Shown here in pieces: positions 1-64,000 of a DNA stretch of 64,000 nt. The DNA lies in contig NZ_JACVBX010000009.1 of assembly GCF_014852585.1 (NCBI RefSeq), positions 1 to 64,000 of the forward strand, read 5' to 3'. Made by a program: the position numbers and the translations under genes. The notes under the pieces are model-generated. The model did not search any database, was not told where the DNA came from, and saw only the letters and a list, made by a program, of their open reading frames with translations. Positions within the stretch are counted from its first letter, which is position 1; each line of letters begins with the position of its first letter. The DNA comes from Pseudomonas sp. PDM18. GTDB lineage: Bacteria; Pseudomonadota; Gammaproteobacteria; Pseudomonadales; Pseudomonadaceae.

Positions 1-135
1 GACAAGGGGCGGTGCCCGAAGGTCGCATTAGTGGCATGCATGCGCGTACTGATCGTGCGGATCAACGCGATGGTGAGAGACGGCACCAGTTGGAGGACAG
101 GTGCCGTGTGAAGACAGTTGCTCCTACAACGGGAC

Positions 136-663
136 TCAGGGCTTGGCCGCGTCCTTCTTCAACTGCAGCAGCTCCCGGGTGCTATGCCGCAGGTTCTCGG
201 CCAGGCTGCCCTGTTCATTGAAGCAGTCCTCGACCAGCCAGCCCCCGGCCGTGCGATGCAGCAACAGGCCAAGGTCGCGGTCCTCCCCCGTCAGGGCATC
301 CTTGAGCACCACCCGCGCCTTGATGCGTTCGTCGTCCACCGTGGTGAACGCCAGCGACCTCACCTTGATGTCGCCCCAGTCCTGGCAATCGCACAGCGGG
401 TCGCCACCCAGGTAACCCAGCTCACCATCGGCAGCGTCCTGATCGGCTTTCATCAACGCAATCAGCGAGGCGTCGTAGACGTCCTCCTCCTTCAGCGTCT
501 TGTTCGGCACGCCCGGACCATCCGGCGAGTAGCTGGCATACAACTGGCGCAGGAAGCGCTCCGCACTGGCGGTATCGGTCGCCGACGTCGAAGCCGCGAG
601 CGAGGTATCGAAGAGCGTCAGCAGGATCAGCGACAGGGCAAAGGCGGATCGCAGGAAGGCCAT
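136..663 (-). CDS. DUF3828-like secreted protein
   Basis: The 175-residue product has an N-terminal signal peptide (about residues 1-24, a hydrophobic run ending SLAA). A small globular domain of the DUF3828 type follows, with motifs such as QLYASY near its start and GWLVEDC near its end. It is probably exported to the periplasm; its function is unknown. I chose the ATG at 663 because GGAGA lies about 6 bases upstream; an upstream in-frame ATG lacks such a site. It is the last gene I can see in the leftward run from the sigma54 activator, 63 bases after the monooxygenase gene. That places it with the amine-dehydrogenase maturation genes, but nothing in the sequence proves a shared role. Confidence 0.6.
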   Translation of the reverse strand: MAFLRSAFALSLILLTLFDTSLAASTSATDTASAERFLRQLYASYSPDGPGVPNKTLKEEDVYDASLIALMKADQDAADGELGYLGGDPLCDCQDWGDIKVRSLAFTTVDDERIKARVVLKDALTGEDRDLGLLLHRTAGGWLVEDCFNEQGSLAENLRHSTRELLQLKKDAAKP

Positions 664-726
664 GGGATTCTCCATCGGGCAGCCGTGCATCATCGCCCAG
701 CGCAGCCTCGAAAATCCGTGATGTGG

Positions 727-2043
727 TTAAAGCTGCCGGCGGTAGCCCTGGGACAGCAGCCACCCCTGGAAGGCCCGGCGGCGCTCCGGCGGCAGGTCCG
801 CCAGCACCTGCGCCTCCGGCTCCGCGCGCAGCCGCCGCAGCCATGGCGCCAGCTCCAGGCCATCCAGATGCCAGATGCCCAGCGGCTGGTCGGCGCTGAC
901 CACGACTTCCGCTTCGTCGACGAACTCGCCATTCAGCACGGGGGCGCGCTCGATACGCAGGCTGGCGAAGTCGGCCGGCATGTGGCTCGGCTGCTGGTCC
1001 GGCCAGGCGCGGCGCGCTTGCCAGAACGGCTGAGCGGCCCATTGTGTTTCGCTGGCATAGAAGTCGCGGCCGACGCGGGCGAAGCGCAGGAACAGCTGCT
1101 CCACCCGTCGCTGATGGAAACGCCGGGCCAATTCCGCCCGCTCCGGCGCGCGCAGCAGCGTGTTGATCACCAGCGGCGCCTGCAAGGCCGAGGACAGCGA
1201 CTGGAAAATGCCATTGCCGGACAGCGGGTCCACCGCCATCGCCGCATCGCCCACGCGAATCCAGGTATCGCCACAGGCCTCCAGGCTGAGGATCGCCGTG
1301 CTGCTGCGGGCGTGCAGGTCCAGCTCCCGCTCCTCGGCGGCACCGAAGAACTCCCGCACCAGCTTCGACGCGCTGCGGCGCTCGCGGCAGTAGTCCAGCA
1401 ACTGCTCGCGAGGCGGCAGTTGGCTGCTCGCGACGTCCAGGGTGAGCTGCCAGTAGCAGCGCCCATCCTCCAGCCGCGCCATCCACGCCCAGCCATCGGC
1501 CAGGCTCTCCACCGCCGTTGCCAGCGGGCCAGGCTCGCCCTGCCAGCGGTTGAGCAGGCTGAGGGTTTCCGGGCCGCGCCGGGCTTTCATTCCCTTCTGG
1601 TTCAGCGGCGCCTGCCGACCTCGGGCCTCGACCAGAAATGCGCCCTGCACTTCCCGACCGTTTTCGAGTTTCACTCGCCAGCCGGGGCCGTCTTCCGCCA
1701 CGCCCAGCACCTGGGCTTCGATCAGTTCGACGCCGGCTTGCCTCAGGTCCTCGCGCAGCCCCGCATCGAAGCGCGGGCGGTCGAGAACGCATTCTATGTT
1801 TTGCGCGCTTTCCACACCATTCCACTGCACACGCCGTTGCGAAGGCGGCGCGGCGCATGTCAGCGCATGTTTCAGGCCGGCATTGCGCAGGCCTTCCAGT
1901 ACGCGCTGGGAGACGCCTTCGACGGCGGCGAAGCGGCGCCATTCGCTGATCACGATGACCGGATGACCCAGGCGGCGCAGGCCGAGGGCGACGGCGGCTC
2001 CGGCGGGGCCGGCGCCGAGGATCAGGATCGGGAGTTTATTCAT
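727..2043 (-). CDS. qhpG: FAD-dependent monooxygenase, QhpG-like (quinohemoprotein amine dehydrogenase maturation)
   Basis: The 438-residue protein has an N-terminal dinucleotide fold (LILGAGPAGAAVALG near residue 7) and a second FAD motif VGDAAMAVDPLSGNG near residue 265. This is the layout of tryptophan-halogenase/GoxB-like flavoproteins. In Paracoccus, QhpG is a flavoprotein of this size that hydroxylates a tryptophan of the amine dehydrogenase gamma subunit on the way to the cysteine tryptophylquinone cofactor. I assign QhpG because the two upstream genes match the other maturation factors: a small subtilisin and a single-chain ABC exporter. Taken alone it could be any halogenase-like FAD oxidoreductase. 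A repeat-filled gap of 187 bases separates it from the protease gene. Confidence 0.68.
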   Translation of the reverse strand: MNKLPILILGAGPAGAAVALGLRRLGHPVIVISEWRRFAAVEGVSQRVLEGLRNAGLKHALTCAAPPSQRRVQWNGVESAQNIECVLDRPRFDAGLREDLRQAGVELIEAQVLGVAEDGPGWRVKLENGREVQGAFLVEARGRQAPLNQKGMKARRGPETLSLLNRWQGEPGPLATAVESLADGWAWMARLEDGRCYWQLTLDVASSQLPPREQLLDYCRERRSASKLVREFFGAAEERELDLHARSSTAILSLEACGDTWIRVGDAAMAVDPLSGNGIFQSLSSALQAPLVINTLLRAPERAELARRFHQRRVEQLFLRFARVGRDFYASETQWAAQPFWQARRAWPDQQPSHMPADFASLRIERAPVLNGEFVDEAEVVVSADQPLGIWHLDGLELAPWLRRLRAEPEAQVLADLPPERRRAFQGWLLSQGYRRQL

Positions 2044-2052
2044 GCTCCGAAT

Positions 2053-2212
2053 ACCCTCTCCCTAACCCTCTCCCTGAAGGGAGAGGGGACTGTCCGGAGC
2101 GGTTGGGAAGATTGGCGTTCGGCTGAGCATTGCTGAGCAACAGGAAAACTGCGTACTTCCAGCAGCGCCGAACAGCTCCCTCTCCCTTCAGGGAGAGGGC
2201 TGGGGAGAGGGA
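2053..2212. repeat. Paired CCCTCTCCCT hairpin repeats
   Basis: Two copies of a palindromic repeat fill most of the gap between the monooxygenase and protease genes. In each, CCCTCTCCCT is followed after 2 bases by AGGGAGAGGG (2066-2087 and 2178-2199). The copies face each other, so a larger stem could also form. The same family recurs near 32.2 kb, 32.3 kb and 56.15 kb. Confidence 0.8.
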
Positions 2213-2230
2213 ACTGTGCTCGACCTCCAC

Positions 2231-2902
2231 TCACAAACTCACCTTCCGCTCGATCCCGCGAAAAGCCGCGCGCTCGCGCATCAACTCGACGAGCTGCACA
2301 TTGGACAGTTCCGGCCGCTCCGCGAGCAAAGCCGCCAGATGGCCGCTGAAGGCCGCGCATCCCAGGCTTGCGCCGGAGCGCCCGCCAACTTTCACCGCCG
2401 CGCCAAAATCCGCCTGCGGGCTATCCAGCCAGGACCACTCGCCTTCGCCGCATCGGGCATCGCCCGTCACCCGGATCACCCCCGGATAGCTCGCCGGAAA
2501 CACCGGTTCCCCCCGCGCCGGGCTGGACGCACAAACCAGCACGCCGGCTTCGATCAGATCCGTCACGGCCTCACGCAGGATCGGTCGATCCTGGCGCACG
2601 CCCAGACTCAGGTTGATCACCCGCACGCCCTGCTCGCCCAGCCAATGCAGCGCGGCGGCTATTTGCAGCGGGCTGGTCACGCCACGCTCATCGAAGACCT
2701 GGGCGACGAACAGGCGGGCATCGGGCGCCTGGGAAAGAATGGCTTCGCAGACGACGCTGCCGTGGCCCAGAGCATCCGCTAACGACTCGCCCTGGGCGTG
2801 GCCGTCGTCGGTGAGGAAGAAGCGCCGCGCACCGCTTACGCTCGCGGACTGCGACTCGGCAAAACCACTGTCGACCAGCCCAACCCGCAGCTCAGGCCTC
2901 AT
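2231..2902 (-). CDS. qhpE: Subtilisin-like serine protease, QhpE-like
   Basis: The 223-residue protein is a minimal S8-family peptidase. Aspartate lies in VGLVDSG near the start, histidine in ALGHGSVV, and the nucleophile serine in GASLGCAAFSGH near residue 190. There is no signal peptide or propeptide, so it probably acts in the cytoplasm. In the Paracoccus qhp system, QhpE is a small subtilisin-like protease that trims the crosslinked gamma subunit. I start it at the ATG at 2902, which overlaps the end of the ABC gene by 11 bases and suggests translational coupling; a longer frame begins at 2944. Family membership is clear; the substrate is inferred from context. Confidence 0.72.
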   Translation of the reverse strand: MRPELRVGLVDSGFAESQSASVSGARRFFLTDDGHAQGESLADALGHGSVVCEAILSQAPDARLFVAQVFDERGVTSPLQIAAALHWLGEQGVRVINLSLGVRQDRPILREAVTDLIEAGVLVCASSPARGEPVFPASYPGVIRVTGDARCGEGEWSWLDSPQADFGAAVKVGGRSGASLGCAAFSGHLAALLAERPELSNVQLVELMRERAAFRGIERKVSL

Positions 2903-4618
2903 GACGCTGCACCGGCTGAGCCTCGCGCACCCGCATCTGCCCATCCTGCAATTCCAGGTGCAGCTCGGCGGCGGCCAGGGTCGAGGTGCGGTGGCTGATC
3001 AGCAGGCGCGTGCGCCCGGCGAACAACTGGTCGATGGCCGCGATGACCTCGCGCTCGGTGCTCTCGTCCACCTGCGACGTAGCCTCGTCGAGCACCAGGA
3101 TCAGTGGGTCCTGCAACAGCGCGCGGGCGATGGCGATGCGTTGCTTCTGCCCGCCGGAAAGCTGCTGGCCGCGCTCGCCCAGCGGGCTGTCGAGGCCCTC
3201 GGGCAGACTGGCGATCAGGCTGCCGAGCTGCGCCGCGCGGGCGGCCTTCTCGATGGCCTCACGGCTCGACTCGGGCGCGCTATAGGCCAGGTTGTCGGCC
3301 AGGCTGCCACGGAACAGCACGATGTCCTGGCTGACCACCGCCACGCGCCGACGCAGGGCTTGCAGGTCAAGTTCGCGCAGGTCCACGCCGTCCAGCAGGA
3401 TGCGCCCCTGATCGGGGTCGTAGAAACGTTGCAGCAGGTCGATCAGCGTGCTCTTGCCAACGCCCGAAGGGCCGCTCAGCGCGACCTTGAGACCGGCGGG
3501 AATCACTGCCTGCACAGCTTGCAGAACCGGCTGCGCGCGGCCCGGCCAGGCGTAATGCAGGTTTTCCAGGCGCAGCTCGCCCACCGTCGGCATCGGCCTT
3601 GGCGCGGCAGGCGAAACGATGGTGGCGTCCTCACCGCGCAACTCCATCACCCGGCCAAGGCTGACGGTCATGCGCTGCAACGCGACGTACAGGCCGAGCA
3701 GGCTCTGCACCGGCCCGATGGCCATGCCCAGGTAGGTGGAAAAGGCGATCAGCGAACCCAGTTGCCAGGTGCCCTGCACCACCCAGTAGCCGCCTACCAG
3801 GAAGGCACAAGCGCGGGACAGCGACATCAGCGTGCCGGGCACCGCCTGGGTGAAGAACTCGGTGAGCTGCAGGCGCAGCAACTGGCCCAGATAGCCCTGC
3901 CCCAGCCCTTCCAGGCGCCCGGCTTCGCGGCTCTGCTGCCCAGCGGACTGGATGAACTTCATCGCCGGCAGCGTCTCGACGAAGAACGACGAAAGGTCCG
4001 CCGAACGCTCGCGCAAACCGCGCGCCTCGCGCTCCACCTTGCGCCGCATCCAGCGCAGCCAGAGGACGTCCAGCGGGATCAGCAGCGCCACCAGCAGCGA
4101 GAGTTTCCACGACAGGGTGAGCAACAGCACCAGCGCGCCGACCAGGCCGATCACGCTGGACACCGCAGAGAACAACGAGTCCACGGCGAAGCGCTGGATC
4201 TCGGCGACATCGCCATCGAGCCGGGACATCAGGTCGCCAATGCGACGGCGGCCGAAAAAGCTCGGCGACAGGGTCTGCAGGTGGCGGTACAGCGCGTCGC
4301 GCAGGGAAAACAGGATGCGCCCGGACAGGCGCGTGTGCAGGTAGCGGTTCAGTCCGGACAACGCCGTACCGACCAGGCCGACGACGATCATCGCGCCAGC
4401 CACCATCACCAGCACAGGGAAGTCCTTCGCCAGCAGGCCGTCGTCGATCAGCGTCTTGGTCAGCCACGGCTGCGCGAGCACCAGCAGCGAGGCGCAGAAC
4501 GACAACCCGAGGAGACCGGCAATGGCCGCCTTGTGCGGGCGCACGAAGCCGTACAACCAGCGCAGCGAGGCCTTGAGCGCCTGCGGATCGTCGCTCTCGA
4601 TCAGGCGGGTGAAGAACA

Positions 4619-4619
<1 letters not shown>
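2892..4619 (-). CDS. qhpF: ABC exporter, fused TM and ATPase domains, QhpF-like
   Basis: The 575-residue half-transporter has an N-terminal six-helix membrane domain (about residues 30-315) and a C-terminal ATPase domain. The ATPase has Walker A GPSGVGKST, signature LSGGQKQR and Walker B LILVLDEATSQVD. It would work as a homodimeric exporter in the inner membrane. In the qhp system the ABC protein QhpF is thought to export the crosslinked gamma subunit to the periplasm. Its ATG overlaps the stop of the upstream activator gene by one base (TGATG), and its own end overlaps the protease gene. The qhp role is inferred from the neighbours. Confidence 0.72.
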
Positions 4620-6517
<1,898 letters not shown>

Positions 6518-6703
6518 GCATCGCTCCGGTAGGTTCCGTGCCCCTTTTCAGGGATGTCGGGGCGCGGAACTCGCAGGCTGGTCAGGGCTGTGTACACCCG
6601 CAGATGGCGTCAGTAAAGGGGAAGCCCCAGGTAGGAAAGTCTAGTAGGGAGCAGCAGGCAATTCCCGCGCCACTCCCCCTTCCTACGCCGCCTTCGAGTT
6701 GTA

Positions 6704-6740
6704 TTGACACTGACTCAAGGCAGGTTTACGTTAACGTAAA
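6704..6740 (+). promoter_or_regulatory. liuR promoter with perfect 16-bp palindromic operator
   Basis: TTGACA at 6704-6709 is a consensus -35 box. The 16-bp perfect palindrome TTTACGTTAACGTAAA (6725-6740) lies where the -10 region is expected; TACGTT at 6727 is a weak -10 with a 17-bp spacer. MerR-family regulators bind such a site within their own promoter, so this is the likely LiuR operator controlling liuRABCDE. Confidence 0.72.
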
Positions 6741-6767
6741 GGTAAACGACCTAGCAAGAGCATTCCC

Positions 6768-7172
6768 ATGGCCACGACCTACACCATCTCCGAGCTTGCC
6801 CGCGAACTGGACGTCACCACCCGCGCCATCCGCTTCTACGAGGAGCAGGAAATGCTCAGCCCCGAGCGCCGCGGCCAGGAGCGCGTCTACAGCGCGAAGG
6901 ACCTGGTGGCACTGAAGCTGATCCTGCGCGGCAAGCGCATCGGCTTCTCGCTGGCCGAGTGCAAGGAGCTGATCGACCTCTACGACCCCAGCAGCGGCAA
7001 CACCAAGCAGCTGCAGACCTTCCTCGACAAGATCACCGCGCGCCGCGCACAGCTGGAACAGCAGTTGCTCGACATCGAGCAGATGAAACTGGAACTGGAC
7101 ACGGCCGAGGAGCGCTGCCTGGCGGCCATGGCCGAGACCGACAAACCCCGCAAGCAGCGCGTCCCGGTTTAA
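6768..7172 (+). CDS. liuR: MerR-family regulator of leucine/isovalerate catabolism
   Basis: The 134-residue protein has an N-terminal MerR winged helix (ISELARELDVTTRAIRFYEE, residues 4-23) and a dimerising coiled coil around residues 75-115. It lacks the cysteines of metal-sensing MerR proteins and ends in a basic tail. LiuR controls branched-chain amino acid catabolism genes in many proteobacteria. Its position ahead of liuABCDE and the palindrome in its promoter support the name. The start ATG at 6768 follows an AAGAG ribosome-binding site. Confidence 0.9.
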   Translation: MATTYTISELARELDVTTRAIRFYEEQEMLSPERRGQERVYSAKDLVALKLILRGKRIGFSLAECKELIDLYDPSSGNTKQLQTFLDKITARRAQLEQQLLDIEQMKLELDTAEERCLAAMAETDKPRKQRVPV

Positions 7173-7189
7173 GACAATCTCCTGGACCT

Positions 7190-7299
7190 CGCGAGCTAGA
7201 GCCAGGCAAGGCGAAAGGCACCGAGAACGCGGAGTTTACGCTTGTAAATGAGCAGTTCTCGGCGGCTTTCAACGCAGCATGGCCGACGCGCAGCAGGCC
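7190..7299. repeat. Structured intergenic element, copy 1 (double hairpin)
   Basis: An imperfect inverted repeat lies between liuR and liuA. Outer stem CCGAGAAC/GTTCTCGG is at 7221-7228 and 7255-7262; inner stem TTTAC-GCTT-GTAAA is at 7235-7248. Flanking blocks GGCAAGGCG and AACGCAGCA are shared with a second copy at 33400-33515, where both stems persist with different bases. I know no named family for it. Confidence 0.75.
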
Positions 7300-7340
7300 C
7301 ATTCACCCATCAGATTACAAATACAAGTACAGGTGATCCC

Positions 7341-8504
7341 ATGAGCTACCCCTCCCTCAACTTCGGCCTCGGCGAAACCATCGACATGCTGCGCGAGCAG
7401 GTGCAGGGCTTCGTCGCCAGCGAACTCGCCCCGCGCGCCGCGCAGATCGACGCCGACAACCTGTTCCCGATGGACATGTGGAAGAAGTTCGGTGACATGG
7501 GCCTGCTCGGCATCACCGTCGCTGAGGAGTACGGCGGCGCCAACATGGGTTACCTGGCCCACGTCATCGCCATCGAGGAGATCAGCCGTGGCTCGGCTTC
7601 GGTCGGCCTGTCCTACGGCGCGCACTCCAACCTGTGCGTCAACCAGATCAAGCGCAACGGCAACGCCGAGCAGAAGGCCAAGTACCTGCCCAAGCTGATC
7701 AGCGGCGAGCACATCGGCGCCCTGGCCATGAGCGAGCCCAACGCCGGCTCCGACGTGGTGTCGATGAAGCTGCGCGCCGAGAAGCGCGGCGACCGCTTCG
7801 TCCTCAATGGCAGCAAGACCTGGATCACCAACGGCCCGGACGCCAACACCTACGTGATCTACGCCAAGACCGAGCCGGAGAAAGGCGCCCACGGCATCAC
7901 CGCGTTCATCGTCGAGCGCGACTGGAAAGGCTTCAGCCGTGGCAGCAAGTTCGACAAGCTAGGCATGCGCGGCTCGAACACCTGCGAGCTGTTCTTCGAT
8001 GACGTGGAAGTGCCGGAAGAGAACGTACTGGGCGCGGTCAACGGCGGCGTGAAGGTGCTGATGAGCGGCCTGGACTACGAGCGCGTCGTCCTCGCCGGCG
8101 GCCCGATCGGCATCATGCAGGCCTGCATGGACGTGATCGTCCCCTACATCCACGACCGCAAGCAGTTCGGCCAGAGCATCGGCGAGTTCCAGCTGATCCA
8201 GGGCAAGGTCGCCGACATGTACACCCAGCTCAACGCCAGCCGCGCCTACCTGTACGCCGTGGCCCAGGCCTGCGACCGTGGCGAGACCACCCGCAAGGAC
8301 GCCGCCGGGGTCATCCTCTACACCGCCGAGCGCGCCACCCAGATGGCCCTGGACGCCATCCAGATCCTGGGCGGCAACGGCTACATCAACGAGTTCCCCA
8401 CCGGCCGCCTGCTGCGCGACGCCAAGCTCTACGAGATCGGCGCCGGCACCAGTGAAATCCGCCGCATGCTGATTGGCCGCGAGCTGTTCAACGAGACCCG
8501 TTAA
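7341..8504 (+). CDS. liuA: Isovaleryl-CoA dehydrogenase
   Basis: The 387-residue flavoprotein of the acyl-CoA dehydrogenase family oxidises isovaleryl-CoA to 3-methylcrotonyl-CoA, passing electrons to ETF. Family signatures are [14 protein letters not shown] and, near the end, [13 protein letters not shown]. The sequence [14 protein letters not shown] places the catalytic glutamate at residue 247, in the helix-G position characteristic of isovaleryl-CoA dehydrogenase rather than the usual C-terminal position. I chose the ATG at 7341 ([10 protein letters not shown]), which has AGGTGA just upstream; a longer frame starts at 7248 inside the repeat. It is the first enzyme gene of the liu operon. 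Confidence 0.95.
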
Positions 8505-8521
8505 GCCTAACTCGCCGATTC

Positions 8522-8594
8522 GTAGGATGGGTGGAGCGAAGCGATACCCATCAGCTTGACCTGCGATGGGTATCGCAGGCTCCACCCATCCTAC
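8522..8594. repeat. GTAGGATGGGTGGAGC hairpin repeat
   Basis: A near-perfect inverted repeat of about 73 bases lies between liuA and liuB. Each arm holds GTAGGATGGGTGGAGC and GCGATACCCATC. Related copies lie at 27808-27888 and 60747-60829. It has no T-tract, so termination is not assured. Confidence 0.85.
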
Positions 8595-8618
8595 CTGCCC
8601 TTCGCACGTGGAGACGCC

Positions 8619-10226
8619 ATGACCATCCTCGGCACCCAACTCAACACCCGTTCCCCGGAATACGCCGCCAACGCCGCGACCATGCTGGAGAACGTCCAGG
8701 ACCTGCGCGCTGTCCTCGGCCGCGTCCATGAAGGCGGCGGCGCCGCCGCCCAGGCCAAGCACACCGCGCGCGGCAAGCTGCTGGTGCGCGAGCGCATCAA
8801 CCGCCTGCTCGACGCAGGTTCCCCCTTCCTCGAAGTCTCCGCCCTCGCCGCCCATGAGGTGTACGGCGAAGACGTCGCCGCCGCCGGCGTGGTCGCCGGC
8901 ATCGGCCGCGTGGAAGGCGTGGAATGCATGATCGTCGGCAACGACGCCACGGTGAAAGGCGGCAGCTACTACCCGTTGACCGTGAAGAAGCACCTGCGCG
9001 CCCAGACCATCGCCCAGCAGAACCGCCTGCCATGCATCTACCTGGTGGACTCGGGCGGCGCCAACCTGCCGCGCCAGGACGAGGTCTTCCCCGACCGCGA
9101 GCACTTCGGCCGGATCTTCTTCAACCAGGCCAACATGAGCGCCCAGGGCATCCCGCAGATCGCCGTGGTGATGGGCTCCTGCACTGCCGGCGGCGCCTAC
9201 GTGCCGGCCATGAGCGACGAGACCATCATGGTGCGCAACCAGGCCACCATCTTCCTAGCCGGCCCACCGCTGGTGAAGGCCGCCACCGGTGAGGTGGTGA
9301 GCGCCGAGGACCTGGGCGGCGCCGATGTGCATTGCAAGACCTCCGGCGTGGCCGACCACTACGCCGAGGACGACGAGCACGCACTGGCCATCGCCCGCCG
9401 CTGCATCGCCAACCTCAACTGGACCAAGCAGGGCCGGCTCAACACCCGCGCCCCGCGCGCCCCGCTGTATGCCAGCGACGAGCTGTACGGGGTGATCCCG
9501 GTGGACAGCAAGCAGCCCTTCGACGTGCGCGAGATCATCGCGCGCCTGGTCGACGGCAGCGAATTCGACGAGTTCAAGGCGCTGTTCGGCACCACCCTGG
9601 TGTGCGGCTTCGCCCACCTGCACGGCTACCCGGTGGCGATCCTCGCCAACAACGGCATCCTCTTCGCCGAGGCCGCGCAGAAAGGCGCGCACTTCATCGA
9701 ACTGGCCTGCCAGCGCGGCATTCCGCTGGTGTTCCTGCAGAACATCACCGGCTTCATGGTCGGCCAGAAGTACGAGGCCGGCGGCATCGCCAAGCACGGC
9801 GCCAAGCTGGTCACCGCCGTGGCCTGCGCCCAGGTGCCGAAGTTCACCGTGATCATCGGCGGCAGCTTCGGCGCCGGTAACTACGGCATGTGCGGCCGTG
9901 CCTACGACCCGCGCTTCCTGTGGATGTGGCCCAACGCGCGGATCGGCGTGATGGGCGGCGAGCAGGCCGCAGGCGTCTTGGCCCAGGTCAAGCGCGAGCA
10001 GGCCGAACGCGCCGGCAACGCGCTGTCCGCCGAGGAAGAGGCGAAGATCAAGGCACCGATCCTCGAACAGTACGAGCGCCAGGGGCATCCCTACTATTCC
10101 AGCGCGCGACTGTGGGACGACGGCGTGATCGACCCGGCGCAGACCCGCGACGTGCTCGGCCTCGCCCTCTCCGCCTCGCTCAACGCGCCTGTCGAAGCGA
10201 CCCGCTTCGGCGTCTTCCGCATGTAA
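8619..10226 (+). CDS. liuB: 3-methylcrotonyl-CoA carboxylase, beta (carboxyltransferase) subunit
   Basis: The 535-residue carboxyltransferase subunit transfers the carboxyl group from biotin on LiuD to 3-methylcrotonyl-CoA, giving 3-methylglutaconyl-CoA. It has the two-part crotonase-like carboxyltransferase fold. Markers include [35 protein letters not shown] and [18 protein letters not shown]; these separate it from propionyl-CoA carboxylase beta chains. The ATG at 8619 has a GGAG site upstream and defines [10 protein letters not shown]. liuC follows after 10 bases. Confidence 0.95.
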
Positions 10227-10236
10227 GGCCGCTGCC

Positions 10237-11049
10237 ATGACCGACTCTCAGAACATCGCCTTTCAGAATATCGAGCTCGCTATCGACCCGCGCGGCGTCG
10301 CCCATCTCTGGCTGAACCGCCCGGAGAAGAACAACGCCTTCAACGCCCGGACCATCGCCGAGCTGATCCAGGCGCTGGCCGCCGTGGCCAGCGACGACCG
10401 CGTGCGCCTCGTCGTGCTGCGCGGCCGTGGCCGCCACTTCTGCGGCGGCGCCGACCTGTCGTGGATGCAGGAATCCGTGCAGCTGGACTACCAGGGCAAC
10501 CTGAATGATGCCCAGCAGCTCGCCGAACTGCTCTACAACCTGCACCAGTTGCAGAAGCCGACCCTGGCTGTGGTTCAGGGTGCCGCCTTCGGCGGCGGCG
10601 TGGGCCTGGTCGCCTGCTGCGACATGGCGCTGGCCGCCGAGGACGCGCAGTTCTGCCTGTCCGAGGTGCGCATCGGCCTGATCCCGGCCACCATCGGCCC
10701 CTTCGTCAGCAAGGCCATCGGCCAGCGCGCCGCCACCCGCTACGCCATGACCGCCGAGCGTTTCAGCGGCATCCGCGGTCGCGAGCTGGGCCTGGTGGAC
10801 GAAACCTACCCGGCAGCCGAACTGGATGACGAGGCCGAGGCCTGGATCGCCAACCTGCTGAACAACAGTCCGGCGGCCCTGGTGGCCTGCAAGGCACTGT
10901 TCCATGAAATCGGCGCCGGCGAACTCACTCCCGAACGCCGCCGCTACACCGAAGCCGCCATCGCCCGCATCCGCATCAGCCCCGAGGGGCAGGAAGGCCT
11001 GCGCGCCTTCCTGGAGAAACGCAAACCGGCCTGGCAGGAGCAAGTCTGA
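10237..11049 (+). CDS. liuC: Methylglutaconyl-CoA hydratase
   Basis: The 270-residue enoyl-CoA hydratase family protein hydrates 3-methylglutaconyl-CoA to HMG-CoA. Crotonase signatures seen are GRGRHFCGGADLSWMQES (oxyanion hole) and GAAFGGGVGLVACCD. The adjacent carboxylase and lyase genes fix the substrate. Its TGA overlaps the liuD ATG by one base (TGATG), indicating coupled translation. Confidence 0.92.
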   Translation: MTDSQNIAFQNIELAIDPRGVAHLWLNRPEKNNAFNARTIAELIQALAAVASDDRVRLVVLRGRGRHFCGGADLSWMQESVQLDYQGNLNDAQQLAELLYNLHQLQKPTLAVVQGAAFGGGVGLVACCDMALAAEDAQFCLSEVRIGLIPATIGPFVSKAIGQRAATRYAMTAERFSGIRGRELGLVDETYPAAELDDEAEAWIANLLNNSPAALVACKALFHEIGAGELTPERRRYTEAAIARIRISPEGQEGLRAFLEKRKPAWQEQV

Positions 11050-13004
11050 TGAAGAAGATCGATACCCTGCTGGTGGCCAACCGCGGCGAGATCGCCTGCC
11101 GCGTGATGCGCACCGCCAAGGCCCTGGGCCTGACCACCGTGGCCGTGCACAGCGCCACCGACCGCCACGCTCGCCACGTCGAGGAGGCGGACATCGCCAT
11201 CGACCTGGGCGGCGCCAAGCCCGCTGAAAGCTACCTGCGCGCCGACGCCGTATTGGCCGCCGCGAAAGCTGCCGGCGCCCAGGCCATTCACCCCGGCTAC
11301 GGCTTCCTCTCGGAGAACGCCGGCTTCGCCCGTGCCTGCGAAGAGGCCGGGCTGGTCTTCCTCGGCCCGCCGGCCAGCGCTATCGATGCCATGGGCAGCA
11401 AGTCCGCCGCCAAGGCGCTGATGGAAACCGCCGGCGTGCCGCTGGTGCCCGGCTACCACGGCGAGGCCCAGGACTATGCCACCTTCCAGCGTGAAGCCGA
11501 GCGCATCGGCTATCCGGTGCTGCTCAAGGCCGCCGCCGGCGGTGGCGGCAAGGGCATGAAGGTGGTCGAGCGCGAAAGCGAACTGGCCGAGGCGCTGGAG
11601 TCCGCGCAGCGTGAAGCGCAGTCCGGTTTCGGCGACTCGCGCATGCTGGTGGAGAAATACCTGACCAAGCCGCGCCACGTGGAAATCCAGGTGTTCGCCG
11701 ACCAGCACGGCCACTGCCTGTACCTCAACGAGCGCGACTGCTCGATCCAGCGCCGTCACCAGAAAGTGGTGGAAGAAGCGCCGGCCCCCGGCCTCTCCGC
11801 CGAACTGCGCGCCGCCATGGGCGAGTCCGCCGTACGTGCCGCCCAGGCCATCGGCTACGTCGGCGCCGGCACCGTGGAGTTCCTCTACGACGAAGGCAGC
11901 GGCCAGTTCTTCTTCATGGAAATGAACACCCGCCTGCAGGTGGAGCACCCGGTCACCGAAGCCATCACCGGCCTCGACCTGGTGGCCTGGCAGATCCGCG
12001 TCGCCCGTGGCGAGCCGCTGCCGATCACCCAGGAACAGGTGCCGCTGAATGGCCACGCCATCGAAGTGCGCCTGTATGCCGAAGACCCCGAGGGCGGCTT
12101 CCTGCCCGCCAGCGGCCACCTCGCGCTGTACCGCGAACCCGCCGCCGGCCCCGGCCGCCGCACCGACAGCGGCATCCGCGAGAGCGATGACATCTCGCCG
12201 TTCTACGACCCGATGCTGGCCAAGCTGATCGCCTGGGGCGAGAACCGCGAGGAAGCGCGCCAGCGCCTGCTGTCGATGCTCAGCGAAACCGCGGTCGGCG
12301 GCTTCAAGACCAACCTGGCGTTCCTGCGCCGCGTGCTGGCCCATCCGGCCTTCGCCGAGGGCGAACTGGATACCGGCTTCATCGGCCGTTACCAGGACGA
12401 CCTGCTGCCGGCCGCCACCGCCCTGCCCGAGCGCTTCTGGCAACTGGCCGGCGAAGCCTGGGTGCAGAGCGAAGCCGCCCGTGTGCGCGGTGACGACGCC
12501 CATTCCCCGTGGTCCGCCCAGAGCGGCTGGCGCAGCGGCCTGCCAGGGGAAACCGACCTGCACCTGCTGGCCAAGGGTGAGTCGCAGGTGGTGCGCCTGC
12601 GTCACGCCGACGGCCAACGCATCGCCCAACTCGACGGGCAATGGCTGGACGTGAAGGACGGCGAGATTCGCCGCCGCCACCAGGTGATCCGCCGTGGCGC
12701 CAACCTCTACCTGGAATGGAACGGCGAGCTGGTCGGCGTGCAGCGTTTCGACCCCATCGCCGAAGCCGAAGCGGCCCACGCCCACCACGGCGGCCTGGGT
12801 GCACCGATGAACGGCAGCATCGTGCGCATCCTGGTCGAGCCCGGCCAGAGCGTCGAAGCTGGCGCAGCCCTGGTGGTGCTCGAAGCCATGAAGATGGAAC
12901 ACAGCATTCGCGCGCCGCACGCCGGCGTGGTGAAATCGCTGTATTGCAGCGAAGGCGAGCTGGTGTCCGAAGGGACGGCGCTGGTGGAGCTGGAAGAGGC
13001 CTGA
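11049..13004 (+). CDS. liuD: 3-methylcrotonyl-CoA carboxylase, alpha (biotin) subunit
   Basis: The 651-residue subunit has an N-terminal biotin carboxylase domain (LLVANRGEIACRVMRTAK; ATP loop KAAAGGGGKGMK; metal-binding FMEMNTRLQVEHPVTE) and a middle linking domain. A C-terminal biotin carrier domain carries EAMKMEH, with the biotinylated lysine at residue 615. It carboxylates biotin using ATP and bicarbonate and pairs with LiuB. The length is normal for the family. Confidence 0.95.
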   Translation: MKKIDTLLVANRGEIACRVMRTAKALGLTTVAVHSATDRHARHVEEADIAIDLGGAKPAESYLRADAVLAAAKAAGAQAIHPGYGFLSENAGFARACEEAGLVFLGPPASAIDAMGSKSAAKALMETAGVPLVPGYHGEAQDYATFQREAERIGYPVLLKAAAGGGGKGMKVVERESELAEALESAQREAQSGFGDSRMLVEKYLTKPRHVEIQVFADQHGHCLYLNERDCSIQRRHQKVVEEAPAPGLSAELRAAMGESAVRAAQAIGYVGAGTVEFLYDEGSGQFFFMEMNTRLQVEHPVTEAITGLDLVAWQIRVARGEPLPITQEQVPLNGHAIEVRLYAEDPEGGFLPASGHLALYREPAAGPGRRTDSGIRESDDISPFYDPMLAKLIAWGENREEARQRLLSMLSETAVGGFKTNLAFLRRVLAHPAFAEGELDTGFIGRYQDDLLPAATALPERFWQLAGEAWVQSEAARVRGDDAHSPWSAQSGWRSGLPGETDLHLLAKGESQVVRLRHADGQRIAQLDGQWLDVKDGEIRRRHQVIRRGANLYLEWNGELVGVQRFDPIAEAEAAHAHHGGLGAPMNGSIVRILVEPGQSVEAGAALVVLEAMKMEHSIRAPHAGVVKSLYCSEGELVSEGTALVELEEA

Positions 13005-13008
13005 ATCC

Positions 13009-13134
13009 GTAGGGCGTATAACGCTCCGCGTTATACGCCGACTGGCCCTGGTCAGCCTGCGCCAGGTTCAGCCAGGACATCGACTGCAAGCTGCGGTGTA
13101 GCGGCGTATAACCGCGAACGGTTATACGCCCTAC
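13009..13134. repeat. GTAGGGCGTATAACGC inverted repeat
   Basis: A long inverted repeat lies between liuD and liuE. The left arm GTAGGGCGTATAACG is mirrored by CGTTATACGCCCTAC at the right. Each arm has its own small hairpin around GTTATACGC. The family recurs at 21775, 53219, 60647 and, in part, 61527. Confidence 0.85.
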
Positions 13135-13161
13135 GCTCCACCGAAAGTACGAGGACATTCC

Positions 13162-14064
13162 ATGACCCTGCCAAAATCCGTCCGCCTGGTCGAAGTCGGC
13201 CCGCGCGACGGCCTGCAGAACGAGAAACAACCCATCGCCGTGGCCGACAAGGTACGCCTGGTGGACGACCTCACCGCCGCCGGCCTGGACTACATCGAAG
13301 TCGGCAGCTTCGTCTCGCCCAAGTGGGTGCCGCAGATGGCCGGCTCGGCGGAAGTCTTCGCCGGCATCCGACAGAAGGCCGGCGTCACCTACGCCGCCCT
13401 GGCGCCGAACCTGAAGGGCTTCGAGGCCGCGCTGGAATCGAAGGTCAAGGAAGTCGCGGTATTCGCCGCCGCCTCCGAGGCCTTCTCGCAGAAGAACATC
13501 AACTGCTCGATCAAGGAGAGCCTGGAGCGCTTCGTTCCGGTGATGGAAGCGGCCCGCCAGCACGGCGTGCGCGTGCGCGGCTACGTCTCCTGCGTGCTCG
13601 GTTGCCCCTATCAGGGCGAGGTGGACGCGGCGCAGGTCGCCGCCGTCGCCGAAGAGCTGCACGCCATGGGCTGCTACGAAGTTTCCCTCGGCGACACCAT
13701 CGGCGTCGGTACCGCCGGCGCCACCCGCCACCTGTTCGAGGTCGTCGGCCAGCGTGTGCCGCGCGCGCAATTGGCCGGGCACTTCCACGACACCTACGGC
13801 CAGGCCACGGCGAACATCTACGCCAGCCTGCTGGAAGGCATCGCGGTGTTCGACAGCTCGGTCGCCGGTCTCGGCGGTTGCCCCTACGCCAAGGGCGCCA
13901 CCGGCAACGTCGCCACCGAGGACGTGCTCTACCTGCTCAACGGCCTGGGCATCCACACCGGCATCGACCTGGACCTGCTGATCGACGCCGGCCAGCGCAT
14001 CTGCGCGGTGCTCGACAAGCCAAACGGCTCGCGGGTGGCCAAGGCGCAACTGTCCAAACGCTGA
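13162..14064 (+). CDS. liuE: Hydroxymethylglutaryl-CoA lyase
   Basis: The 300-residue TIM-barrel enzyme cleaves HMG-CoA to acetyl-CoA and acetoacetate, the last step of leucine/isovalerate breakdown. It has the N-terminal motif VEVGPRDGLQNE and the C-terminal active-site loop GLGGCPYAKGATGN, whose cysteine is residue 240. An AGGA site precedes the ATG. Its product acetoacetate is the substrate of the acetoacetyl-CoA synthetase encoded 5.5 kb downstream, linking the two modules. Confidence 0.95.
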   Translation: MTLPKSVRLVEVGPRDGLQNEKQPIAVADKVRLVDDLTAAGLDYIEVGSFVSPKWVPQMAGSAEVFAGIRQKAGVTYAALAPNLKGFEAALESKVKEVAVFAAASEAFSQKNINCSIKESLERFVPVMEAARQHGVRVRGYVSCVLGCPYQGEVDAAQVAAVAEELHAMGCYEVSLGDTIGVGTAGATRHLFEVVGQRVPRAQLAGHFHDTYGQATANIYASLLEGIAVFDSSVAGLGGCPYAKGATGNVATEDVLYLLNGLGIHTGIDLDLLIDAGQRICAVLDKPNGSRVAKAQLSKR

Positions 14065-14073
14065 AGCCCATCC

Positions 14074-14123
14074 CTGTAGGAGCGCGCCATGCGCGCGATC
14101 GCGGGCATGGCCCGCTCCTACAG
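14074..14123. repeat. CTGTAGGAGC hairpin (REP-type)
   Basis: An inverted repeat runs from CTGTAGGAGC to GCTCCTACAG between liuE and the activator gene. It belongs to the commonest intergenic repeat family of this window. Confidence 0.85.
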
Positions 14124-14186
14124 GTACAACCTACCGCCACATCCCGGTACAGTGCGCCCTCTGCCCTCCCCGCGCACGGCCTGACC

Positions 14187-15611
<1,425 letters not shown>

Positions 15612-15622
15612 AAAAGAGACAA

Positions 15623-15638
15623 GTCTCAAAAAAGAGAC
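15623..15638 (+). promoter_or_regulatory. Candidate activator site 1 (GTCTC-N6-GAGAC)
   Basis: GTCTC and GAGAC form an inverted repeat with a 6-base spacer, starting 12 bases after the hbcR stop codon. An overlapping GAGAC-N2-GTCTC lies at 15616-15627. It is centred about 143 bases upstream of the -24 element, a normal distance for a sigma54 enhancer. Confidence 0.6.
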
Positions 15639-15691
15639 AACCACTCAAAACTCTTGATTGAAAGCCACCAGGCGATTCAATCCGCCGCCTT

Positions 15692-15707
15692 GTCTCAAAT
15701 TAGAGAC
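15692..15707 (+). promoter_or_regulatory. Candidate activator site 2 (GTCTC-N6-GAGAC)
   Basis: A second copy with identical half-sites and spacing, centred 69 bases after the first and about 74 bases before the -24 element. A degenerate third copy (ATCTC-N5-AAGAC) lies at 15733-15747. Confidence 0.62.
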
Positions 15708-15771
15708 GAAGCGCTTCTCCCCATTCATGAAAATCTCAAAATAAGACTTATAAATCAGATAGTTACAATCC

Positions 15772-15787
15772 TGGCACGGTCCTGGCT
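15772..15787 (+). promoter_or_regulatory. Sigma54 (-24/-12) promoter of the porin-permease operon
   Basis: TGGCACGGTCCTGGCT matches the RpoN consensus TGGCACG-N4-TTGCW except for one base in the -12 element. GG (15773-15774) and GC (15785-15786) are separated by exactly 10 bases. It lies about 135 bases before the porin start, leaving a long 5' leader. Confidence 0.72.
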
Positions 15788-15921
15788 ATGTCGCCTCTCG
15801 CGGCCTTCGCGCCGCACAGCCGACATAACAACAATCAACGCTGCCCGAACGCGAATTCCACCCCAGCGGAACACCCGGCAAGTTCCGCCTCGCCCTCGGT
15901 ATAGCGCCAGGAGATCACCCG

Positions 15922-17187
15922 ATGAGCCGCTCCACGCTCAATCATGCCGCCGTACTGACCGCCCTCGGTTCCACCCTCGCCCTTTCGCCCCAGGCCTTCG
16001 CCGAATTCATCGCTGACAGCAAGGCCAGCGTCGAACTGCGCAACTTCTACTTCAACCGCGACCTCCGCCAGGACAATGCCGCGCAGTCCAAGCAGGAAGA
16101 GTGGGCGCAGGGCTTCCTGCTGCGCTACGAATCCGGCTACACCGAAGGCACCATCGGCGTGGGCGTCGATGCCCTCGGTCTGCTCGGCGTCAAGCTGGAC
16201 TCCAGCCCCGACCGCGCCGGTTCCGGCCTGCTGCCACGCGACAAGGACAAGGTCAACGGCGCACCCGACGACTACAGCGAGCTGGGCCTGACCGCCAAGC
16301 TGCGTGCCTCCAAAAGCGTGCTGAAGATCGGCACCCTGCTGCCCAAGCTGCCGACCGTGCTGGCCAACGATTCGCGCCTGCTGCCGCAGACCTTCGAAGG
16401 TGCGCACCTGAGTTCCGCCGAATTCGCCGGCCTGACCTTCGACGGCGGCCGCCTGCGTCAGGTGAGCCAGCGCGACTCCTCCAACCGCGAGGACATGACC
16501 GTCACCAGCGGCAGCGCGCGCGGCATCGTCGCCACCGACACCAGCGACCAGTTCGACTTCGCCGGCCTGAACTACAAGTGGACGCCGCAGCTCACCACCG
16601 GCTACAGCTACGCCAAGCTCGACGGGCTCTACGACCAGCACATCGTCAACCTGGTGCACGTACTGCACATCGCCGCCGGCCAATCGCTGAAGACCGACCT
16701 GCGCTACGCCCGCTCCGACGACGACGGCCACAGCAACGTCGACAACCGCGCCTTCGGCGCCATGCTCACCTACACCCTGGGCGGCCACGGCTTCGGCGCC
16801 GGCTACCAGAAGATGAGCGGCGACACCGGCTTCGCCTACATCGGCGGCACCGACGCCTTCCTGGTCAACTTCGTGCAGATCGGCGACTTCGCCAACCGCG
16901 ACGAGAAGTCCTGGCAGGCGCGTTACGACTACGACTTTGCCGCCCTCGGCGTACCCGGCCTGACCTTCATGACGCGCTACCTGTCCGGCGACAACATCGA
17001 ACTGGGTGCCGGCAAGCCCGAAGGCAAGGAGTGGGAGCGCGACACCGACATCGGCTACGTGGTGCAGAACGGGCCACTGAAGAACTTCGGCGTGAAGTGG
17101 CGTAACGCGACGGTGCGCTCCAGCCACTTCGGCAACGACCTCGACGAGAACCGCCTGATCCTCAGCTACGTGCTGCCGCTCTGGTAA
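15922..17187 (+). CDS. OprD-family outer-membrane porin
   Basis: The 421-residue protein has a signal peptide ending QAFA (about residue 27) and an OprD-type 18-strand barrel. Typical features are ASVELRNFYFNRD at the mature N terminus and a final strand ending YVLPLW. OprD-family porins pass small carboxylates or basic amino acids. Its place between the activator and the permease suggests uptake of 3-hydroxybutyrate or a related acid; that substrate is inferred. The ATG follows GGAGATCACCCG. Confidence 0.85.
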   Translation: MSRSTLNHAAVLTALGSTLALSPQAFAEFIADSKASVELRNFYFNRDLRQDNAAQSKQEEWAQGFLLRYESGYTEGTIGVGVDALGLLGVKLDSSPDRAGSGLLPRDKDKVNGAPDDYSELGLTAKLRASKSVLKIGTLLPKLPTVLANDSRLLPQTFEGAHLSSAEFAGLTFDGGRLRQVSQRDSSNREDMTVTSGSARGIVATDTSDQFDFAGLNYKWTPQLTTGYSYAKLDGLYDQHIVNLVHVLHIAAGQSLKTDLRYARSDDDGHSNVDNRAFGAMLTYTLGGHGFGAGYQKMSGDTGFAYIGGTDAFLVNFVQIGDFANRDEKSWQARYDYDFAALGVPGLTFMTRYLSGDNIELGAGKPEGKEWERDTDIGYVVQNGPLKNFGVKWRNATVRSSHFGNDLDENRLILSYVLPLW

Positions 17188-17266
17188 GCGCTTTTTTCGT
17201 CATCCTCAACCATTACAACAAGAACCACGCGCGGCCGATCGCCGCGCGCCACCTGGAGACTCTCCG

Positions 17267-18658
17267 ATGAGCGTGGTCATCGCCCTCGCGGCCCTCGCCC
17301 TGCTGATGCTCGCCGCCTACCGCGGCTACAGCGTGATCCTCTTCGCCCCCATCGCCGCGCTGCTGGCGGTGCTGCTGACCGACCCTTCCGCCGTCGCCCC
17401 GGCCTTCACCGGGGTGTTCATGGAGAAGATGGTCGGCTTCGTCAAACTCTACTTCCCGGTGTTCCTGCTCGGCGCGGTGTTCGGCAAGCTGATCGAGCTG
17501 TCGGGCTTCTCGCGCTCCATCGTCGCCGCGGCCATCCGCCTGCTGGGCACCCGCCAGGCGATGCTGGTGATCGTGCTGGTCTGCGCCCTGCTCACCTACG
17601 GCGGCGTGTCGCTGTTCGTGGTGGTGTTCGCGGTCTACCCGTTCGCCGCCGAGATGTTCCGCCAGAGCAATATCCCCAAGCGACTGATCCCGGCGACCAT
17701 CGCCCTGGGCGCCTTCAGCTTCACCATGGACGCCCTGCCCGGCACCCCGCAGATCCAGAACATCATCCCCACCGCCTTCTTCAACACCACCGGTTGGGCC
17801 GCGCCCTGGCTGGGCGTGATCGGCAGCCTGTTCGTGTTCAGCGTGGGCATGCTGTTCCTCCGTCGCCAGGCCGGCAAGGCGCGCGCCGCCGGTGAAGGCT
17901 ACGGCACCGAGTTGCGCAACGAGCCGGAAACCGCCGACGACATGAAACTGCCCAACCCGCTGCTGGCGCTCTCGCCGCTGGTGCTGGTGGGCGTCGCCAA
18001 CCTGCTGTTCACCCACTGGATTCCCCAGGTCTACGGCAAGACCCACAGCCTGCAGCTGGCCGGCATGGCCGCGCCGGTGGCCAGCGACGTGGCCAAGCTG
18101 ACCGGCATCTGGGCGGTGCAGGCGGCGCTGCTGCTGGGCATCCTGCTGGTGCTGGTGACCAGCTTCGCGGTGATCCGCAGCAAGATCGCCGAGGGCAGCA
18201 AGACCGCCGTGTCCGGCGCGCTGCTGGCGGCCATGAACACGGCTTCGGAATACGGCTTCGGCGCGGTGATCGCCTCGCTGCCGGGCTTCCTGGTACTGGC
18301 CGACGCACTGAAGAAGATTCCCGATCCGCTGGTCAACGAGGCCATCACCGTCACCACCCTGGCCGGCATCACCGGCTCGGCGTCGGGCGGCATGAGCATC
18401 GCCCTGGCCGCCATGTCCGAACAGTTCATCGCCGCCGCCCACGCCGCCAACATCCCGCTGGAAGTACTGCACCGGGTAGCGGCCATGGCCTCCGGCGGCA
18501 TGGACACCCTGCCGCACAACGGCGCGGTGATCACCCTGCTCGCGGTCACCGGCCTGACCCACCGCGAGGCCTACAAGGACATCTTCGCCATCACCCTGAT
18601 CAAGACCCTCGCGGTGTTCGTGGTGATCGGCACTTTCTACGCCACCGGAATCGTCTAG
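17267..18658 (+). CDS. GntP-family permease (probable D-3-hydroxybutyrate uptake)
   Basis: The 463-residue inner-membrane protein has about 12 predicted hydrophobic segments and GntP-family features such as FTMDALPGTPQIQNIIPTAF and SGGMDTLPHNGAVITLL. The GntP family includes gluconate and hydroxybutyrate permeases. Its position between the porin and bdhA genes, as for PA2004 in P. aeruginosa, points to 3-hydroxybutyrate. A GGAGA site precedes the ATG. Confidence 0.85.
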   Translation: MSVVIALAALALLMLAAYRGYSVILFAPIAALLAVLLTDPSAVAPAFTGVFMEKMVGFVKLYFPVFLLGAVFGKLIELSGFSRSIVAAAIRLLGTRQAMLVIVLVCALLTYGGVSLFVVVFAVYPFAAEMFRQSNIPKRLIPATIALGAFSFTMDALPGTPQIQNIIPTAFFNTTGWAAPWLGVIGSLFVFSVGMLFLRRQAGKARAAGEGYGTELRNEPETADDMKLPNPLLALSPLVLVGVANLLFTHWIPQVYGKTHSLQLAGMAAPVASDVAKLTGIWAVQAALLLGILLVLVTSFAVIRSKIAEGSKTAVSGALLAAMNTASEYGFGAVIASLPGFLVLADALKKIPDPLVNEAITVTTLAGITGSASGGMSIALAAMSEQFIAAAHAANIPLEVLHRVAAMASGGMDTLPHNGAVITLLAVTGLTHREAYKDIFAITLIKTLAVFVVIGTFYATGIV

Positions 18659-18716
18659 ACCGGTTGTTACCAAGCGGTCGCCGCGCGGCGACCGCCCCGT
18701 TGCAGAGGAGATTTGC

Positions 18717-19487
18717 ATGACACTCAAGGGCAAGACCGCACTGGTCACCGGCTCCACCAGCGGCATCGGCCTGGGCATCGCCGCGCGCCTCGCGCAGGCG
18801 GGCGCCAATGTGGTGGTCAACGGCTTCGGCGACATCGACGCGGCCGTGCGCGAGCTGTCGGTGCATGGCACGCGCATCGGCCACCACGGCGCGGACATGG
18901 CGCAACCCGAGCAGATCGCCGAGATGATCGCCTACGTCGAGCGCGAGTTCGGCGGCCTCGACATCCTGGTCAACAACGCCGGCATCCAGCACGTCGCGGC
19001 GCTGGAAGACTTCCCCGTGGAGCGCTGGAACGCGATCATCGCCATCAACCTCTCCTCGGTGTTCCACACCACCCGCCTGGCGCTGCCGGGCATGCGCCAG
19101 CGCGGCTGGGGACGCATCCTCAACATCGCCTCGACCCACGGCCTGGTCGCCTCGGCGGGAAAGAGCGCCTACGTGGCCGCCAAGCACGGGGTGATCGGCC
19201 TGACCAAGACCACCGCTCTGGAAACCGCCACCACGGCCATCACCTGCAACGCCATCTGCCCCGGCTGGGTACTGACGCCGCTGGTACAGCAGCAGATCGA
19301 CGCGCGCGTCCAGGCCGGCGCCAGCCCCGAACAGGCGCGCCACGACCTGCTGGCGGAGAAGCAGCCGTCGCTGGATTTCGTCACCGCCGACCAGCTCGGC
19401 GAGCTGGCGCTATTCTTGTGCTCTGAAGCCGCCGCGCAGGTCCGTGGCGCCGCCTGGAACATGGATGGCGGCTGGGTCGCCCAATGA
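18717..19487 (+). CDS. bdhA: 3-hydroxybutyrate dehydrogenase
   Basis: The 256-residue short-chain dehydrogenase has NAD-binding TGSTSGIGLG (residues 11-20), NNAG (86-89) and catalytic S139, Y152 and K156 (SAYVAAKHG). The C-terminal half has the hydroxybutyrate-dehydrogenase features TCNAICPGWVLTPL and an extended QQQIDARVQAG lid. It oxidises D-3-hydroxybutyrate to acetoacetate with NAD+. GAGGAG precedes the ATG. A hairpin follows the stop. Confidence 0.93.
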   Translation: MTLKGKTALVTGSTSGIGLGIAARLAQAGANVVVNGFGDIDAAVRELSVHGTRIGHHGADMAQPEQIAEMIAYVEREFGGLDILVNNAGIQHVAALEDFPVERWNAIIAINLSSVFHTTRLALPGMRQRGWGRILNIASTHGLVASAGKSAYVAAKHGVIGLTKTTALETATTAITCNAICPGWVLTPLVQQQIDARVQAGASPEQARHDLLAEKQPSLDFVTADQLGELALFLCSEAAAQVRGAAWNMDGGWVAQ

Positions 19488-19520
19488 CTCGAGGGTTCCT
19501 GCGGCGCTTCGTGACATGAT

Positions 19521-19559
19521 GTGTGGGCACCGTTCGTCGGCGGTGCCCTTCGCCCACAC
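19521..19559 (+). terminator. Hairpin between bdhA and the CoA synthetase gene
   Basis: GGGCACCG and CGGTGCCC (19525-19532 and 19541-19548) form a perfect 8-bp stem. GTGTGGGC and GCCCACAC (19521-19528 and 19552-19559) give an alternative pairing. There is only a short TT after the stem, so this may attenuate rather than fully terminate. Confidence 0.5.
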
Positions 19560-19581
19560 GAACCCGATGGAGTCGTAGTCG

Positions 19582-21537
<1,956 letters not shown>

Positions 21538-21601
21538 GGGACATAGGCGACGTCGCGCCTATGCATACCCTATCCCCAGCCAAGGTGAGGGCTCTTGCTC
21601 T

Positions 21602-21850
21602 CGTAGGAGCGGAGCTTCTCCGCGATCTCTTCCCGGCTACGCCTGCGTGCAGGCCCTGGTTCGCGAGCAAGGGCTAGGCGCCCCCCTCGGTCCTACAGGC
21701 TTATGCCGGGGCGCTCTTCGTAGGAGCGAGGGGGACGCCATCGTTATTGCTCGCGCCCCCTGCCCCACAGCGTCGTAGGGCGCATAACCTGGAACAGGTT
21801 ATCCGCCGGCAATCCGGCGGCGGATAACGCTGGCGCGTTATGCGCTCTAC
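21602..21850. repeat. Three adjacent hairpin repeats filling the synthetase-pcaC gap
   Basis: The gap of about 390 bases between the two convergent genes holds no gene I can support. It contains a GTAGGAGC-type repeat (21602-21699), a partial one (21719-21757) and a full GTAGGGCGCATAACC...GTTATGCGCTCTAC element (21775-21850). Confidence 0.8.
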
Positions 21851-21924
21851 AAGAGCAGCCCTACCTGCGATCAGCGCTCTCGCCAATCAGCCACCGCCCG
21901 GATGCGTGGTCCGGGCGGCGCTGA

Positions 21925-22323
21925 TCAGGCGTCGCCCAGCGACTCGGTGCCCAGCTCGTCCCACACCGCCTCGGCGAGGTGGAAGGTGGCGTTGGCGGCC
22001 GGGATGCCGCAGTAGATCGCACTCTGCAGCAGGACTTCCTTGATCTCTTCACGGGTCACGCCGTTGTTGCGCGCTGCGCGCAGGTGCAGCGTGAGCTCGC
22101 CCTCGCGATTCATGCCAATCAGCATGGCAATGGTAATCAGGCTGCGGGTGTGGCGCGGCAGGCCGGGGCGGGTCCAGATGTCACCCCAGGCGTGGCGGGT
22201 GATCATTTCCTGGAACTCTTCGTTGAAGGCATTGCGCTTCTGCAGGCTGCGGTCGACGTGGGCGTCGCCCAGCACCGCGCGGCGCACCTGCATGCCGGCT
22301 TCGTAGCGTTCTTTCTCGTCCAT
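21925..22323 (-). CDS. pcaC: 4-carboxymuconolactone decarboxylase
   Basis: The 132-residue protein is an AhpD-like decarboxylase that converts 4-carboxymuconolactone to 3-oxoadipate enol-lactone in the protocatechuate branch. It has HAWGDIWTRPGLPRHTRSL and GVTREEIKEVLLQSAIYCG, the family signatures. The ATG at 22323 has GGAG 9 bases upstream; an in-frame TTG at 22341 is less likely. It is separate from PcaD here, not fused as in some bacteria. Confidence 0.93.
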   Translation of the reverse strand: MDEKERYEAGMQVRRAVLGDAHVDRSLQKRNAFNEEFQEMITRHAWGDIWTRPGLPRHTRSLITIAMLIGMNREGELTLHLRAARNNGVTREEIKEVLLQSAIYCGIPAANATFHLAEAVWDELGTESLGDA

Positions 22324-22342
22324 CTCTAACTCCAAATTCAAC

Positions 22343-22429
22343 CTGTAGGACCGAGGGGGGCGCCTAGCCCTGGCTCGCGAACAATCCCCGCTGCGGGGCT
22401 GGGGTTCGCGAGCAAGCTCGCTCCTACGA
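22343..22429. repeat. GTAGGA hairpin repeat
   Basis: A repeat of the GTAGGAGC...GCGAGCAAGCTCGCTCCTAC family occupies the pcaD-pcaC gap. The left arm is in the variant form CTGTAGGACCGAGG. Confidence 0.75.
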
Positions 22430-22436
22430 AAAGCAG

Positions 22437-23225
22437 TTATGCGCGCAGGAAGTCCAGCACACGCTGGCTGAAGACATCGCCGGCCTGCACGTTGGACAGG
22501 TGCGCGACGCGGAATTCCACCAGCTCGGCGCCGGGAATGCGCGCCTGCAGGAAGCGGCCGTCCTCGGTGGTGGTCACCGGGTCGGCGGCGCCACAGACCA
22601 CCAGGGTCGGCGCGGTGATAGCACCGATCTCGCCACGGAAATCGGCGTCGCGCACGGCCGCGCAGTTGGCTGCGTAACCTTCCGGCGAGGTCTGCGCCAG
22701 CATGCCGACGATCGGCTCGACCTTGCCCGGCTCGGCCTCGGCGAAGTCGGCAGTGAACCAGCGCGAGATCGAAGCATCACGCAAGTTGCGCATAGCCTCG
22801 GCGCCGCCGCTGAGCACGGTCTCGATGCGCGGATTCCAGATTTCCGGGGTGCCAATCTTGGCGGCGGTGTTGCACAGCACCAGGCGCTCGATGCGCTCCG
22901 GCGCGTGGATGCCGAGCCACTGGCCGATCAGGCCGCCCATGGACAGGCCACAGAAATGCGCGCGGGGAATCTCCAGCGCATCCAGCAGGGCCAGCACGTC
23001 GCGGCCGTTCTGTTCGATGCTGTACGGGCCGGGAGTTACCAGCGAAGCGCCGTGGCCACGGGTGTCATAGCGCAGCACGCGGAAGTGTTCGGCGAAGGCG
23101 GCGACCTGCGCGTCCCACATGTGCAGGTCGGTACCCAGCGAGTTGGACAGCACCAGCACGGGGGCGCCGGCGGACCCTTCAAGAAGGTAATTCAGGTCGC
23201 CATCGGCGAGATGTACGGCAGGCAT
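22437..23225 (-). CDS. pcaD: 3-oxoadipate enol-lactonase
   Basis: The 262-residue alpha/beta-hydrolase opens 3-oxoadipate enol-lactone to 3-oxoadipate, the point where the catechol and protocatechuate branches meet. The nucleophile elbow GLSMGGLIG places the serine at residue 95; RYDTRGHG is also typical. The start lies 9 bases after the pcaB stop, so the two are probably co-transcribed. Confidence 0.95.
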   Translation of the reverse strand: MPAVHLADGDLNYLLEGSAGAPVLVLSNSLGTDLHMWDAQVAAFAEHFRVLRYDTRGHGASLVTPGPYSIEQNGRDVLALLDALEIPRAHFCGLSMGGLIGQWLGIHAPERIERLVLCNTAAKIGTPEIWNPRIETVLSGGAEAMRNLRDASISRWFTADFAEAEPGKVEPIVGMLAQTSPEGYAANCAAVRDADFRGEIGAITAPTLVVCGAADPVTTTEDGRFLQARIPGAELVEFRVAHLSNVQAGDVFSQRVLDFLRA

Positions 23226-23234
23226 GCAAGGCTC

Positions 23235-24605
23235 CTATCGGGATTCTTTGCGCAAGGAAAGTACTTGGTGTTCGGCCAGCGCGCGCTCGACCCAGCGGCG
23301 CGCCTGGCCCAGGTAATGGGCGGGATCGAGCAGGCGATCCAGCTCCCCGGCATTCAGTTGTGCGGCGACTTCGGCGTTGGCACCGAGCACCGTGCGCAGA
23401 TGCGCGCCCTCCTTCACCGCCTGCTTGCAGCATTGCTCCACCAGGTGGTGCGCGGCGTCGCGGCCGATGCGCTGGGCCAGGGCGATGCTCACGGCTTCGG
23501 CGAGCACCAGGCCACGGGTCAGATCGAGGTTGGCGAGCATTCGCTCGGCATCGACTTCCAGGCCCGGCACCAGGCTCAGTGCCTGTTGCAGTGCGCCGGA
23601 GACGAGGCAGCACAGCTCCGGCAGGCTTTCCCATTCGGCGTGCCACAGGCCGAGGCTGCGCTCGTGCTCCTGGGGCATGGCGGCGAACAGGGTCGAGACC
23701 AGACCCGGCGCGCGGGTGGCCGCGCCGATCAGCACGGCGGCGCCCACCGGGTTGCGTTTGTGCGGCATGGTGGAGGAACCGCCCTTGCCCGGCGCGGAAG
23801 GCTCGAAGACTTCGCCGGCCTCGGTCTGCATCAGCAGGCTAAGGTCGCGACCCAGCTTGCCGAGGCTGCCGGCGATCAGGCCGAGCAGGCTGGCGAACTC
23901 CACCAGGCGGTCGCGCTGGGTGTGCCAGGGTTGCTCGGGCACTTGCAGGTTCAGTTCTTCCGCCAGCGCCTCGGCCACGGCAAAGCCCTGCTCGCCCAGC
24001 GCGGCGAGACTGCCGGATGCCCCGCCGAACTGCAGGCACAGCAGGCGCGGCTTGAGTTCATTCAGACGCTGGCGATGACGGGTGATCGCACCCAGCCAGC
24101 CGGCGATCTTCATGCCCAGGGTGACGGGCGTGGCGTGTTGCAGCCAAGTGCGGCCGACCATGGGTGTAGCGGCGTGGGCTTGTGCCTGAACGGCGAGCGC
24201 GTCGGCCAACTGGGCAAGGTCGCCTTCGAGCAGCTCGATGGCAGCGCGCAGTTGCAGGACCAGCCCGGAGTCCATGGCATCCTGGCTGGTGGCGCCCAGG
24301 TGCACGTAGCGCTCGGCTTCGGCGTCGTCGGCGGCGATGCGCTTGCCCAGCGCCTTCACCAGCGGGATCGCGGAGTTGCCGGCGTTGCAGATCGCCTGGC
24401 TCAGTGCAGCAAAATCGTAGAGGTCAGCGCGGCAGGCGGCGGCGATGGGCGCCACGGCGCTCGCCGGGATCACGCCGACGCGGGCTTCGGCACGGGCCAG
24501 TGCGGCCTCGAAGTCGAGCATGCCCTGCACCCGGCCGTGGTCGCTGAAGATCGCGCGCATGGCGGGCTGGGTGAAGTAAGCGTCGAACAGAAGGTTGGTG
24601 CTCAC
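23235..24605 (-). CDS. pcaB: 3-carboxy-cis,cis-muconate cycloisomerase
   Basis: The 456-residue member of the fumarase/aspartase superfamily has the signature GGSSTMPHKRNP near residue 285. It cyclises 3-carboxymuconate to 4-carboxymuconolactone. It is the first gene of pcaBDC. Its start is 98 bases from pcaF, with a perfect hairpin repeat between. Confidence 0.95.
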   Translation of the reverse strand: MSTNLLFDAYFTQPAMRAIFSDHGRVQGMLDFEAALARAEARVGVIPASAVAPIAAACRADLYDFAALSQAICNAGNSAIPLVKALGKRIAADDAEAERYVHLGATSQDAMDSGLVLQLRAAIELLEGDLAQLADALAVQAQAHAATPMVGRTWLQHATPVTLGMKIAGWLGAITRHRQRLNELKPRLLCLQFGGASGSLAALGEQGFAVAEALAEELNLQVPEQPWHTQRDRLVEFASLLGLIAGSLGKLGRDLSLLMQTEAGEVFEPSAPGKGGSSTMPHKRNPVGAAVLIGAATRAPGLVSTLFAAMPQEHERSLGLWHAEWESLPELCCLVSGALQQALSLVPGLEVDAERMLANLDLTRGLVLAEAVSIALAQRIGRDAAHHLVEQCCKQAVKEGAHLRTVLGANAEVAAQLNAGELDRLLDPAHYLGQARRWVERALAEHQVLSLRKESR

Positions 24606-24664
24606 GAGGTGGCTCCGGAGATCGGCGGGCGTTGTCGGACAGTATGACCGGAGAGAAGGCCCCT

Positions 24665-24690
24665 GTAGGAGCGAGCTTGCTCGCTCCTAC
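24665..24690. repeat. Perfect 12-bp hairpin repeat
   Basis: GTAGGAGCGAGC-TT-GCTCGCTCCTAC, the simplest copy of the family, lies between pcaF and pcaB. Confidence 0.9.
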
Positions 24691-24703
24691 GAAGAGCAAA
24701 GAG

Positions 24704-25905
<1,202 letters not shown>

Positions 25906-25909
<4 letters not shown>

Positions 25910-26688
25910 TCTTCACCTCCCAGCTGGCCGTGGGCGGCGGCGGTGCGGGCTTCGAGGGCGCGCAGGGCTTCCAGCTCGACGTCGGTCGGCGCGACGGTCT
26001 CGGTCACCTGTTCGGCGAAGCGGATCGCCCAGCCGGTGTTCTCGACCACCTGCTCGCGGGTCACACCTGGGTGCAGGGTGGTGACGATGAATTCGTTGCT
26101 GCCGGCTTCCGGCTCCATGATGCACAGGTCGGTGATGATCGCCACCGGGCCCTTGCCGGGCAGGCCGAGCTGCTGGCGGTGATCACCGCCCTCGCCGAAG
26201 CCGACCGAGGTAATGAAGGCCAGCTTGTCGACGAAGGTGCGGTGGGACTGCTTGAGGATGATCAGAACTTCCTTGGCGGAACCTGCGATCTCCGGCGCGC
26301 CACCGGCGCCGGGCAGGCGCACCTTCGGCTTGTTGTAGTCGCCGATGACGGTGGTGTTGATGTTGCCGAAGCGGTCGACCTGGGCCGCGCCGAGGAAGCC
26401 GACATCGATGCGACCGCCCTGCAGCCAGTAGCGGAAGATCTCGCCGGTGGGCACCACGGTGTCGGCGGTTTCGGCCAGCTCGCCGTCACCGATGGACAGC
26501 GGCAGCACGCTGGGCTTGGCGCCGATGGGGCCGGATTCGTAGATCAGGACCACGTCCGGCGATGCCGTCAGGCGCGCGAGATTGGCGGCCTTGGACGGCA
26601 GGCCGATGCCGACGAAGCAGACGGCGCCGTTCTTCAGGCGGCGGGCGGCGGCCACGGTCATCATTTCATTGGTGCTGTAGGCGCTCAT
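25906..26688 (-). CDS. pcaJ: 3-oxoadipate CoA-transferase, beta subunit
   Basis: The 260-residue subunit carries the active-site glutamate in LIYESGPIG (residue 51). With PcaI it moves CoA from succinyl-CoA to 3-oxoadipate. The start overlaps the pcaI stop by one base (TAATG). Confidence 0.95.
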
Positions 26689-27536
26689 TACTTGGCCTCC
26701 GCGAGTTTGGTACGGAACTCAGCAAAATCCTTGGTGCCGCGGATGTAGGTATCGATCCAGGCGTTGAAGGTGTCGCGGTCGCGGGCGATCGGGTCCCAGG
26801 CCTGGTAGAAGCGGTTGTCGCGCTCGGAGTAGCCGTGGGCGTAGGACGGATGCGAGCCGCCGGGCACCAGGCAGACGGCGGACAGCGCCCAGGTCGGCAG
26901 TACGCAGGAGTTCATCGGTGCGTTCAGGTCGTCGACGATTTCTTCCACGGTGACGATGCAGCGCTTGGCAGCCAGGGCGGCTTCCTTCTGCACGCCGAGG
27001 ATGCCCCACAGCAGCACGTTGCCTTTGCGGTCGGCCTTCTGCGCGTGGATCACGGTGACGTCCGGACGCACTGAAGGCACGGCGGCCAGTTGCTCGCCGG
27101 TGAACGGGCAATTGATGAACTTGATGTTCGGGTTGACCTTCGGCAGGTCGGAGCCGGCGTAGGCGCGCAGCACGGCGAACGGCAGGCCCGAGGCGCCAGC
27201 GACATAGGAGTTGGCGAGGTCGGCGTGGCTGTGCTCGTCGATCTCAAGCGGGCGCGGCCAGCCCTTCTCCACCGCGTCACGCAGGCGATGCAGCGAACCG
27301 ACACCGGGGTTGCCGCCCCAGGAGAAAGTCAGCTTGCGCACGCAGCCGGCACCGATCAGCAGGTCGTAGACCAGGTCGGGGGTCATGCGCACCAGGTGCA
27401 GGTCTTTCTTGCCCTGGCGGATCAGCTCGTGGGAGGCGGCGGTCGGGATCAGGTGGGTGAAGCCTTCGAGCGCGACAGTATCGCCGTCGTTGACGAAGCG
27501 CTCGACCGCTTCGCGGAGAGTCAGGAGTTCAGCCAT
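26688..27536 (-). CDS. pcaI: 3-oxoadipate CoA-transferase, alpha subunit
   Basis: The 282-residue subunit has the CoA-binding GGNPGVGSLHRLRDAV and GFTHLIPTAASHELIR. It is the first gene of pcaIJF. I chose the ATG at 27536 (MAELLTLREA); the frame extends to 27767 through non-coding repeat sequence. Two PcaR-like operators lie 65-97 bases upstream. Confidence 0.94.
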   Translation of the reverse strand: MAELLTLREAVERFVNDGDTVALEGFTHLIPTAASHELIRQGKKDLHLVRMTPDLVYDLLIGAGCVRKLTFSWGGNPGVGSLHRLRDAVEKGWPRPLEIDEHSHADLANSYVAGASGLPFAVLRAYAGSDLPKVNPNIKFINCPFTGEQLAAVPSVRPDVTVIHAQKADRKGNVLLWGILGVQKEAALAAKRCIVTVEEIVDDLNAPMNSCVLPTWALSAVCLVPGGSHPSYAHGYSERDNRFYQAWDPIARDRDTFNAWIDTYIRGTKDFAEFRTKLAEAK

Positions 27537-27600
27537 GGTCGGTCTCGTTGTGTAGGGGTGCCGATGGGAAAACAGTACCGTCGGGGGGATGGACGAACAA

Positions 27601-27633
27601 TGCGATAATCGACTATTGGTGCGAATATCGAAC
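27601..27633 (-). promoter_or_regulatory. Tandem PcaR operators upstream of pcaIJF
   Basis: On the minus strand, GTTCGATATTCGCAC (27619-27633) differs by one base from GTTCGATAATCGCAC, the PcaR site I recall for P. putida. Three bases on lies a second copy, AGTCGATTATCGCAT (27602-27616). Both lie where the pcaI promoter should be. Confidence 0.75.
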
Positions 27634-27703
27634 ACTTCTCTTAGGGGGCTAACGGCTGGTTCTTGCGGCGTGGAAAGTCGTTCGGGCGGGCGGGGACCTT
27701 GTC

Positions 27704-27888
27704 CGCGATCGCGAGCATGGCTCGCTCCTACAGGGGGGCACAGCGTTGACCTGTAGGAGCTGGCCATGCCTGCGACAGCCCAACTGCGGAGCTACAGAGC
27801 GCTCTGCGCAGGATGGGTGGAGCGGAGCGATACCCATGCTGCCGGCGCACGGATTGATGGGTATCGCTGCGCGCCATGCCATCCTACG
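27704..27888. repeat. Two repeat families between pcaI and catA
   Basis: GTAGGAGC-type arms run from 27704 to about 27776. A GTAGGATGGGTGGAGC-type inverted repeat follows at 27808-27888. No gene is seen here; catA ends at 27925. Confidence 0.75.
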
Positions 27889-27924
27889 GCGGGGTTACCG
27901 GAAAGGCCGGAGCACTGGCGGGAG

Positions 27925-28857
27925 TCAGGCTTCCTGCAAGGCGCGGGGACGGTTGCTGCGGTCTTCGGCGTCGGCGGAAACCGCCTGCTGCAGCTGGAAG
28001 TCGAATTCGATCTCGGCGAAGCGCCCTTCCACACCGCGCGCCTTGGCAGCCGCCGCGTCCTCGACGAAACGCACCTCGCCGATCAGCCCGTCACGGGTCG
28101 CGTAGGCGAAGTCGTCCCACAGGTACTGGTCGCCCGCGAGGTTGATCTGCGTGGTCAGGTGGCGATGCCCCGGCGCGGAGATGAAGAAGTGGATGTGCGC
28201 CGGGCGCTGGCCGTGGCGGCCAAGCTGATCGAGCAGCTCCTGGGTCGGGCCGTCCGGCGGGCAGCCGTAGCCGCTGGGTACGATGCTGCGGGCTTTGTAG
28301 CGACCTTCCGCATCGGTGACGATGCGCCGGCGCAGGTTGAACTCGGACTGGGTGCTGTCGAAGTACGAGTAGGTGCCCTGGGTGTTGGCGTGCCAGAGGT
28401 CGACCACGGCGCCGGCCAGCGGCTTGCCCTGCGGGTCGAACACGCGGCCGGAAAGGAACATCACGGTCCCCGCGTCCTTGCCGTCGTCCATCCGCGCTTC
28501 GCCTTCAGACAGCGGCGCGCCGGCCACATACAGCGGGCCTTCGATGGTGCGCGGGGTACCGCCGCTGAGGCCGGCAGCTTCATCCTGGGCGTCCAGCAGC
28601 AGGTCGAGGTAGTGCTCGACGCCGAGGCCGGCGACGACCAGGCCGGCTTCCTGGCGGGAGCCAAGACGGTTGAGGTAGTCCACCGCTTTCCAGAATTCGT
28701 CGGGGGTGACGTTCATGTCTTCGATGAGTTTCGCGGTGTCCTGCAGGATGCGCAGGACGAGGTTCTTCACGCGCGGGTTGCCCTGGTCATTCAGGGCGCC
28801 GCTGGCCTCTTCGAAGAACTTCTGGATGTCGGCAGTCTGGGAAATCTTCACGGTCAT
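27925..28857 (-). CDS. catA: Catechol 1,2-dioxygenase
   Basis: The 310-residue intradiol dioxygenase cleaves catechol to cis,cis-muconate using non-haem iron(III). Iron ligands are Y163 (TQGTYSYFD), Y197 (PSGYGCPPDG), H221 and H223 (RPAHIHFFISAPGH). The N-terminal helical dimerisation domain (about 1-100) is typical of catechol rather than protocatechuate enzymes. It is the last gene of catBCA. Confidence 0.96.
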   Translation of the reverse strand: MTVKISQTADIQKFFEEASGALNDQGNPRVKNLVLRILQDTAKLIEDMNVTPDEFWKAVDYLNRLGSRQEAGLVVAGLGVEHYLDLLLDAQDEAAGLSGGTPRTIEGPLYVAGAPLSEGEARMDDGKDAGTVMFLSGRVFDPQGKPLAGAVVDLWHANTQGTYSYFDSTQSEFNLRRRIVTDAEGRYKARSIVPSGYGCPPDGPTQELLDQLGRHGQRPAHIHFFISAPGHRHLTTQINLAGDQYLWDDFAYATRDGLIGEVRFVEDAAAAKARGVEGRFAEIEFDFQLQQAVSADAEDRSNRPRALQEA

Positions 28858-28903
28858 GATGCGATCCTCAAGTCTTGTTCTTGTTGAGTCGTTCGGACAG
28901 AAA

Positions 28904-29194
28904 TCAGCGGTCGTCGGTATGGATCGAGGACGGATGGCGGCAGAGCCCGTCGACCTCGATGTCCATGTACGGGAACAGCGGCAGCTGCATCAGGGTGTCG
29001 TGCAGTTCCTCGACGCTGGCGAGGTCGAACACGCTGTAGTTGGCGTAGTGCCCGGCGATGCGCCACAGGTGGCGCCACTTGCCCTCGCGCTGCAGGCGCT
29101 GGGCCAGCTCCTTCTCGTCGGCCTTGAGCTGGGCGGCCTTGGCCGGGTCCATGTCGACGGGCAATTTCACGGTCATCTTCACGTGGAACAGCAT
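28904..29194 (-). CDS. catC: Muconolactone delta-isomerase
   Basis: The 96-residue protein opens with MLFHVKMTVKLP and contains EKELAQRLQREGKW and LFPYMDIEVDGLCRHP, as in CatC. It isomerises muconolactone to 3-oxoadipate enol-lactone and forms decamers in known cases. It lies 41 bases after catB and 46 bases before catA. Confidence 0.96.
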   Translation of the reverse strand: MLFHVKMTVKLPVDMDPAKAAQLKADEKELAQRLQREGKWRHLWRIAGHYANYSVFDLASVEELHDTLMQLPLFPYMDIEVDGLCRHPSSIHTDDR

Positions 29195-29235
29195 CGGGTC
29201 TTCTCCTCTATCGGGCAGTCGGAAAGGGTTGCAAA

Positions 29236-30357
29236 TCAGTGGCGGCGGAAGCGCGCCAGGCGCTCCTCGTCGAGGGTCAGGCCCAGGCCGGGCGTGCGCG
29301 GCACGTGCAGCTGGAAGTCGCGGTAGAGCGGCGCCTCGGTGACGATTTCCTCGGTGAGCAGCAGCGGGCCGAACAGCTCGGTGGCCCAGGTCAGCTTCTC
29401 CAGGGTGATGAAGGCGTGGGCCGAGGCCAGGGTGCCGACCGCGCCTTCGAGCATGGTCCCGCCGTACAACGCGATGCCGGCGGCTTCAGCGATCTGCGCA
29501 GTGCGCAGCACAGCGCGCGGGCCGCCGTTCTTGGCGATCTTCAGGGCGAAGATGCTGGCGGCGCCGTCGGCGGCGAGGCTGAAGGCATCAGCCACGCTTT
29601 CGATGGATTCGTCGGCCATGATCGGCGCCGGGCTGCGCTGGTTCAGGCGCACCTGGCCGCTGCGGTTGATCCGCGCGATGGGCTGCTCGATCAGGTCGAT
29701 GCCGTTCTCGCCGAGCACCTGGCAGCCGCGAATGGCCTGGGATTCGTCCCAACCCTGGTTGACGTCCACGCGCACGCTGGCGCGCTCGCCCAGGGCCTTC
29801 TTGATCGCCACCACATGCTTGAGGTCCTGCTCCAGCGGGTTGGCGCCGATCTTCAGCTTGAAGATGCGGTGGCGGCGGATGTCGAGCATCTGCTCGGCTT
29901 CGGTGATGTCGCGGGCGGTGTCGCCGGAGGCCAGGGTCCAGGCCACTTCGAGACTGTCGCGCACCCGACCACCAAGCAGCTCGCTGACCGGCAGGCCGAG
30001 GCGCTTGCCCTGGGCGTCCAGCAGCGCGCTCTCGATACCCGAGCGGGCAAAGGTGTTGCCCTTGATCGACTTGTCCAGGCGCTGCATGCAGGCGTTGATG
30101 TTGCTGGCGTCCTGGCCCTTGAGCAGCGGCGCGAAGTGCGCGTCGATGTTGGCCTTGATGCTTTCCGGGCTCTCGTTGCCATAGGCCAGGCCGCCGATGG
30201 TGGTGGCTTCGCCGATGCCCTCGACGCCGTCGGAGCAGCGCAGGCGGATGATCACCAGCGTCTGCTGCTGCATGGTGTGCATGGCCAGCTTGTGCGGGCG
30301 GATGGTCGGCAGGTCGACGATGATCGACTCGATGCGTTCGATGACGGGGCTACTCAT
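29236..30357 (-). CDS. catB: Muconate cycloisomerase
   Basis: The 373-residue enolase-superfamily enzyme has the catalytic lysine pair in FKLKIGA (K167, K169) and metal ligands in VDVNQGWD and ENGIDLIEQP. It converts cis,cis-muconate to muconolactone. I chose the ATG at 30357 (MSSPVIERIE); a longer frame reaches 30507. It is divergent from catR, with a 148-base shared control region. Confidence 0.95.
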   Translation of the reverse strand: MSSPVIERIESIIVDLPTIRPHKLAMHTMQQQTLVIIRLRCSDGVEGIGEATTIGGLAYGNESPESIKANIDAHFAPLLKGQDASNINACMQRLDKSIKGNTFARSGIESALLDAQGKRLGLPVSELLGGRVRDSLEVAWTLASGDTARDITEAEQMLDIRRHRIFKLKIGANPLEQDLKHVVAIKKALGERASVRVDVNQGWDESQAIRGCQVLGENGIDLIEQPIARINRSGQVRLNQRSPAPIMADESIESVADAFSLAADGAASIFALKIAKNGGPRAVLRTAQIAEAAGIALYGGTMLEGAVGTLASAHAFITLEKLTWATELFGPLLLTEEIVTEAPLYRDFQLHVPRTPGLGLTLDEERLARFRRH

Positions 30358-30489
30358 GGACGGCGTTCCGGTCTTGGATTTGTGGATGGGCCGGGCCGCA
30401 TTGCGGCGATACCCGACAGGTCTTTTCACGATTGACGAAGGATTGCGCCGGGGCCTGCAGGCAGTCCAATATCGTTGCCATCTTGTTGC

Positions 30490-30504
30490 ATACCCTGGAG
30501 GTAT
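30490..30504 (+). promoter_or_regulatory. Candidate CatR operator overlapping the catR ribosome-binding site
   Basis: ATACC-N5-GGTAT is a perfect inverted repeat of the LysR T-N11-A type, in the catB-catR intergenic region. It includes GGAGGT, the Shine-Dalgarno sequence of catR. Confidence 0.55.
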
Positions 30505-30505
30505 C

Positions 30506-31378
30506 ATGGAACTGCGACACCTGCGCTACTTCCGCGAGGTGGCCGGCACCCTCAACTTCACCCGCGCCGCCGAGCGCCTGCACATCGCCCAGCCGCCACT
30601 GAGCCGGCAGATCCAGCAGCTCGAGGAACTGCTTGGCGTGGCGCTGCTGGAGCGTGGCCGGCCGCTGCGCCTGACCGACGCCGGACGCTACTTCCACGAG
30701 CAGACCAGCACCCTGCTGGCGCAGCTGGAAAGCATCTGCGAGAGCACCCGGCGCATCGGCCACGGCGAGCGCCAGTGGTTCGGCATCGGCTTCGCGCCCT
30801 CGACGCTGTACGACGGCTTGCCCGGGCTGATCCGCGAGCTGCGCGGCGACGCCGGGCTGGAGCTCGGGCTGCAGGAAATGACCACAGTGCAGCAGGTCGA
30901 GGCGCTGAAGAGCGGGCGCATCGACATCGGCTTCGGGCGCATCCGCATCGACGATCCGGCCATCGTCCAGCAGGTATTGCGCGAGGAGCCGATGGTCGCC
31001 GTACTGCCGGCGGGGCATCGCCTGCTCGGCCCGCCGCTGAGCCTTGCGCAGCTGGCCGGCGAGGACTTTGTGCTCTACCCCGCCAACCCGCGCCCCAGCT
31101 ACGCCGACCATGTGCTGGCGCTGTTCGCCACTCACGGCCTGAGCGTGCGCGTCACGCAATGGACCAACGAGCTGCAGACCGCCATCGGCCTGGTCGCCGC
31201 CGGCCTCGGCGTAGCGTTGGTTCCGGCGTCGGTGCAACAGCAGCACCGCGCCGACATCGGCTACGCGACGCTGACCGACGCCGAGGCGGTCTCGCCGATC
31301 ATCCTCAGCCAGCGCCGCGGCGACGTCAGTGCGCCGCTGCAACGCTGCCTGCAGCTGATCGGCGCAAACCTGCCCTGA
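30506..31378 (+). CDS. catR: LysR-family activator of catBCA
   Basis: The 290-residue protein has an N-terminal winged helix (MELRHLRYFREVAG; LNFTRAAERLHIAQPPLSRQ) and a C-terminal effector domain. It is divergent from catB, as in other pseudomonads, where CatR responds to cis,cis-muconate. The ATG at 30506 has GGAGGT directly upstream. It converges on benD, with a hairpin at the junction. Confidence 0.93.
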   Translation: MELRHLRYFREVAGTLNFTRAAERLHIAQPPLSRQIQQLEELLGVALLERGRPLRLTDAGRYFHEQTSTLLAQLESICESTRRIGHGERQWFGIGFAPSTLYDGLPGLIRELRGDAGLELGLQEMTTVQQVEALKSGRIDIGFGRIRIDDPAIVQQVLREEPMVAVLPAGHRLLGPPLSLAQLAGEDFVLYPANPRPSYADHVLALFATHGLSVRVTQWTNELQTAIGLVAAGLGVALVPASVQQQHRADIGYATLTDAEAVSPIILSQRRGDVSAPLQRCLQLIGANLP

Positions 31379-31387
31379 GCGCATCAT

Positions 31388-31414
31388 GGCGGCGACTCAG
31401 CCGAGGTCGCCGCC
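31388..31414. terminator. Bidirectional hairpin between catR and benD
   Basis: GGCGGCGAC and GTCGCCGCC form a perfect 9-bp stem with a 9-base loop. The benD stop codon lies in the loop, so the left arm is just downstream of benD and the right arm encodes its last residues. There is no clear T-tract. Confidence 0.55.
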
Positions 31415-32170
31415 ACCCACCGGCAGGGTCACGCCTGTGATGTAGCTGGCTTCGTCGGAGGCGAGGAAGAGAATCGCGCCGACCTGCTCGTCGATGCTGC
31501 CGTAGCGCTTCATCAGGCTGCTGCCCACGGTCTGGTCGACGATCTGCTGGTACCAGGCTTTCTCCTCCTCGCTCTGCTGCGCCGCGTTACGCGGGATGCG
31601 CCGCGGCGGCGCTTCGGTGCCGCCGGGCGCGGTGGCGTTGACCCGCACGCCGCGCTCGGCGGTCTCGAAGGCCAGGCAGGCGGTCAGCGCGTTCACCCCG
31701 CCCTTTGCCGCACCGTAGGGAACGCGGTTAACGCCACGGGTGGCGATGGACGAGACGTTGACAATGGCCCCCGTGCCCTGCTCCAGCATCGGCACCAGCG
31801 CCACGCGGCAGCACCACAGGGTGGGGAACAGCGAGCGGCGTACCTCGGCTTCGATCTCGTCTTCGGCGTAGTGCTCGAAGGGCTTCGCCCAGATGGTGCC
31901 GCCGACGTTGTTGACCAGGATGTCGAGGCGGCCGAAGCGCTTTACTGCCTCGTCGACCACGTTCTGGCAATCGGCGAAGCGTTCCAGGTCGGCGGTCAGG
32001 GTGAGCACTTCGTCGCGCTGGCCGAGGGCGTCCTGCAGTTCGTGGACGATCTCCGAGCGGTCCACGGCGATGACCCTGGCGCCCTCTTCCACCAGCCGCT
32101 CGGCGACGCGCCGGCCGATGCCCTGGGCGGCTCCGGTGACGAGGGCGATCTTGTCTTTGAATCGGTTCAT
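31397..32170 (-). CDS. benD: Benzoate cis-diol dehydrogenase
   Basis: The 257-residue short-chain dehydrogenase has the NAD motif TGAAQGIGRRVAERL, NNVGG, and the catalytic YGAAKGG. It oxidises and decarboxylates benzoate cis-diol to catechol. I chose the ATG at 32170 (MNRFKDKIAL), with GAGGTCACC upstream. It follows benC after a gap of about 190 bases that holds repeats. Confidence 0.93.
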   Translation of the reverse strand: MNRFKDKIALVTGAAQGIGRRVAERLVEEGARVIAVDRSEIVHELQDALGQRDEVLTLTADLERFADCQNVVDEAVKRFGRLDILVNNVGGTIWAKPFEHYAEDEIEAEVRRSLFPTLWCCRVALVPMLEQGTGAIVNVSSIATRGVNRVPYGAAKGGVNALTACLAFETAERGVRVNATAPGGTEAPPRRIPRNAAQQSEEEKAWYQQIVDQTVGSSLMKRYGSIDEQVGAILFLASDEASYITGVTLPVGGGDLG

Positions 32171-32204
32171 GGTGACCTCTTTTGGCATCTTCGTTTGGCC
32201 CACC

Positions 32205-32337
32205 GCCCTCTCCCTAACCCTGGCTGCGCGCCCCGCTCCGAAGGGAGAGGGGGCTGGATCGGCGCAGGATGAATGCAAAGGTGTCAGCCGGCACTGACGG
32301 CTCCCTCTCCCTTTAGGGAGAGGGCTGGGGAGAGGGT
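32205..32337. repeat. CCCTCTCC-type repeats inside the ben operon
   Basis: Two copies lie between benC and benD. The left (32205-32255) has its centre replaced by TGGCTGCGCGCC; the right (32301-32337) is CTCCCTCTCCCTTTAGGGAGAGGG. Confidence 0.75.
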
Positions 32338-32358
32338 CCCACCAGCAGCTCCAATCAA

Positions 32359-33369
32359 TCAGGCCGCGCTCGCCGCAAACTTCTCGTAGTAGAAATTCGC
32401 CGGGGTGATGCCCTGTAAACGGATGTACTGGCTGACCGCCTCAACCATCGGCGGCGGGCCGCACAGGTAGATATCCACCTCACCGTCGTTCAGGTGCGCC
32501 GGCTCGATGTGCTGGGTCACATAGCCCTTGCGCGGGTAGCTGCTCTCGGGGCTGGCCACGCAGGCGCTCCAGGTGAAGTTGGGGATGCGCGCGGCGAAGG
32601 CTTCCAGGCGGTCCATCTCCACCAGGTCGAAGTCGTGGGTGACGCCGTAGATCAGGTGCAGCGGATGCTCGCTGCCGCGCTCGGCGATCTGCTCGAGCAT
32701 CGCGGTGAAGGGCGCAAGGCCCGTGCCGCCGGCCAGCAGCAACAACGGCCGTTTGATCTCGCGCAGGTAGAAGCTGCCCAGCGGGCCGGCCAGGAACAGC
32801 GCGTCACCGGCCTTGGCCAGGCCGGTGAGGAAGCTGCTCATCAGGCCGCCCGGTACGTTGCGGATCAGGAAGCTGACCTCGCCGTCCTTCTGCAGCGAGC
32901 TGAAGGAGTAGGCGCGGCTCTGTTCGCTGCCCGGCACCTGCAGGTTGACGTACTGCCCCGGCAGGAAGGCCAGCCTGCTCAGCGACTCGCCCTTGATCGA
33001 TAGCGCGATGGTGCTTTCGGAGAGCTGGCGCACCGCGCTGATGCTGGCCTCGAAACTGGCCTGGGCGGTCTTGCAGACTTGCGAGGAGGCCGGCACGCGC
33101 ACCACGCAATCGCTCTGCGCGCGCATCTGGCAGGTGAGCACGTAGCCCTGCTCGGCTTCGTCCTCGGTGAGCGCGTCCTCGATGTATTCCTGGCCCAGGT
33201 CATAGCGGCCGGCTTCGGCGAAGCACTTGCAGGTGCCGCAGGCGCCGTCGCGGCAATCCAGCGGAATGTTGATGCCCTGGCGGTAGGCCGCATCGGCCAC
33301 GGTCTCGCTGGGGCTGGCGTCGATGAAACGGGTAACGCCGTCTTCGAAGTTGAGCGCGATCTTGTTCAT
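32359..33369 (-). CDS. benC: Benzoate dioxygenase reductase
   Basis: The 336-residue electron-transfer protein has an N-terminal plant-type [2Fe-2S] domain (CRDGACGTCKCF near residue 40, plus a later cysteine). FAD-binding SRAYSFSS and NAD-binding LAGGTGLAPF follow. It passes electrons from NADH to BenAB. Confidence 0.95.
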   Translation of the reverse strand: MNKIALNFEDGVTRFIDASPSETVADAAYRQGINIPLDCRDGACGTCKCFAEAGRYDLGQEYIEDALTEDEAEQGYVLTCQMRAQSDCVVRVPASSQVCKTAQASFEASISAVRQLSESTIALSIKGESLSRLAFLPGQYVNLQVPGSEQSRAYSFSSLQKDGEVSFLIRNVPGGLMSSFLTGLAKAGDALFLAGPLGSFYLREIKRPLLLLAGGTGLAPFTAMLEQIAERGSEHPLHLIYGVTHDFDLVEMDRLEAFAARIPNFTWSACVASPESSYPRKGYVTQHIEPAHLNDGEVDIYLCGPPPMVEAVSQYIRLQGITPANFYYEKFAASAA

Positions 33370-33399
33370 GTTATTCGCCTCAAAAACGCGGTTTGAAGC

Positions 33400-33515
33400 G
33401 TCGCGAGCGCAGGCCGGGCAAGGCGGAGGACGGTTCGGAAGCGCAGTTCACTCCAGTGAATGAGCATTACGGACCGTTCTCCAACGCAGCACGGGCAAGC
33501 GCAGCAGCTTCACGC
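33400..33515. repeat. Structured intergenic element, copy 2
   Basis: Same element as 7190-7299, between benB and benC. The outer stem is ACGGTTCG (33430-33437) with CGGACCGT (33470-33477); the inner stem is TTCAC-TCCA-GTGAA (33447-33460). Its bases differ from copy 1 but still pair. TGAGCA and AACGCAGCA are conserved. Confidence 0.75.
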
Positions 33516-33523
33516 CGTGTTTT

Positions 33524-34012
33524 TCAGATGTGGTAGATGTCGATGACTTGCCTGACGTAGTCGTTCTTCAGCACGACCTTCTTCGCCTTTACCAGCGGCT
33601 GCTCGCCATGCACATCGAGCGTGTAGAAGCTGGTGCCGAAGTAGCTGTCGACGGTCTTGTAGCGGAAGCTCAGGGTGTGCCAGTTGAAGCGCACCTGGCA
33701 CTGCCCGTTGGCCTCGCCGAGCACCTCGATGTTGCTCAGGTTGTGCGAGGTGCGCGTGTCCGGCAGGGTCGCGCTGGAGCGCTCGGTCTTGATGCGGAAC
33801 ACGCGGTCTTCCAGACCGCCACGGCTGCCGTACCAGATCAGCGAGATTTCCCGCTGTGGGTCTTCGGTGAGCTGGTCGCGGTCGTCCCATGAGGGCATCC
33901 AGAAGGTGGCGTCAGCGGCGTACAGCTCCAGCCACGCATCCCAGTCCTTGTCATCGAGGTAGCGCGCTTCGCGGTAGAGGAAGTCGCGAACGGTCTCGTA
34001 GCGGCTCATCAC
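33524..34012 (-). CDS. benB: Benzoate 1,2-dioxygenase, small subunit
   Basis: The 162-residue protein of the ring-hydroxylating dioxygenase beta family has [20 protein letters not shown] and [17 protein letters not shown]. It is the structural partner of BenA. The start overlaps the benA stop by 4 bases (ATGA). Confidence 0.95.
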
Positions 34013-35376
34013 ACGCCCTCCTCTGTCACGGCAATGCGCTTGGCCTGCTCGGCGGCCAGCGCATCGATCATGGTCCGCTGCCAGTACTGGTGCTGCAGCA
34101 CGAACAGACCTTCGTCCTCGGTGCGCACGCCGGACAGAGCCGGCGCCAGGTCGATCTCCCGCGCCGCGTCGTCGGCGCCTTCAACCCAGTGCTTCGCCCC
34201 GCGCGACATATCGTTCCAACCGCCAGCGCTGCCCTGGTAGGCCTGCTGGCAGGAGCGGAATTCCTCCAGGTCGTCCGGCGTGGCCATGCCGCTGACGTTG
34301 AAGAAGTCTTCGTACTGGCGGATGCGCTGGGCACGCGCCTCGCTGCTCTCGCCCTTGGGCGCGATGCAGTAGATGGTGATCTCGGTGCGGTTGACGTCGA
34401 TGGGCCGGGCGATGCGGATCTGCGAGCTGAACTGGTCCATCAGGTAGACGTTGGGGTACAGGCAGAGGTTGCGCGAGTTCTCGATCATCCAGTCGGCGCG
34501 GGCGCGGCCATGGTCGCGGGCCAGTTCGTCGCGGCGCTCGAAGGCCGGGCGCGCTTCGGGGTTGGCCCAGCGGGTCCAAAGCAGCAGGTGGCCATGGTCG
34601 AAGGAATAGAACCCCCCGCCCTGCTTGGCCCAGCCACCGGCGCTCATGGTCTTCACTTCTTCGCCGGCTTCGCGCTGCTGGCGCTGGTTCTGGGTGGCGG
34701 CGTAGTTCCAGTGCACGGAGCTTACGTGGTAGCCATCGGCGCCATTCTCGGCAGTGAGTTTCCAGTTGCCTTCGTAGATGTAGCTGGAGGACCCGCGCAG
34801 TACCTCCAGGCCCTCGGGAGACTGGTCAACGATCATGTCGATGATCTTCGCCGACTCGCCCAGGTGCTCCACCAGCGGCTTGACGTCGGCCTTGAGACTA
34901 CCGAAGAGGAAGCCGCGATAGGACTCGAAGCGCGCCACTCTGGTCAGGTCATGGGAGCCTTCGCAGTTGAAGCCTTCCGGGTAGCCGGCCGCCGCAGGGT
35001 CCTTCACCTTGAGCAGCTTGCCGGAGTTGTTGAAGGTCCAGCCGTGGAACGGGCAGGTGTAGCTTGCGCGGTTGCCGGACTTGTGCCGACAGAGCATGGC
35101 GCCCTTGTGGCTGCAGGCGTTGAGGAAGGCGTTGAGCACGCCGTCCTTGCTGCGCGCGATGAAGATCGACTGGCGGCCGATCATGGCGGTCAGGAAGTCG
35201 TTCTTCTCGGGGATCTGGCTTTCATGGGCGAGGTAGACCCAGTTGCCTTCGAAGATGTGTTTCATCTCCAGGTCGAACAGGCGCGGGTCGGTGAACATCT
35301 CCCGCCGGCAGCGATAGACGCCTTTGGCAGGGTCTTCCTCAAGCAGCGAACGCAAGTAGTCGATACCCAGGGACAT
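34009..35376 (-). CDS. benA: Benzoate 1,2-dioxygenase, large subunit
   Basis: The 455-residue Rieske oxygenase has cluster ligands C88, H90, C108 and H111 ([16 protein letters not shown]). Mononuclear iron histidines H217 and H222 lie in [12 protein letters not shown]. It dihydroxylates benzoate to the cis-diol. It is the first gene of benABCD; two BenR-type sites lie 64-99 bases upstream. Confidence 0.96.
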
Positions 35377-35439
35377 GGCCGGGGCCTCCGTTGTTTTTGT
35401 TCAGGCAGGCTCAGGTTAGGGCTGGGTTCGGCGGGGCAA

Positions 35440-35475
35440 TATCCGCTTTGTGCAGAGTGCTATCCGTTTTCTGCA
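35440..35475 (-). promoter_or_regulatory. Two BenR/XylS-type operators upstream of benA
   Basis: Read on the minus strand, TGCA-N6-GGATA occurs at 35461-35475 and again at 35440-35454, a direct repeat with a 21-base step. This matches the XylS/BenR motif TGCA-N6-GGNTA, which is present as a 21-base direct repeat at XylS/BenR-controlled promoters. Confidence 0.82.
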
Positions 35476-35526
35476 GGTTTGCCGTGAAGCCGCAATGACG
35501 GCCCGCGCGAGCAGGCCGCCGGGGAT

Positions 35527-35970
35527 TCAGAGGTGGAAGATGACGCCGTATTCAGCGGCCACTTCAACGGTCTTCGGCACGTCCACGGGGCCAGGCACAA
35601 GCTCGCGATCCAGGGCGCGGAACATCTCGATGGCCTGGCTCTGGGCGCCGGTGATTTCGAGCATCTCGCCACCGCCGGGGCCGAAGCTGAAGCCATGCAA
35701 GGTGCCGGCGGGAATATGAATCAACGTGCCGGCCAGGCAGGCGGCCGTGCGCTCGGCGACCGTGAAGACGACCGCGCCGTGGAGCACATAGAAGGACTCG
35801 TCCCAGTCATGGGTATGCGGCGGCGGCCCGGCGCCCTCCTCGCCTGCCTGGAAGGTGATCCGCTGCGCCGCCGAGTCGGTGTCGGCCACCAGCACGTTGA
35901 TGCGGATGCCGACAACATTGAGGGCCGGGCTGCGCTCTCCCGGCGAGAGGATGAACGGGGTGGGATTCAT
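35527..35970 (-). CDS. Cupin-domain protein between benR and benA
   Basis: The 147-residue single-domain cupin has metal-site motifs PPHTHDWDESFYVLHG and, later, AGTLIHIPAGTLHGF. It could bind a small acid or be an enzyme; the sequence does not decide. I chose the ATG at 35970 (MNPTPFILSP), with GGGAGGTCGCG upstream. It lies 190 bases after benR and runs the same way as benA. Confidence 0.75.
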   Translation of the reverse strand: MNPTPFILSPGERSPALNVVGIRINVLVADTDSAAQRITFQAGEEGAGPPPHTHDWDESFYVLHGAVVFTVAERTAACLAGTLIHIPAGTLHGFSFGPGGGEMLEITGAQSQAIEMFRALDRELVPGPVDVPKTVEVAAEYGVIFHL

Positions 35971-36161
35971 GGACGCGACCTCCCTGGGGTTGCGCACGCA
36001 TTGGTACGTGTATCCCAAGTACAGCCCCATCCGCGCAAGCGAAGCGGGGAATCGGAGGAACGGCAAGGTGGCATCGCTACTTCCGGCCACTTCGCAAACC
36101 GTCTGAAACGCCGGCCTGCCGGCGGATCACCGGCATGGTCCGCTCCTTCAGGGGGCGGAGA

Positions 36162-37115
36162 TCAGCTGCGGCGCTTGAGTGTCTCCGATGGCAGCTCGCC
36201 GAACTGCTGGCGGTAGCCTTCGGCAAAGCGCCCGAGGTGCAGGAAGCCATAGTCCAGCGCCAGCTCGGTGACGTTGCGCACCGGGCAGGCCGGATCGCTC
36301 AGGCAAGCGCGGATGCGCTCCAGCTTGAGGCGGCGGATGTACTGGCGCGGCGTGGCACCGGCGTGCCGCTCGAACAACGCGTAGAGCGAACGCAGGCTCA
36401 TGGAGGCCTGGCGCGCCAGGGCTTCGACGTCGATGTCCTCGCGCAGGTGGCCTTCGATGTAAGCCTCGATGCGTTCGAAGGAAGCGCTCGCACCGGCGAT
36501 GGGTTCGCGGCTGACGTTGGTCTTGAGCAGGGTCAGCAGCTTGCTGGCAACTATCTGCTGGTAGTGCTCGTCGACCCGCGCCAGCCGCTCGCCGGCTTCG
36601 GATTCCTGGCAGACCATCGACAGCAGGTTGACGAAGCCTTCCAGTTCGCCCAACTGGTAACGGTTCTCGGTGAAGCGCACACCGGCGCGCGGATGGCTCC
36701 AGCGCTGCTCGGCGCAGATGGCTTCGAGCAGGGTCACCGGAATCTTCAGGATGAATTTCTCGCAGTCGTCCGAGTAGGTCAGGTCGACCGGGTCGTCCGG
36801 GTTGATCAGCAGCAGTTCGCCCGGCGCCAGGTAGTGTTCCTGGCGCTGGCCACGCCACAGGCAATGGCCGCTGAGCAGTATCTGCAAGTGGAAGATGCTC
36901 TCCAGTGCAGGCGAGGTAACGCGCACCGCACCGCCGTAGCTGATGCGGCACAGGTCGAGGCTGGCGAAGCGGCGGTGGTTGAGGCTGGCCTGGGGATGAC
37001 CGTGGGCTGGCAAACACAGGTCGTGGGTGCCCACATGCTGGTTGACGTAGCCGGATACCGCGTAAGGGTCGGCACGTTCGAACACGCGGCTGCGCTCGCT
37101 CAGCAGGCTTTGCAT
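36162..37115 (-). CDS. benR: AraC-family activator of the ben operon
   Basis: The 317-residue protein has an N-terminal effector/dimerisation region and a C-terminal AraC double helix-turn-helix (ALARQASMSLRSLYALFERH; then TPRQYIRRLKLERIRACL). It matches the XylS/BenR group, which responds to benzoate directly. I chose the ATG at 37115 (MQSLLSERSR). The matching TGCA-N6-GGATA sites upstream of benA support the assignment. Confidence 0.9.
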   Translation of the reverse strand: MQSLLSERSRVFERADPYAVSGYVNQHVGTHDLCLPAHGHPQASLNHRRFASLDLCRISYGGAVRVTSPALESIFHLQILLSGHCLWRGQRQEHYLAPGELLLINPDDPVDLTYSDDCEKFILKIPVTLLEAICAEQRWSHPRAGVRFTENRYQLGELEGFVNLLSMVCQESEAGERLARVDEHYQQIVASKLLTLLKTNVSREPIAGASASFERIEAYIEGHLREDIDVEALARQASMSLRSLYALFERHAGATPRQYIRRLKLERIRACLSDPACPVRNVTELALDYGFLHLGRFAEGYRQQFGELPSETLKRRS

Positions 37116-37336
37116 ACAGGCACTCACTCTTGTGGTTGGCCGCGCTCTTCGTCGCGGCTCGTGCGCCCAGTCTATGCCGTGGCCCGGAATGCGGGCATCG
37201 GCCGGGATGGACGGTCGTGCGGGCAATCCAGATGCAAGGCAGGCCCGCGAATCCGCTTCACCCTAGGGACCGGCAGCCACTGGCGCAATTCGACCTGGGG
37301 CGCAGTGTTCGCCAATCGCACGCTTTCGGCGCCTGC

Positions 37337-37750
37337 TCATTGCCAGCAGGTGGTGCCGGTTCCCGTGCCAGTGTTGCTGCGAGTGCCGGCCTGGTCGAGG
37401 CTCAGGCTCAGGCACTGGGCATCCTTGGCCTGAGTTCCCTTGCCAGTGGCAGTCAGGGTGTAGGTGGTGGCCGTGACGTTGGAAATGGCCAGGCTGTAGT
37501 ACTGCAGTGCGCTGACGTTGCTGGTCATGTTCAGCGCGGCGGCGGTGCTGGCGTAGGCGTTGTTCTGCGAGTAGTAGCGCTCCTGCCGGGCAGCCGCCTC
37601 GCTGAGCAGCGCCTGGGCCTCGACCCGATGGCTGCGCAGCACGTAGCGCTGGTAGCTGGGGAAGGCGATACCGGCGAGGATCGCCACGATCACCACCGCG
37701 ATCATCAGTTCGATCAGGGTGAAGCCACTCTCGCGCCGCGTTTGCTTCAT
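37337..37750 (-). CDS. pilE: Type IV minor pilin PilE
   Basis: The 137-residue prepilin has the short leader MKQTRRESG, then FTLIELMIAVVIVAIL, with cleavage after G9 and the conserved glutamate at mature position 5. A C-terminal cysteine pair (AQCLS, TTCWQ) fits the pilin disulphide loop. It is the last gene of the minor-pilin operon, 12 bases after pilY1. Confidence 0.92.
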   Translation of the reverse strand: MKQTRRESGFTLIELMIAVVIVAILAGIAFPSYQRYVLRSHRVEAQALLSEAAARQERYYSQNNAYASTAAALNMTSNVSALQYYSLAISNVTATTYTLTATGKGTQAKDAQCLSLSLDQAGTRSNTGTGTGTTCWQ

Positions 37751-37762
37751 GCGTTATTCCTG

Positions 37763-40700
37763 TCAGTTGGCTGGCTGGATCTGCCAGGTGCGCCGGCCGC
37801 TGACCGCGCCGGTGTTGGTGTGGATGGCATCCGGCAGCAGGCTGCCGCCGCCCTCGGCGCCGGTGTAGGTGTAGCCACCGGAAACGGTGATATCGCCACC
37901 GCCGGTTATGAACGCCGAGAGCGCATCGAAGGTGCCATCGTTGGTCAGGTCGAAGACGTTGTACGGCGTCAGCCCGCCGCGCTCGGGATCGATCGCGTAG
38001 CGGGTTCCGGAGAGCCCGGCGGCGCAGGTGCCGGTTTGTGGCGTGGAACTGCTGAAGATGAGGCTGGAGCCATAGAGCGTCATGTCATAGATCTGCCGCT
38101 CGCCGGCCACCGGAAAATCGAAGTACCAGCCCCACTTGTTGACGTTGCCGTCAGCGGTGTTGCCGGAGGTGTCGTACCAGGCCACCTCGTTGTTGCTCAG
38201 GGTGTAGATCGAAGTGCCGCTTAAAGTGCCTGCCGTGAGCGTCTGCGCCTGCAGGTTGCTGCGCGTGCGCGCCGACGTCAGCGAGGAGGTGGTGGCTTCG
38301 CCGGCGACCTTGCGGTCCCAGATGCCGTAGACGCTCTGCGGCGCGGTGGAGGTCTTGTCGGCAGTGAGCAGGTAGCGGCCGGTGCCAAAGGCAACGATGT
38401 AGCCGATGCCGCCAGGATGGTCGACCAGGGACGGCGCGCTGGTGATCGGCTGGCGCGTACCGCTGGCGTTGCGCGCGACGTACAGCGGGCTGCCGCCGAA
38501 GGACACGGCGTAGCGCGCCTCCGAGGCGGTGCTGTTGAGCGGGTCGCCCACGCTGGTGTCGATCAGGTCGAAACGCCAGAGGTTGCCCAGCAGGTCGCCG
38601 CCGTAGGCGTAGTCGGCGATGCCGTCACTGTTGGCATCCGCCACGAATAGTCGCGACAGGCCGTTGTTGAGGGCGTCCAGCGAAGCGGTTTCGGCCGCGG
38701 TCAGGCTCGGGATAGCGGTGATCTTCTTCAGCAGCGCGCCGGTCTGGATGTCGATGATCAGCAGTGAGGCGGTACTGCTGCCGGTGTCGTAGCCGTTGGG
38801 CACCAGGGCTACCCACTTGCCGCTGTGCAGGCGCGCAATGGAAGGCCGCGCCGCCGTGTAGCCGAGGCTGCTGTCGTTGTCGCCGGTGAACTCCCAGAGC
38901 AGTCTGGGTGCGGTGGGGTCGGTGACATCGAGGGCAAATACCTCGCGGCCGCCGGCGCCGAGACTGCCCAGCAGGACCTTGTGCCAGGCCGAGCCGTAGT
39001 AGACGTCGGACACCACCGGCGTGCCGTCGACGAAATAACGGTGCTCGGTGCCTTGCTGCTTGCCGTAGTCCGGCGCGGTAAGGGCGTTGAGGTTGGGGAT
39101 CACCGCGCTGGGGATGAAGGCGAAGATCTCGGCGCCGGTGGTCGCGTTGAAGGCGTGCAGCATGCCGTCGTTGGCGCCGACGTAAACCACCGAGGGCTTC
39201 GCCGCCAGCGCGGTGGCGAACGCCGCATAGGTGGCGCTGCCCTCCAGGGCGTCGGCGCGCGAAGCCAAGTAGTCGGAGCCACTGACCAGCACGGGCGCCG
39301 AATTGATCATGTCGCCGAGCAATGTGGTTCGGGTGCGGAAGGTGTTGTTCTCACCGCGCAGAAAACCGACCCGTGCCTGCCCTTGGCTGTCCACCACGCC
39401 GGCAACGGTGCGGTTGAGTTGGGTCTGCTGGGCGGCAGTCAGGTTGCTCCAGTTGAATGGAGTGAGTGCGCCGCTCTTGGCGAACAGGATGTTGCGCGCA
39501 CTGGGCGTGCCCAGTTGCGCCGATGCCCGCCACAGGGTGGTGGTGGTCGTGGTGATCGCCCCGGTGCTGCTGGTGGTCATGCTTCGCTGCTTCTTCAGCA
39601 GGTCGCCGGTCCAGTCGCCAGTGACGAAGCTGGTGCCGTAGGTGTAGCTGCCACTGTCCAGCGACTGCGAGTCCACCGCCACGGCGGCGACCGAGGTATT
39701 GAGTTGGAGTATGTCGTCGAATGCCGACTTGAGCTGGGAGGCCAGTTTGCCGGGGTTGCTGACCAGGAAGTAGTTGTCCGGCACGCCGTCGCCGTCGCGA
39801 TCCCAGTTGATGAGGTCGGTCTTGCCGTACTTGGCGGCGTACCACAGGGGGTCCTGCAGGTTGGTCACCGCGGTGGTGGCCGAGGGCGTGAAATTGCGCG
39901 TGTGGTAGGCCAGGCGGTTGCCGCTGAGCGCCCCGCTGCTGCCGCTCAGGCCGGGCAGCAGAGCGCAGCTGATGCCGGTCGCCGCGCAATCGCCGGGAAA
40001 CTTGCCGTCGGGGGTGTCGAGCCTGTTACGTACCGAGCCGTTGCCGCCGCCGGTGACCTCCAGGTACACGCCGTCCTTGGTGGTGCCGGCCATGGTGTAG
40101 CCCATGTGCGACTCGTCACCGGCCACCGAGTATTCGGTCTGGCTGGTCACGTCCACGGAGCCATCGCTCCTGGCCGTCACGGTATATAGCACGATGGCGT
40201 CCATGTCGTAGTCGCGGCCCTGGGCGGAGTCGTCGTAGACCACGCGGAAAGTGATGGAGGTGAGGTTGCCGGCGCCGTCGCGAGTCAGGGTGTCGATGTA
40301 GAAGCCGGTGATCTGGCTGACCACGCCCTGGCTGACGTTCATGCTGAACGGCACCAGGCGCAGCATGCCCTTGCTGGTCTTGATACGGATGTTGGGCAGG
40401 GTCGAGGACTGGGCGATGGAGAAGCTCTGCACCTTGTTCGAGCCCGCGGTGGTCAGCGCGTTCTGGCTGCCGAAGAAGGACACAGCCGAGGTCGCGTAGC
40501 TGCCCTGGCGCGTGGGCTCCTCGGCCAGTCCGCGAATGGTGGCGAAGCTGCTGGCAGTCTTGGCGGTGGGTGCCGAGTCATTGGTGCCGCCGGACTGGCC
40601 GACGTTCACCGAGGCGCTGCCGCCCACTTCGCGGCTCCACAGGGTGGCGCCGACGCTGGCGAAGTTGAAGCTGATGTCGTTGGTCGGCTGGCTGTCGGTG

Positions 40701-42100
40701 CCCAGGGAGCTGCCCGGCACATCCGAGTCGTAGCTCGGGTTGACGTCGCTCATCAGCGTCATGAACGGCCGGGTGCAGGACGGATAGGTGCTGTAGGGGT
40801 TGGCCCAGCTGGTCAGGCTGGAAAGGCCCACGTTGGTGTCGGCCGTGCCGGCCGCGTAAGCCGCGGTCGGCGCCTTGCCGGCGTAGTAGCGCAGGGTCTC
40901 GTAGGCCATCTCGCCCAGCGGGTTGCCCCAGTCGACGCACTTGCCGTTGGTCAGCGGATTGAGGTTGTAGCCGCTGGAGTCGGTGCAGCCGGCGGAGAAC
41001 ACCAGCCGGTCGAGGTTGGCGACAATGCCGCTGTTGTTTACGTAGCAGCGACCGTTGAGGCAGCCGGTGCCGGTGGTGGAGTCGGTCAGAAAGCGCCCGG
41101 TGGAGCTGTTGTACTCGTTGCTGAAGGACGCCGCCGCCTTGCGCACTACGCCGCCGCGCAGGTTGTTGGCGTAGGTGCCGGTGACCAGGCCGAAGTACAT
41201 CTTGTCCGAGGCGCCATAGTCGTGCAGCACGCCCGTGGGCTTGTAGAGGCTGCCGTACTGCGCGCAGTTGCTTTCCCGCAGGCCGGCTACGCAGACCTGC
41301 ACCCGGACGTTGAGATCGTAGGCGGGGACGATGGTGGCGTCGCTGTTGGTGGTGCTGGTGAGGGTATTGGTGCCCTGGGCCGACTCCCGCGAGACCCAGC
41401 CCCAGATGCGGTAGGTGCCCAGTGTCTGCTGGGTGCTGGTGATGACGCGCAAGCGGGGCACTGCTGCGCTGTTGTAGGCGCCCAGTGTGCCGCTGCCGAT
41501 CGAGGTGTTGGCGAAGAGCACGTACTTGCCGTTGGTGGGAACCGGGATCGGGGTGTAGTCGGAGAGGCTGTAGCCGTCGCGGGCGACGCTCAGATACTCC
41601 TTGCCCCAACTGTGCGCGTCGTTAGGGATGAAAGCCCGCTCGAGTACCGTGGAAAGGGTGCTGTCGGTGGAGCGATAGCCACCGTAGAGCACCTTGCGCA
41701 GCACGTCCTGGCGCGACATGGTCAGGTAGTTGAGGTAATCGCCGCTCCAACGTCCCACGGCGCTGGTGCACTTCTTGGTGCTCGTGGTGCTGGAGGGCGC
41801 GAAGGTGCCGCTGAGCACGTCGTAGACGTAGCACTTGTAGGAATCGAAGTAGCCGGTGTAGTCGATGCCGGGCTTGTAGTAGGTGTCCAGCTGGCCGTCA
41901 CCGTCGATGTCGGAAGCGTCGTTGTAGGCCGGGAAGTACAACTTCTGGTCACGTCCGACGACCAGCATGTTCATCGGTGGGGCGATGTTGCTGACGAACA
42001 GCGGCGTCTGCGCCAGGGACGCCCCCCACGCCGGCGCGCCCGCCAGGCACACCAGCAGCAGGAACAGCGTCGTGCGCAGCATGCTCATTGAGCAAGCCAT
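37763..42100 (-). CDS. pilY1: Type IV pilus tip-associated protein PilY1
   Basis: The protein of about 1445 residues has a signal peptide (to about residue 28) and a C-terminal PilC/PilY1 beta-propeller. Calcium-loop sequences are DIDGDGQLD (near 60), WDRDGDGVPD (near 770) and DANSDGIADYAYGG (near 1155); the last matches the known PilY1 calcium site. It promotes pilus extension, adhesion and surface sensing. It is clearly longer than P. aeruginosa PilY1 (about 1160 residues), so the N-terminal half may be divergent; I do not see a clear von Willebrand A motif. I start at the ATG at 42100, after AAGGATG; ATGs at 42088 and 42082 are possible. Confidence 0.9.
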   Translation of the reverse strand: MACSMSMLRTTLFLLLVCLAGAPAWGASLAQTPLFVSNIAPPMNMLVVGRDQKLYFPAYNDASDIDGDGQLDTYYKPGIDYTGYFDSYKCYVYDVLSGTFAPSSTTSTKKCTSAVGRWSGDYLNYLTMSRQDVLRKVLYGGYRSTDSTLSTVLERAFIPNDAHSWGKEYLSVARDGYSLSDYTPIPVPTNGKYVLFANTSIGSGTLGAYNSAAVPRLRVITSTQQTLGTYRIWGWVSRESAQGTNTLTSTTNSDATIVPAYDLNVRVQVCVAGLRESNCAQYGSLYKPTGVLHDYGASDKMYFGLVTGTYANNLRGGVVRKAAASFSNEYNSSTGRFLTDSTTGTGCLNGRCYVNNSGIVANLDRLVFSAGCTDSSGYNLNPLTNGKCVDWGNPLGEMAYETLRYYAGKAPTAAYAAGTADTNVGLSSLTSWANPYSTYPSCTRPFMTLMSDVNPSYDSDVPGSSLGTDSQPTNDISFNFASVGATLWSREVGGSASVNVGQSGGTNDSAPTAKTASSFATIRGLAEEPTRQGSYATSAVSFFGSQNALTTAGSNKVQSFSIAQSSTLPNIRIKTSKGMLRLVPFSMNVSQGVVSQITGFYIDTLTRDGAGNLTSITFRVVYDDSAQGRDYDMDAIVLYTVTARSDGSVDVTSQTEYSVAGDESHMGYTMAGTTKDGVYLEVTGGGNGSVRNRLDTPDGKFPGDCAATGISCALLPGLSGSSGALSGNRLAYHTRNFTPSATTAVTNLQDPLWYAAKYGKTDLINWDRDGDGVPDNYFLVSNPGKLASQLKSAFDDILQLNTSVAAVAVDSQSLDSGSYTYGTSFVTGDWTGDLLKKQRSMTTSSTGAITTTTTTLWRASAQLGTPSARNILFAKSGALTPFNWSNLTAAQQTQLNRTVAGVVDSQGQARVGFLRGENNTFRTRTTLLGDMINSAPVLVSGSDYLASRADALEGSATYAAFATALAAKPSVVYVGANDGMLHAFNATTGAEIFAFIPSAVIPNLNALTAPDYGKQQGTEHRYFVDGTPVVSDVYYGSAWHKVLLGSLGAGGREVFALDVTDPTAPRLLWEFTGDNDSSLGYTAARPSIARLHSGKWVALVPNGYDTGSSTASLLIIDIQTGALLKKITAIPSLTAAETASLDALNNGLSRLFVADANSDGIADYAYGGDLLGNLWRFDLIDTSVGDPLNSTASEARYAVSFGGSPLYVARNASGTRQPITSAPSLVDHPGGIGYIVAFGTGRYLLTADKTSTAPQSVYGIWDRKVAGEATTSSLTSARTRSNLQAQTLTAGTLSGTSIYTLSNNEVAWYDTSGNTADGNVNKWGWYFDFPVAGERQIYDMTLYGSSLIFSSSTPQTGTCAAGLSGTRYAIDPERGGLTPYNVFDLTNDGTFDALSAFITGGGDITVSGGYTYTGAEGGGSLLPDAIHTNTGAVSGRRTWQIQPAN

Positions 42101-42128
42101 GGCGTCGGCATCCTTCGAGCACAACGAT

Positions 42129-42671
42129 TCACGGGATCACCAGCCCGAAGGTCGAACGCAGGCACAGCGCATCGGCCCCGCAAGCCTTGCTCGTGGCGGT
42201 GCCCTTGTAGGCCTGCGAGTTGACCTCGTAGTAGTAGGTGCACCCCACCTGCCCTTTCGACAGGTAGGAGTTGGCGCTGCCACCCGCGCCACCCTTGCAG
42301 TTGTTCGAGATGTAGCGCAGGTACCAGCGCGCACTGCGCAGCAGGCTGGTGCCGCCGTCCATGCCGGAGTAGAGATTGGACTTGCTGAAGTCGGTGCTGT
42401 AGCTGATCGCCGCCGCGGTGAAGCAAGGTGAGGTGCCCGCCGTGCAGTTGTCCAACGCGCGGGGGCTCTTGCGCAGGCGCCCTTCCCCTTCGCGCAGCGC
42501 GGATTCGGCCGCACTCATCAGCCGCTGCTGCTCCAGGCGATTGCCGGTCATCCGCCCTTCCAGCTGCATGCCGCGCATGCCACCGACGGCGGCGAGGGTG
42601 ATCAGCAACAGCATCACCAGTGCGACGAATAAAACCGCGCCGCGCTGCCGGCGGGAAGACAGTCGGGTCAT
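42129..42671 (-). CDS. pilX: Type IV minor pilin assembly protein PilX
   Basis: The 180-residue protein has the leader MTRLSSRRQRG followed by AVLFVALVMLLLITLAAVGG, as in PilX/GspK-like proteins that lack the usual glutamate. The ATG at 42671 overlaps the pilW stop by 4 bases (ATGA). Several cysteines in the C-terminal half suggest a disulphide-stabilised head. Confidence 0.9.
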   Translation of the reverse strand: MTRLSSRRQRGAVLFVALVMLLLITLAAVGGMRGMQLEGRMTGNRLEQQRLMSAAESALREGEGRLRKSPRALDNCTAGTSPCFTAAAISYSTDFSKSNLYSGMDGGTSLLRSARWYLRYISNNCKGGAGGSANSYLSKGQVGCTYYYEVNSQAYKGTATSKACGADALCLRSTFGLVIP

Positions 42672-43444
42672 GGCATCAGGTTCCTCAACATGCTGGTCCC
42701 GCTGACGATGCGCCGCACGGGCCCATCGCCATCGGTGCAAGCCTTGCTGCCGTACAGGTCCTGCCAGCGCTGACAGGTGGTGGCAGCCAACCTGCTGCTC
42801 ACCGAGCCGCTGCTGGCCAGCAGTAGCGCGTAACGCAGGCTGCGCACTGTTTGGCCAGTGGCCGGCGTGGCGACGTACTGCGTCACCTGGCGATTGAATT
42901 CGTCGCTCTCGCTGTCCACTCCGAAATCGAAGCGCAGCGCCACCACGTTCTCCACCAGGGCGCTGCCGTTACAGGTCAGTTGACCGTTGCCCAGGGTGAA
43001 TTTCTCGACCACGTTGTTGCTCGGGCTGTAGTTGCTGTAGGGCTTGTTCACCCCGGCGCGGCTGGCCAGTGAAGCACCGGTGCAATCGACATCGGTAGTG
43101 TCGCGCGGCTGGTAGCGCAGGCAGACGGTATTGGCATCTACCCGCACCAGTGCCTGACCGGCTGCGAAGACGCAGCCGTTGCTGGTCTGCGCGGGAAACG
43201 CGGCGGTCATCCGCGAGGACGGCAGGCGCCGGTAACCGGCTTTCGACAGGCGTGCGTCGAGCATCTGCTGGGCGTAGCGCGCGTTGTCCTGGTTCTGCGC
43301 CTGGCCATCGAAGTAGCGCGAACGGTCCTGTCCATCGAGGAACATCTGGGTAATGCCCAGGATCAGGAACAGGCTCAGGCCCATGGCGATCATCAGCTCG
43401 ATGAGCGTCACCCCAGCCTGCGCACGCACACCCGGCCCGCGCAT
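42668..43444 (-). CDS. pilW: Type IV minor pilin PilW
   Basis: The 258-residue prepilin has leader MRGPGVRAQAG then VTLIELMIAMGLSLFLILG. Later motifs RYAQQMLDARLSKAGYR and VVALRFDFGVDSE are typical of PilW. The ATG at 43444 lies one base after the pilV stop. It is part of the priming complex with FimU, PilV and PilX. Confidence 0.92.
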   Translation of the reverse strand: MRGPGVRAQAGVTLIELMIAMGLSLFLILGITQMFLDGQDRSRYFDGQAQNQDNARYAQQMLDARLSKAGYRRLPSSRMTAAFPAQTSNGCVFAAGQALVRVDANTVCLRYQPRDTTDVDCTGASLASRAGVNKPYSNYSPSNNVVEKFTLGNGQLTCNGSALVENVVALRFDFGVDSESDEFNRQVTQYVATPATGQTVRSLRYALLLASSGSVSSRLAATTCQRWQDLYGSKACTDGDGPVRRIVSGTSMLRNLMP

Positions 43445-43445
43445 C

Positions 43446-44003
43446 CTAGGGTTCCTCCCGCAGTACGTAACGGCAGATGGTGTTATCGCCGGTGGCGTTG
43501 GCGTCCAGGCACTCACCGGCCTTCACCCGCCAGGCCAGCTGGATCTCGATGGCCGACCCGCTGTTGCTGCACGTGCTGCTGCCATTGGTGCGGCAGACAT
43601 GGAACTCGCCAGCCAGGTCCGAAGCACCCGGCAGCGCCTGGTTCACCCGCTGCGCCCAGCAGGCCAGGCGCTGGCTGGCGGTCAATTTCGCCAGTGACGC
43701 GCAACTGCCGGGAGCGATGGGAAATGACGCGCTGGCGGCCTTGTAGTAGCCCCAGCTCGACGGTGGCACCACCTGTGCCGCGCTGCCGTCCTGGGTGGAA
43801 TAGATATCGGTGCGCATCATCTCCATCAGTTCGTCCGCCAGTTCCGCCGCACTACTACGCAGGATGGTGTCCTGGGCGTAGGCGATGGTTCGCCCCTGCA
43901 TCGCCAGCATGCCGAGCACGCCGAAGCAGGTGACCAGCAGAGCCACCATCACCTCCACCAGACTGAAACCGGCCACGCTGTGTCTCGCCATGCTCCGTCT
44001 CAT
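43446..44003 (-). CDS. pilV: Type IV minor pilin PilV
   Basis: The 185-residue prepilin has the leader MRRSMARHSVAG then FSLVEVMVALLVTCFGVLG. The LVTCFGVLGML segment is characteristic of PilV. The start at 44003 overlaps the fimU stop by 4 bases; an ATG at 43991 would also keep a leader. Confidence 0.9.
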   Translation of the reverse strand: MRRSMARHSVAGFSLVEVMVALLVTCFGVLGMLAMQGRTIAYAQDTILRSSAAELADELMEMMRTDIYSTQDGSAAQVVPPSSWGYYKAASASFPIAPGSCASLAKLTASQRLACWAQRVNQALPGASDLAGEFHVCRTNGSSTCSNSGSAIEIQLAWRVKAGECLDANATGDNTICRYVLREEP

Positions 44004-44512
44004 TGGCCGGTCGCACTCTGCAGGCTGATGTAACCCGAAGCAGCCACCTTGATGCTGAACGCCTTGTTGGTGCCATCGCTGGATATGCCCAGATCAGCCG
44101 CTGCGGCGCTGCCATCGGGCTTGAACGAGAGGTTGTTGACACTGCTACTGATACTGAGGCTGCTCGGCAGGTCCAGGCGCTGGCCCACCGAGGTGGCGGT
44201 GATGGAGCCACAGGTGCTCGCGCGCACCACCACCCACTGCAGGTTTCCACTGCTGGGGCAAAGCGTGAGGGTCTGGCGGGAATTCACGGCGTCGGCGCGG
44301 GACGCCTGGAGCAGCCGGTAAAGCGTCGAGGCGCCACTCTGCACCCGGCTGGATTCGATCAGGTAGCGGAAGCCTGGCAGGGCCACGCCGGCGAAGATCG
44401 CCAGCAATGCGACCGCCACCATCAGCTCCACCAGGGAGAAGCCTTCCTGGCGTCCGGGGCCGCGCCGCACTATCGGGCGGAAAATCGAGCATCCCACTGC
44501 ATGAAGAACCAT
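44000..44512 (-). CDS. fimU: Type IV minor pilin FimU (GspH-like)
   Basis: The roughly 170-residue prepilin has FSLVELMVAVALLAIF after a glycine, then LPGFRYLIESSRVQSGASTLYRLLQASRADAVNS, typical of FimU/FimT-GspH proteins. It is the first gene of fimU-pilVWXY1E. The start is uncertain: the ATG at 44512 gives a leader of about 23 residues, longer than usual; a GTG at 44470 would give a short leader but has no good ribosome site. Confidence 0.88.
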   Translation of the reverse strand: MVLHAVGCSIFRPIVRRGPGRQEGFSLVELMVAVALLAIFAGVALPGFRYLIESSRVQSGASTLYRLLQASRADAVNSRQTLTLCPSSGNLQWVVVRASTCGSITATSVGQRLDLPSSLSISSSVNNLSFKPDGSAAAADLGISSDGTNKAFSIKVAASGYISLQSATGQ

Positions 44513-44650
44513 GGACTTTTCCAACGATGGTCAGGTGGCTGGCTCAAACAGGAGCCCCCTTGCGGGTGCCAAGACAAAGATTGGCTACTGGTCCGACAGC
44601 AATTTCTTCAGGGAGTTGAATCCGATTAAGCGAAACAGGGAATTTTTTCG

Positions 44651-44681
44651 ACCGTTCACTCCTACTGGGCGACCGTTCATC
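44651..44681 (+). promoter_or_regulatory. Tandem AlgR-like sites upstream of fimU
   Basis: ACCGTTCACT (44651-44660) and ACCGTTCATC (44672-44681) form a direct repeat with a 21-base step. Both resemble the AlgR consensus ACCGTTCGTC. AlgR activates the fimU operon in P. aeruginosa. The sites lie about 140-170 bases upstream of the fimU start. Confidence 0.45.
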
Positions 44682-44749
44682 CTCCTGGCGGCAGGGCAGC
44701 CGACATCGCGTCGAGCCCGACGGGCGCCTTGGGCGCCGGCGAACAGGAA

Positions 44750-44772
44750 GGCCGCGACCTTGCATCGCGGCC
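44750..44772 (-). terminator. Hairpin terminator after pcaK
   Basis: GGCCGCGA and TCGCGGCC make a perfect 8-bp stem with a 7-base loop, extended by ACAGG/CCTGT. On the minus strand it lies 16 bases after the pcaK stop and is followed by TTCCTGTT. Confidence 0.65.
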
Positions 44773-44788
44773 CTGTCAGAAGCGCCTG

Positions 44789-46138
44789 TCAGGTGGCGTC
44801 AGCGTGGCTCACCAGCCCCTTGATCAGCACCGCCGCGGTGGCGATGGCGGCAGGCACCATCAGCGCGGTCAGCACCTGCTCGAAGTTCCAGCCCAGGCCC
44901 AGCAGTGTCGCGCCTATCCAGGCACCGAGGATGGCACCAAAGCGGCCGATGCCAAGCATCCAGGACACCCCGGTGGCGCGCCCCTGGGTGGGGTAGAAGC
45001 GCGCCGCCAGCGACGGCATGGCTGACTGCGCGCCGTTCACGCACATGCCAGCAGCCAGCACCAGGGTCGCCAGCAGCGTGACGGTACCCAGGCTCTGTCC
45101 GACGAAGTAGGCGAACACGCCGGCCAGGCAGTAGAAGATGCCGATGACCTTGTGCGGGTTGAAGCGGTCCATGGCCCAACCCACCGCCACCGAACTGAGC
45201 ACCCCGCCAAGCTGGAACAGCGCGCCGATGAAGGCGGCCTGCTCCATGCTCGCGCCGGCGTCGCGCATCAGCGTCGGCAACCAGCTGGTGAGCAGGTAGA
45301 CGATCACCAGACCCATGAAATAGGTCAGCCACAGCAGCAGGGTTCCTGCGCTGTAGGTACCGGAGAAGATCACCTTGAACACGTTGCGGCTCTGCACCGT
45401 TTTCTGCTCGGGCACGCTGAAGTCACGGGCCGCGACCACCTCGGCCGGAGCTATGGGCGCCAGCACGCGCTTGACCTTGTCCGCCCCGCGATTACGCACC
45501 ACCAGGAAGCGCGCCGACTCCGGCAGCCACACCAGCAACACCACCGCCAGCAGCAGCGGAAGCACGCCGCCGAGCAGCAGCAGGCTGTGCCAGCCGTAGG
45601 CCGGGATCAGCTTGGCGGAGACGAAGCCGCCCGACGCCATACCCAGGTTGAAGCCGCAGAACATGCTGGTCACCAGCAGCGACTTGAGGCGCTCGGGGGT
45701 GTACTCCGAGAGCAGCGTGGTGGCGTTGGGCATCGCCGCGCCCAAACCAATGCCGGTCAGCAGACGCAGCGCCATCAATTGCTCGAGGTTGCTGCTGTAG
45801 GCCGAGATCAGGCTGAACAGGCCGAAGAGGAACACCGCCACCACCAGCACGCCCTTGCGCCCGAAGCGGTCGGCCAGCGGGCCGGAGCCCAGGGCGCCGA
45901 ACACCATGCCGATCAGCGCGGCGCTCATCACCGGGCCGAGGCTGGCGCGATCGATGCCCCAGTCCTGGGTCAGCGCCGGGGCGATAAAGCCCATTGCAGC
46001 GGTATCCAGCCCGTCGAGGAAGACGATGAGGAAGCACAGCAGCACGATACGGCACTGGTACAGCGACAGCGGCTGGGCGTTGATGAACGACTGGACGTCA
46101 AGAGTGCCGGCAGCGGGCACGTGGGCGGAACTGGTCAT
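44789..46138 (-). CDS. pcaK: 4-hydroxybenzoate/protocatechuate MFS transporter
   Basis: The 449-residue protein of the aromatic acid:H+ symporter family has about 12 membrane segments. FLDGLDTAAMGFIAPAL in helix 1 carries the aspartate motif needed for transport, and GPLADRFGRKGVLV is the loop 2-3 motif. BenK or another aromatic-acid permease is an alternative. The pcaR gene upstream and a PcaR-like site in between favour PcaK. Confidence 0.85.
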   Translation of the reverse strand: MTSSAHVPAAGTLDVQSFINAQPLSLYQCRIVLLCFLIVFLDGLDTAAMGFIAPALTQDWGIDRASLGPVMSAALIGMVFGALGSGPLADRFGRKGVLVVAVFLFGLFSLISAYSSNLEQLMALRLLTGIGLGAAMPNATTLLSEYTPERLKSLLVTSMFCGFNLGMASGGFVSAKLIPAYGWHSLLLLGGVLPLLLAVVLLVWLPESARFLVVRNRGADKVKRVLAPIAPAEVVAARDFSVPEQKTVQSRNVFKVIFSGTYSAGTLLLWLTYFMGLVIVYLLTSWLPTLMRDAGASMEQAAFIGALFQLGGVLSSVAVGWAMDRFNPHKVIGIFYCLAGVFAYFVGQSLGTVTLLATLVLAAGMCVNGAQSAMPSLAARFYPTQGRATGVSWMLGIGRFGAILGAWIGATLLGLGWNFEQVLTALMVPAAIATAAVLIKGLVSHADAT

Positions 46139-46350
46139 GCGAAGACTTCCTGCGAAGGCGTCGTCGCGGGAAGGCCGGCTTTATCGCCCTGCACTCCCGC
46201 AAGCTGGACAGGAATGAGGCGCGAGCCGATGGACGCACGAACCGGCAGATCGGACAGGCATACAGGGGCCATGGCTGACGCTCATTGTTGTTATTGCCCG
46301 TCCGGCTGGACGGGTCGAGCAACAGTACGAAGAGACGTAGAGCCGTTCAA

Positions 46351-46365
46351 TTCGATAATCGCCAC
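46351..46365 (-). promoter_or_regulatory. PcaR-like site in the pcaR-pcaK gap
   Basis: TTCGATAATCGCCAC carries the core CGATAATCG and matches the expected PcaR site except for one inserted base. It lies about 215 bases upstream of pcaK in a gap of 290 bases that holds no gene I can see. Confidence 0.6.
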
Positions 46366-46428
46366 AGTGGGCGGTTAGCGAACAGGGAATGCCAGAGGCC
46401 GGCGAAAGACCGGCCAGCCTCCCCAGAC

Positions 46429-47271
46429 TCAATGGAAAAGCCGCGTACCCAGCTCGCGACTGGCCTCCAGCAGCACCGGCAGGAAGCGCGTTTCCAGCTC
46501 CTGGCGCGACACGCGGCCGGCGTGGGTGCCAACGTTCAGCGCGGCCAGCACCTGGCCGGCGGAATCCTTCAGCGGCACGGCGATGGAACGCAGGCCGACC
46601 TCCAGTTCCTGATCGATGATCACCCAGCCCTGCTGGCGGATCTCGGCGATGCTCGCGCGGAGCATTTCCGGGGTGTGCACGGTGCGGCTGGTCTTCACCT
46701 GCAGGTCGGCGTGGGCGAGGTAATCCTCTAGCGCGTCGTCGTTCAGCCCGGCGAGCAGGATGCGACCCATAGACGTGCAATAGGCCGGCAGGCGGCTGCC
46801 GACGCTCAGGTCGACCGAGATCAAGCGCTGCGGCGTGGCCGAGCGGGCGATATAGAGAATCTCGTCGCCTTCCAGCGTGGCCATGGAGCAGGCCTCGTGC
46901 AGTTGCTCGCTCAAGCGGTCGAGGATCGGCTGGGCGGTGACCGCCAGGGGCGTCGAGGACAGATAGGCGTGACCGAGGGTCAGCACCTTGGGCAGCAGCG
47001 AATAGGTGCGACCGTCGGAGGTCACGTAGCCGAGCTTCATCAGCGTGTGCAGGCAGCGGCGCACGGCGGCGCGCGGAATCTCGGTACGGTGACTGATCTG
47101 CGCGATGGTCAGGTGGCGCTTGCGCTCCTGGAACGCATGGATCACCGCCAAGCCACGGGCCAGCGAAGTCATGAAATTCGGGTCGCCGGTGAAGGCTTCG
47201 ATGCGCTTGGCGGGCGAAGCGATGATTGGCGGCGCGAGGGGCGGCAGGCTGGCACGGGGAGCGTCGGTCAT
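46429..47271 (-). CDS. pcaR: IclR-family regulator of pca genes
   Basis: The 280-residue protein has an N-terminal winged helix (LTIAQISHRTEIPRAAVRRC) and a C-terminal IclR effector domain (RLSEQLHEACSMATLEGDE; SMGRILLAGL). The N-terminal extension before FMTSLARGLAVIHAF is typical of PcaR/PobR-type IclR proteins. PcaR activates pca genes in response to 3-oxoadipate. The ATG at 47271 is preceded within 80 bases by three CGATTATCG repeats, so it is probably autoregulated. Confidence 0.9.
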   Translation of the reverse strand: MTDAPRASLPPLAPPIIASPAKRIEAFTGDPNFMTSLARGLAVIHAFQERKRHLTIAQISHRTEIPRAAVRRCLHTLMKLGYVTSDGRTYSLLPKVLTLGHAYLSSTPLAVTAQPILDRLSEQLHEACSMATLEGDEILYIARSATPQRLISVDLSVGSRLPAYCTSMGRILLAGLNDDALEDYLAHADLQVKTSRTVHTPEMLRASIAEIRQQGWVIIDQELEVGLRSIAVPLKDSAGQVLAALNVGTHAGRVSRQELETRFLPVLLEASRELGTRLFH

Positions 47272-47300
47272 TGTTGTTGTCCTGGCAGGCGAATTTCGGG

Positions 47301-47351
47301 CGATTATCGACACGCGCGGGCGATTATCGCAACACGGCTGACCGATTATCG
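47301..47351 (-). promoter_or_regulatory. Triple CGATTATCG operator upstream of pcaR
   Basis: CGATTATCG occurs at 47301-47309, 47321-47329 and 47343-47351, a step of 20-22 bases, so all three lie on nearly the same face of the DNA. It is the reverse complement of the PcaR core CGATAATCG. Confidence 0.78.
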
Positions 47352-47396
47352 AACAGAGCTTCTCCCCACCCGGAAATGCCCCTCCTTCGCCTGAGC

Positions 47397-47537
47397 GTAG
47401 GAGCGGACTCCATCCGCGATGGCTTCCCGCTGGCACTTGGTGTAGGGGTTGGTTCGCGAGCAAGCTCGCTCCTACGAAAAGCGCGGCGGCACGGACCTGT
47501 AGGACCGAGGGGAGCGCCTAGCCCTTGCTCGCGAACA
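47397..47537. repeat. GTAGGAGC hairpin repeats between zapE and pcaR
   Basis: Two complete or partial copies: GTAGGAGCGGACTC...GAGCAAGCTCGCTCCTAC, then CTGTAGGACCGAGGGG...CTTGCTCGCGAAC. No gene is seen in the 290-base gap besides the operator region. Confidence 0.75.
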
Positions 47538-47563
47538 TACCTTGCCAAGCCCGCTCGCAGCCT

Positions 47564-48661
47564 CTACAGCGGCTCCAGCTTCAACTGCCGCAACCGGCTC
47601 AGTGTGCGCGAGAAGTCCAGCGCCGCCCCGCCCGCCGCCAGCTCCTCCAGCGACACCGTGGCGAACAGCTGCAGCTTCAGCTGCCGGTCATAGGCGATGT
47701 CGATGAAATTGAGGAAACGCATGCTCACGTCCGGCGGATAATCCGCCAGCGGGCCGAGACCGCTCACCGCCATGCGCGGGTAGTGTTCGATCAGCCACAG
47801 ATAGTCGCTAGCCGAGCGCGGGCGTTCGAACATCTCGCTGAAATCCATCCACGCGCAGTGATCGTCGTGGGCGTGCACCTTCAGCGGGTGGTGATTGACA
47901 CTGAGCACCTCGTCGAACTTGGCGTCCACCGCCAGCCCCAGGCGTGAGCCGATCAGCTCCAGGTCATCGGCACGAGCCGGCCAGAGGAAGCTGCCCCACT
48001 CTTCCAGCGAAGTGCTGTGCTCGCGGTAATCCTGCCCGGCATCCACCGAGATCACCTCGAAGCGTTTTTCGATCAGCTCGATGGCCGGGCGGAAGCGCTC
48101 GCGGTACAGCGGATTCGGACAGAGATTTTCCGGCTCGTAATTGGACGTACAGACCAGGCCTACACCTTCGTCCACCAGCACCTTCAGCATCCGCCCCAGA
48201 AGCATGGCGTCACCGATGTCGTGCACGTGGAATTCGTCGAAGCACAGCAAGCGAGTTTCTTCGGCGATTGCGCGGGCAACGCGCACCAGCGGATCGGACT
48301 GCCCGGTAATCGCCAGCATGCGCCCCTGCAATTCCTGCAGGAAGGCATGGAAGTGCACTCGGCGCTTGGCCTGGGTCGGTGCGGCGGCGAAGAACTGGTC
48401 CATGACGAAGCTCTTGCCGCGCCCTACTCCGCCCCACAGATAGACGCCGGCGACCGGCTTGCGCAGGAAGCCGTGGCGGCCGGCGAGGAAGTCGTCAAGC
48501 CAATTGGCGAGGTGGTCCACCGCCGCAGTCTGTGCCTCGTCCGCCCGATAGCCGCGCTCGTCGAGCGCGGCAGCGAAGTGCCGCCGGACACGGTCGGCGA
48601 CCGGTTCGGCGGATGTCTCGTGAAGTCGTGTATCAGAAGTCAAAGAACACCGTTTCCGCAT
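47564..48661 (-). CDS. zapE: AFG1/ZapE-family ATPase
   Basis: The protein of about 365 residues has Walker A LWGGVGRGKSFVMDQFF and Walker B LLCFDEFHVHDIGDAM, both typical of ZapE/AFG1. ZapE acts on FtsZ rings in E. coli; mitochondrial AFG1 assists inner-membrane protein turnover. The start is uncertain. The ATG at 48661 overlaps the end of pcaG by 29 bases; a TTG at 48643 also overlaps it. The overlap suggests coupling to pcaHG, an unusual partner. Confidence 0.82.
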   Translation of the reverse strand: MRKRCSLTSDTRLHETSAEPVADRVRRHFAAALDERGYRADEAQTAAVDHLANWLDDFLAGRHGFLRKPVAGVYLWGGVGRGKSFVMDQFFAAAPTQAKRRVHFHAFLQELQGRMLAITGQSDPLVRVARAIAEETRLLCFDEFHVHDIGDAMLLGRMLKVLVDEGVGLVCTSNYEPENLCPNPLYRERFRPAIELIEKRFEVISVDAGQDYREHSTSLEEWGSFLWPARADDLELIGSRLGLAVDAKFDEVLSVNHHPLKVHAHDDHCAWMDFSEMFERPRSASDYLWLIEHYPRMAVSGLGPLADYPPDVSMRFLNFIDIAYDRQLKLQLFATVSLEELAAGGAALDFSRTLSRLRQLKLEPL

Positions 48662-49238
48662 TTCCCTGGACGCGGATATCAAACCGGTAAGCGAGCCTCC
48701 CGTCCACCTCGCAACGCTTTGCAATGAGGGTTTGCCGACGTTCGGGCTGCTCGATGAGGTTCAGGACCGGGTCCACGGCGTTGGCCTGCGCCTCATCTTC
48801 GAAGTACAGGCGGGTCTGCAGGTGGATGTTGATGCCACGGGCAAACAGCGAGACGTTGATGTGCGGCGCCATGGGCACGCCGGCGGCGTTTTTCACCACG
48901 CCGGGCTTAATGGTCTGCACCTGCCACTCGCCGGCATCGAAGGTCGTTGCCGTGCGTCCGAAGCCATTGAAAGGCTTTTCCAGATCGTAGGCCGTGTCGT
49001 ACACACCCTCGTGATTCGCCTGCCACAGCTCCAGGAAAGAATCGCGGATCAGGTGGCCGTTGCCGTCATAGACGTGACCGATCAGCAGGATGTGTTCGCC
49101 GGGCGTGCCGGGCTTGGCCATCTCGCTCCAGATTTCCTGGTCACGGGCGGGGTTGCCGGCGGCAGACAGCGCCAGGCCGATGTGCACATAAGGGCCGGCA
49201 GTCTGCGAGGGGGTTTCCGGCAGCAGTTCGATAGGCAT
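48633..49238 (-). CDS. pcaG: Protocatechuate 3,4-dioxygenase, alpha subunit
   Basis: The 201-residue subunit starts MPIELLPETPSQTAGPYVH. It has the intradiol dioxygenase fold without the full set of iron ligands, as expected for the alpha chain. It pairs with PcaH to cleave protocatechuate to 3-carboxymuconate. pcaH ends 12 bases upstream. Confidence 0.95.
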   Translation of the reverse strand: MPIELLPETPSQTAGPYVHIGLALSAAGNPARDQEIWSEMAKPGTPGEHILLIGHVYDGNGHLIRDSFLELWQANHEGVYDTAYDLEKPFNGFGRTATTFDAGEWQVQTIKPGVVKNAAGVPMAPHINVSLFARGINIHLQTRLYFEDEAQANAVDPVLNLIEQPERRQTLIAKRCEVDGRLAYRFDIRVQGNAETVFFDF

Positions 49239-49250
49239 GGTCGGTCCTCC

Positions 49251-49970
49251 TCACTTGTTCTCGAAATGGGTCTTGCGTTGGCCGCGCAGCACGATGTCGA
49301 AGCGGTAGGCCAGGCAGTCCATGGGGTTGGCGTTACTCATGTCGAGCTTCGCGATCAGCGACTCCACCGCGTCCGGGTTGGCGATGGACTTGACGATGGG
49401 GCACATCGGGATCAGCGGGTCACCCTCGAAGTACAACTGGGTGATCAGCCGCGTGGAGATCGACGGACCGCTGATGGAGAAGTGGATGTGCGCCGGACGC
49501 CAGTCGTTCGGGCCGTTGCGCCACGGGTACGGACCGGGCTTGATGGTGCGGAAGATGTAGCGCCCTTCGCTGTCGGTCAACACCCGGCCGACGCCACCGA
49601 AGTTCGGATCCAGCGGCGCAAGATAGCGGTCGTTCTTGTGGCGATAGCGGCCGCCGGCGTTGGCCTGCCACATCTCCACCAGGGTATGTGGCACCGGTTT
49701 GCCGTACTGGTCCATGACCCGGCCGGAGACGATGATGCGCTCGCCGATGGGCAGGCCACCGTTGTTGAAGTTGAGCAGCAGGTCGTTGTCGTGCTCACCC
49801 ATCTTCAGGTGCGAGAAGTCCGGGCCGCTGGTTTCGGAGACCGATTGCGGAATGCTCACCAGGGCCTGGCGCGGGGACCGGGCGATGGAGGTTTTGTAGT
49901 CGGGCGTGAGGGCTTTGGGGTGCCAGTTTCGGTCACGAATGACGAAGCGGCTGTTTTCCGCGTCGGACAT
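49251..49970 (-). CDS. pcaH: Protocatechuate 3,4-dioxygenase, beta subunit
   Basis: The 239-residue catalytic subunit has iron ligands Y109 (GGRYRHKND), Y148 (GPYPWRNG), H161 and H163 (RPAHIHFSI). These match the known P. putida positions with an offset of one. It is the first gene of pcaHG; a PcaQ-type palindrome lies about 105 bases upstream. Confidence 0.96.
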
Positions 49971-50073
49971 GTCGGTCTCCTCTTGTTGGATTTATCGGAG
50001 CCTGTTGCATCAGGCAGTGCGGCGGAGTGTCGCCCGCATGCCCGGTGCCGAAAACTGAAAAGATGCTCACAAT

Positions 50074-50093
50074 CCATAACCATTTAGTTATGG
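50074..50093 (-). promoter_or_regulatory. Candidate PcaQ operator overlapping the pcaQ stop codon
   Basis: CCATAAC-N6-GTTATGG is a perfect inverted repeat with the ATAAC/GTTAT half-sites reported for PcaQ sites. Its right arm contains the stop codon and last proline codon of pcaQ (50088-50093). It is centred about 113 bases upstream of the pcaH start. Confidence 0.65.
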
Positions 50094-51017
50094 ATAAGCA
50101 CCCTCGCGGTACGCTTCGCCGACCTCACGCAGCACCTCCAGGCACCAGTGCGCACCCAGCGAAAGCGGCAACGTCGAGTTGCTGCACACCCCTACCGAAC
50201 CGCCCGGTTCCTGTACGTCCAGAGGCAGTTCGACCATCTCGCCGGAGCGCAGGTCCAGGCGCACCGAATCCAGCGGGGCGATCCACAGCGCGTCGCTGGT
50301 CAATACATAACGGCGGCTGAGCACCGTGGACAGGGTTTCCAGCCGGCGACGGGGCTGGCCGAGGCCACTTTGCACCAGCAGGCTGTCGGCGGACTTGCGG
50401 ATGGTGGTGCCGGCCAGTGGCATCACCAGCGGCCAGTCGTCGAGCGCCGAGGGCGGCAGTGGACGGCCCAGCAGCGGATGGCCGGCGCGGGCCACCAGGG
50501 TCATGGATTCGCTGTACAGATGCTCGAAGGCGAGGCCCTGGATCTGCGGGCTTTCAGTCATTCGGCCGACCACCAGGTCCAACTCGCCCACCCGCAGTTG
50601 CGAGAGCAGATGCGCGCTCGGCCCGGTCACCACGCTGACCACCAGCGCCGGGTGGCGCTCGTGCAGGCGCCGCACCGTCTCCGGCATCAGCAGGCTTTCC
50701 ACGGTAGAGAGCACGCCCAGGCGCACCGTGCTGGAGGCGTACTCACCGCCGCGCAGGCTGTTCACGCCGTCGCGCAGCGCCTGCACGCAGGGGCCGGCGT
50801 AGCGCAGGAAGGCCACGCCGGCCTCGGTCAGGCTGGCGCCGCTCTTGCCGCGCTCGAACAGACTGGCTTCGAGCAGGTTCTCCAACTCCTTGAGCGTCTT
50901 CGAGATGGCCGGCTGGCTCACCGCGAGGGCGTCCGCCGCGCGGGCCAGGCTGCCTTGGCGGGCCACTTCGAGGAAACACACCAGGTGGCGGAACTTGATA
51001 CGCGAATCGATATTCAT
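50088..51017 (-). CDS. pcaQ: LysR-family activator of pcaHG
   Basis: The 309-residue protein has the winged helix FLEVARQGSLARAADALAVS and SQPAISKTLKELENLL, and a C-terminal effector domain. It lies directly upstream of pcaHG in the same direction, as PcaQ does in P. aeruginosa. It ends 118 bases before pcaH. Confidence 0.92.
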   Translation of the reverse strand: MNIDSRIKFRHLVCFLEVARQGSLARAADALAVSQPAISKTLKELENLLEASLFERGKSGASLTEAGVAFLRYAGPCVQALRDGVNSLRGGEYASSTVRLGVLSTVESLLMPETVRRLHERHPALVVSVVTGPSAHLLSQLRVGELDLVVGRMTESPQIQGLAFEHLYSESMTLVARAGHPLLGRPLPPSALDDWPLVMPLAGTTIRKSADSLLVQSGLGQPRRRLETLSTVLSRRYVLTSDALWIAPLDSVRLDLRSGEMVELPLDVQEPGGSVGVCSNSTLPLSLGAHWCLEVLREVGEAYREGAYP

Positions 51018-51023
51018 GGCAGC

Positions 51024-53194
<2,171 letters not shown>

Positions 53195-53218
53195 ACCCCC
53201 TTCCGGGTCGTAAGCCCC

Positions 53219-53364
53219 GTAGGGGGCATAACGCGCCAGCGTTATCCGCCGTTCAATAGCCGGCGGATAACCTGTTCCAGGTTATTCGCCCTACGAATTT
53301 GCCCAACGTCCACATACGGCCGCCGCAGCGAACCGCCCCCCTTCGCGAGCAAGCTCGCTCCTAC
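53219..53364. repeat. Two repeat families after pobA
   Basis: A GTAGGGGGCATAACGC...GTTATTCGCCCTAC element lies at 53219-53294. A half GCGAGCAAGCTCGCTCCTAC repeat follows at 53345-53364. The latter sits just before the sigma-like reading frame. Confidence 0.8.
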
Positions 53365-53432
53365 GAAAAGCCCCACCAACTATCCTTACCTCTCCAGCCA
53401 CGCCGCTCGCCGCGACACCGCCGGAGGCCGTC

Positions 53433-53900
53433 ATCGACCCGGACGAAGCGAACTTCCTCAGCTACCTGCTTGCCGAAAGCGGCGACGGCGACGCGCGCGC
53501 CTTTGCCACGCTGTACCGCAACACGGCGTCGCGTCTCTACCCACTGGCGCTGAAGCTGAAGACCGACCAGGCAGAAGCCGATGCCCTGCTGGTCGACACC
53601 TTCCTCCACGTCTGGACCGACGCCGACCGCTACCACCCCACGCGCATCGCCGCGCTGGACTGGATGATCACCCTGCTCTACCAGCTCGCCGAGCACCCTT
53701 CCCCGCCACCCAGCGACGAACCCTGGCCAGAACTGCCACCACCGGACGAACTCTGGCCCGCCATCCACGCGCGCATTCCCAATGACGAGGCAGACAGCCC
53801 CGGCCTGCGCTGGCCGCTGATCATAGCCAGCGTGGTCGGCGTACTGATCGGCGCGGCGATCTGCCTCAGCCTGCTGTTGGAACTGCGGCCCGCGTCCTAG
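53433..53900 (+). CDS. Sigma70-region-2-like protein with C-terminal membrane helix; no normal start codon
   Basis: The frame encodes about 155 residues. The first part (GDGDARAFATLYRNTASRLY; then DALLVDTFLHVWTDADRYHP) resembles region 2 of ECF sigma factors. A proline-rich stretch follows, then a membrane segment IIASVVGVLIGAAICLSLLL near the end. There is no region 4, so it cannot be a complete sigma factor. The coding character extends upstream of the only in-frame ATG (53664), but no ATG, GTG or TTG is found before it back to at least 53280. GGAGG at 53423-53427 precedes an ATC at 53433, which I use as a provisional start. It may be a truncated pseudogene or use a rare start. Confidence 0.5.
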   Translation: MDPDEANFLSYLLAESGDGDARAFATLYRNTASRLYPLALKLKTDQAEADALLVDTFLHVWTDADRYHPTRIAALDWMITLLYQLAEHPSPPPSDEPWPELPPPDELWPAIHARIPNDEADSPGLRWPLIIASVVGVLIGAAICLSLLLELRPAS

Positions 53901-54091
53901 GCATTCATCTGAAAGGCGATGGGTATCGCTGCCGCCACACCTAAATTCCCCGCGAAACCGCAAACACCCCCATCTAGGCCCCGTAACCCGCCATAAAAAC
54001 CCTGAATTCCGTACGGCATCACCTTGCCAAGCCGCCGCGTACTTGGCATAAACGTCCGATTCTATTTCGCACACATAACAAGGAAGTTTCG

Positions 54092-55999
54092 ATGCGCATT
54101 ATCGGCCGCGTCCTACTTGCAGTCCTGCTGCTGCTTTTGCTCATCGTGGGCCTCGTCGCCTGGTACACCGCGCACCCCAATCTTCCCGAGTATTCCAAGC
54201 CGGAGAAGATGGTCCACCTCGACCAGTGGAGCCCGGCGGACCGCGAAACCTACTACTACACGCCCCAGGGCACCCAGGTGAAAGGCCTGCGCTATGACTG
54301 GTTCACCCACCTCGAGCAGCCCTTCAACAAGGACAAGTTCGCCAGCCCCGAGAACCTCGCGCGCTTCGGCTTCCTGATCGAGCCCGAGCAGATCGGCCGC
54401 GACGCCGACGACACCCTGGCGGCCACCTCCAAGAACCCTGGCAACCTGCCGGTCGGCTTCGCCCGCCACCAGGACGGCGAGACCGGCACCTGGTATCTGG
54501 ACATCACCTGCTCCGCCTGCCACACCGGCGAGCTGCGCTACAAAGGCACCGCCGTGCGCATCGACGGCGGCGCCGCCATGCACTCCATCGCCTCCACCGT
54601 GCCGACCCTGCGCGGCGGCGCGTTCGGTCAGGCACTGGGCGCCAGCCTCGCCTCCACCTACTACGTGCCGTGGAAGTTCGACCGCTTCGCCAAGGGCGTG
54701 CTGGGCGACCGCTATCCCAAGGGCAAGGCCGCGCTCAAGCGCGACGTGCGCAACGTGCTCGGCACCCTCGTCTCCACCGCCTGGAACGACACCCACCGCG
54801 GCCTCTACCCGACCCTGGAAGGCCCCGGCCGCGCCGACGCCTTCGGCCGCATAGCCAACAGCGTGTTCGGCGACGGCATCGACGCCTCCAACTACCGCGT
54901 CGCCAACGCCCCGGTGAACTACCCGCAGGTGTGGGACATCTGGAAATTCGACTGGGTGCAGTGGAACGGCTCGGCCATGCAACCCATGGCGCGCAACATC
55001 GGCGAGGCCCTCGGCGTCGGCGCCACCCTGCGCATGTTCGAAAGCGACGGCAAACCGGTGATGGGCGATGAGCGCTACGCCTCCAGCGTGCGCCTGCGCG
55101 ACCTCTACACCCTCGAGGAAACCCTCAAGCAGCTCAAGCCGCCGGCCTGGCCGAAAGACGTGTTCGGCGAGATCGACCTGAAGAAGGCCTCCCAGGGCCG
55201 CGCCCTGTTCCAGGCCAACTGCGTCTACTGCCACGGCCCGCACGTGAAGGAACCCGGTGCCAAGGACTACATCGCCCCGGCCCGCGTGCCCGAGTGGCGC
55301 ATGAAGATGGTTCCCACCAGCGAGATAGGCACCGACCCCACCACCGCCGACAACATCGCCGACCACACCTTCGACGTGCGCTCGCTGAAGTGGAACCTGG
55401 AAGAGCTGAAGAACATGAACGTGCAGCTCTACCCCGAGAGTAAAGAGCAGCCGGACCTGTCGAAGATCTCCGCCGCCAAGGGCCTGGCCTTCGTCACCGC
55501 TTACGTCGAGCAGCGCGCCTACCGTGACGCCCACATCAGCCCCGAGCAGCAGAAGGAAATGAACGGCTACGGCCTCGACATCGGCGTGCGCGAACTACGT
55601 GCCTACAAGGCCCGCCCGTTGGACGGCATCTGGGCCACCCCGCCCTTCCTGCATAACGGCTCGGTGCCCAACCTGTTCCAGATGCTCTCCCCGGTGGCCG
55701 AGCGCGACAGCCAGTTCTGGGTCGGCAGCTTCGAGTACGACCCGAAGTACGCCGGCTACCGCACCGAGCGCTTCCCCGGCGGCTTCCTCTACAAGACCAG
55801 CGTCACCGGCAACAGCAACGGCGGCCACGAATTCCGCGACGGCTGCCGCAAGGACGGTGTCATCGGCCGCGCCCTCTCGCCGGAAGAACGCTGGGCGCTG
55901 GTGGAATACCTGAAGGTGCTGGGCAACTCCGAATACGAAAACCGCCTCGATCCGAACGTCCCCACCCCGCCGTGGACGCCGGGGCCGAAGTGCGAATGA
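54092..55999 (+). CDS. Membrane-anchored di-haem cytochrome c, RoxA/peroxidase-like
   Basis: The 635-residue protein has an N-terminal membrane anchor (about residues 5-25) and two c-type haem motifs, CSACH (140-144) and CVYCH (377-381). PLDGIWATPPFLHNGSVPNL near residue 507 is common in di-haem peroxidase/MauG/RoxA relatives. Size and the CSACH motif recall the RoxA/RoxB rubber oxygenases, which cleave polyisoprene outside the cell. The present protein would face the periplasm. I cannot tell oxygenase from peroxidase by eye. It is followed after about 270 bases by a catalase-fold gene, probably its partner. Confidence 0.68.
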   Translation: MRIIGRVLLAVLLLLLLIVGLVAWYTAHPNLPEYSKPEKMVHLDQWSPADRETYYYTPQGTQVKGLRYDWFTHLEQPFNKDKFASPENLARFGFLIEPEQIGRDADDTLAATSKNPGNLPVGFARHQDGETGTWYLDITCSACHTGELRYKGTAVRIDGGAAMHSIASTVPTLRGGAFGQALGASLASTYYVPWKFDRFAKGVLGDRYPKGKAALKRDVRNVLGTLVSTAWNDTHRGLYPTLEGPGRADAFGRIANSVFGDGIDASNYRVANAPVNYPQVWDIWKFDWVQWNGSAMQPMARNIGEALGVGATLRMFESDGKPVMGDERYASSVRLRDLYTLEETLKQLKPPAWPKDVFGEIDLKKASQGRALFQANCVYCHGPHVKEPGAKDYIAPARVPEWRMKMVPTSEIGTDPTTADNIADHTFDVRSLKWNLEELKNMNVQLYPESKEQPDLSKISAAKGLAFVTAYVEQRAYRDAHISPEQQKEMNGYGLDIGVRELRAYKARPLDGIWATPPFLHNGSVPNLFQMLSPVAERDSQFWVGSFEYDPKYAGYRTERFPGGFLYKTSVTGNSNGGHEFRDGCRKDGVIGRALSPEERWALVEYLKVLGNSEYENRLDPNVPTPPWTPGPKCE

Positions 56000-56019
56000 C
56001 CTGCGCCGGATTGATCTTC

Positions 56020-56176
56020 GTAGGAGCGAGCTTGCTCGCGAATAGATTCCCCGGCAGCTCCGGCTCCGGGCGGGTTCGCGAGCAAGCTCGCTCCTACTAG
56101 TGAAGGCCAAATCCTAACCACCACCGAAACACCGAACCCATCCCCTCTCCCTTCAGGGAGAGGGCTAGGGAGAGGG
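56020..56176. repeat. Two repeat families between the cytochrome and catalase-like genes
   Basis: A GTAGGAGCGAGCTTGCTCGCG...GCGAGCAAGCTCGCTCCTAC element lies at 56020-56097. A CCCTCTCCCTTCAGGGAGAGGG element follows at 56142-56176. Confidence 0.82.
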
Positions 56177-56267
56177 AAACGCCCGGCACCAGGCCCACCT
56201 CGCTGCACCCGCAAGGGCCAGGGAACGGAATCCCCTCCATAAAAAGAACACGAAAGGACCCCGTGCC

Positions 56268-57422
56268 ATGCGCTCCCTGCTCACCCGCATCTGGCTCTTC
56301 TTCGGCAAATGGCTCGGCCGTCTGCTGCTCGCCGTCGCCGCCATCGGCCTGCTCGGCTGGGGCCTTGGCAGCCTCTACTACGCTTGGAAATTCTCCGGCC
56401 CCGTTTCCGCCCAGGAGGAAATCCCGCCGGGCGAAGCCCAGCTCACCCAGGCCATCATCGAAGACGCCGTGCGCATCGTCGAACAGCACCGCGACAACAC
56501 CCGCGTGCTGCGTGATGCCCACGCCAAGGCCCACGGCTGCGTGAAGGCCGAAGTCACAGTCGCTGGCGATATAGCCCCCGGCCTGCGCCAGGGCGTGTTC
56601 GCCGAACCCGGCCACAAGTGGCAGGCCATGGTCCGTTTCTCCAACGGCAACGCCTACCCGCAGTTCGACAGCGCCCGCGACGCCCGCGGCATGGCCATCA
56701 AACTGCTCGACGTCCCCGGCGCCAAGCTGATGCCCGGCAAGGGCCACGACACCGAACAGGACTTCGTCATGTTCAACCACCCGGTATTCTTCGTCCGCGA
56801 CGTCGCCGAGTACCGGCAGAACTTCGCCGCGCAAGCCAGCGGCCAGAAGGTCGCCGCGTTCTTCCCCAGCTGGAAACCCAGCACCTGGGAAATCCGCCAC
56901 CTGATCATCGCCCTGCAGACCCTCGCCCCCGCCCCCGACAGCCCCTTGCAGGCCGACTACAACGGCATCGCCCCGTACAAGCTGGGTGAGGAAAACAACA
57001 TCAAATACCGCGTCATCCCGCTGAGCGAAGGCTGCCCGGCCTACCAGCTACCCAAGCTCAACGAGAAACTGCCCAACTTCCTGCGCACCGCCATGTACCA
57101 GCAACTCTCGGTCGACCGCGTCCCCGCCTGCTTCGCCCTGCAAGTGCAGAAACAGGACCCGAGCCACTACATGCCCATCGAAGACGTCAGCGTCGAATGG
57201 AGCGAAAAGGACTCCCCCTTCCAGACCGTCGCCACCGTCAGCATCCCGCCCCAGGACTTCGACAGCCGCGAGCAGAACCTCGCCTGCGACAACCTCTCCT
57301 ACAACCCCTGGCACGCCCTGCCGGAGCACCGGCCGATTGGCGGGATCAATCGGTTGCGGAAGGCGGTTTATGAGGCGGTGAGTGTTTATCGGCATCAGAG
57401 GAATGGGGTGGGTGGGGAGTAA
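56268..57422 (+). CDS. Membrane-anchored catalase-fold haem protein
   Basis: The 384-residue protein has one N-terminal membrane segment (about 17-40) followed by a catalase-like core of the small SrpA-related type. The candidate distal histidine region is RDAHAKAHG (H85, H89), and VRFSNGNAYPQFDSARDARG follows as in catalases. The C-terminal LSYNPWHALPEHRPIGGINR is typical of this subfamily. Members may be peroxidases or fatty-acid hydroperoxide enzymes rather than true catalases. The pairing with a periplasmic di-haem cytochrome suggests a joint oxidative function. Confidence 0.72.
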   Translation: MRSLLTRIWLFFGKWLGRLLLAVAAIGLLGWGLGSLYYAWKFSGPVSAQEEIPPGEAQLTQAIIEDAVRIVEQHRDNTRVLRDAHAKAHGCVKAEVTVAGDIAPGLRQGVFAEPGHKWQAMVRFSNGNAYPQFDSARDARGMAIKLLDVPGAKLMPGKGHDTEQDFVMFNHPVFFVRDVAEYRQNFAAQASGQKVAAFFPSWKPSTWEIRHLIIALQTLAPAPDSPLQADYNGIAPYKLGEENNIKYRVIPLSEGCPAYQLPKLNEKLPNFLRTAMYQQLSVDRVPACFALQVQKQDPSHYMPIEDVSVEWSEKDSPFQTVATVSIPPQDFDSREQNLACDNLSYNPWHALPEHRPIGGINRLRKAVYEAVSVYRHQRNGVGGE

Positions 57423-57527
57423 GGCTGCACGAAGATATTCCGATGCAGCAAGGAGGCAGGGAGCAACATAAAGAACGAAACAACAAGCCCGCTAACGTGC
57501 GGGCTTGTTGAATCAAAACCACTTAGC

Positions 57528-57815
57528 TCAGCGAGTCTTGCAAACGTCTAATTCTGCCTGCGTCTTCAGCTCAGTCTCGATACCTAGTCGATACTTACAG
57601 TAATCACGTACCGTAGTACGTTCTAGTGGACTCAACTGATCAAGAGGCTTATCGTCCGCATCGCTGGCAAAGAGATTTACAAACTCAACCTGCAACGAAG
57701 GATATTTCTTTATAAAGAAGACATGCTTATTATCCTCGGCCCAGCGCGTATTGTAGAAAGCCACATATAAATGGGCCACGCACAGTATCAGAAGGAGAGC
57801 GACAAGCCTTTTCAT
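57528..57815 (-). CDS. Small membrane or exported protein of unknown function
   Basis: The 95-residue product begins MKRLVALLLILCVAHLYVAF, a signal anchor, followed by a polar region with two cysteines (DYCKYR, DVCKTR). I do not recognise it. It lies 71 bases downstream of the immunity gene in the same direction. Its base composition is lower in GC than the surroundings, like the other genes of the island. It may be a second immunity or accessory protein, but this is a guess. Confidence 0.5.
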   Translation of the reverse strand: MKRLVALLLILCVAHLYVAFYNTRWAEDNKHVFFIKKYPSLQVEFVNLFASDADDKPLDQLSPLERTTVRDYCKYRLGIETELKTQAELDVCKTR

Positions 57816-57886
57816 GACGTCGGCGGCGGCAGCAAAATCATATCCTTGCGAATACTCTCACGACACGCTCCTATTTAATTTCAACA

Positions 57887-58144
57887 TCAGCTTTTCTTGA
57901 ATCCAGGCAGTCCATTGGCGGCGCGCCATTCCTTCACTACTCGCGTAACGTCAACTGGCGATCCGCTAGAACCATTTTCAGGGTAATAGATCAAGTCTGT
58001 ACCGTCCGGATGCCCAGTTAACTCACAGAACTGATCCAGCAGAACATCAAGCACGTCATCAGTAGGAGATTTGTTTTCGACTAAAATTTTCTCTATAAAA
58101 CTGACAAACTCAGCTTCTGTAAAGTCAGTGATTTTGTTTTTCAT
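57887..58144 (-). CDS. Im9/pyocin-type nuclease immunity protein
   Basis: The 85-residue protein matches the colicin E / S-pyocin immunity family: ITDFTEAEFVSFIEKI at the start, HPDGTDLIYYPENGSSGSP as the nuclease-binding loop, and KEWRAANGLPGFKKS at the end. It should bind and block the HNH nuclease domain encoded just upstream. Its ATG overlaps the toxin stop by one base (TAATG). The gene is AT-rich compared with the core genes, a sign of transfer. Confidence 0.93.
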   Translation of the reverse strand: MKNKITDFTEAEFVSFIEKILVENKSPTDDVLDVLLDQFCELTGHPDGTDLIYYPENGSSGSPVDVTRVVKEWRAANGLPGFKKS

Positions 58145-59727
58145 TACCCATTCCTATGAATATCAATATGAAATTTAGGAGTGACAACGGTGAGATTATC
58201 AACATCATAAACCCTGCCACCTTGGGCCACTTCATCTATATGGTGCAATTCAAAAGAGCTTCGCTTTCCCGCTCTATCTTTGTATCGAACCTTAGGGGCT
58301 TTACCTTCTCGCATACGATCAACATTATTTTCTACGAACTGCCCTGTGAGCGAAGAGCTACGGGCTACGGCCTTCCATAGAGCACGCCTGAAACTATCGA
58401 AAGAACTATAGCTTTTCCCCCTAAGTTGATCCGCCACCTCTTGGGGAATCGGAGAGCCAAGCCCTTCACCAGCTCCGACCAACCAGATACCAGAAACATC
58501 CTTACCAACACCCGTCACCGTACCCGGATCATGCCGGGCGTTCACCACGATATAGAGCGGTTTAATCCCAGAGCCAGCCGGGAACACTAGGATGAAATCC
58601 CGATATTCCGGCGGATAGATTGGATTGACGATGAGATTATCCGTCTGCTCAGTCGGCGGATAAATAGTGATTTGAGGAGCCTGCGGAGCAGCATCCAGAG
58701 CAGGAATGCCAAGCGTGTCAGCGGGGTTGGCGGCAGGTGTCCAGATCAGCTCAACGCCACCACCAAAATCAGCCACCATCTGGCTGCCAATTTGGGCGAA
58801 CTGAACGACCGGGATTATTTCCCAATCGCGACGCAACTCCGTGTTATAGCCATAGCCCTTCAGCGTGCCATCCGGCTGTGTTTCCACACGAATCCGCACA
58901 CGAGTTCGGGCCTGCTTCATCGAGCGCAGTTGTTCTTCTGTATAGAGCGCACTATCACCCAAGCTCGACGGCCAGAGCATCGCCACTACACCCAGCAATG
59001 CTCCGCCGACCACACCGCCCGAGAGTATGCCACCGCCAACGACTCGGCCGCCTGCACCAGTAGCGACACGGGCACCAGTGCCCAGCGCTCCTCCGGCAGA
59101 AGCTACATCGCAAAGCCCGCCACAGGATACTCCTGGATCAGCGGCAACTCCGCGCAAAGTGAAACTGCCAATTCCGGAGGGAACATTCCCGCTGATTTTC
59201 TTGAGCGGAAGCGATCCGCTGTCATCGACCTCCCGACCACCCAACAACACCAGATTACCAAAGTCCCTGGCGGAGTCGATGGGAAAGGCCCCCGAAGACC
59301 GGCTGTAATCGATCACCGAGTCAGGCAGCTTGCAGCACTTAGCAAACACGGAAGCAGTCTTTGCCTGGGACGGCTCCGACGTGAAGGACCTAGCAACAGG
59401 GGTAGGGGCTGGCGCAGGAGCGATGAAAGTCCGGGCCGGAATGGAGGCAAGCGTAGGAACGGCCGGCGAATCCGTATATTGCGTGGTTGAACCGTAAACC
59501 ACGTGGTCCGGGCATTTGCATAGCACTCTGTCACCCGTGGCTACATAGGGCTGCGATTCGGACCATTCATAGGCTGTTCCGTTGATAGGAAACGTGCCCT
59601 TGCACTTGCCGCACCGTGCAAGGTCGCCTCTCTGGGCAATAGGTCTATTACCTTCGAACCACGTGGCCGTGGCCGATATCACTTCACCGTAAGTGGTTTT
59701 GTCTCCAAGACAGGCAAGCGCTCTCAA
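58144..59727 (-). CDS. PAAR-domain effector with pyocin-type HNH nuclease
   Basis: The 527-residue protein has an N-terminal PAAR-like domain (residues 1-90, containing GDKTTYGEVISATATW and VATGDRVLCKCPDHVVYGS). A glycine-rich hydrophobic stretch lies near 215-255, an S-type pyocin middle domain near 270-430, and a C-terminal HNH DNase motif at the end: FELHHIDEVAQGG and NLTVVTPKFHIDIH. PAAR proteins cap the type VI secretion spike, so this is probably a T6SS-delivered DNase toxin. No other T6SS gene is in the window. The cognate immunity gene follows directly. Confidence 0.88.
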   Translation of the reverse strand: MRALACLGDKTTYGEVISATATWFEGNRPIAQRGDLARCGKCKGTFPINGTAYEWSESQPYVATGDRVLCKCPDHVVYGSTTQYTDSPAVPTLASIPARTFIAPAPAPTPVARSFTSEPSQAKTASVFAKCCKLPDSVIDYSRSSGAFPIDSARDFGNLVLLGGREVDDSGSLPLKKISGNVPSGIGSFTLRGVAADPGVSCGGLCDVASAGGALGTGARVATGAGGRVVGGGILSGGVVGGALLGVVAMLWPSSLGDSALYTEEQLRSMKQARTRVRIRVETQPDGTLKGYGYNTELRRDWEIIPVVQFAQIGSQMVADFGGGVELIWTPAANPADTLGIPALDAAPQAPQITIYPPTEQTDNLIVNPIYPPEYRDFILVFPAGSGIKPLYIVVNARHDPGTVTGVGKDVSGIWLVGAGEGLGSPIPQEVADQLRGKSYSSFDSFRRALWKAVARSSSLTGQFVENNVDRMREGKAPKVRYKDRAGKRSSFELHHIDEVAQGGRVYDVDNLTVVTPKFHIDIHRNG

Positions 59728-59900
59728 TCAGAGTCCCTCCTCAATGGCGCCGATCAAACAATCGGGGACTTCGGACCGTAGCGATCGCCCATCAACGCCG
59801 TATGTAGGACCGGTCTCAAACTCCCCGCGGAGAACTCTGCCGCTGACTTCAAAAATGCATGCCCTTGACTACTGAGATCCAAGCTCCCTACCCTCCACCC

Positions 59901-59970
59901 GCCCCGTGAAACCGACGGGGCCGGGATTAGCAGCCCGAAACTCCCAAAGACTCGGTAATGCCCCGGCATT
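59901..59970 (+). ncRNA. Candidate C4/P4-CI-type antisense RNA
   Basis: A compact structured segment. Hairpin GCCCCGT/ACGGGGC is at 59901-59921. Hairpin CGGG/CCCG at 59922-59937 shows ATTAGCAG in its loop. Next come unpaired TCCCAAAG (59942-59949) and hairpin AATGC/GCATT (59957-59970). ATTAGCA and TCCCAAAG are complementary to TGCTAA (60061-60066) and CTTTGGGA (60045-60052) downstream. This two-segment complementarity, ahead of an antirepressor-like gene, is the hallmark of phage C4 RNA. No promoter was identified. Confidence 0.5.
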
Positions 59971-60022
59971 TCCCGACGATTGCGTTCGTCTGGAGATCGC
60001 CTCTTATGGCGGCCGCATAGGG

Positions 60023-60134
60023 AGACCTTCGGGTCTGCCGATGTCTTTGGGAATCGGTACTGCTAACCCCGTGCGGCTCGCCTCCATTACCGATTAGCAG
60101 CGGCCGGTGGCGAATTCTTGGACAATCCCAAAGG
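60023..60134 (+). promoter_or_regulatory. Bro-N gene leader with sequestered ribosome-binding site
   Basis: A UUCG-capped hairpin AGACC/GGTCT (60023-60036) is followed by CTTTGGGA (60045-60052). That segment can pair with TCCCAAAG at 60126-60133, directly covering the AAAGG ribosome-binding site of the next gene. Inside this, TGCTAA (60061-60066) pairs with TTAGCA (60094-60099). The same segments are the targets of the upstream candidate antisense RNA. Confidence 0.5.
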
Positions 60135-60143
60135 TTTACCACC

Positions 60144-60650
60144 ATGGACGATCTACCCTTCCCCACCCCACTCCTCTTCCTCCGCAATCGCCGCACCTTG
60201 CGTGCCCTGCTGATCGACGATCAGGTCTGGTTCATCCTCTCTGACTTCTGCCGTGTGACGGGCTACCCGCACGAAGACCGCATGGCCATGCGCCTGGCGG
60301 ATGACCAGATTCGCCAGGAGCGGCTGCTGACCGAGGACGGGCTGGAGCTCGACTACGTGCTGATCAGCGAATCCGCCGTGTACCAGGCGCTGGTGCTGTT
60401 CAACGTGCCGGACTTCGGTTCGCTGCGGCGCTGGATCAGCGGCACGGTGGTGCCGCAGGTGCGCAGCCAGTTCAACTCCGCCGGCCCGCGCCATGTGCAG
60501 CTGCAATTCGAACGGCAATGCCTGCGGGTGCTGGATTGGCAGGATGACCTGTGGGTGAGCTTCGGCGACCTGCCGCGCGTGCTCGGCGGGCGTTCGCCGA
60601 TTGCCGGGCGCACCGGCTGGCGCGGTTGGGCGAAAAGGTTGCGGACGTAG
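60144..60650 (+). CDS. Bro-N-domain antirepressor-like protein, probably truncated
   Basis: The 168-residue protein has one Bro-N domain (LRALLIDDQVWFILSDFCRV; MAMRLADDQ; ESAVYQALVLFNVPDF; RRWISGTVVPQVR). A second, incomplete copy of its first half begins near residue 129 (LRVLDWQDDLWVSFGDLPRV). Bro-N proteins are typical phage antirepressors or DNA-binding regulators. The stop codon is formed by the first bases of a GTAGGGCGC repeat, so the C terminus may have been cut by repeat insertion. No other phage gene is seen nearby. Confidence 0.8.
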   Translation: MDDLPFPTPLLFLRNRRTLRALLIDDQVWFILSDFCRVTGYPHEDRMAMRLADDQIRQERLLTEDGLELDYVLISESAVYQALVLFNVPDFGSLRRWISGTVVPQVRSQFNSAGPRHVQLQFERQCLRVLDWQDDLWVSFGDLPRVLGGRSPIAGRTGWRGWAKRLRT

Positions 60651-60829
60651 GGCGCATAACGCGGCACGCGTTATCCGCCGTGACGCTGTGGCGGCGGATA
60701 ACCGCTTCGCGGTTATTCGCCCTGCGGGCTCACAGAAAATACCGTTCGTAGGATGGCGTGGAGCGCGGCGATACCCATCAATGCCTGGGCGCCGACAGCA
60801 TGGATATCGCTACGCTTCACCCATCCTGC
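60647..60829. repeat. Two repeats downstream of the Bro-N gene
   Basis: A GTAGGGCGCATAACGC...GTTATTCGCCCTGC element lies at 60647-60725; its first bases supply the Bro-N stop codon. A GTAGGATGGCGTGGAGC...CACCCATCCTGC element follows at 60747-60829. The latter has mismatches between its arms. Confidence 0.82.
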
Positions 60830-60852
60830 TGGTGCGTCACGTCGCGGTGGCG

Positions 60853-61410
60853 TCAGAGCTGCCCGCCCAGCTTCAGCAGGGTCATTATGAGCCCGCCGAT
60901 GGTCATGAAGGAGGCTAGCAGCGTGCCGAGGATCAGCGGGACGACGCCGCCCGGCGAGACGTAGGGCGTCACTTCCAGCAGGAAGCCGGAGCGGATGTGA
61001 TACGGGGTCAGGCAGGTGATCCGGTAATCGCCGGGGTCGCTGCAGTGGAATTCGCCGAGGGGATTGCTGGCGTTGCCGCCCATGTCGCTGCGGCGCACGG
61101 TGAAGACGTTGAAGCGGCTGCACGCCTCGTAGGGCACGGGGTTGCCGGTGGCGCAGGCAGTGACGGCGAAATCTGCGTCGAAGTGCGCGGTACCGGTGAC
61201 GACGGTAAAGGGCGGGAAGACGATATTGACCACGTAGCGCCCCGGTTGCGGCAGCGTCACCACCTCCGCGTGGGCGGGGTCGGCCCAGCGGTAGCAGAGG
61301 TCGGGTGCGATCACCCGGCGCAGCCCGCCGATGCAGCGGATCAGCAGGTAGCCGCCGAGCAGCATCACCAGCGGTGCGCTCCACAGCAGAGTCGAGGGTT
61401 CAAGGCTCAT
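60853..61410 (-). CDS. Hypothetical membrane protein
   Basis: The 185-residue product has a membrane segment near the start (LLWSAPLVMLLGGYLLIRCI) and another near the end (VVPLILGTLLASFMTIGGLI). Between them lies an extracytoplasmic domain with three cysteines. I do not recognise a family. The ATG at 61410 was preferred over an upstream start at 61461 because it lies just before the first membrane segment; the choice is not certain. Confidence 0.55.
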   Translation of the reverse strand: MSLEPSTLLWSAPLVMLLGGYLLIRCIGGLRRVIAPDLCYRWADPAHAEVVTLPQPGRYVVNIVFPPFTVVTGTAHFDADFAVTACATGNPVPYEACSRFNVFTVRRSDMGGNASNPLGEFHCSDPGDYRITCLTPYHIRSGFLLEVTPYVSPGGVVPLILGTLLASFMTIGGLIMTLLKLGGQL

Positions 61411-61526
61411 GGCGGGGTGTCCTGCCTGGGTTGAGGGCGGCGGGCATCTCAGCAGTGCCATCTTTCAATATCGCGCATGGGCGCTGCGCGGCGGTGGTGC
61501 AAGGTGATGCGCCGTGGAAGCGAGAC

Positions 61527-61561
61527 GGCGGATAACCGCTACGCGGTTATTCGCCCTACAG
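61527..61561. repeat. Partial GCGGATAACCGC repeat
   Basis: One arm of the GTAGGGCG family (GCGGATAACCGCTACGCGGTTATTCGCCCTAC), with an internal hairpin, lies downstream of the thioesterase gene. Confidence 0.75.
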
Positions 61562-61585
61562 GGGGATTTCCGACCGGCAACGGTG

Positions 61586-62038
61586 CTAGGCGTCGGCCAG
61601 CGGGCGCGGCTTGTTGACGTACTTGAAGGTGCCCGAAGCGGTCGCAACGACGACGCCCTGGCTGTTGCGCAGCTCGCCCTCGCAGAAGGCGATGGAGCGG
61701 GTGTGGTGCTGGACCTTGCCGTGGGCTTCCAGCACTTCGCCGACTTCGCCGCCGGGGCGCAGGAAGCTGGTCTTCATCTCCACGGTCACCACGCCGCGAT
61801 AGGCTTCGTCGGCATCGCTGGCGCTCAGGGCCATGGCGACGTCGAGCAGGGTCATGATCAGGCCACCATGCGCGTTGGCCCAGCCATTCACATGCTGCGG
61901 TTCGACGCGTATGACCAGGCGGCCCGGCCCGTTTCCGTCTTCCGCCGGAGCGTGGCGGAACTGCAGGAAATCGAGCATGGGAATGGCGATGCCACGGTGG
62001 GCGGTGTAGAGCTCGAGCTGGTCGATATCGAGGGACAT
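61586..62038 (-). CDS. PaaI-type hotdog thioesterase
   Basis: The 150-residue hotdog-fold protein has the family motif WANAHGGLIMTLLDVAMA near residue 53 and VTVEMKTSFLRPG. It likely hydrolyses an acyl-CoA; the substrate cannot be read from the sequence. It stands alone between hypothetical genes. Confidence 0.85.
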   Translation of the reverse strand: MSLDIDQLELYTAHRGIAIPMLDFLQFRHAPAEDGNGPGRLVIRVEPQHVNGWANAHGGLIMTLLDVAMALSASDADEAYRGVVTVEMKTSFLRPGGEVGEVLEAHGKVQHHTRSIAFCEGELRNSQGVVVATASGTFKYVNKPRPLADA

Positions 62039-62183
62039 GGGGCTTCCTGGTGCACGAGTGAGGCCAGGCGATGTTCCCCGCTCCGGCCGGCGGATCGCAA
62101 GCCCGAAGTAGCTTCATGCATGACAGGAATGCTCGCCAATTGCAGCACTCAGGCGAACAATCGGCACCGCTCGCCCCGGGTGG

Positions 62184-62576
62184 TCAACGTGACCGGCGGG
62201 TGCTGTTCTTCTTTTCGCTCTGGCGCTCGACGGCCTGGACGAAGAGTTCCTCGACCAGCAGGGACTGGATGGGCGCGCGGGTTTCCAACGACAGACTCAT
62301 CGATTCCAACTTCTGGTTAACGCCGAGGCGGGCGATGCCGCACAGCAGGATGCGCTGGGCGCCGAAGATGCTGCCCTTGTCGACCAGAACTTCACGAGGT
62401 TTTTCGCCGTCCAGGTAGCTGACCTTGAGGGCGATGGCGGTGTCGTCGCGCACAGCCAGGTTGAGCCAGGTGGCGACGTTGAACTCGACCACCCAGCCCA
62501 GACCGGTCTTCTTGGCCACGGCTTCACGGACCAGATGAGCGGGAACCGGACCCAGGGGGGTGCTGTGGTTTTCCAT
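62184..62576 (-). CDS. Conserved-looking protein of unknown function
   Basis: The 130-residue protein starts at MENHSTPLGP. It has a mixed alpha/beta pattern (WVVEFNVATWLNLAVRDDTA; EVLVDKGSIFGAQRILLCGI) and a basic C-terminal tail (KKNSTRRSR). There are no membrane segments and I do not recognise a family. The ATG at 62576 was chosen over one at 62615. Confidence 0.5.
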   Translation of the reverse strand: MENHSTPLGPVPAHLVREAVAKKTGLGWVVEFNVATWLNLAVRDDTAIALKVSYLDGEKPREVLVDKGSIFGAQRILLCGIARLGVNQKLESMSLSLETRAPIQSLLVEELFVQAVERQSEKKNSTRRSR

Positions 62577-62892
62577 GGGGCTACTTCTGACTGCAGGGGG
62601 TAGAGCGAAATGCACTATCGGAAGACTCGATTTTATGTGAAGCAGTTCAAGTTTTCAGTCGGATTTTTGTAAGACAACCGCTATTGAGTATGCGTGACGT
62701 TACAGAAGCGAGCCGCTCTGGAATGCGACTCTGCTGCCTGAATGAGCTGAAGGAAGTGCCGCGGTAGCTACGGAATACCGAATACGGTCCGACGAAATGA
62801 ATGAGAGGGCTCGTCGTCACGCAAGGCCGGTCCGGCGCCATGCCGAATCGACCTTGCCGTGTCTCCTTGGCTGGCGCAGGCGCCAGTGAGGC
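62577..62892. other. Intergenic stretch without a gene
   Basis: About 316 bases, moderately AT-rich near 62640-62780. I see no convincing coding frame, repeat or RNA here. Frames crossing it are short or run antisense over the 51-residue gene. Confidence 0.5.
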
Positions 62893-62908
62893 CGGGCCCT
62901 GGGGCCCG
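62893..62908. terminator. Hairpin after the 51-residue gene
   Basis: CGGGCC-CTGG-GGCCCG, a 6-bp GC-rich stem, begins 5 bases beyond the stop codon of the small minus-strand gene. There is no T-tract, so its strength is unclear. Confidence 0.4.
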
Positions 62909-62913
62909 CTTGC

Positions 62914-63069
62914 TCAGGCCACGCCAGCAAAAATGCGGGGCCTGTGTTCGCCCGAGCGGTTCTTGCGCACTTCCCGGCGCTCTCTGAAGTCCAGTTCTTC
63001 CGGGGCGTCCATGCGTTCCCGCAGGTCTTCGATGACCTGCGGGGTCAACAGCTTGCGATGTCGAGTCAT
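62914..63069 (-). CDS. 51-residue charged protein
   Basis: The small frame encodes a strongly charged protein starting MTRHRKLLTPQVIEDL and rich in Arg and Glu (RERREVRKNRSGEHRPR), ending IFAGVA. A strong GGAGG ribosome-binding site lies 5 bases upstream of the ATG. A hairpin follows the stop. Both support a real gene. I do not recognise it; it may be a small nucleic-acid- or ribosome-associated protein, but this is only suggested by its charge. Confidence 0.6.
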   Translation of the reverse strand: MTRHRKLLTPQVIEDLRERMDAPEELDFRERREVRKNRSGEHRPRIFAGVA

Positions 63070-63215
63070 ACGCACCTCCTGCGTGCTGATGCCTCATTAA
63101 TTGGACTAGCACGCGGGTACGAAGATTCAACATCCAGGCGGGACGGATTGACCAAACGGTCAGGCGGGCGAGGTGTAGGAACACCACGCGAAAGTGACAT
63201 GGCTGACGAACAACC

Positions 63216-63357
63216 TGTAGGAGCGAGGGGATGCCATCGTTACTGCTCGCGAACGAGTTCCCCTGCAGCGCCAACGTTGAGCTGTTCGCGAGCAAGCTCG
63301 CTCCTACAAAGAGCCTGTACCACGGCGTACAACCACGAACGCTTGTACGTCTTACGA
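63216..63357. repeat. Repeats between the small gene and the carboxypeptidase
   Basis: A CTGTAGGAGCGAGGGGATGCC...GCGAGCAAGCTCGCTCCTAC element lies at 63216-63307. A diverged GGCGTACAACC...CTTGTACGTCTTACG arm follows at 63322-63357. Confidence 0.72.
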
Positions 63358-63358
63358 A

Positions 63359-64000
63359 TCAACGCAATTCGTCGATCAGGTCCGCCACCGTCACCAGCAC
63401 CGCTTCCGCCAGCACCTTCGAACGCGCCCCGCTCCACCCGGTGCGCGCATTGGGCGACAGGTTGTGGTCCTTGAACGGCATCTCCAGAGTCAGCGACAGG
63501 CAGTCGTAGGTACGGCCGACGTGGTTGCAGGCCAGGGTCAGGTTGGCCTGGCCGGGAGCGTCCTTCGGATAACCGTGCACGCTCTGGAATTCGCCGTTGG
63601 CTTCCAGACGCTCGCGGAACAGGCTTTCCAGGCGCTCCAGCCGCGGCGTGAACTCCGGGTTGCCTTCGCAGCCGGCGGCGAACACGAAGGGGATTTCCTC
63701 GTCGCCGTGTACGTCGAGGAATAGGTCCACGCCGTATTTGGCCATCTGCTGCTGGACGAACAGCACTTCGGGGCTTTTCTCGGCGCTGGGCGCGGCCCAG
63801 GCGCGGTTGAGGTCCTTGCCGGCGGCGTTGGTGCGCAGATGGCCGTGGAAGGCGCCATCCGGATTCATGTTCGGCACCAGGTAGAAGTCGGCGCGTTCCA
63901 GGAGACGCTGGACTTCGACGTCGCTGGATTGCAGGCGCTCGATCAACCCTTCCATGAACCACTCGGCCATGTGCTCGCCGGGGTGCTGCTGGGCGATCAG
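63359..64000 (-). CDS. M14-family zinc carboxypeptidase, 5' end missing
   Basis: The gene runs off the right edge; 213 C-terminal codons plus the stop are visible. The zinc-ligand motif QQHPGEHMAEW lies at the window edge, followed by LVPNMNPDGAFHGHLR and NLNRAW-like DLNRAW. The third zinc histidine lies in FLDVHGDE and the catalytic glutamate in LTLEMPFKDH. These mark the bacterial cytosolic carboxypeptidase group of M14 (related to eukaryotic CCP deglutamylases). Confidence 0.9.
   Translation of the reverse strand: MIAQQHPGEHMAEWFMEGLIERLQSSDVEVQRLLERADFYLVPNMNPDGAFHGHLRTNAAGKDLNRAWAAPSAEKSPEVLFVQQQMAKYGVDLFLDVHGDEEIPFVFAAGCEGNPEFTPRLERLESLFRERLEANGEFQSVHGYPKDAPGQANLTLACNHVGRTYDCLSLTLEMPFKDHNLSPNARTGWSGARSKVLAEAVLVTVADLIDELR

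What the first reader, a model, noticed from the sequence alone, without database searches (positions are those of the whole stretch)
59901..60146. C4/P4-CI-like antisense riboregulator in front of a Bro-N antirepressor gene
Seen: an upstream segment carries ATTAGCA (in a hairpin loop, 59926-59932) and TCCCAAAG (59942-59949). Both are complementary to TGCTAA (60061-60066) and CTTTGGGA (60045-60052). The same two blocks recur as TTAGCA (60094-60099) and TCCCAAAG (60126-60133), the latter covering the ribosome-binding site. So the target segment can either close the RBS hairpin or pair with the upstream RNA. Known: phage P1/P7 C4 and P4 CI RNAs control antirepressor or immunity functions in this two-segment manner. 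Inference: this is a member attached to a lone Bro-N gene outside a recognisable prophage.
Basis: partly seen in the sequence, partly recalled or inferred. Interest (0 to 1): 0.72.

Follow-up and report, generated by a model that had tools for sequence, protein, structure and literature searches.

The report
C4 antisense RNA before Bro-N gene
A bacterial chromosome carries a small phage-type regulator gene that is probably kept silent by a phage-type antisense RNA built into its own leader; related species carry up to twenty such RNAs, and this one sits beside a slot where relatives hold different phage-defence or toxin genes.

Summary
Window 60002-60088 is a C4 antisense RNA (RF01695, 65 bits, cut-off 45). 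A second target, a2/b2, covers the ribosome-binding site of a 168-aa Bro-N antirepressor-like gene. All four pairings together: 0 of 5000 shuffles. New: 25 of 25 genus genomes carry C4, 1-20 matches each, against 5 of 142 others of the class. In 62 parsed of 63 units read (of 215), the b' seed fits its own targets far more often than those of other units in the same genome. The window unit is syntenic in 12 other genomes; Bro-N is under purifying selection. No phage record matches its DNA. It borders a variable slot that holds defence-type or PAAR effector genes in 11 of 17 genomes. In 7 of 13 close orthologues another conserved leader without recognisable C4 stands instead. Processing, repression and role are inferred.

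The parts
59865..59894 (+). promoter-like TTGACT-18-TACCCT just before the leader (inferred)
   Evidence: Read by eye; similar TTGAC..TA boxes seen by eye before 7 of the 9 other A-type leaders (one of the other two starts at a contig end). The consensus scan found 0 promoters here, so weak.
59888..59941 (+). c4-a1b1 element (upstream target of C4)
   Evidence: RF03163, 36.5 bits, E 1.3e-7, below gathering score 46.7.
59926..59932 (+). a1 target block in a hairpin loop (the 7-nt match to a' is TTAGCAG, 59927-59933)
59942..59951 (+). b1 target block TCCCAAAGAC
   Evidence: 10-nt complement of b'; duplex -17.2 kcal/mol with own b', at best -9.7 between that b' and the b1 regions of the nine other A-type leaders
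60002..60088 (+). C4 antisense RNA
   Evidence: RF01695, 65 bits, gathering 45, model 1-87 of 87; family fold: 12 of 22 predicted pairs with a change on both sides among 25 C4s
60043..60052 (+). b' seed GTCTTTGGGA in the P3 loop
60060..60066 (+). a' seed CTGCTAA, between P3 and the 3' strand of P1
60094..60100 (+). a2 target block TTAGCAG
60126..60133 (+). b2 target block TCCCAAAG, overlapping the Shine-Dalgarno-like AAAGG (60130-60134)
   Evidence: duplex -12.8 kcal/mol with own b'
60144..60650 (+). Bro-N antirepressor-like protein, 168 aa
   Evidence: PF02498 29.2 bits, cut-off 25.6; PHROGs anti-repressor families, best phrog_130 E 2e-10; no NCBIfam family; dN/dS 0.11-0.55 in 55 pairs of 11 orthologues
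56268..57422 (+). conserved catalase-fold gene, left border of the variable slot
   Evidence: PF00199; recognisable by its first residues in the orthologous loci
57890..59727 (-). slot content here: immunity gene (57890-58144) and PAAR-like / S-type pyocin / DNase effector gene (58144-59727), divergent from the leader
   Evidence: PF01320, PF21431, PF06958 over cut-off; PF05488 (PAAR) 24.8 bits, below its cut-off 27
61586..62038 (-). 4HBT thioesterase gene, syntenic marker on the right
   Evidence: PF03061; within about 8 kb of the Bro-N orthologue in 12 other genomes

Best explanation
The leader of this Bro-N gene is a self-addressed C4 riboregulator. One transcript starts near 59895 and carries, in order, target a1/b1, the C4 RNA, target a2/b2 over the ribosome-binding site, and the gene. 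C4 is cut out (in P1/P7 by RNase P; inferred here) and pairs through b' (P3 loop) and a' (beside P3) with a2/b2, which blocks translation of Bro-N; pairing with a1/b1 of the same or another transcript tunes the supply of free C4 or ends transcription early. The gene is thus off unless C4 is lost, titrated or outrun. The module is a chromosomal, vertically kept relative of a phage immunity switch, not part of a recognisable prophage. Shown: C4 fold and family membership, the four complementary blocks, matched changes in relatives, synteny, purifying selection on Bro-N. Inferred: transcription, processing, repression, and what Bro-N does.
For: C4 hit over cut-off, c4-a1b1 hit below cut-off. Four pairings never reached together in 5000 shuffles. 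In relatives the seeds change and the targets follow: own b' matches of 7 nt or more in 46 of 62 units upstream and 38 of 62 downstream, against 11 and 12 of 482 swaps within a genome; duplex energies in orthologues. C4 fold with double changes. Bro-N constrained: mean dN/dS 0.18, 0.29 and 0.25 in three groups of pairs. Same place in 12 other genomes. No phage record similar to the unit's DNA; a pattern scan of viral contigs gave two with a relative of the protein family. Published: C4 of P1/P7 is cut by RNase P and its b' loop partly occludes the ribosome-binding site (PMC5320573, passages).
Against: No RNA data. In the full-length transcript the best fold pairs a1/b1 with a'/b' in cis and puts the ribosome-binding site in its own hairpin, so an excised C4 is not strictly needed for silence. 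Seven of 12 other close orthologues use another leader without a recognisable C4 and still keep Bro-N. In one search own targets were the best in 5 of 10 rows for b1 and 8 of 10 for b2. Two of the six close C4-type copies (G020, G022) have an interrupted Bro-N frame (28 and 61 residues to the first stop), and the G009 copy is truncated. No promoter or terminator by consensus scan.
Confidence: 0.75

Rival explanations
1. P4 CI-type control: C4 acts mainly by pairing with the nascent leader (a1/b1), causing early transcription termination rather than blocking the ribosome.
For: In the sub-class with a' TTTCCAC/TTTCTAC, 12 of 12 parsed units keep a b1 match of 7 nt or more but only 1 of 12 has a b2 match, and for that one (L058) no Bro-N was found. 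In 8 of the other 11 the ribosome-binding site lies in a constant GCTTCTTG...CAAGGAGC hairpin. So b1:b' pairing is kept without a b2 target.
Against: The window unit has a perfect 8-nt b2 over the Shine-Dalgarno, and 37 of the 50 other parsed units (the window among them) have b2 of 7 nt or more. No terminator found by scan. The P4 mechanism is recalled, not tested here.
Confidence: 0.3
2. IsrK-like activation: the upstream a1/b1 RNA, not C4, is the trans-acting regulator and opens the blocked leader of the antirepressor gene.
For: The a1/b1 region also scores weakly as isrK (26.1 bits, gathering 50); Gifsy-1 IsrK activates translation of antirepressor AnrP about 140-fold through a leader ORF (PMC4825925, passages).
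Against: isrK score far below cut-off; the C4 model hit is strong and independent; no search for a coupled leader ORF in the window unit was made beyond the ORF list.
Confidence: 0.1
3. Cis-only RNA switch: C4 is never excised, and the leader toggles between a1/b1:a'/b' and a'/b':a2/b2 pairing.
For: Minimum-energy fold of the whole leader pairs a1/b1 with a'/b'.
Against: P1/P7 C4 is an excised RNA of about 77 nt, and Acinetobacter C4-like RNAs show more reads over the C4 part than upstream of it (PMC5320573, passages).
Confidence: 0.2
4. Decaying prophage remnant without function.
For: Interrupted or truncated Bro-N in G020, G022 and G009, and a bare a1b1-like trace in G016.
Against: Constraint on Bro-N, matched change of seeds and targets, a conserved place in 12 other genomes.
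Confidence: 0.1

Closest known systems
C4 antisense RNA of phages P1/P7 (Rfam RF01695)
   Same: Covariance-model membership, a'/b' seeds, targets over a ribosome-binding site, downstream antirepressor-type gene.
   Different: On a chromosome, with no phage gene among the nine neighbours scanned; the first gene is Bro-N itself, whereas in P1 the c4 operon runs c4, icd, ant1/2 (PMC8198154, passages).
c4-a1b1 (Rfam RF03163; Weinberg et al. 2010, PMC2864571, table line seen in passages)
   Same: The upstream a1/b1 hairpin element, full-length model match.
   Different: Below the gathering score here (36.5 against 46.7).
Acinetobacter baumannii Group 1 C4-like sRNAs (PMC5320573, passages)
   Same: Many C4-like RNAs in one genome, reported there as highly expressed and apparently processed.
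   Different: In the passages seen the targets are a matter of conjecture; here most of the units read carry matching targets and a gene directly behind.
Phage P4 CI RNA (recalled)
   Same: One RNA with target copies on both sides in the same leader.
   Different: Another RNA; P4 represses by transcription termination (recalled).
Gifsy-1 IsrK / AnrP (PMC4825925, passages)
   Same: Structured RNA leader before an antirepressor gene; weak isrK-like score here.
   Different: IsrK activates, through a leader ORF; C4 was not seen in the passages.

Membership tests
C4 antisense RNA (RF01695) | Covariance-model score over the curated cut-off | tested here: met
   65 bits against 45
C4 antisense RNA (RF01695) | a' and b' complementary to blocks at a downstream ribosome-binding site | tested here: met
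   a2 7 nt, b2 8 nt over AAAGG; all four blocks together in 0 of 5000 shuffles
C4 antisense RNA (RF01695) | Three-stem fold with compensatory changes | tested here: met
   12 of 22 predicted pairs show double changes among 25 C4s; P1 and P2 were found, P3 was not drawn by the consensus; it is present in the single fold, z -3.65
C4 antisense RNA (RF01695) | Excised RNA of about 77 nt, RNase P at the 5' end | not testable with these tools
   no RNA data
C4 antisense RNA (RF01695) | Represses an antirepressor or linked gene | not testable with these tools
   Bro-N gene directly behind; repression not shown
c4-a1b1 (RF03163) | Covariance-model score over the curated cut-off | tested here: inconclusive
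   36.5 bits against 46.7: below the cut-off, but E 1.3e-7 in a 601-base search and a full-length model match; not reported in the gathering-score scan of the window
isrK (RF01394) | Covariance-model score over the curated cut-off | tested here: not met
   26.1 bits against 50
Part of a prophage | Phage genes in the neighbourhood | tested here: not met
   Of nine proteins scanned in 56268-64000 only Bro-N is phage-type; four had no Pfam family at all and the rest are host-type or bacteriocin-type; no phage record similar to the unit's DNA. The rest of the window was not scanned for phage genes.
Bro-N domain family (PF02498) | Pfam score over cut-off | tested here: met
   29.2 bits against 25.6; 31 of 32 aligned members of the unit family match at E 1e-3

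The most novel reading that the evidence does not exclude
In this genus the phage C4 switch has become a bacterial family of mutually non-interfering, self-silenced Bro-N genes that works like a set of type I toxin-antitoxin or abortive-infection locks. Each gene is released only when its own C4 is lost or titrated, for example by an incoming phage or satellite with the same seeds, and the window unit guards, or is carried along with, an exchangeable defence/effector slot.
Probability: 0.2. Interest if true: 0.85.

Novelty: new member of a known kind. Interest (0 to 1): 0.52.

Why it matters
C4 is known as a phage immunity RNA, and the roles of multi-copy C4-like RNAs in Acinetobacter were left as conjecture (PMC5320573, passages). 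Here most of the units read carry their targets with them, with a seed that is largely private within a genome and changes together with its targets, even between orthologous units. That gives a natural set of largely insulated RNA switches, makes the question of what chromosomal C4 RNAs do directly testable, and places one of them beside a defence/effector hotspot. A sub-class that keeps only the upstream target could separate two modes of action (ribosome block and action on the leader).

Tried and rejected
Prophage reading of the window unit: no similar DNA in 50,697 phage records; tblastn of the protein in phages gave 166 records, all under 60% identity, 1 of them covering at least 80% of the query; 3 plasmid records, all under 60% identity; no viral contig by pattern scan for the protein alone, 2 for the family profile, and no C4 over cut-off in those two loci. 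The viral-contig scans are pattern-based and can miss relatives.

Defence cargo as a rule for every Bro-N unit: not borne out. For 36 other units taken as Bro-N units, PADLOC was run on 68 upstream and 72 downstream neighbour proteins; no family matched more than 2 of 68 or 2 of 72 (the 25 most frequent of 127 and of 26 families were listed). A type I restriction set and a JetC/JetD pair are among the hits. So the hotspot is shown for the window locus only.

Leader B as a coding leader or a hidden C4. One frame is stop-free over 46 codons or more in 7 of 8 copies and stops 8 nt before the Bro-N start in 5 of those 7, but among the four copies of equal length the differences show no third-position excess, so coding is not supported and not excluded. 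No C4 at E<=1 in seven of the eight copies nor at the gathering score in the eighth, G009. The long consensus hairpin has 2 of 56 predicted pairs with double changes. Left unexplained.

Fold search with the Bro-N model (mean pLDDT 85.8): no PDB match at E<=0.001; best a granulovirus Orf22 N-terminal domain, E 0.018. No functional clue.

Consensus promoter and terminator scan: nothing.

Parsing and sampling limits: the 63 units were chosen by me from the listed matches (the list was cut), from 12 of 25 genomes, so high-scoring copies are favoured. Seeds were parsed in 62 of 63; some loops were mis-cut (for example L059, L062, L058, L040) and stay in the counts. Two tandem extra C4 copies (L038_1057964, L043_4229562) have no matching targets and count as misses. 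My automatic gene choice found no gene in 6 units and mis-framed others.

Full report
WHAT WAS CHECKED. The pairings are longer than reported: b1 59942-59951 with b' 60043-60052 over 10 nt, b' with b2 over 8 nt, and a' (CTGCTAA, 60060-60066) with a1 and with a2 over 7 nt each. With dinucleotide-shuffled flanks all four never occurred together in 5000 trials.

WHAT IT IS. Rfam places the C4 antisense RNA at 60002-60088 (65 bits, cut-off 45, whole model) and the family c4-a1b1, described as 'a1, b1 targets of C4 antisense RNA', at 59888-59941 (36.5 bits, under its cut-off of 46.7). That gene is a 168-aa Bro-N protein that matches phage anti-repressor families of PHROGs and no NCBIfam family.

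THE FAMILY AROUND IT. The genome holds 4 C4 copies. In the genus, 25 of 25 genomes searched hold C4, with 1 to 20 matches each, 215 in sum; among 142 other genomes of the class 5 have any, 1 to 3 each (scored with stricter filters, so weak ones may be lost). I read 63 of the 215 units, from 12 genomes. Of the 57 units for which a first gene was picked, 38 fall in one cluster with the window's Bro-N; 32 of these are of full length and 31 of the 32 match the Pfam Bro-N domain. The rest are short ORFs of several kinds or mis-framed picks. For the short-ORF class I scanned six neighbour proteins from five loci: three match phage primase, regulator or integrase families and three match nothing, so at least some of these look like prophage or satellite units.

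PRIVATE ADDRESSES. In 62 parsed units the b' loop matches its own leader by 7 nt or more in 46 cases upstream and 38 downstream; swapped between units of one genome, 11 and 12 of 482; shuffled loops 534 and 366 of 12,400. a' is drawn from a smaller set (swaps within a genome reach 7 nt in 65 and 45 of 482), so privacy rests on b'. Orthologous units can carry different seeds. Among 10 A-type leaders (the window locus, five close and four more distant relatives), the window b' binds its own b1 at -17.2 and b2 at -12.8 kcal/mol, and those of the other nine at best at -9.7 and -9.5. Over all ten rows own targets were the best in 5 of 10 (b1) and 8 of 10 (b2); several rows carry seeds that differ by one letter, and some own b1 matches need G-U pairs. 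The C4 fold of 25 units shows double changes in 12 of 22 predicted pairs; P3, whose loop is the variable seed, was not drawn in that consensus.

A SUB-CLASS WITHOUT THE SECOND TARGET. Of 12 parsed units with a' TTTCCAC or TTTCTAC, 12 keep b1 and 1 keeps b2; in 8 of the other 11 the ribosome-binding site lies in a constant GCTTCTTG...CAAGGAGC hairpin. The upstream pairing therefore seems to have a value of its own.

THE WINDOW LOCUS IN RELATIVES. Bro-N orthologues of 77-93% identity lie within about 8 kb of the same 4HBT gene in 12 other genomes; two of them, G020 and G022, have an interrupted frame. Of these 12, five have a C4 leader (A: G007, G023, G013, G020, G022) and seven have a different conserved leader (B: G010, G006, G017, G008, G019, G024, G021) that keeps an a1/b1 element (24.6 to 37.7 bits, all below cut-off) but shows no C4. 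An eighth B copy, in G009, stands before a truncated Bro-N. A and B do not form two clades on the Bro-N tree (5 changes, no better than shuffled labels; 2 forced by well-supported branches), which suggests exchange or repeated change of the leader; the tree is weakly resolved, 6 of 12 inner branches open. Bro-N is constrained under both (mean dN/dS 0.18 for 6 A pairs, 0.29 for 21 B pairs, 0.25 for 28 pairs between; G020 and G022 were left out).

A VARIABLE SLOT BESIDE IT. Between a conserved catalase-fold gene and the leader lies a stretch whose content varies and which is often AT-rich (GC 0.39-0.57 in 16 relatives). With the window I looked at 17 slots; L274 (contig end), L288 and L290 (no Bro-N locus in the stretch) were dropped, and so was the distant G005 orthologue (L044). 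Family searches give: defence-type families in 8 (SIR2_2 in G010, without a PADLOC hit at 1e-20; AAA_21/HEC-01A with a sub-cut-off DUF4276 in G017, and in G009 by near-identical sequence; Mrr-type in G019; GmrSD/NsnA with HEPN in G020; AAA_15/NsnB in G022 and G001; GmrSD/HEC-06 in G011), PAAR effectors in 3 (the window, PAAR below cut-off but pyocin and DNase domains above; G021; G016 by sequence similarity to G021, not scanned with Pfam), HNH in G006, GGDEF with TPR in G023, a STAND-like hit below cut-off in G003, no family in the two proteins scanned of G013, one small ORF without family in G008, and a near-empty 354-bp slot in G024. Three pairs of genomes share related content (G017/G009, G021/G016, and the HNH gene of G006/G019). 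In G016 and G009 the slot is filled although Bro-N is missing or truncated. For 36 other Bro-N units such cargo is not the rule.

HOW IT MOST LIKELY WORKS. By analogy with P1/P7 (C4 cut by RNase P; b' partly occludes the ribosome-binding site, a' gives specificity; PMC5320573, passages) C4 is excised from the leader and silences Bro-N. Confidence 0.75 for a C4 repressor of Bro-N. The rivals are a P4-type termination mode, a cis-only switch (the full leader's best fold pairs a1/b1 with a'/b'), IsrK-like activation and a relic.

LITERATURE. Full-text searches of the open library: 'C4 antisense RNA' alone 17 papers, 15 listed; with antirepressor 1; with Pseudomonas 6; 'C4 RNA' with Pseudomonas, antisense and phage P1 1; 'c4-a1b1' 1; three of Bro-N, antirepressor, Pseudomonas, antisense RNA 32, 15 listed; BRO family with defense systems, hotspot and Pseudomonas 0. 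I read only titles and abstract starts of the listings and passages of four papers (PMC5320573, PMC2864571, PMC8198154, PMC4825925). In these I saw no account of a chromosomal self-addressed C4 family in Pseudomonas; subscription papers and supplements were not searchable.

VERDICT. A sound, correctly placed observation of a known RNA family, with a chromosomal deployment that I did not find described in what could be searched.

Noticed in passing
L122, L126, L129, L123, L124, L127, L128, L266 (just before the Bro-N orthologue): Leader B: about 175 nt, seven copies 83-98% identical to the L122 one, keeps an a1/b1 element and a 12-nt near-complement of a1 but no recognisable C4; a frame of 46 codons or more is open in 7 of 8 copies, without codon-type substitution bias. 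An unexplained alternative leader of the same gene.
   Followed up: partly
window 57423-59887 and the matching stretches of L275-L287, L289, L291, L292: Variable slot with defence-type or PAAR effector genes in 11 of 17 genomes, between a catalase-fold gene and the C4-Bro-N leader.
   Followed up: partly
window 58144-59727 (-): PAAR-like N-terminus (below cut-off) joined to S-type pyocin and colicin/pyocin DNase domains, with an immunity gene at 57890-58144: a secreted-effector/bacteriocin hybrid, by its domains aimed at bacteria.
   Followed up: no
L034, L040, L041, L045-L047, L064, L076, L080, L088, L093: C4 units that keep only the upstream a1/b1 target; in 8 of these 11 the ribosome-binding site lies in a constant hairpin.
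   Followed up: partly
L038 (1057964) and L043 (4229562): Tandem second C4 copies about 240-300 bp upstream of the other one, without matching targets: apparent duplicates or relics.
   Followed up: no
L048, L052, L053: C4 units with a short ORF instead of Bro-N lie beside phage-type primase, regulator or integrase genes: probably satellites or prophages.
   Followed up: partly
L064 b' loop and the b1 block of the G019 leader B (L127): A 9-nt complement between a C4 seed and the leader of another unit in the same genome (read by eye); possible cross-talk or chance.
   Followed up: no
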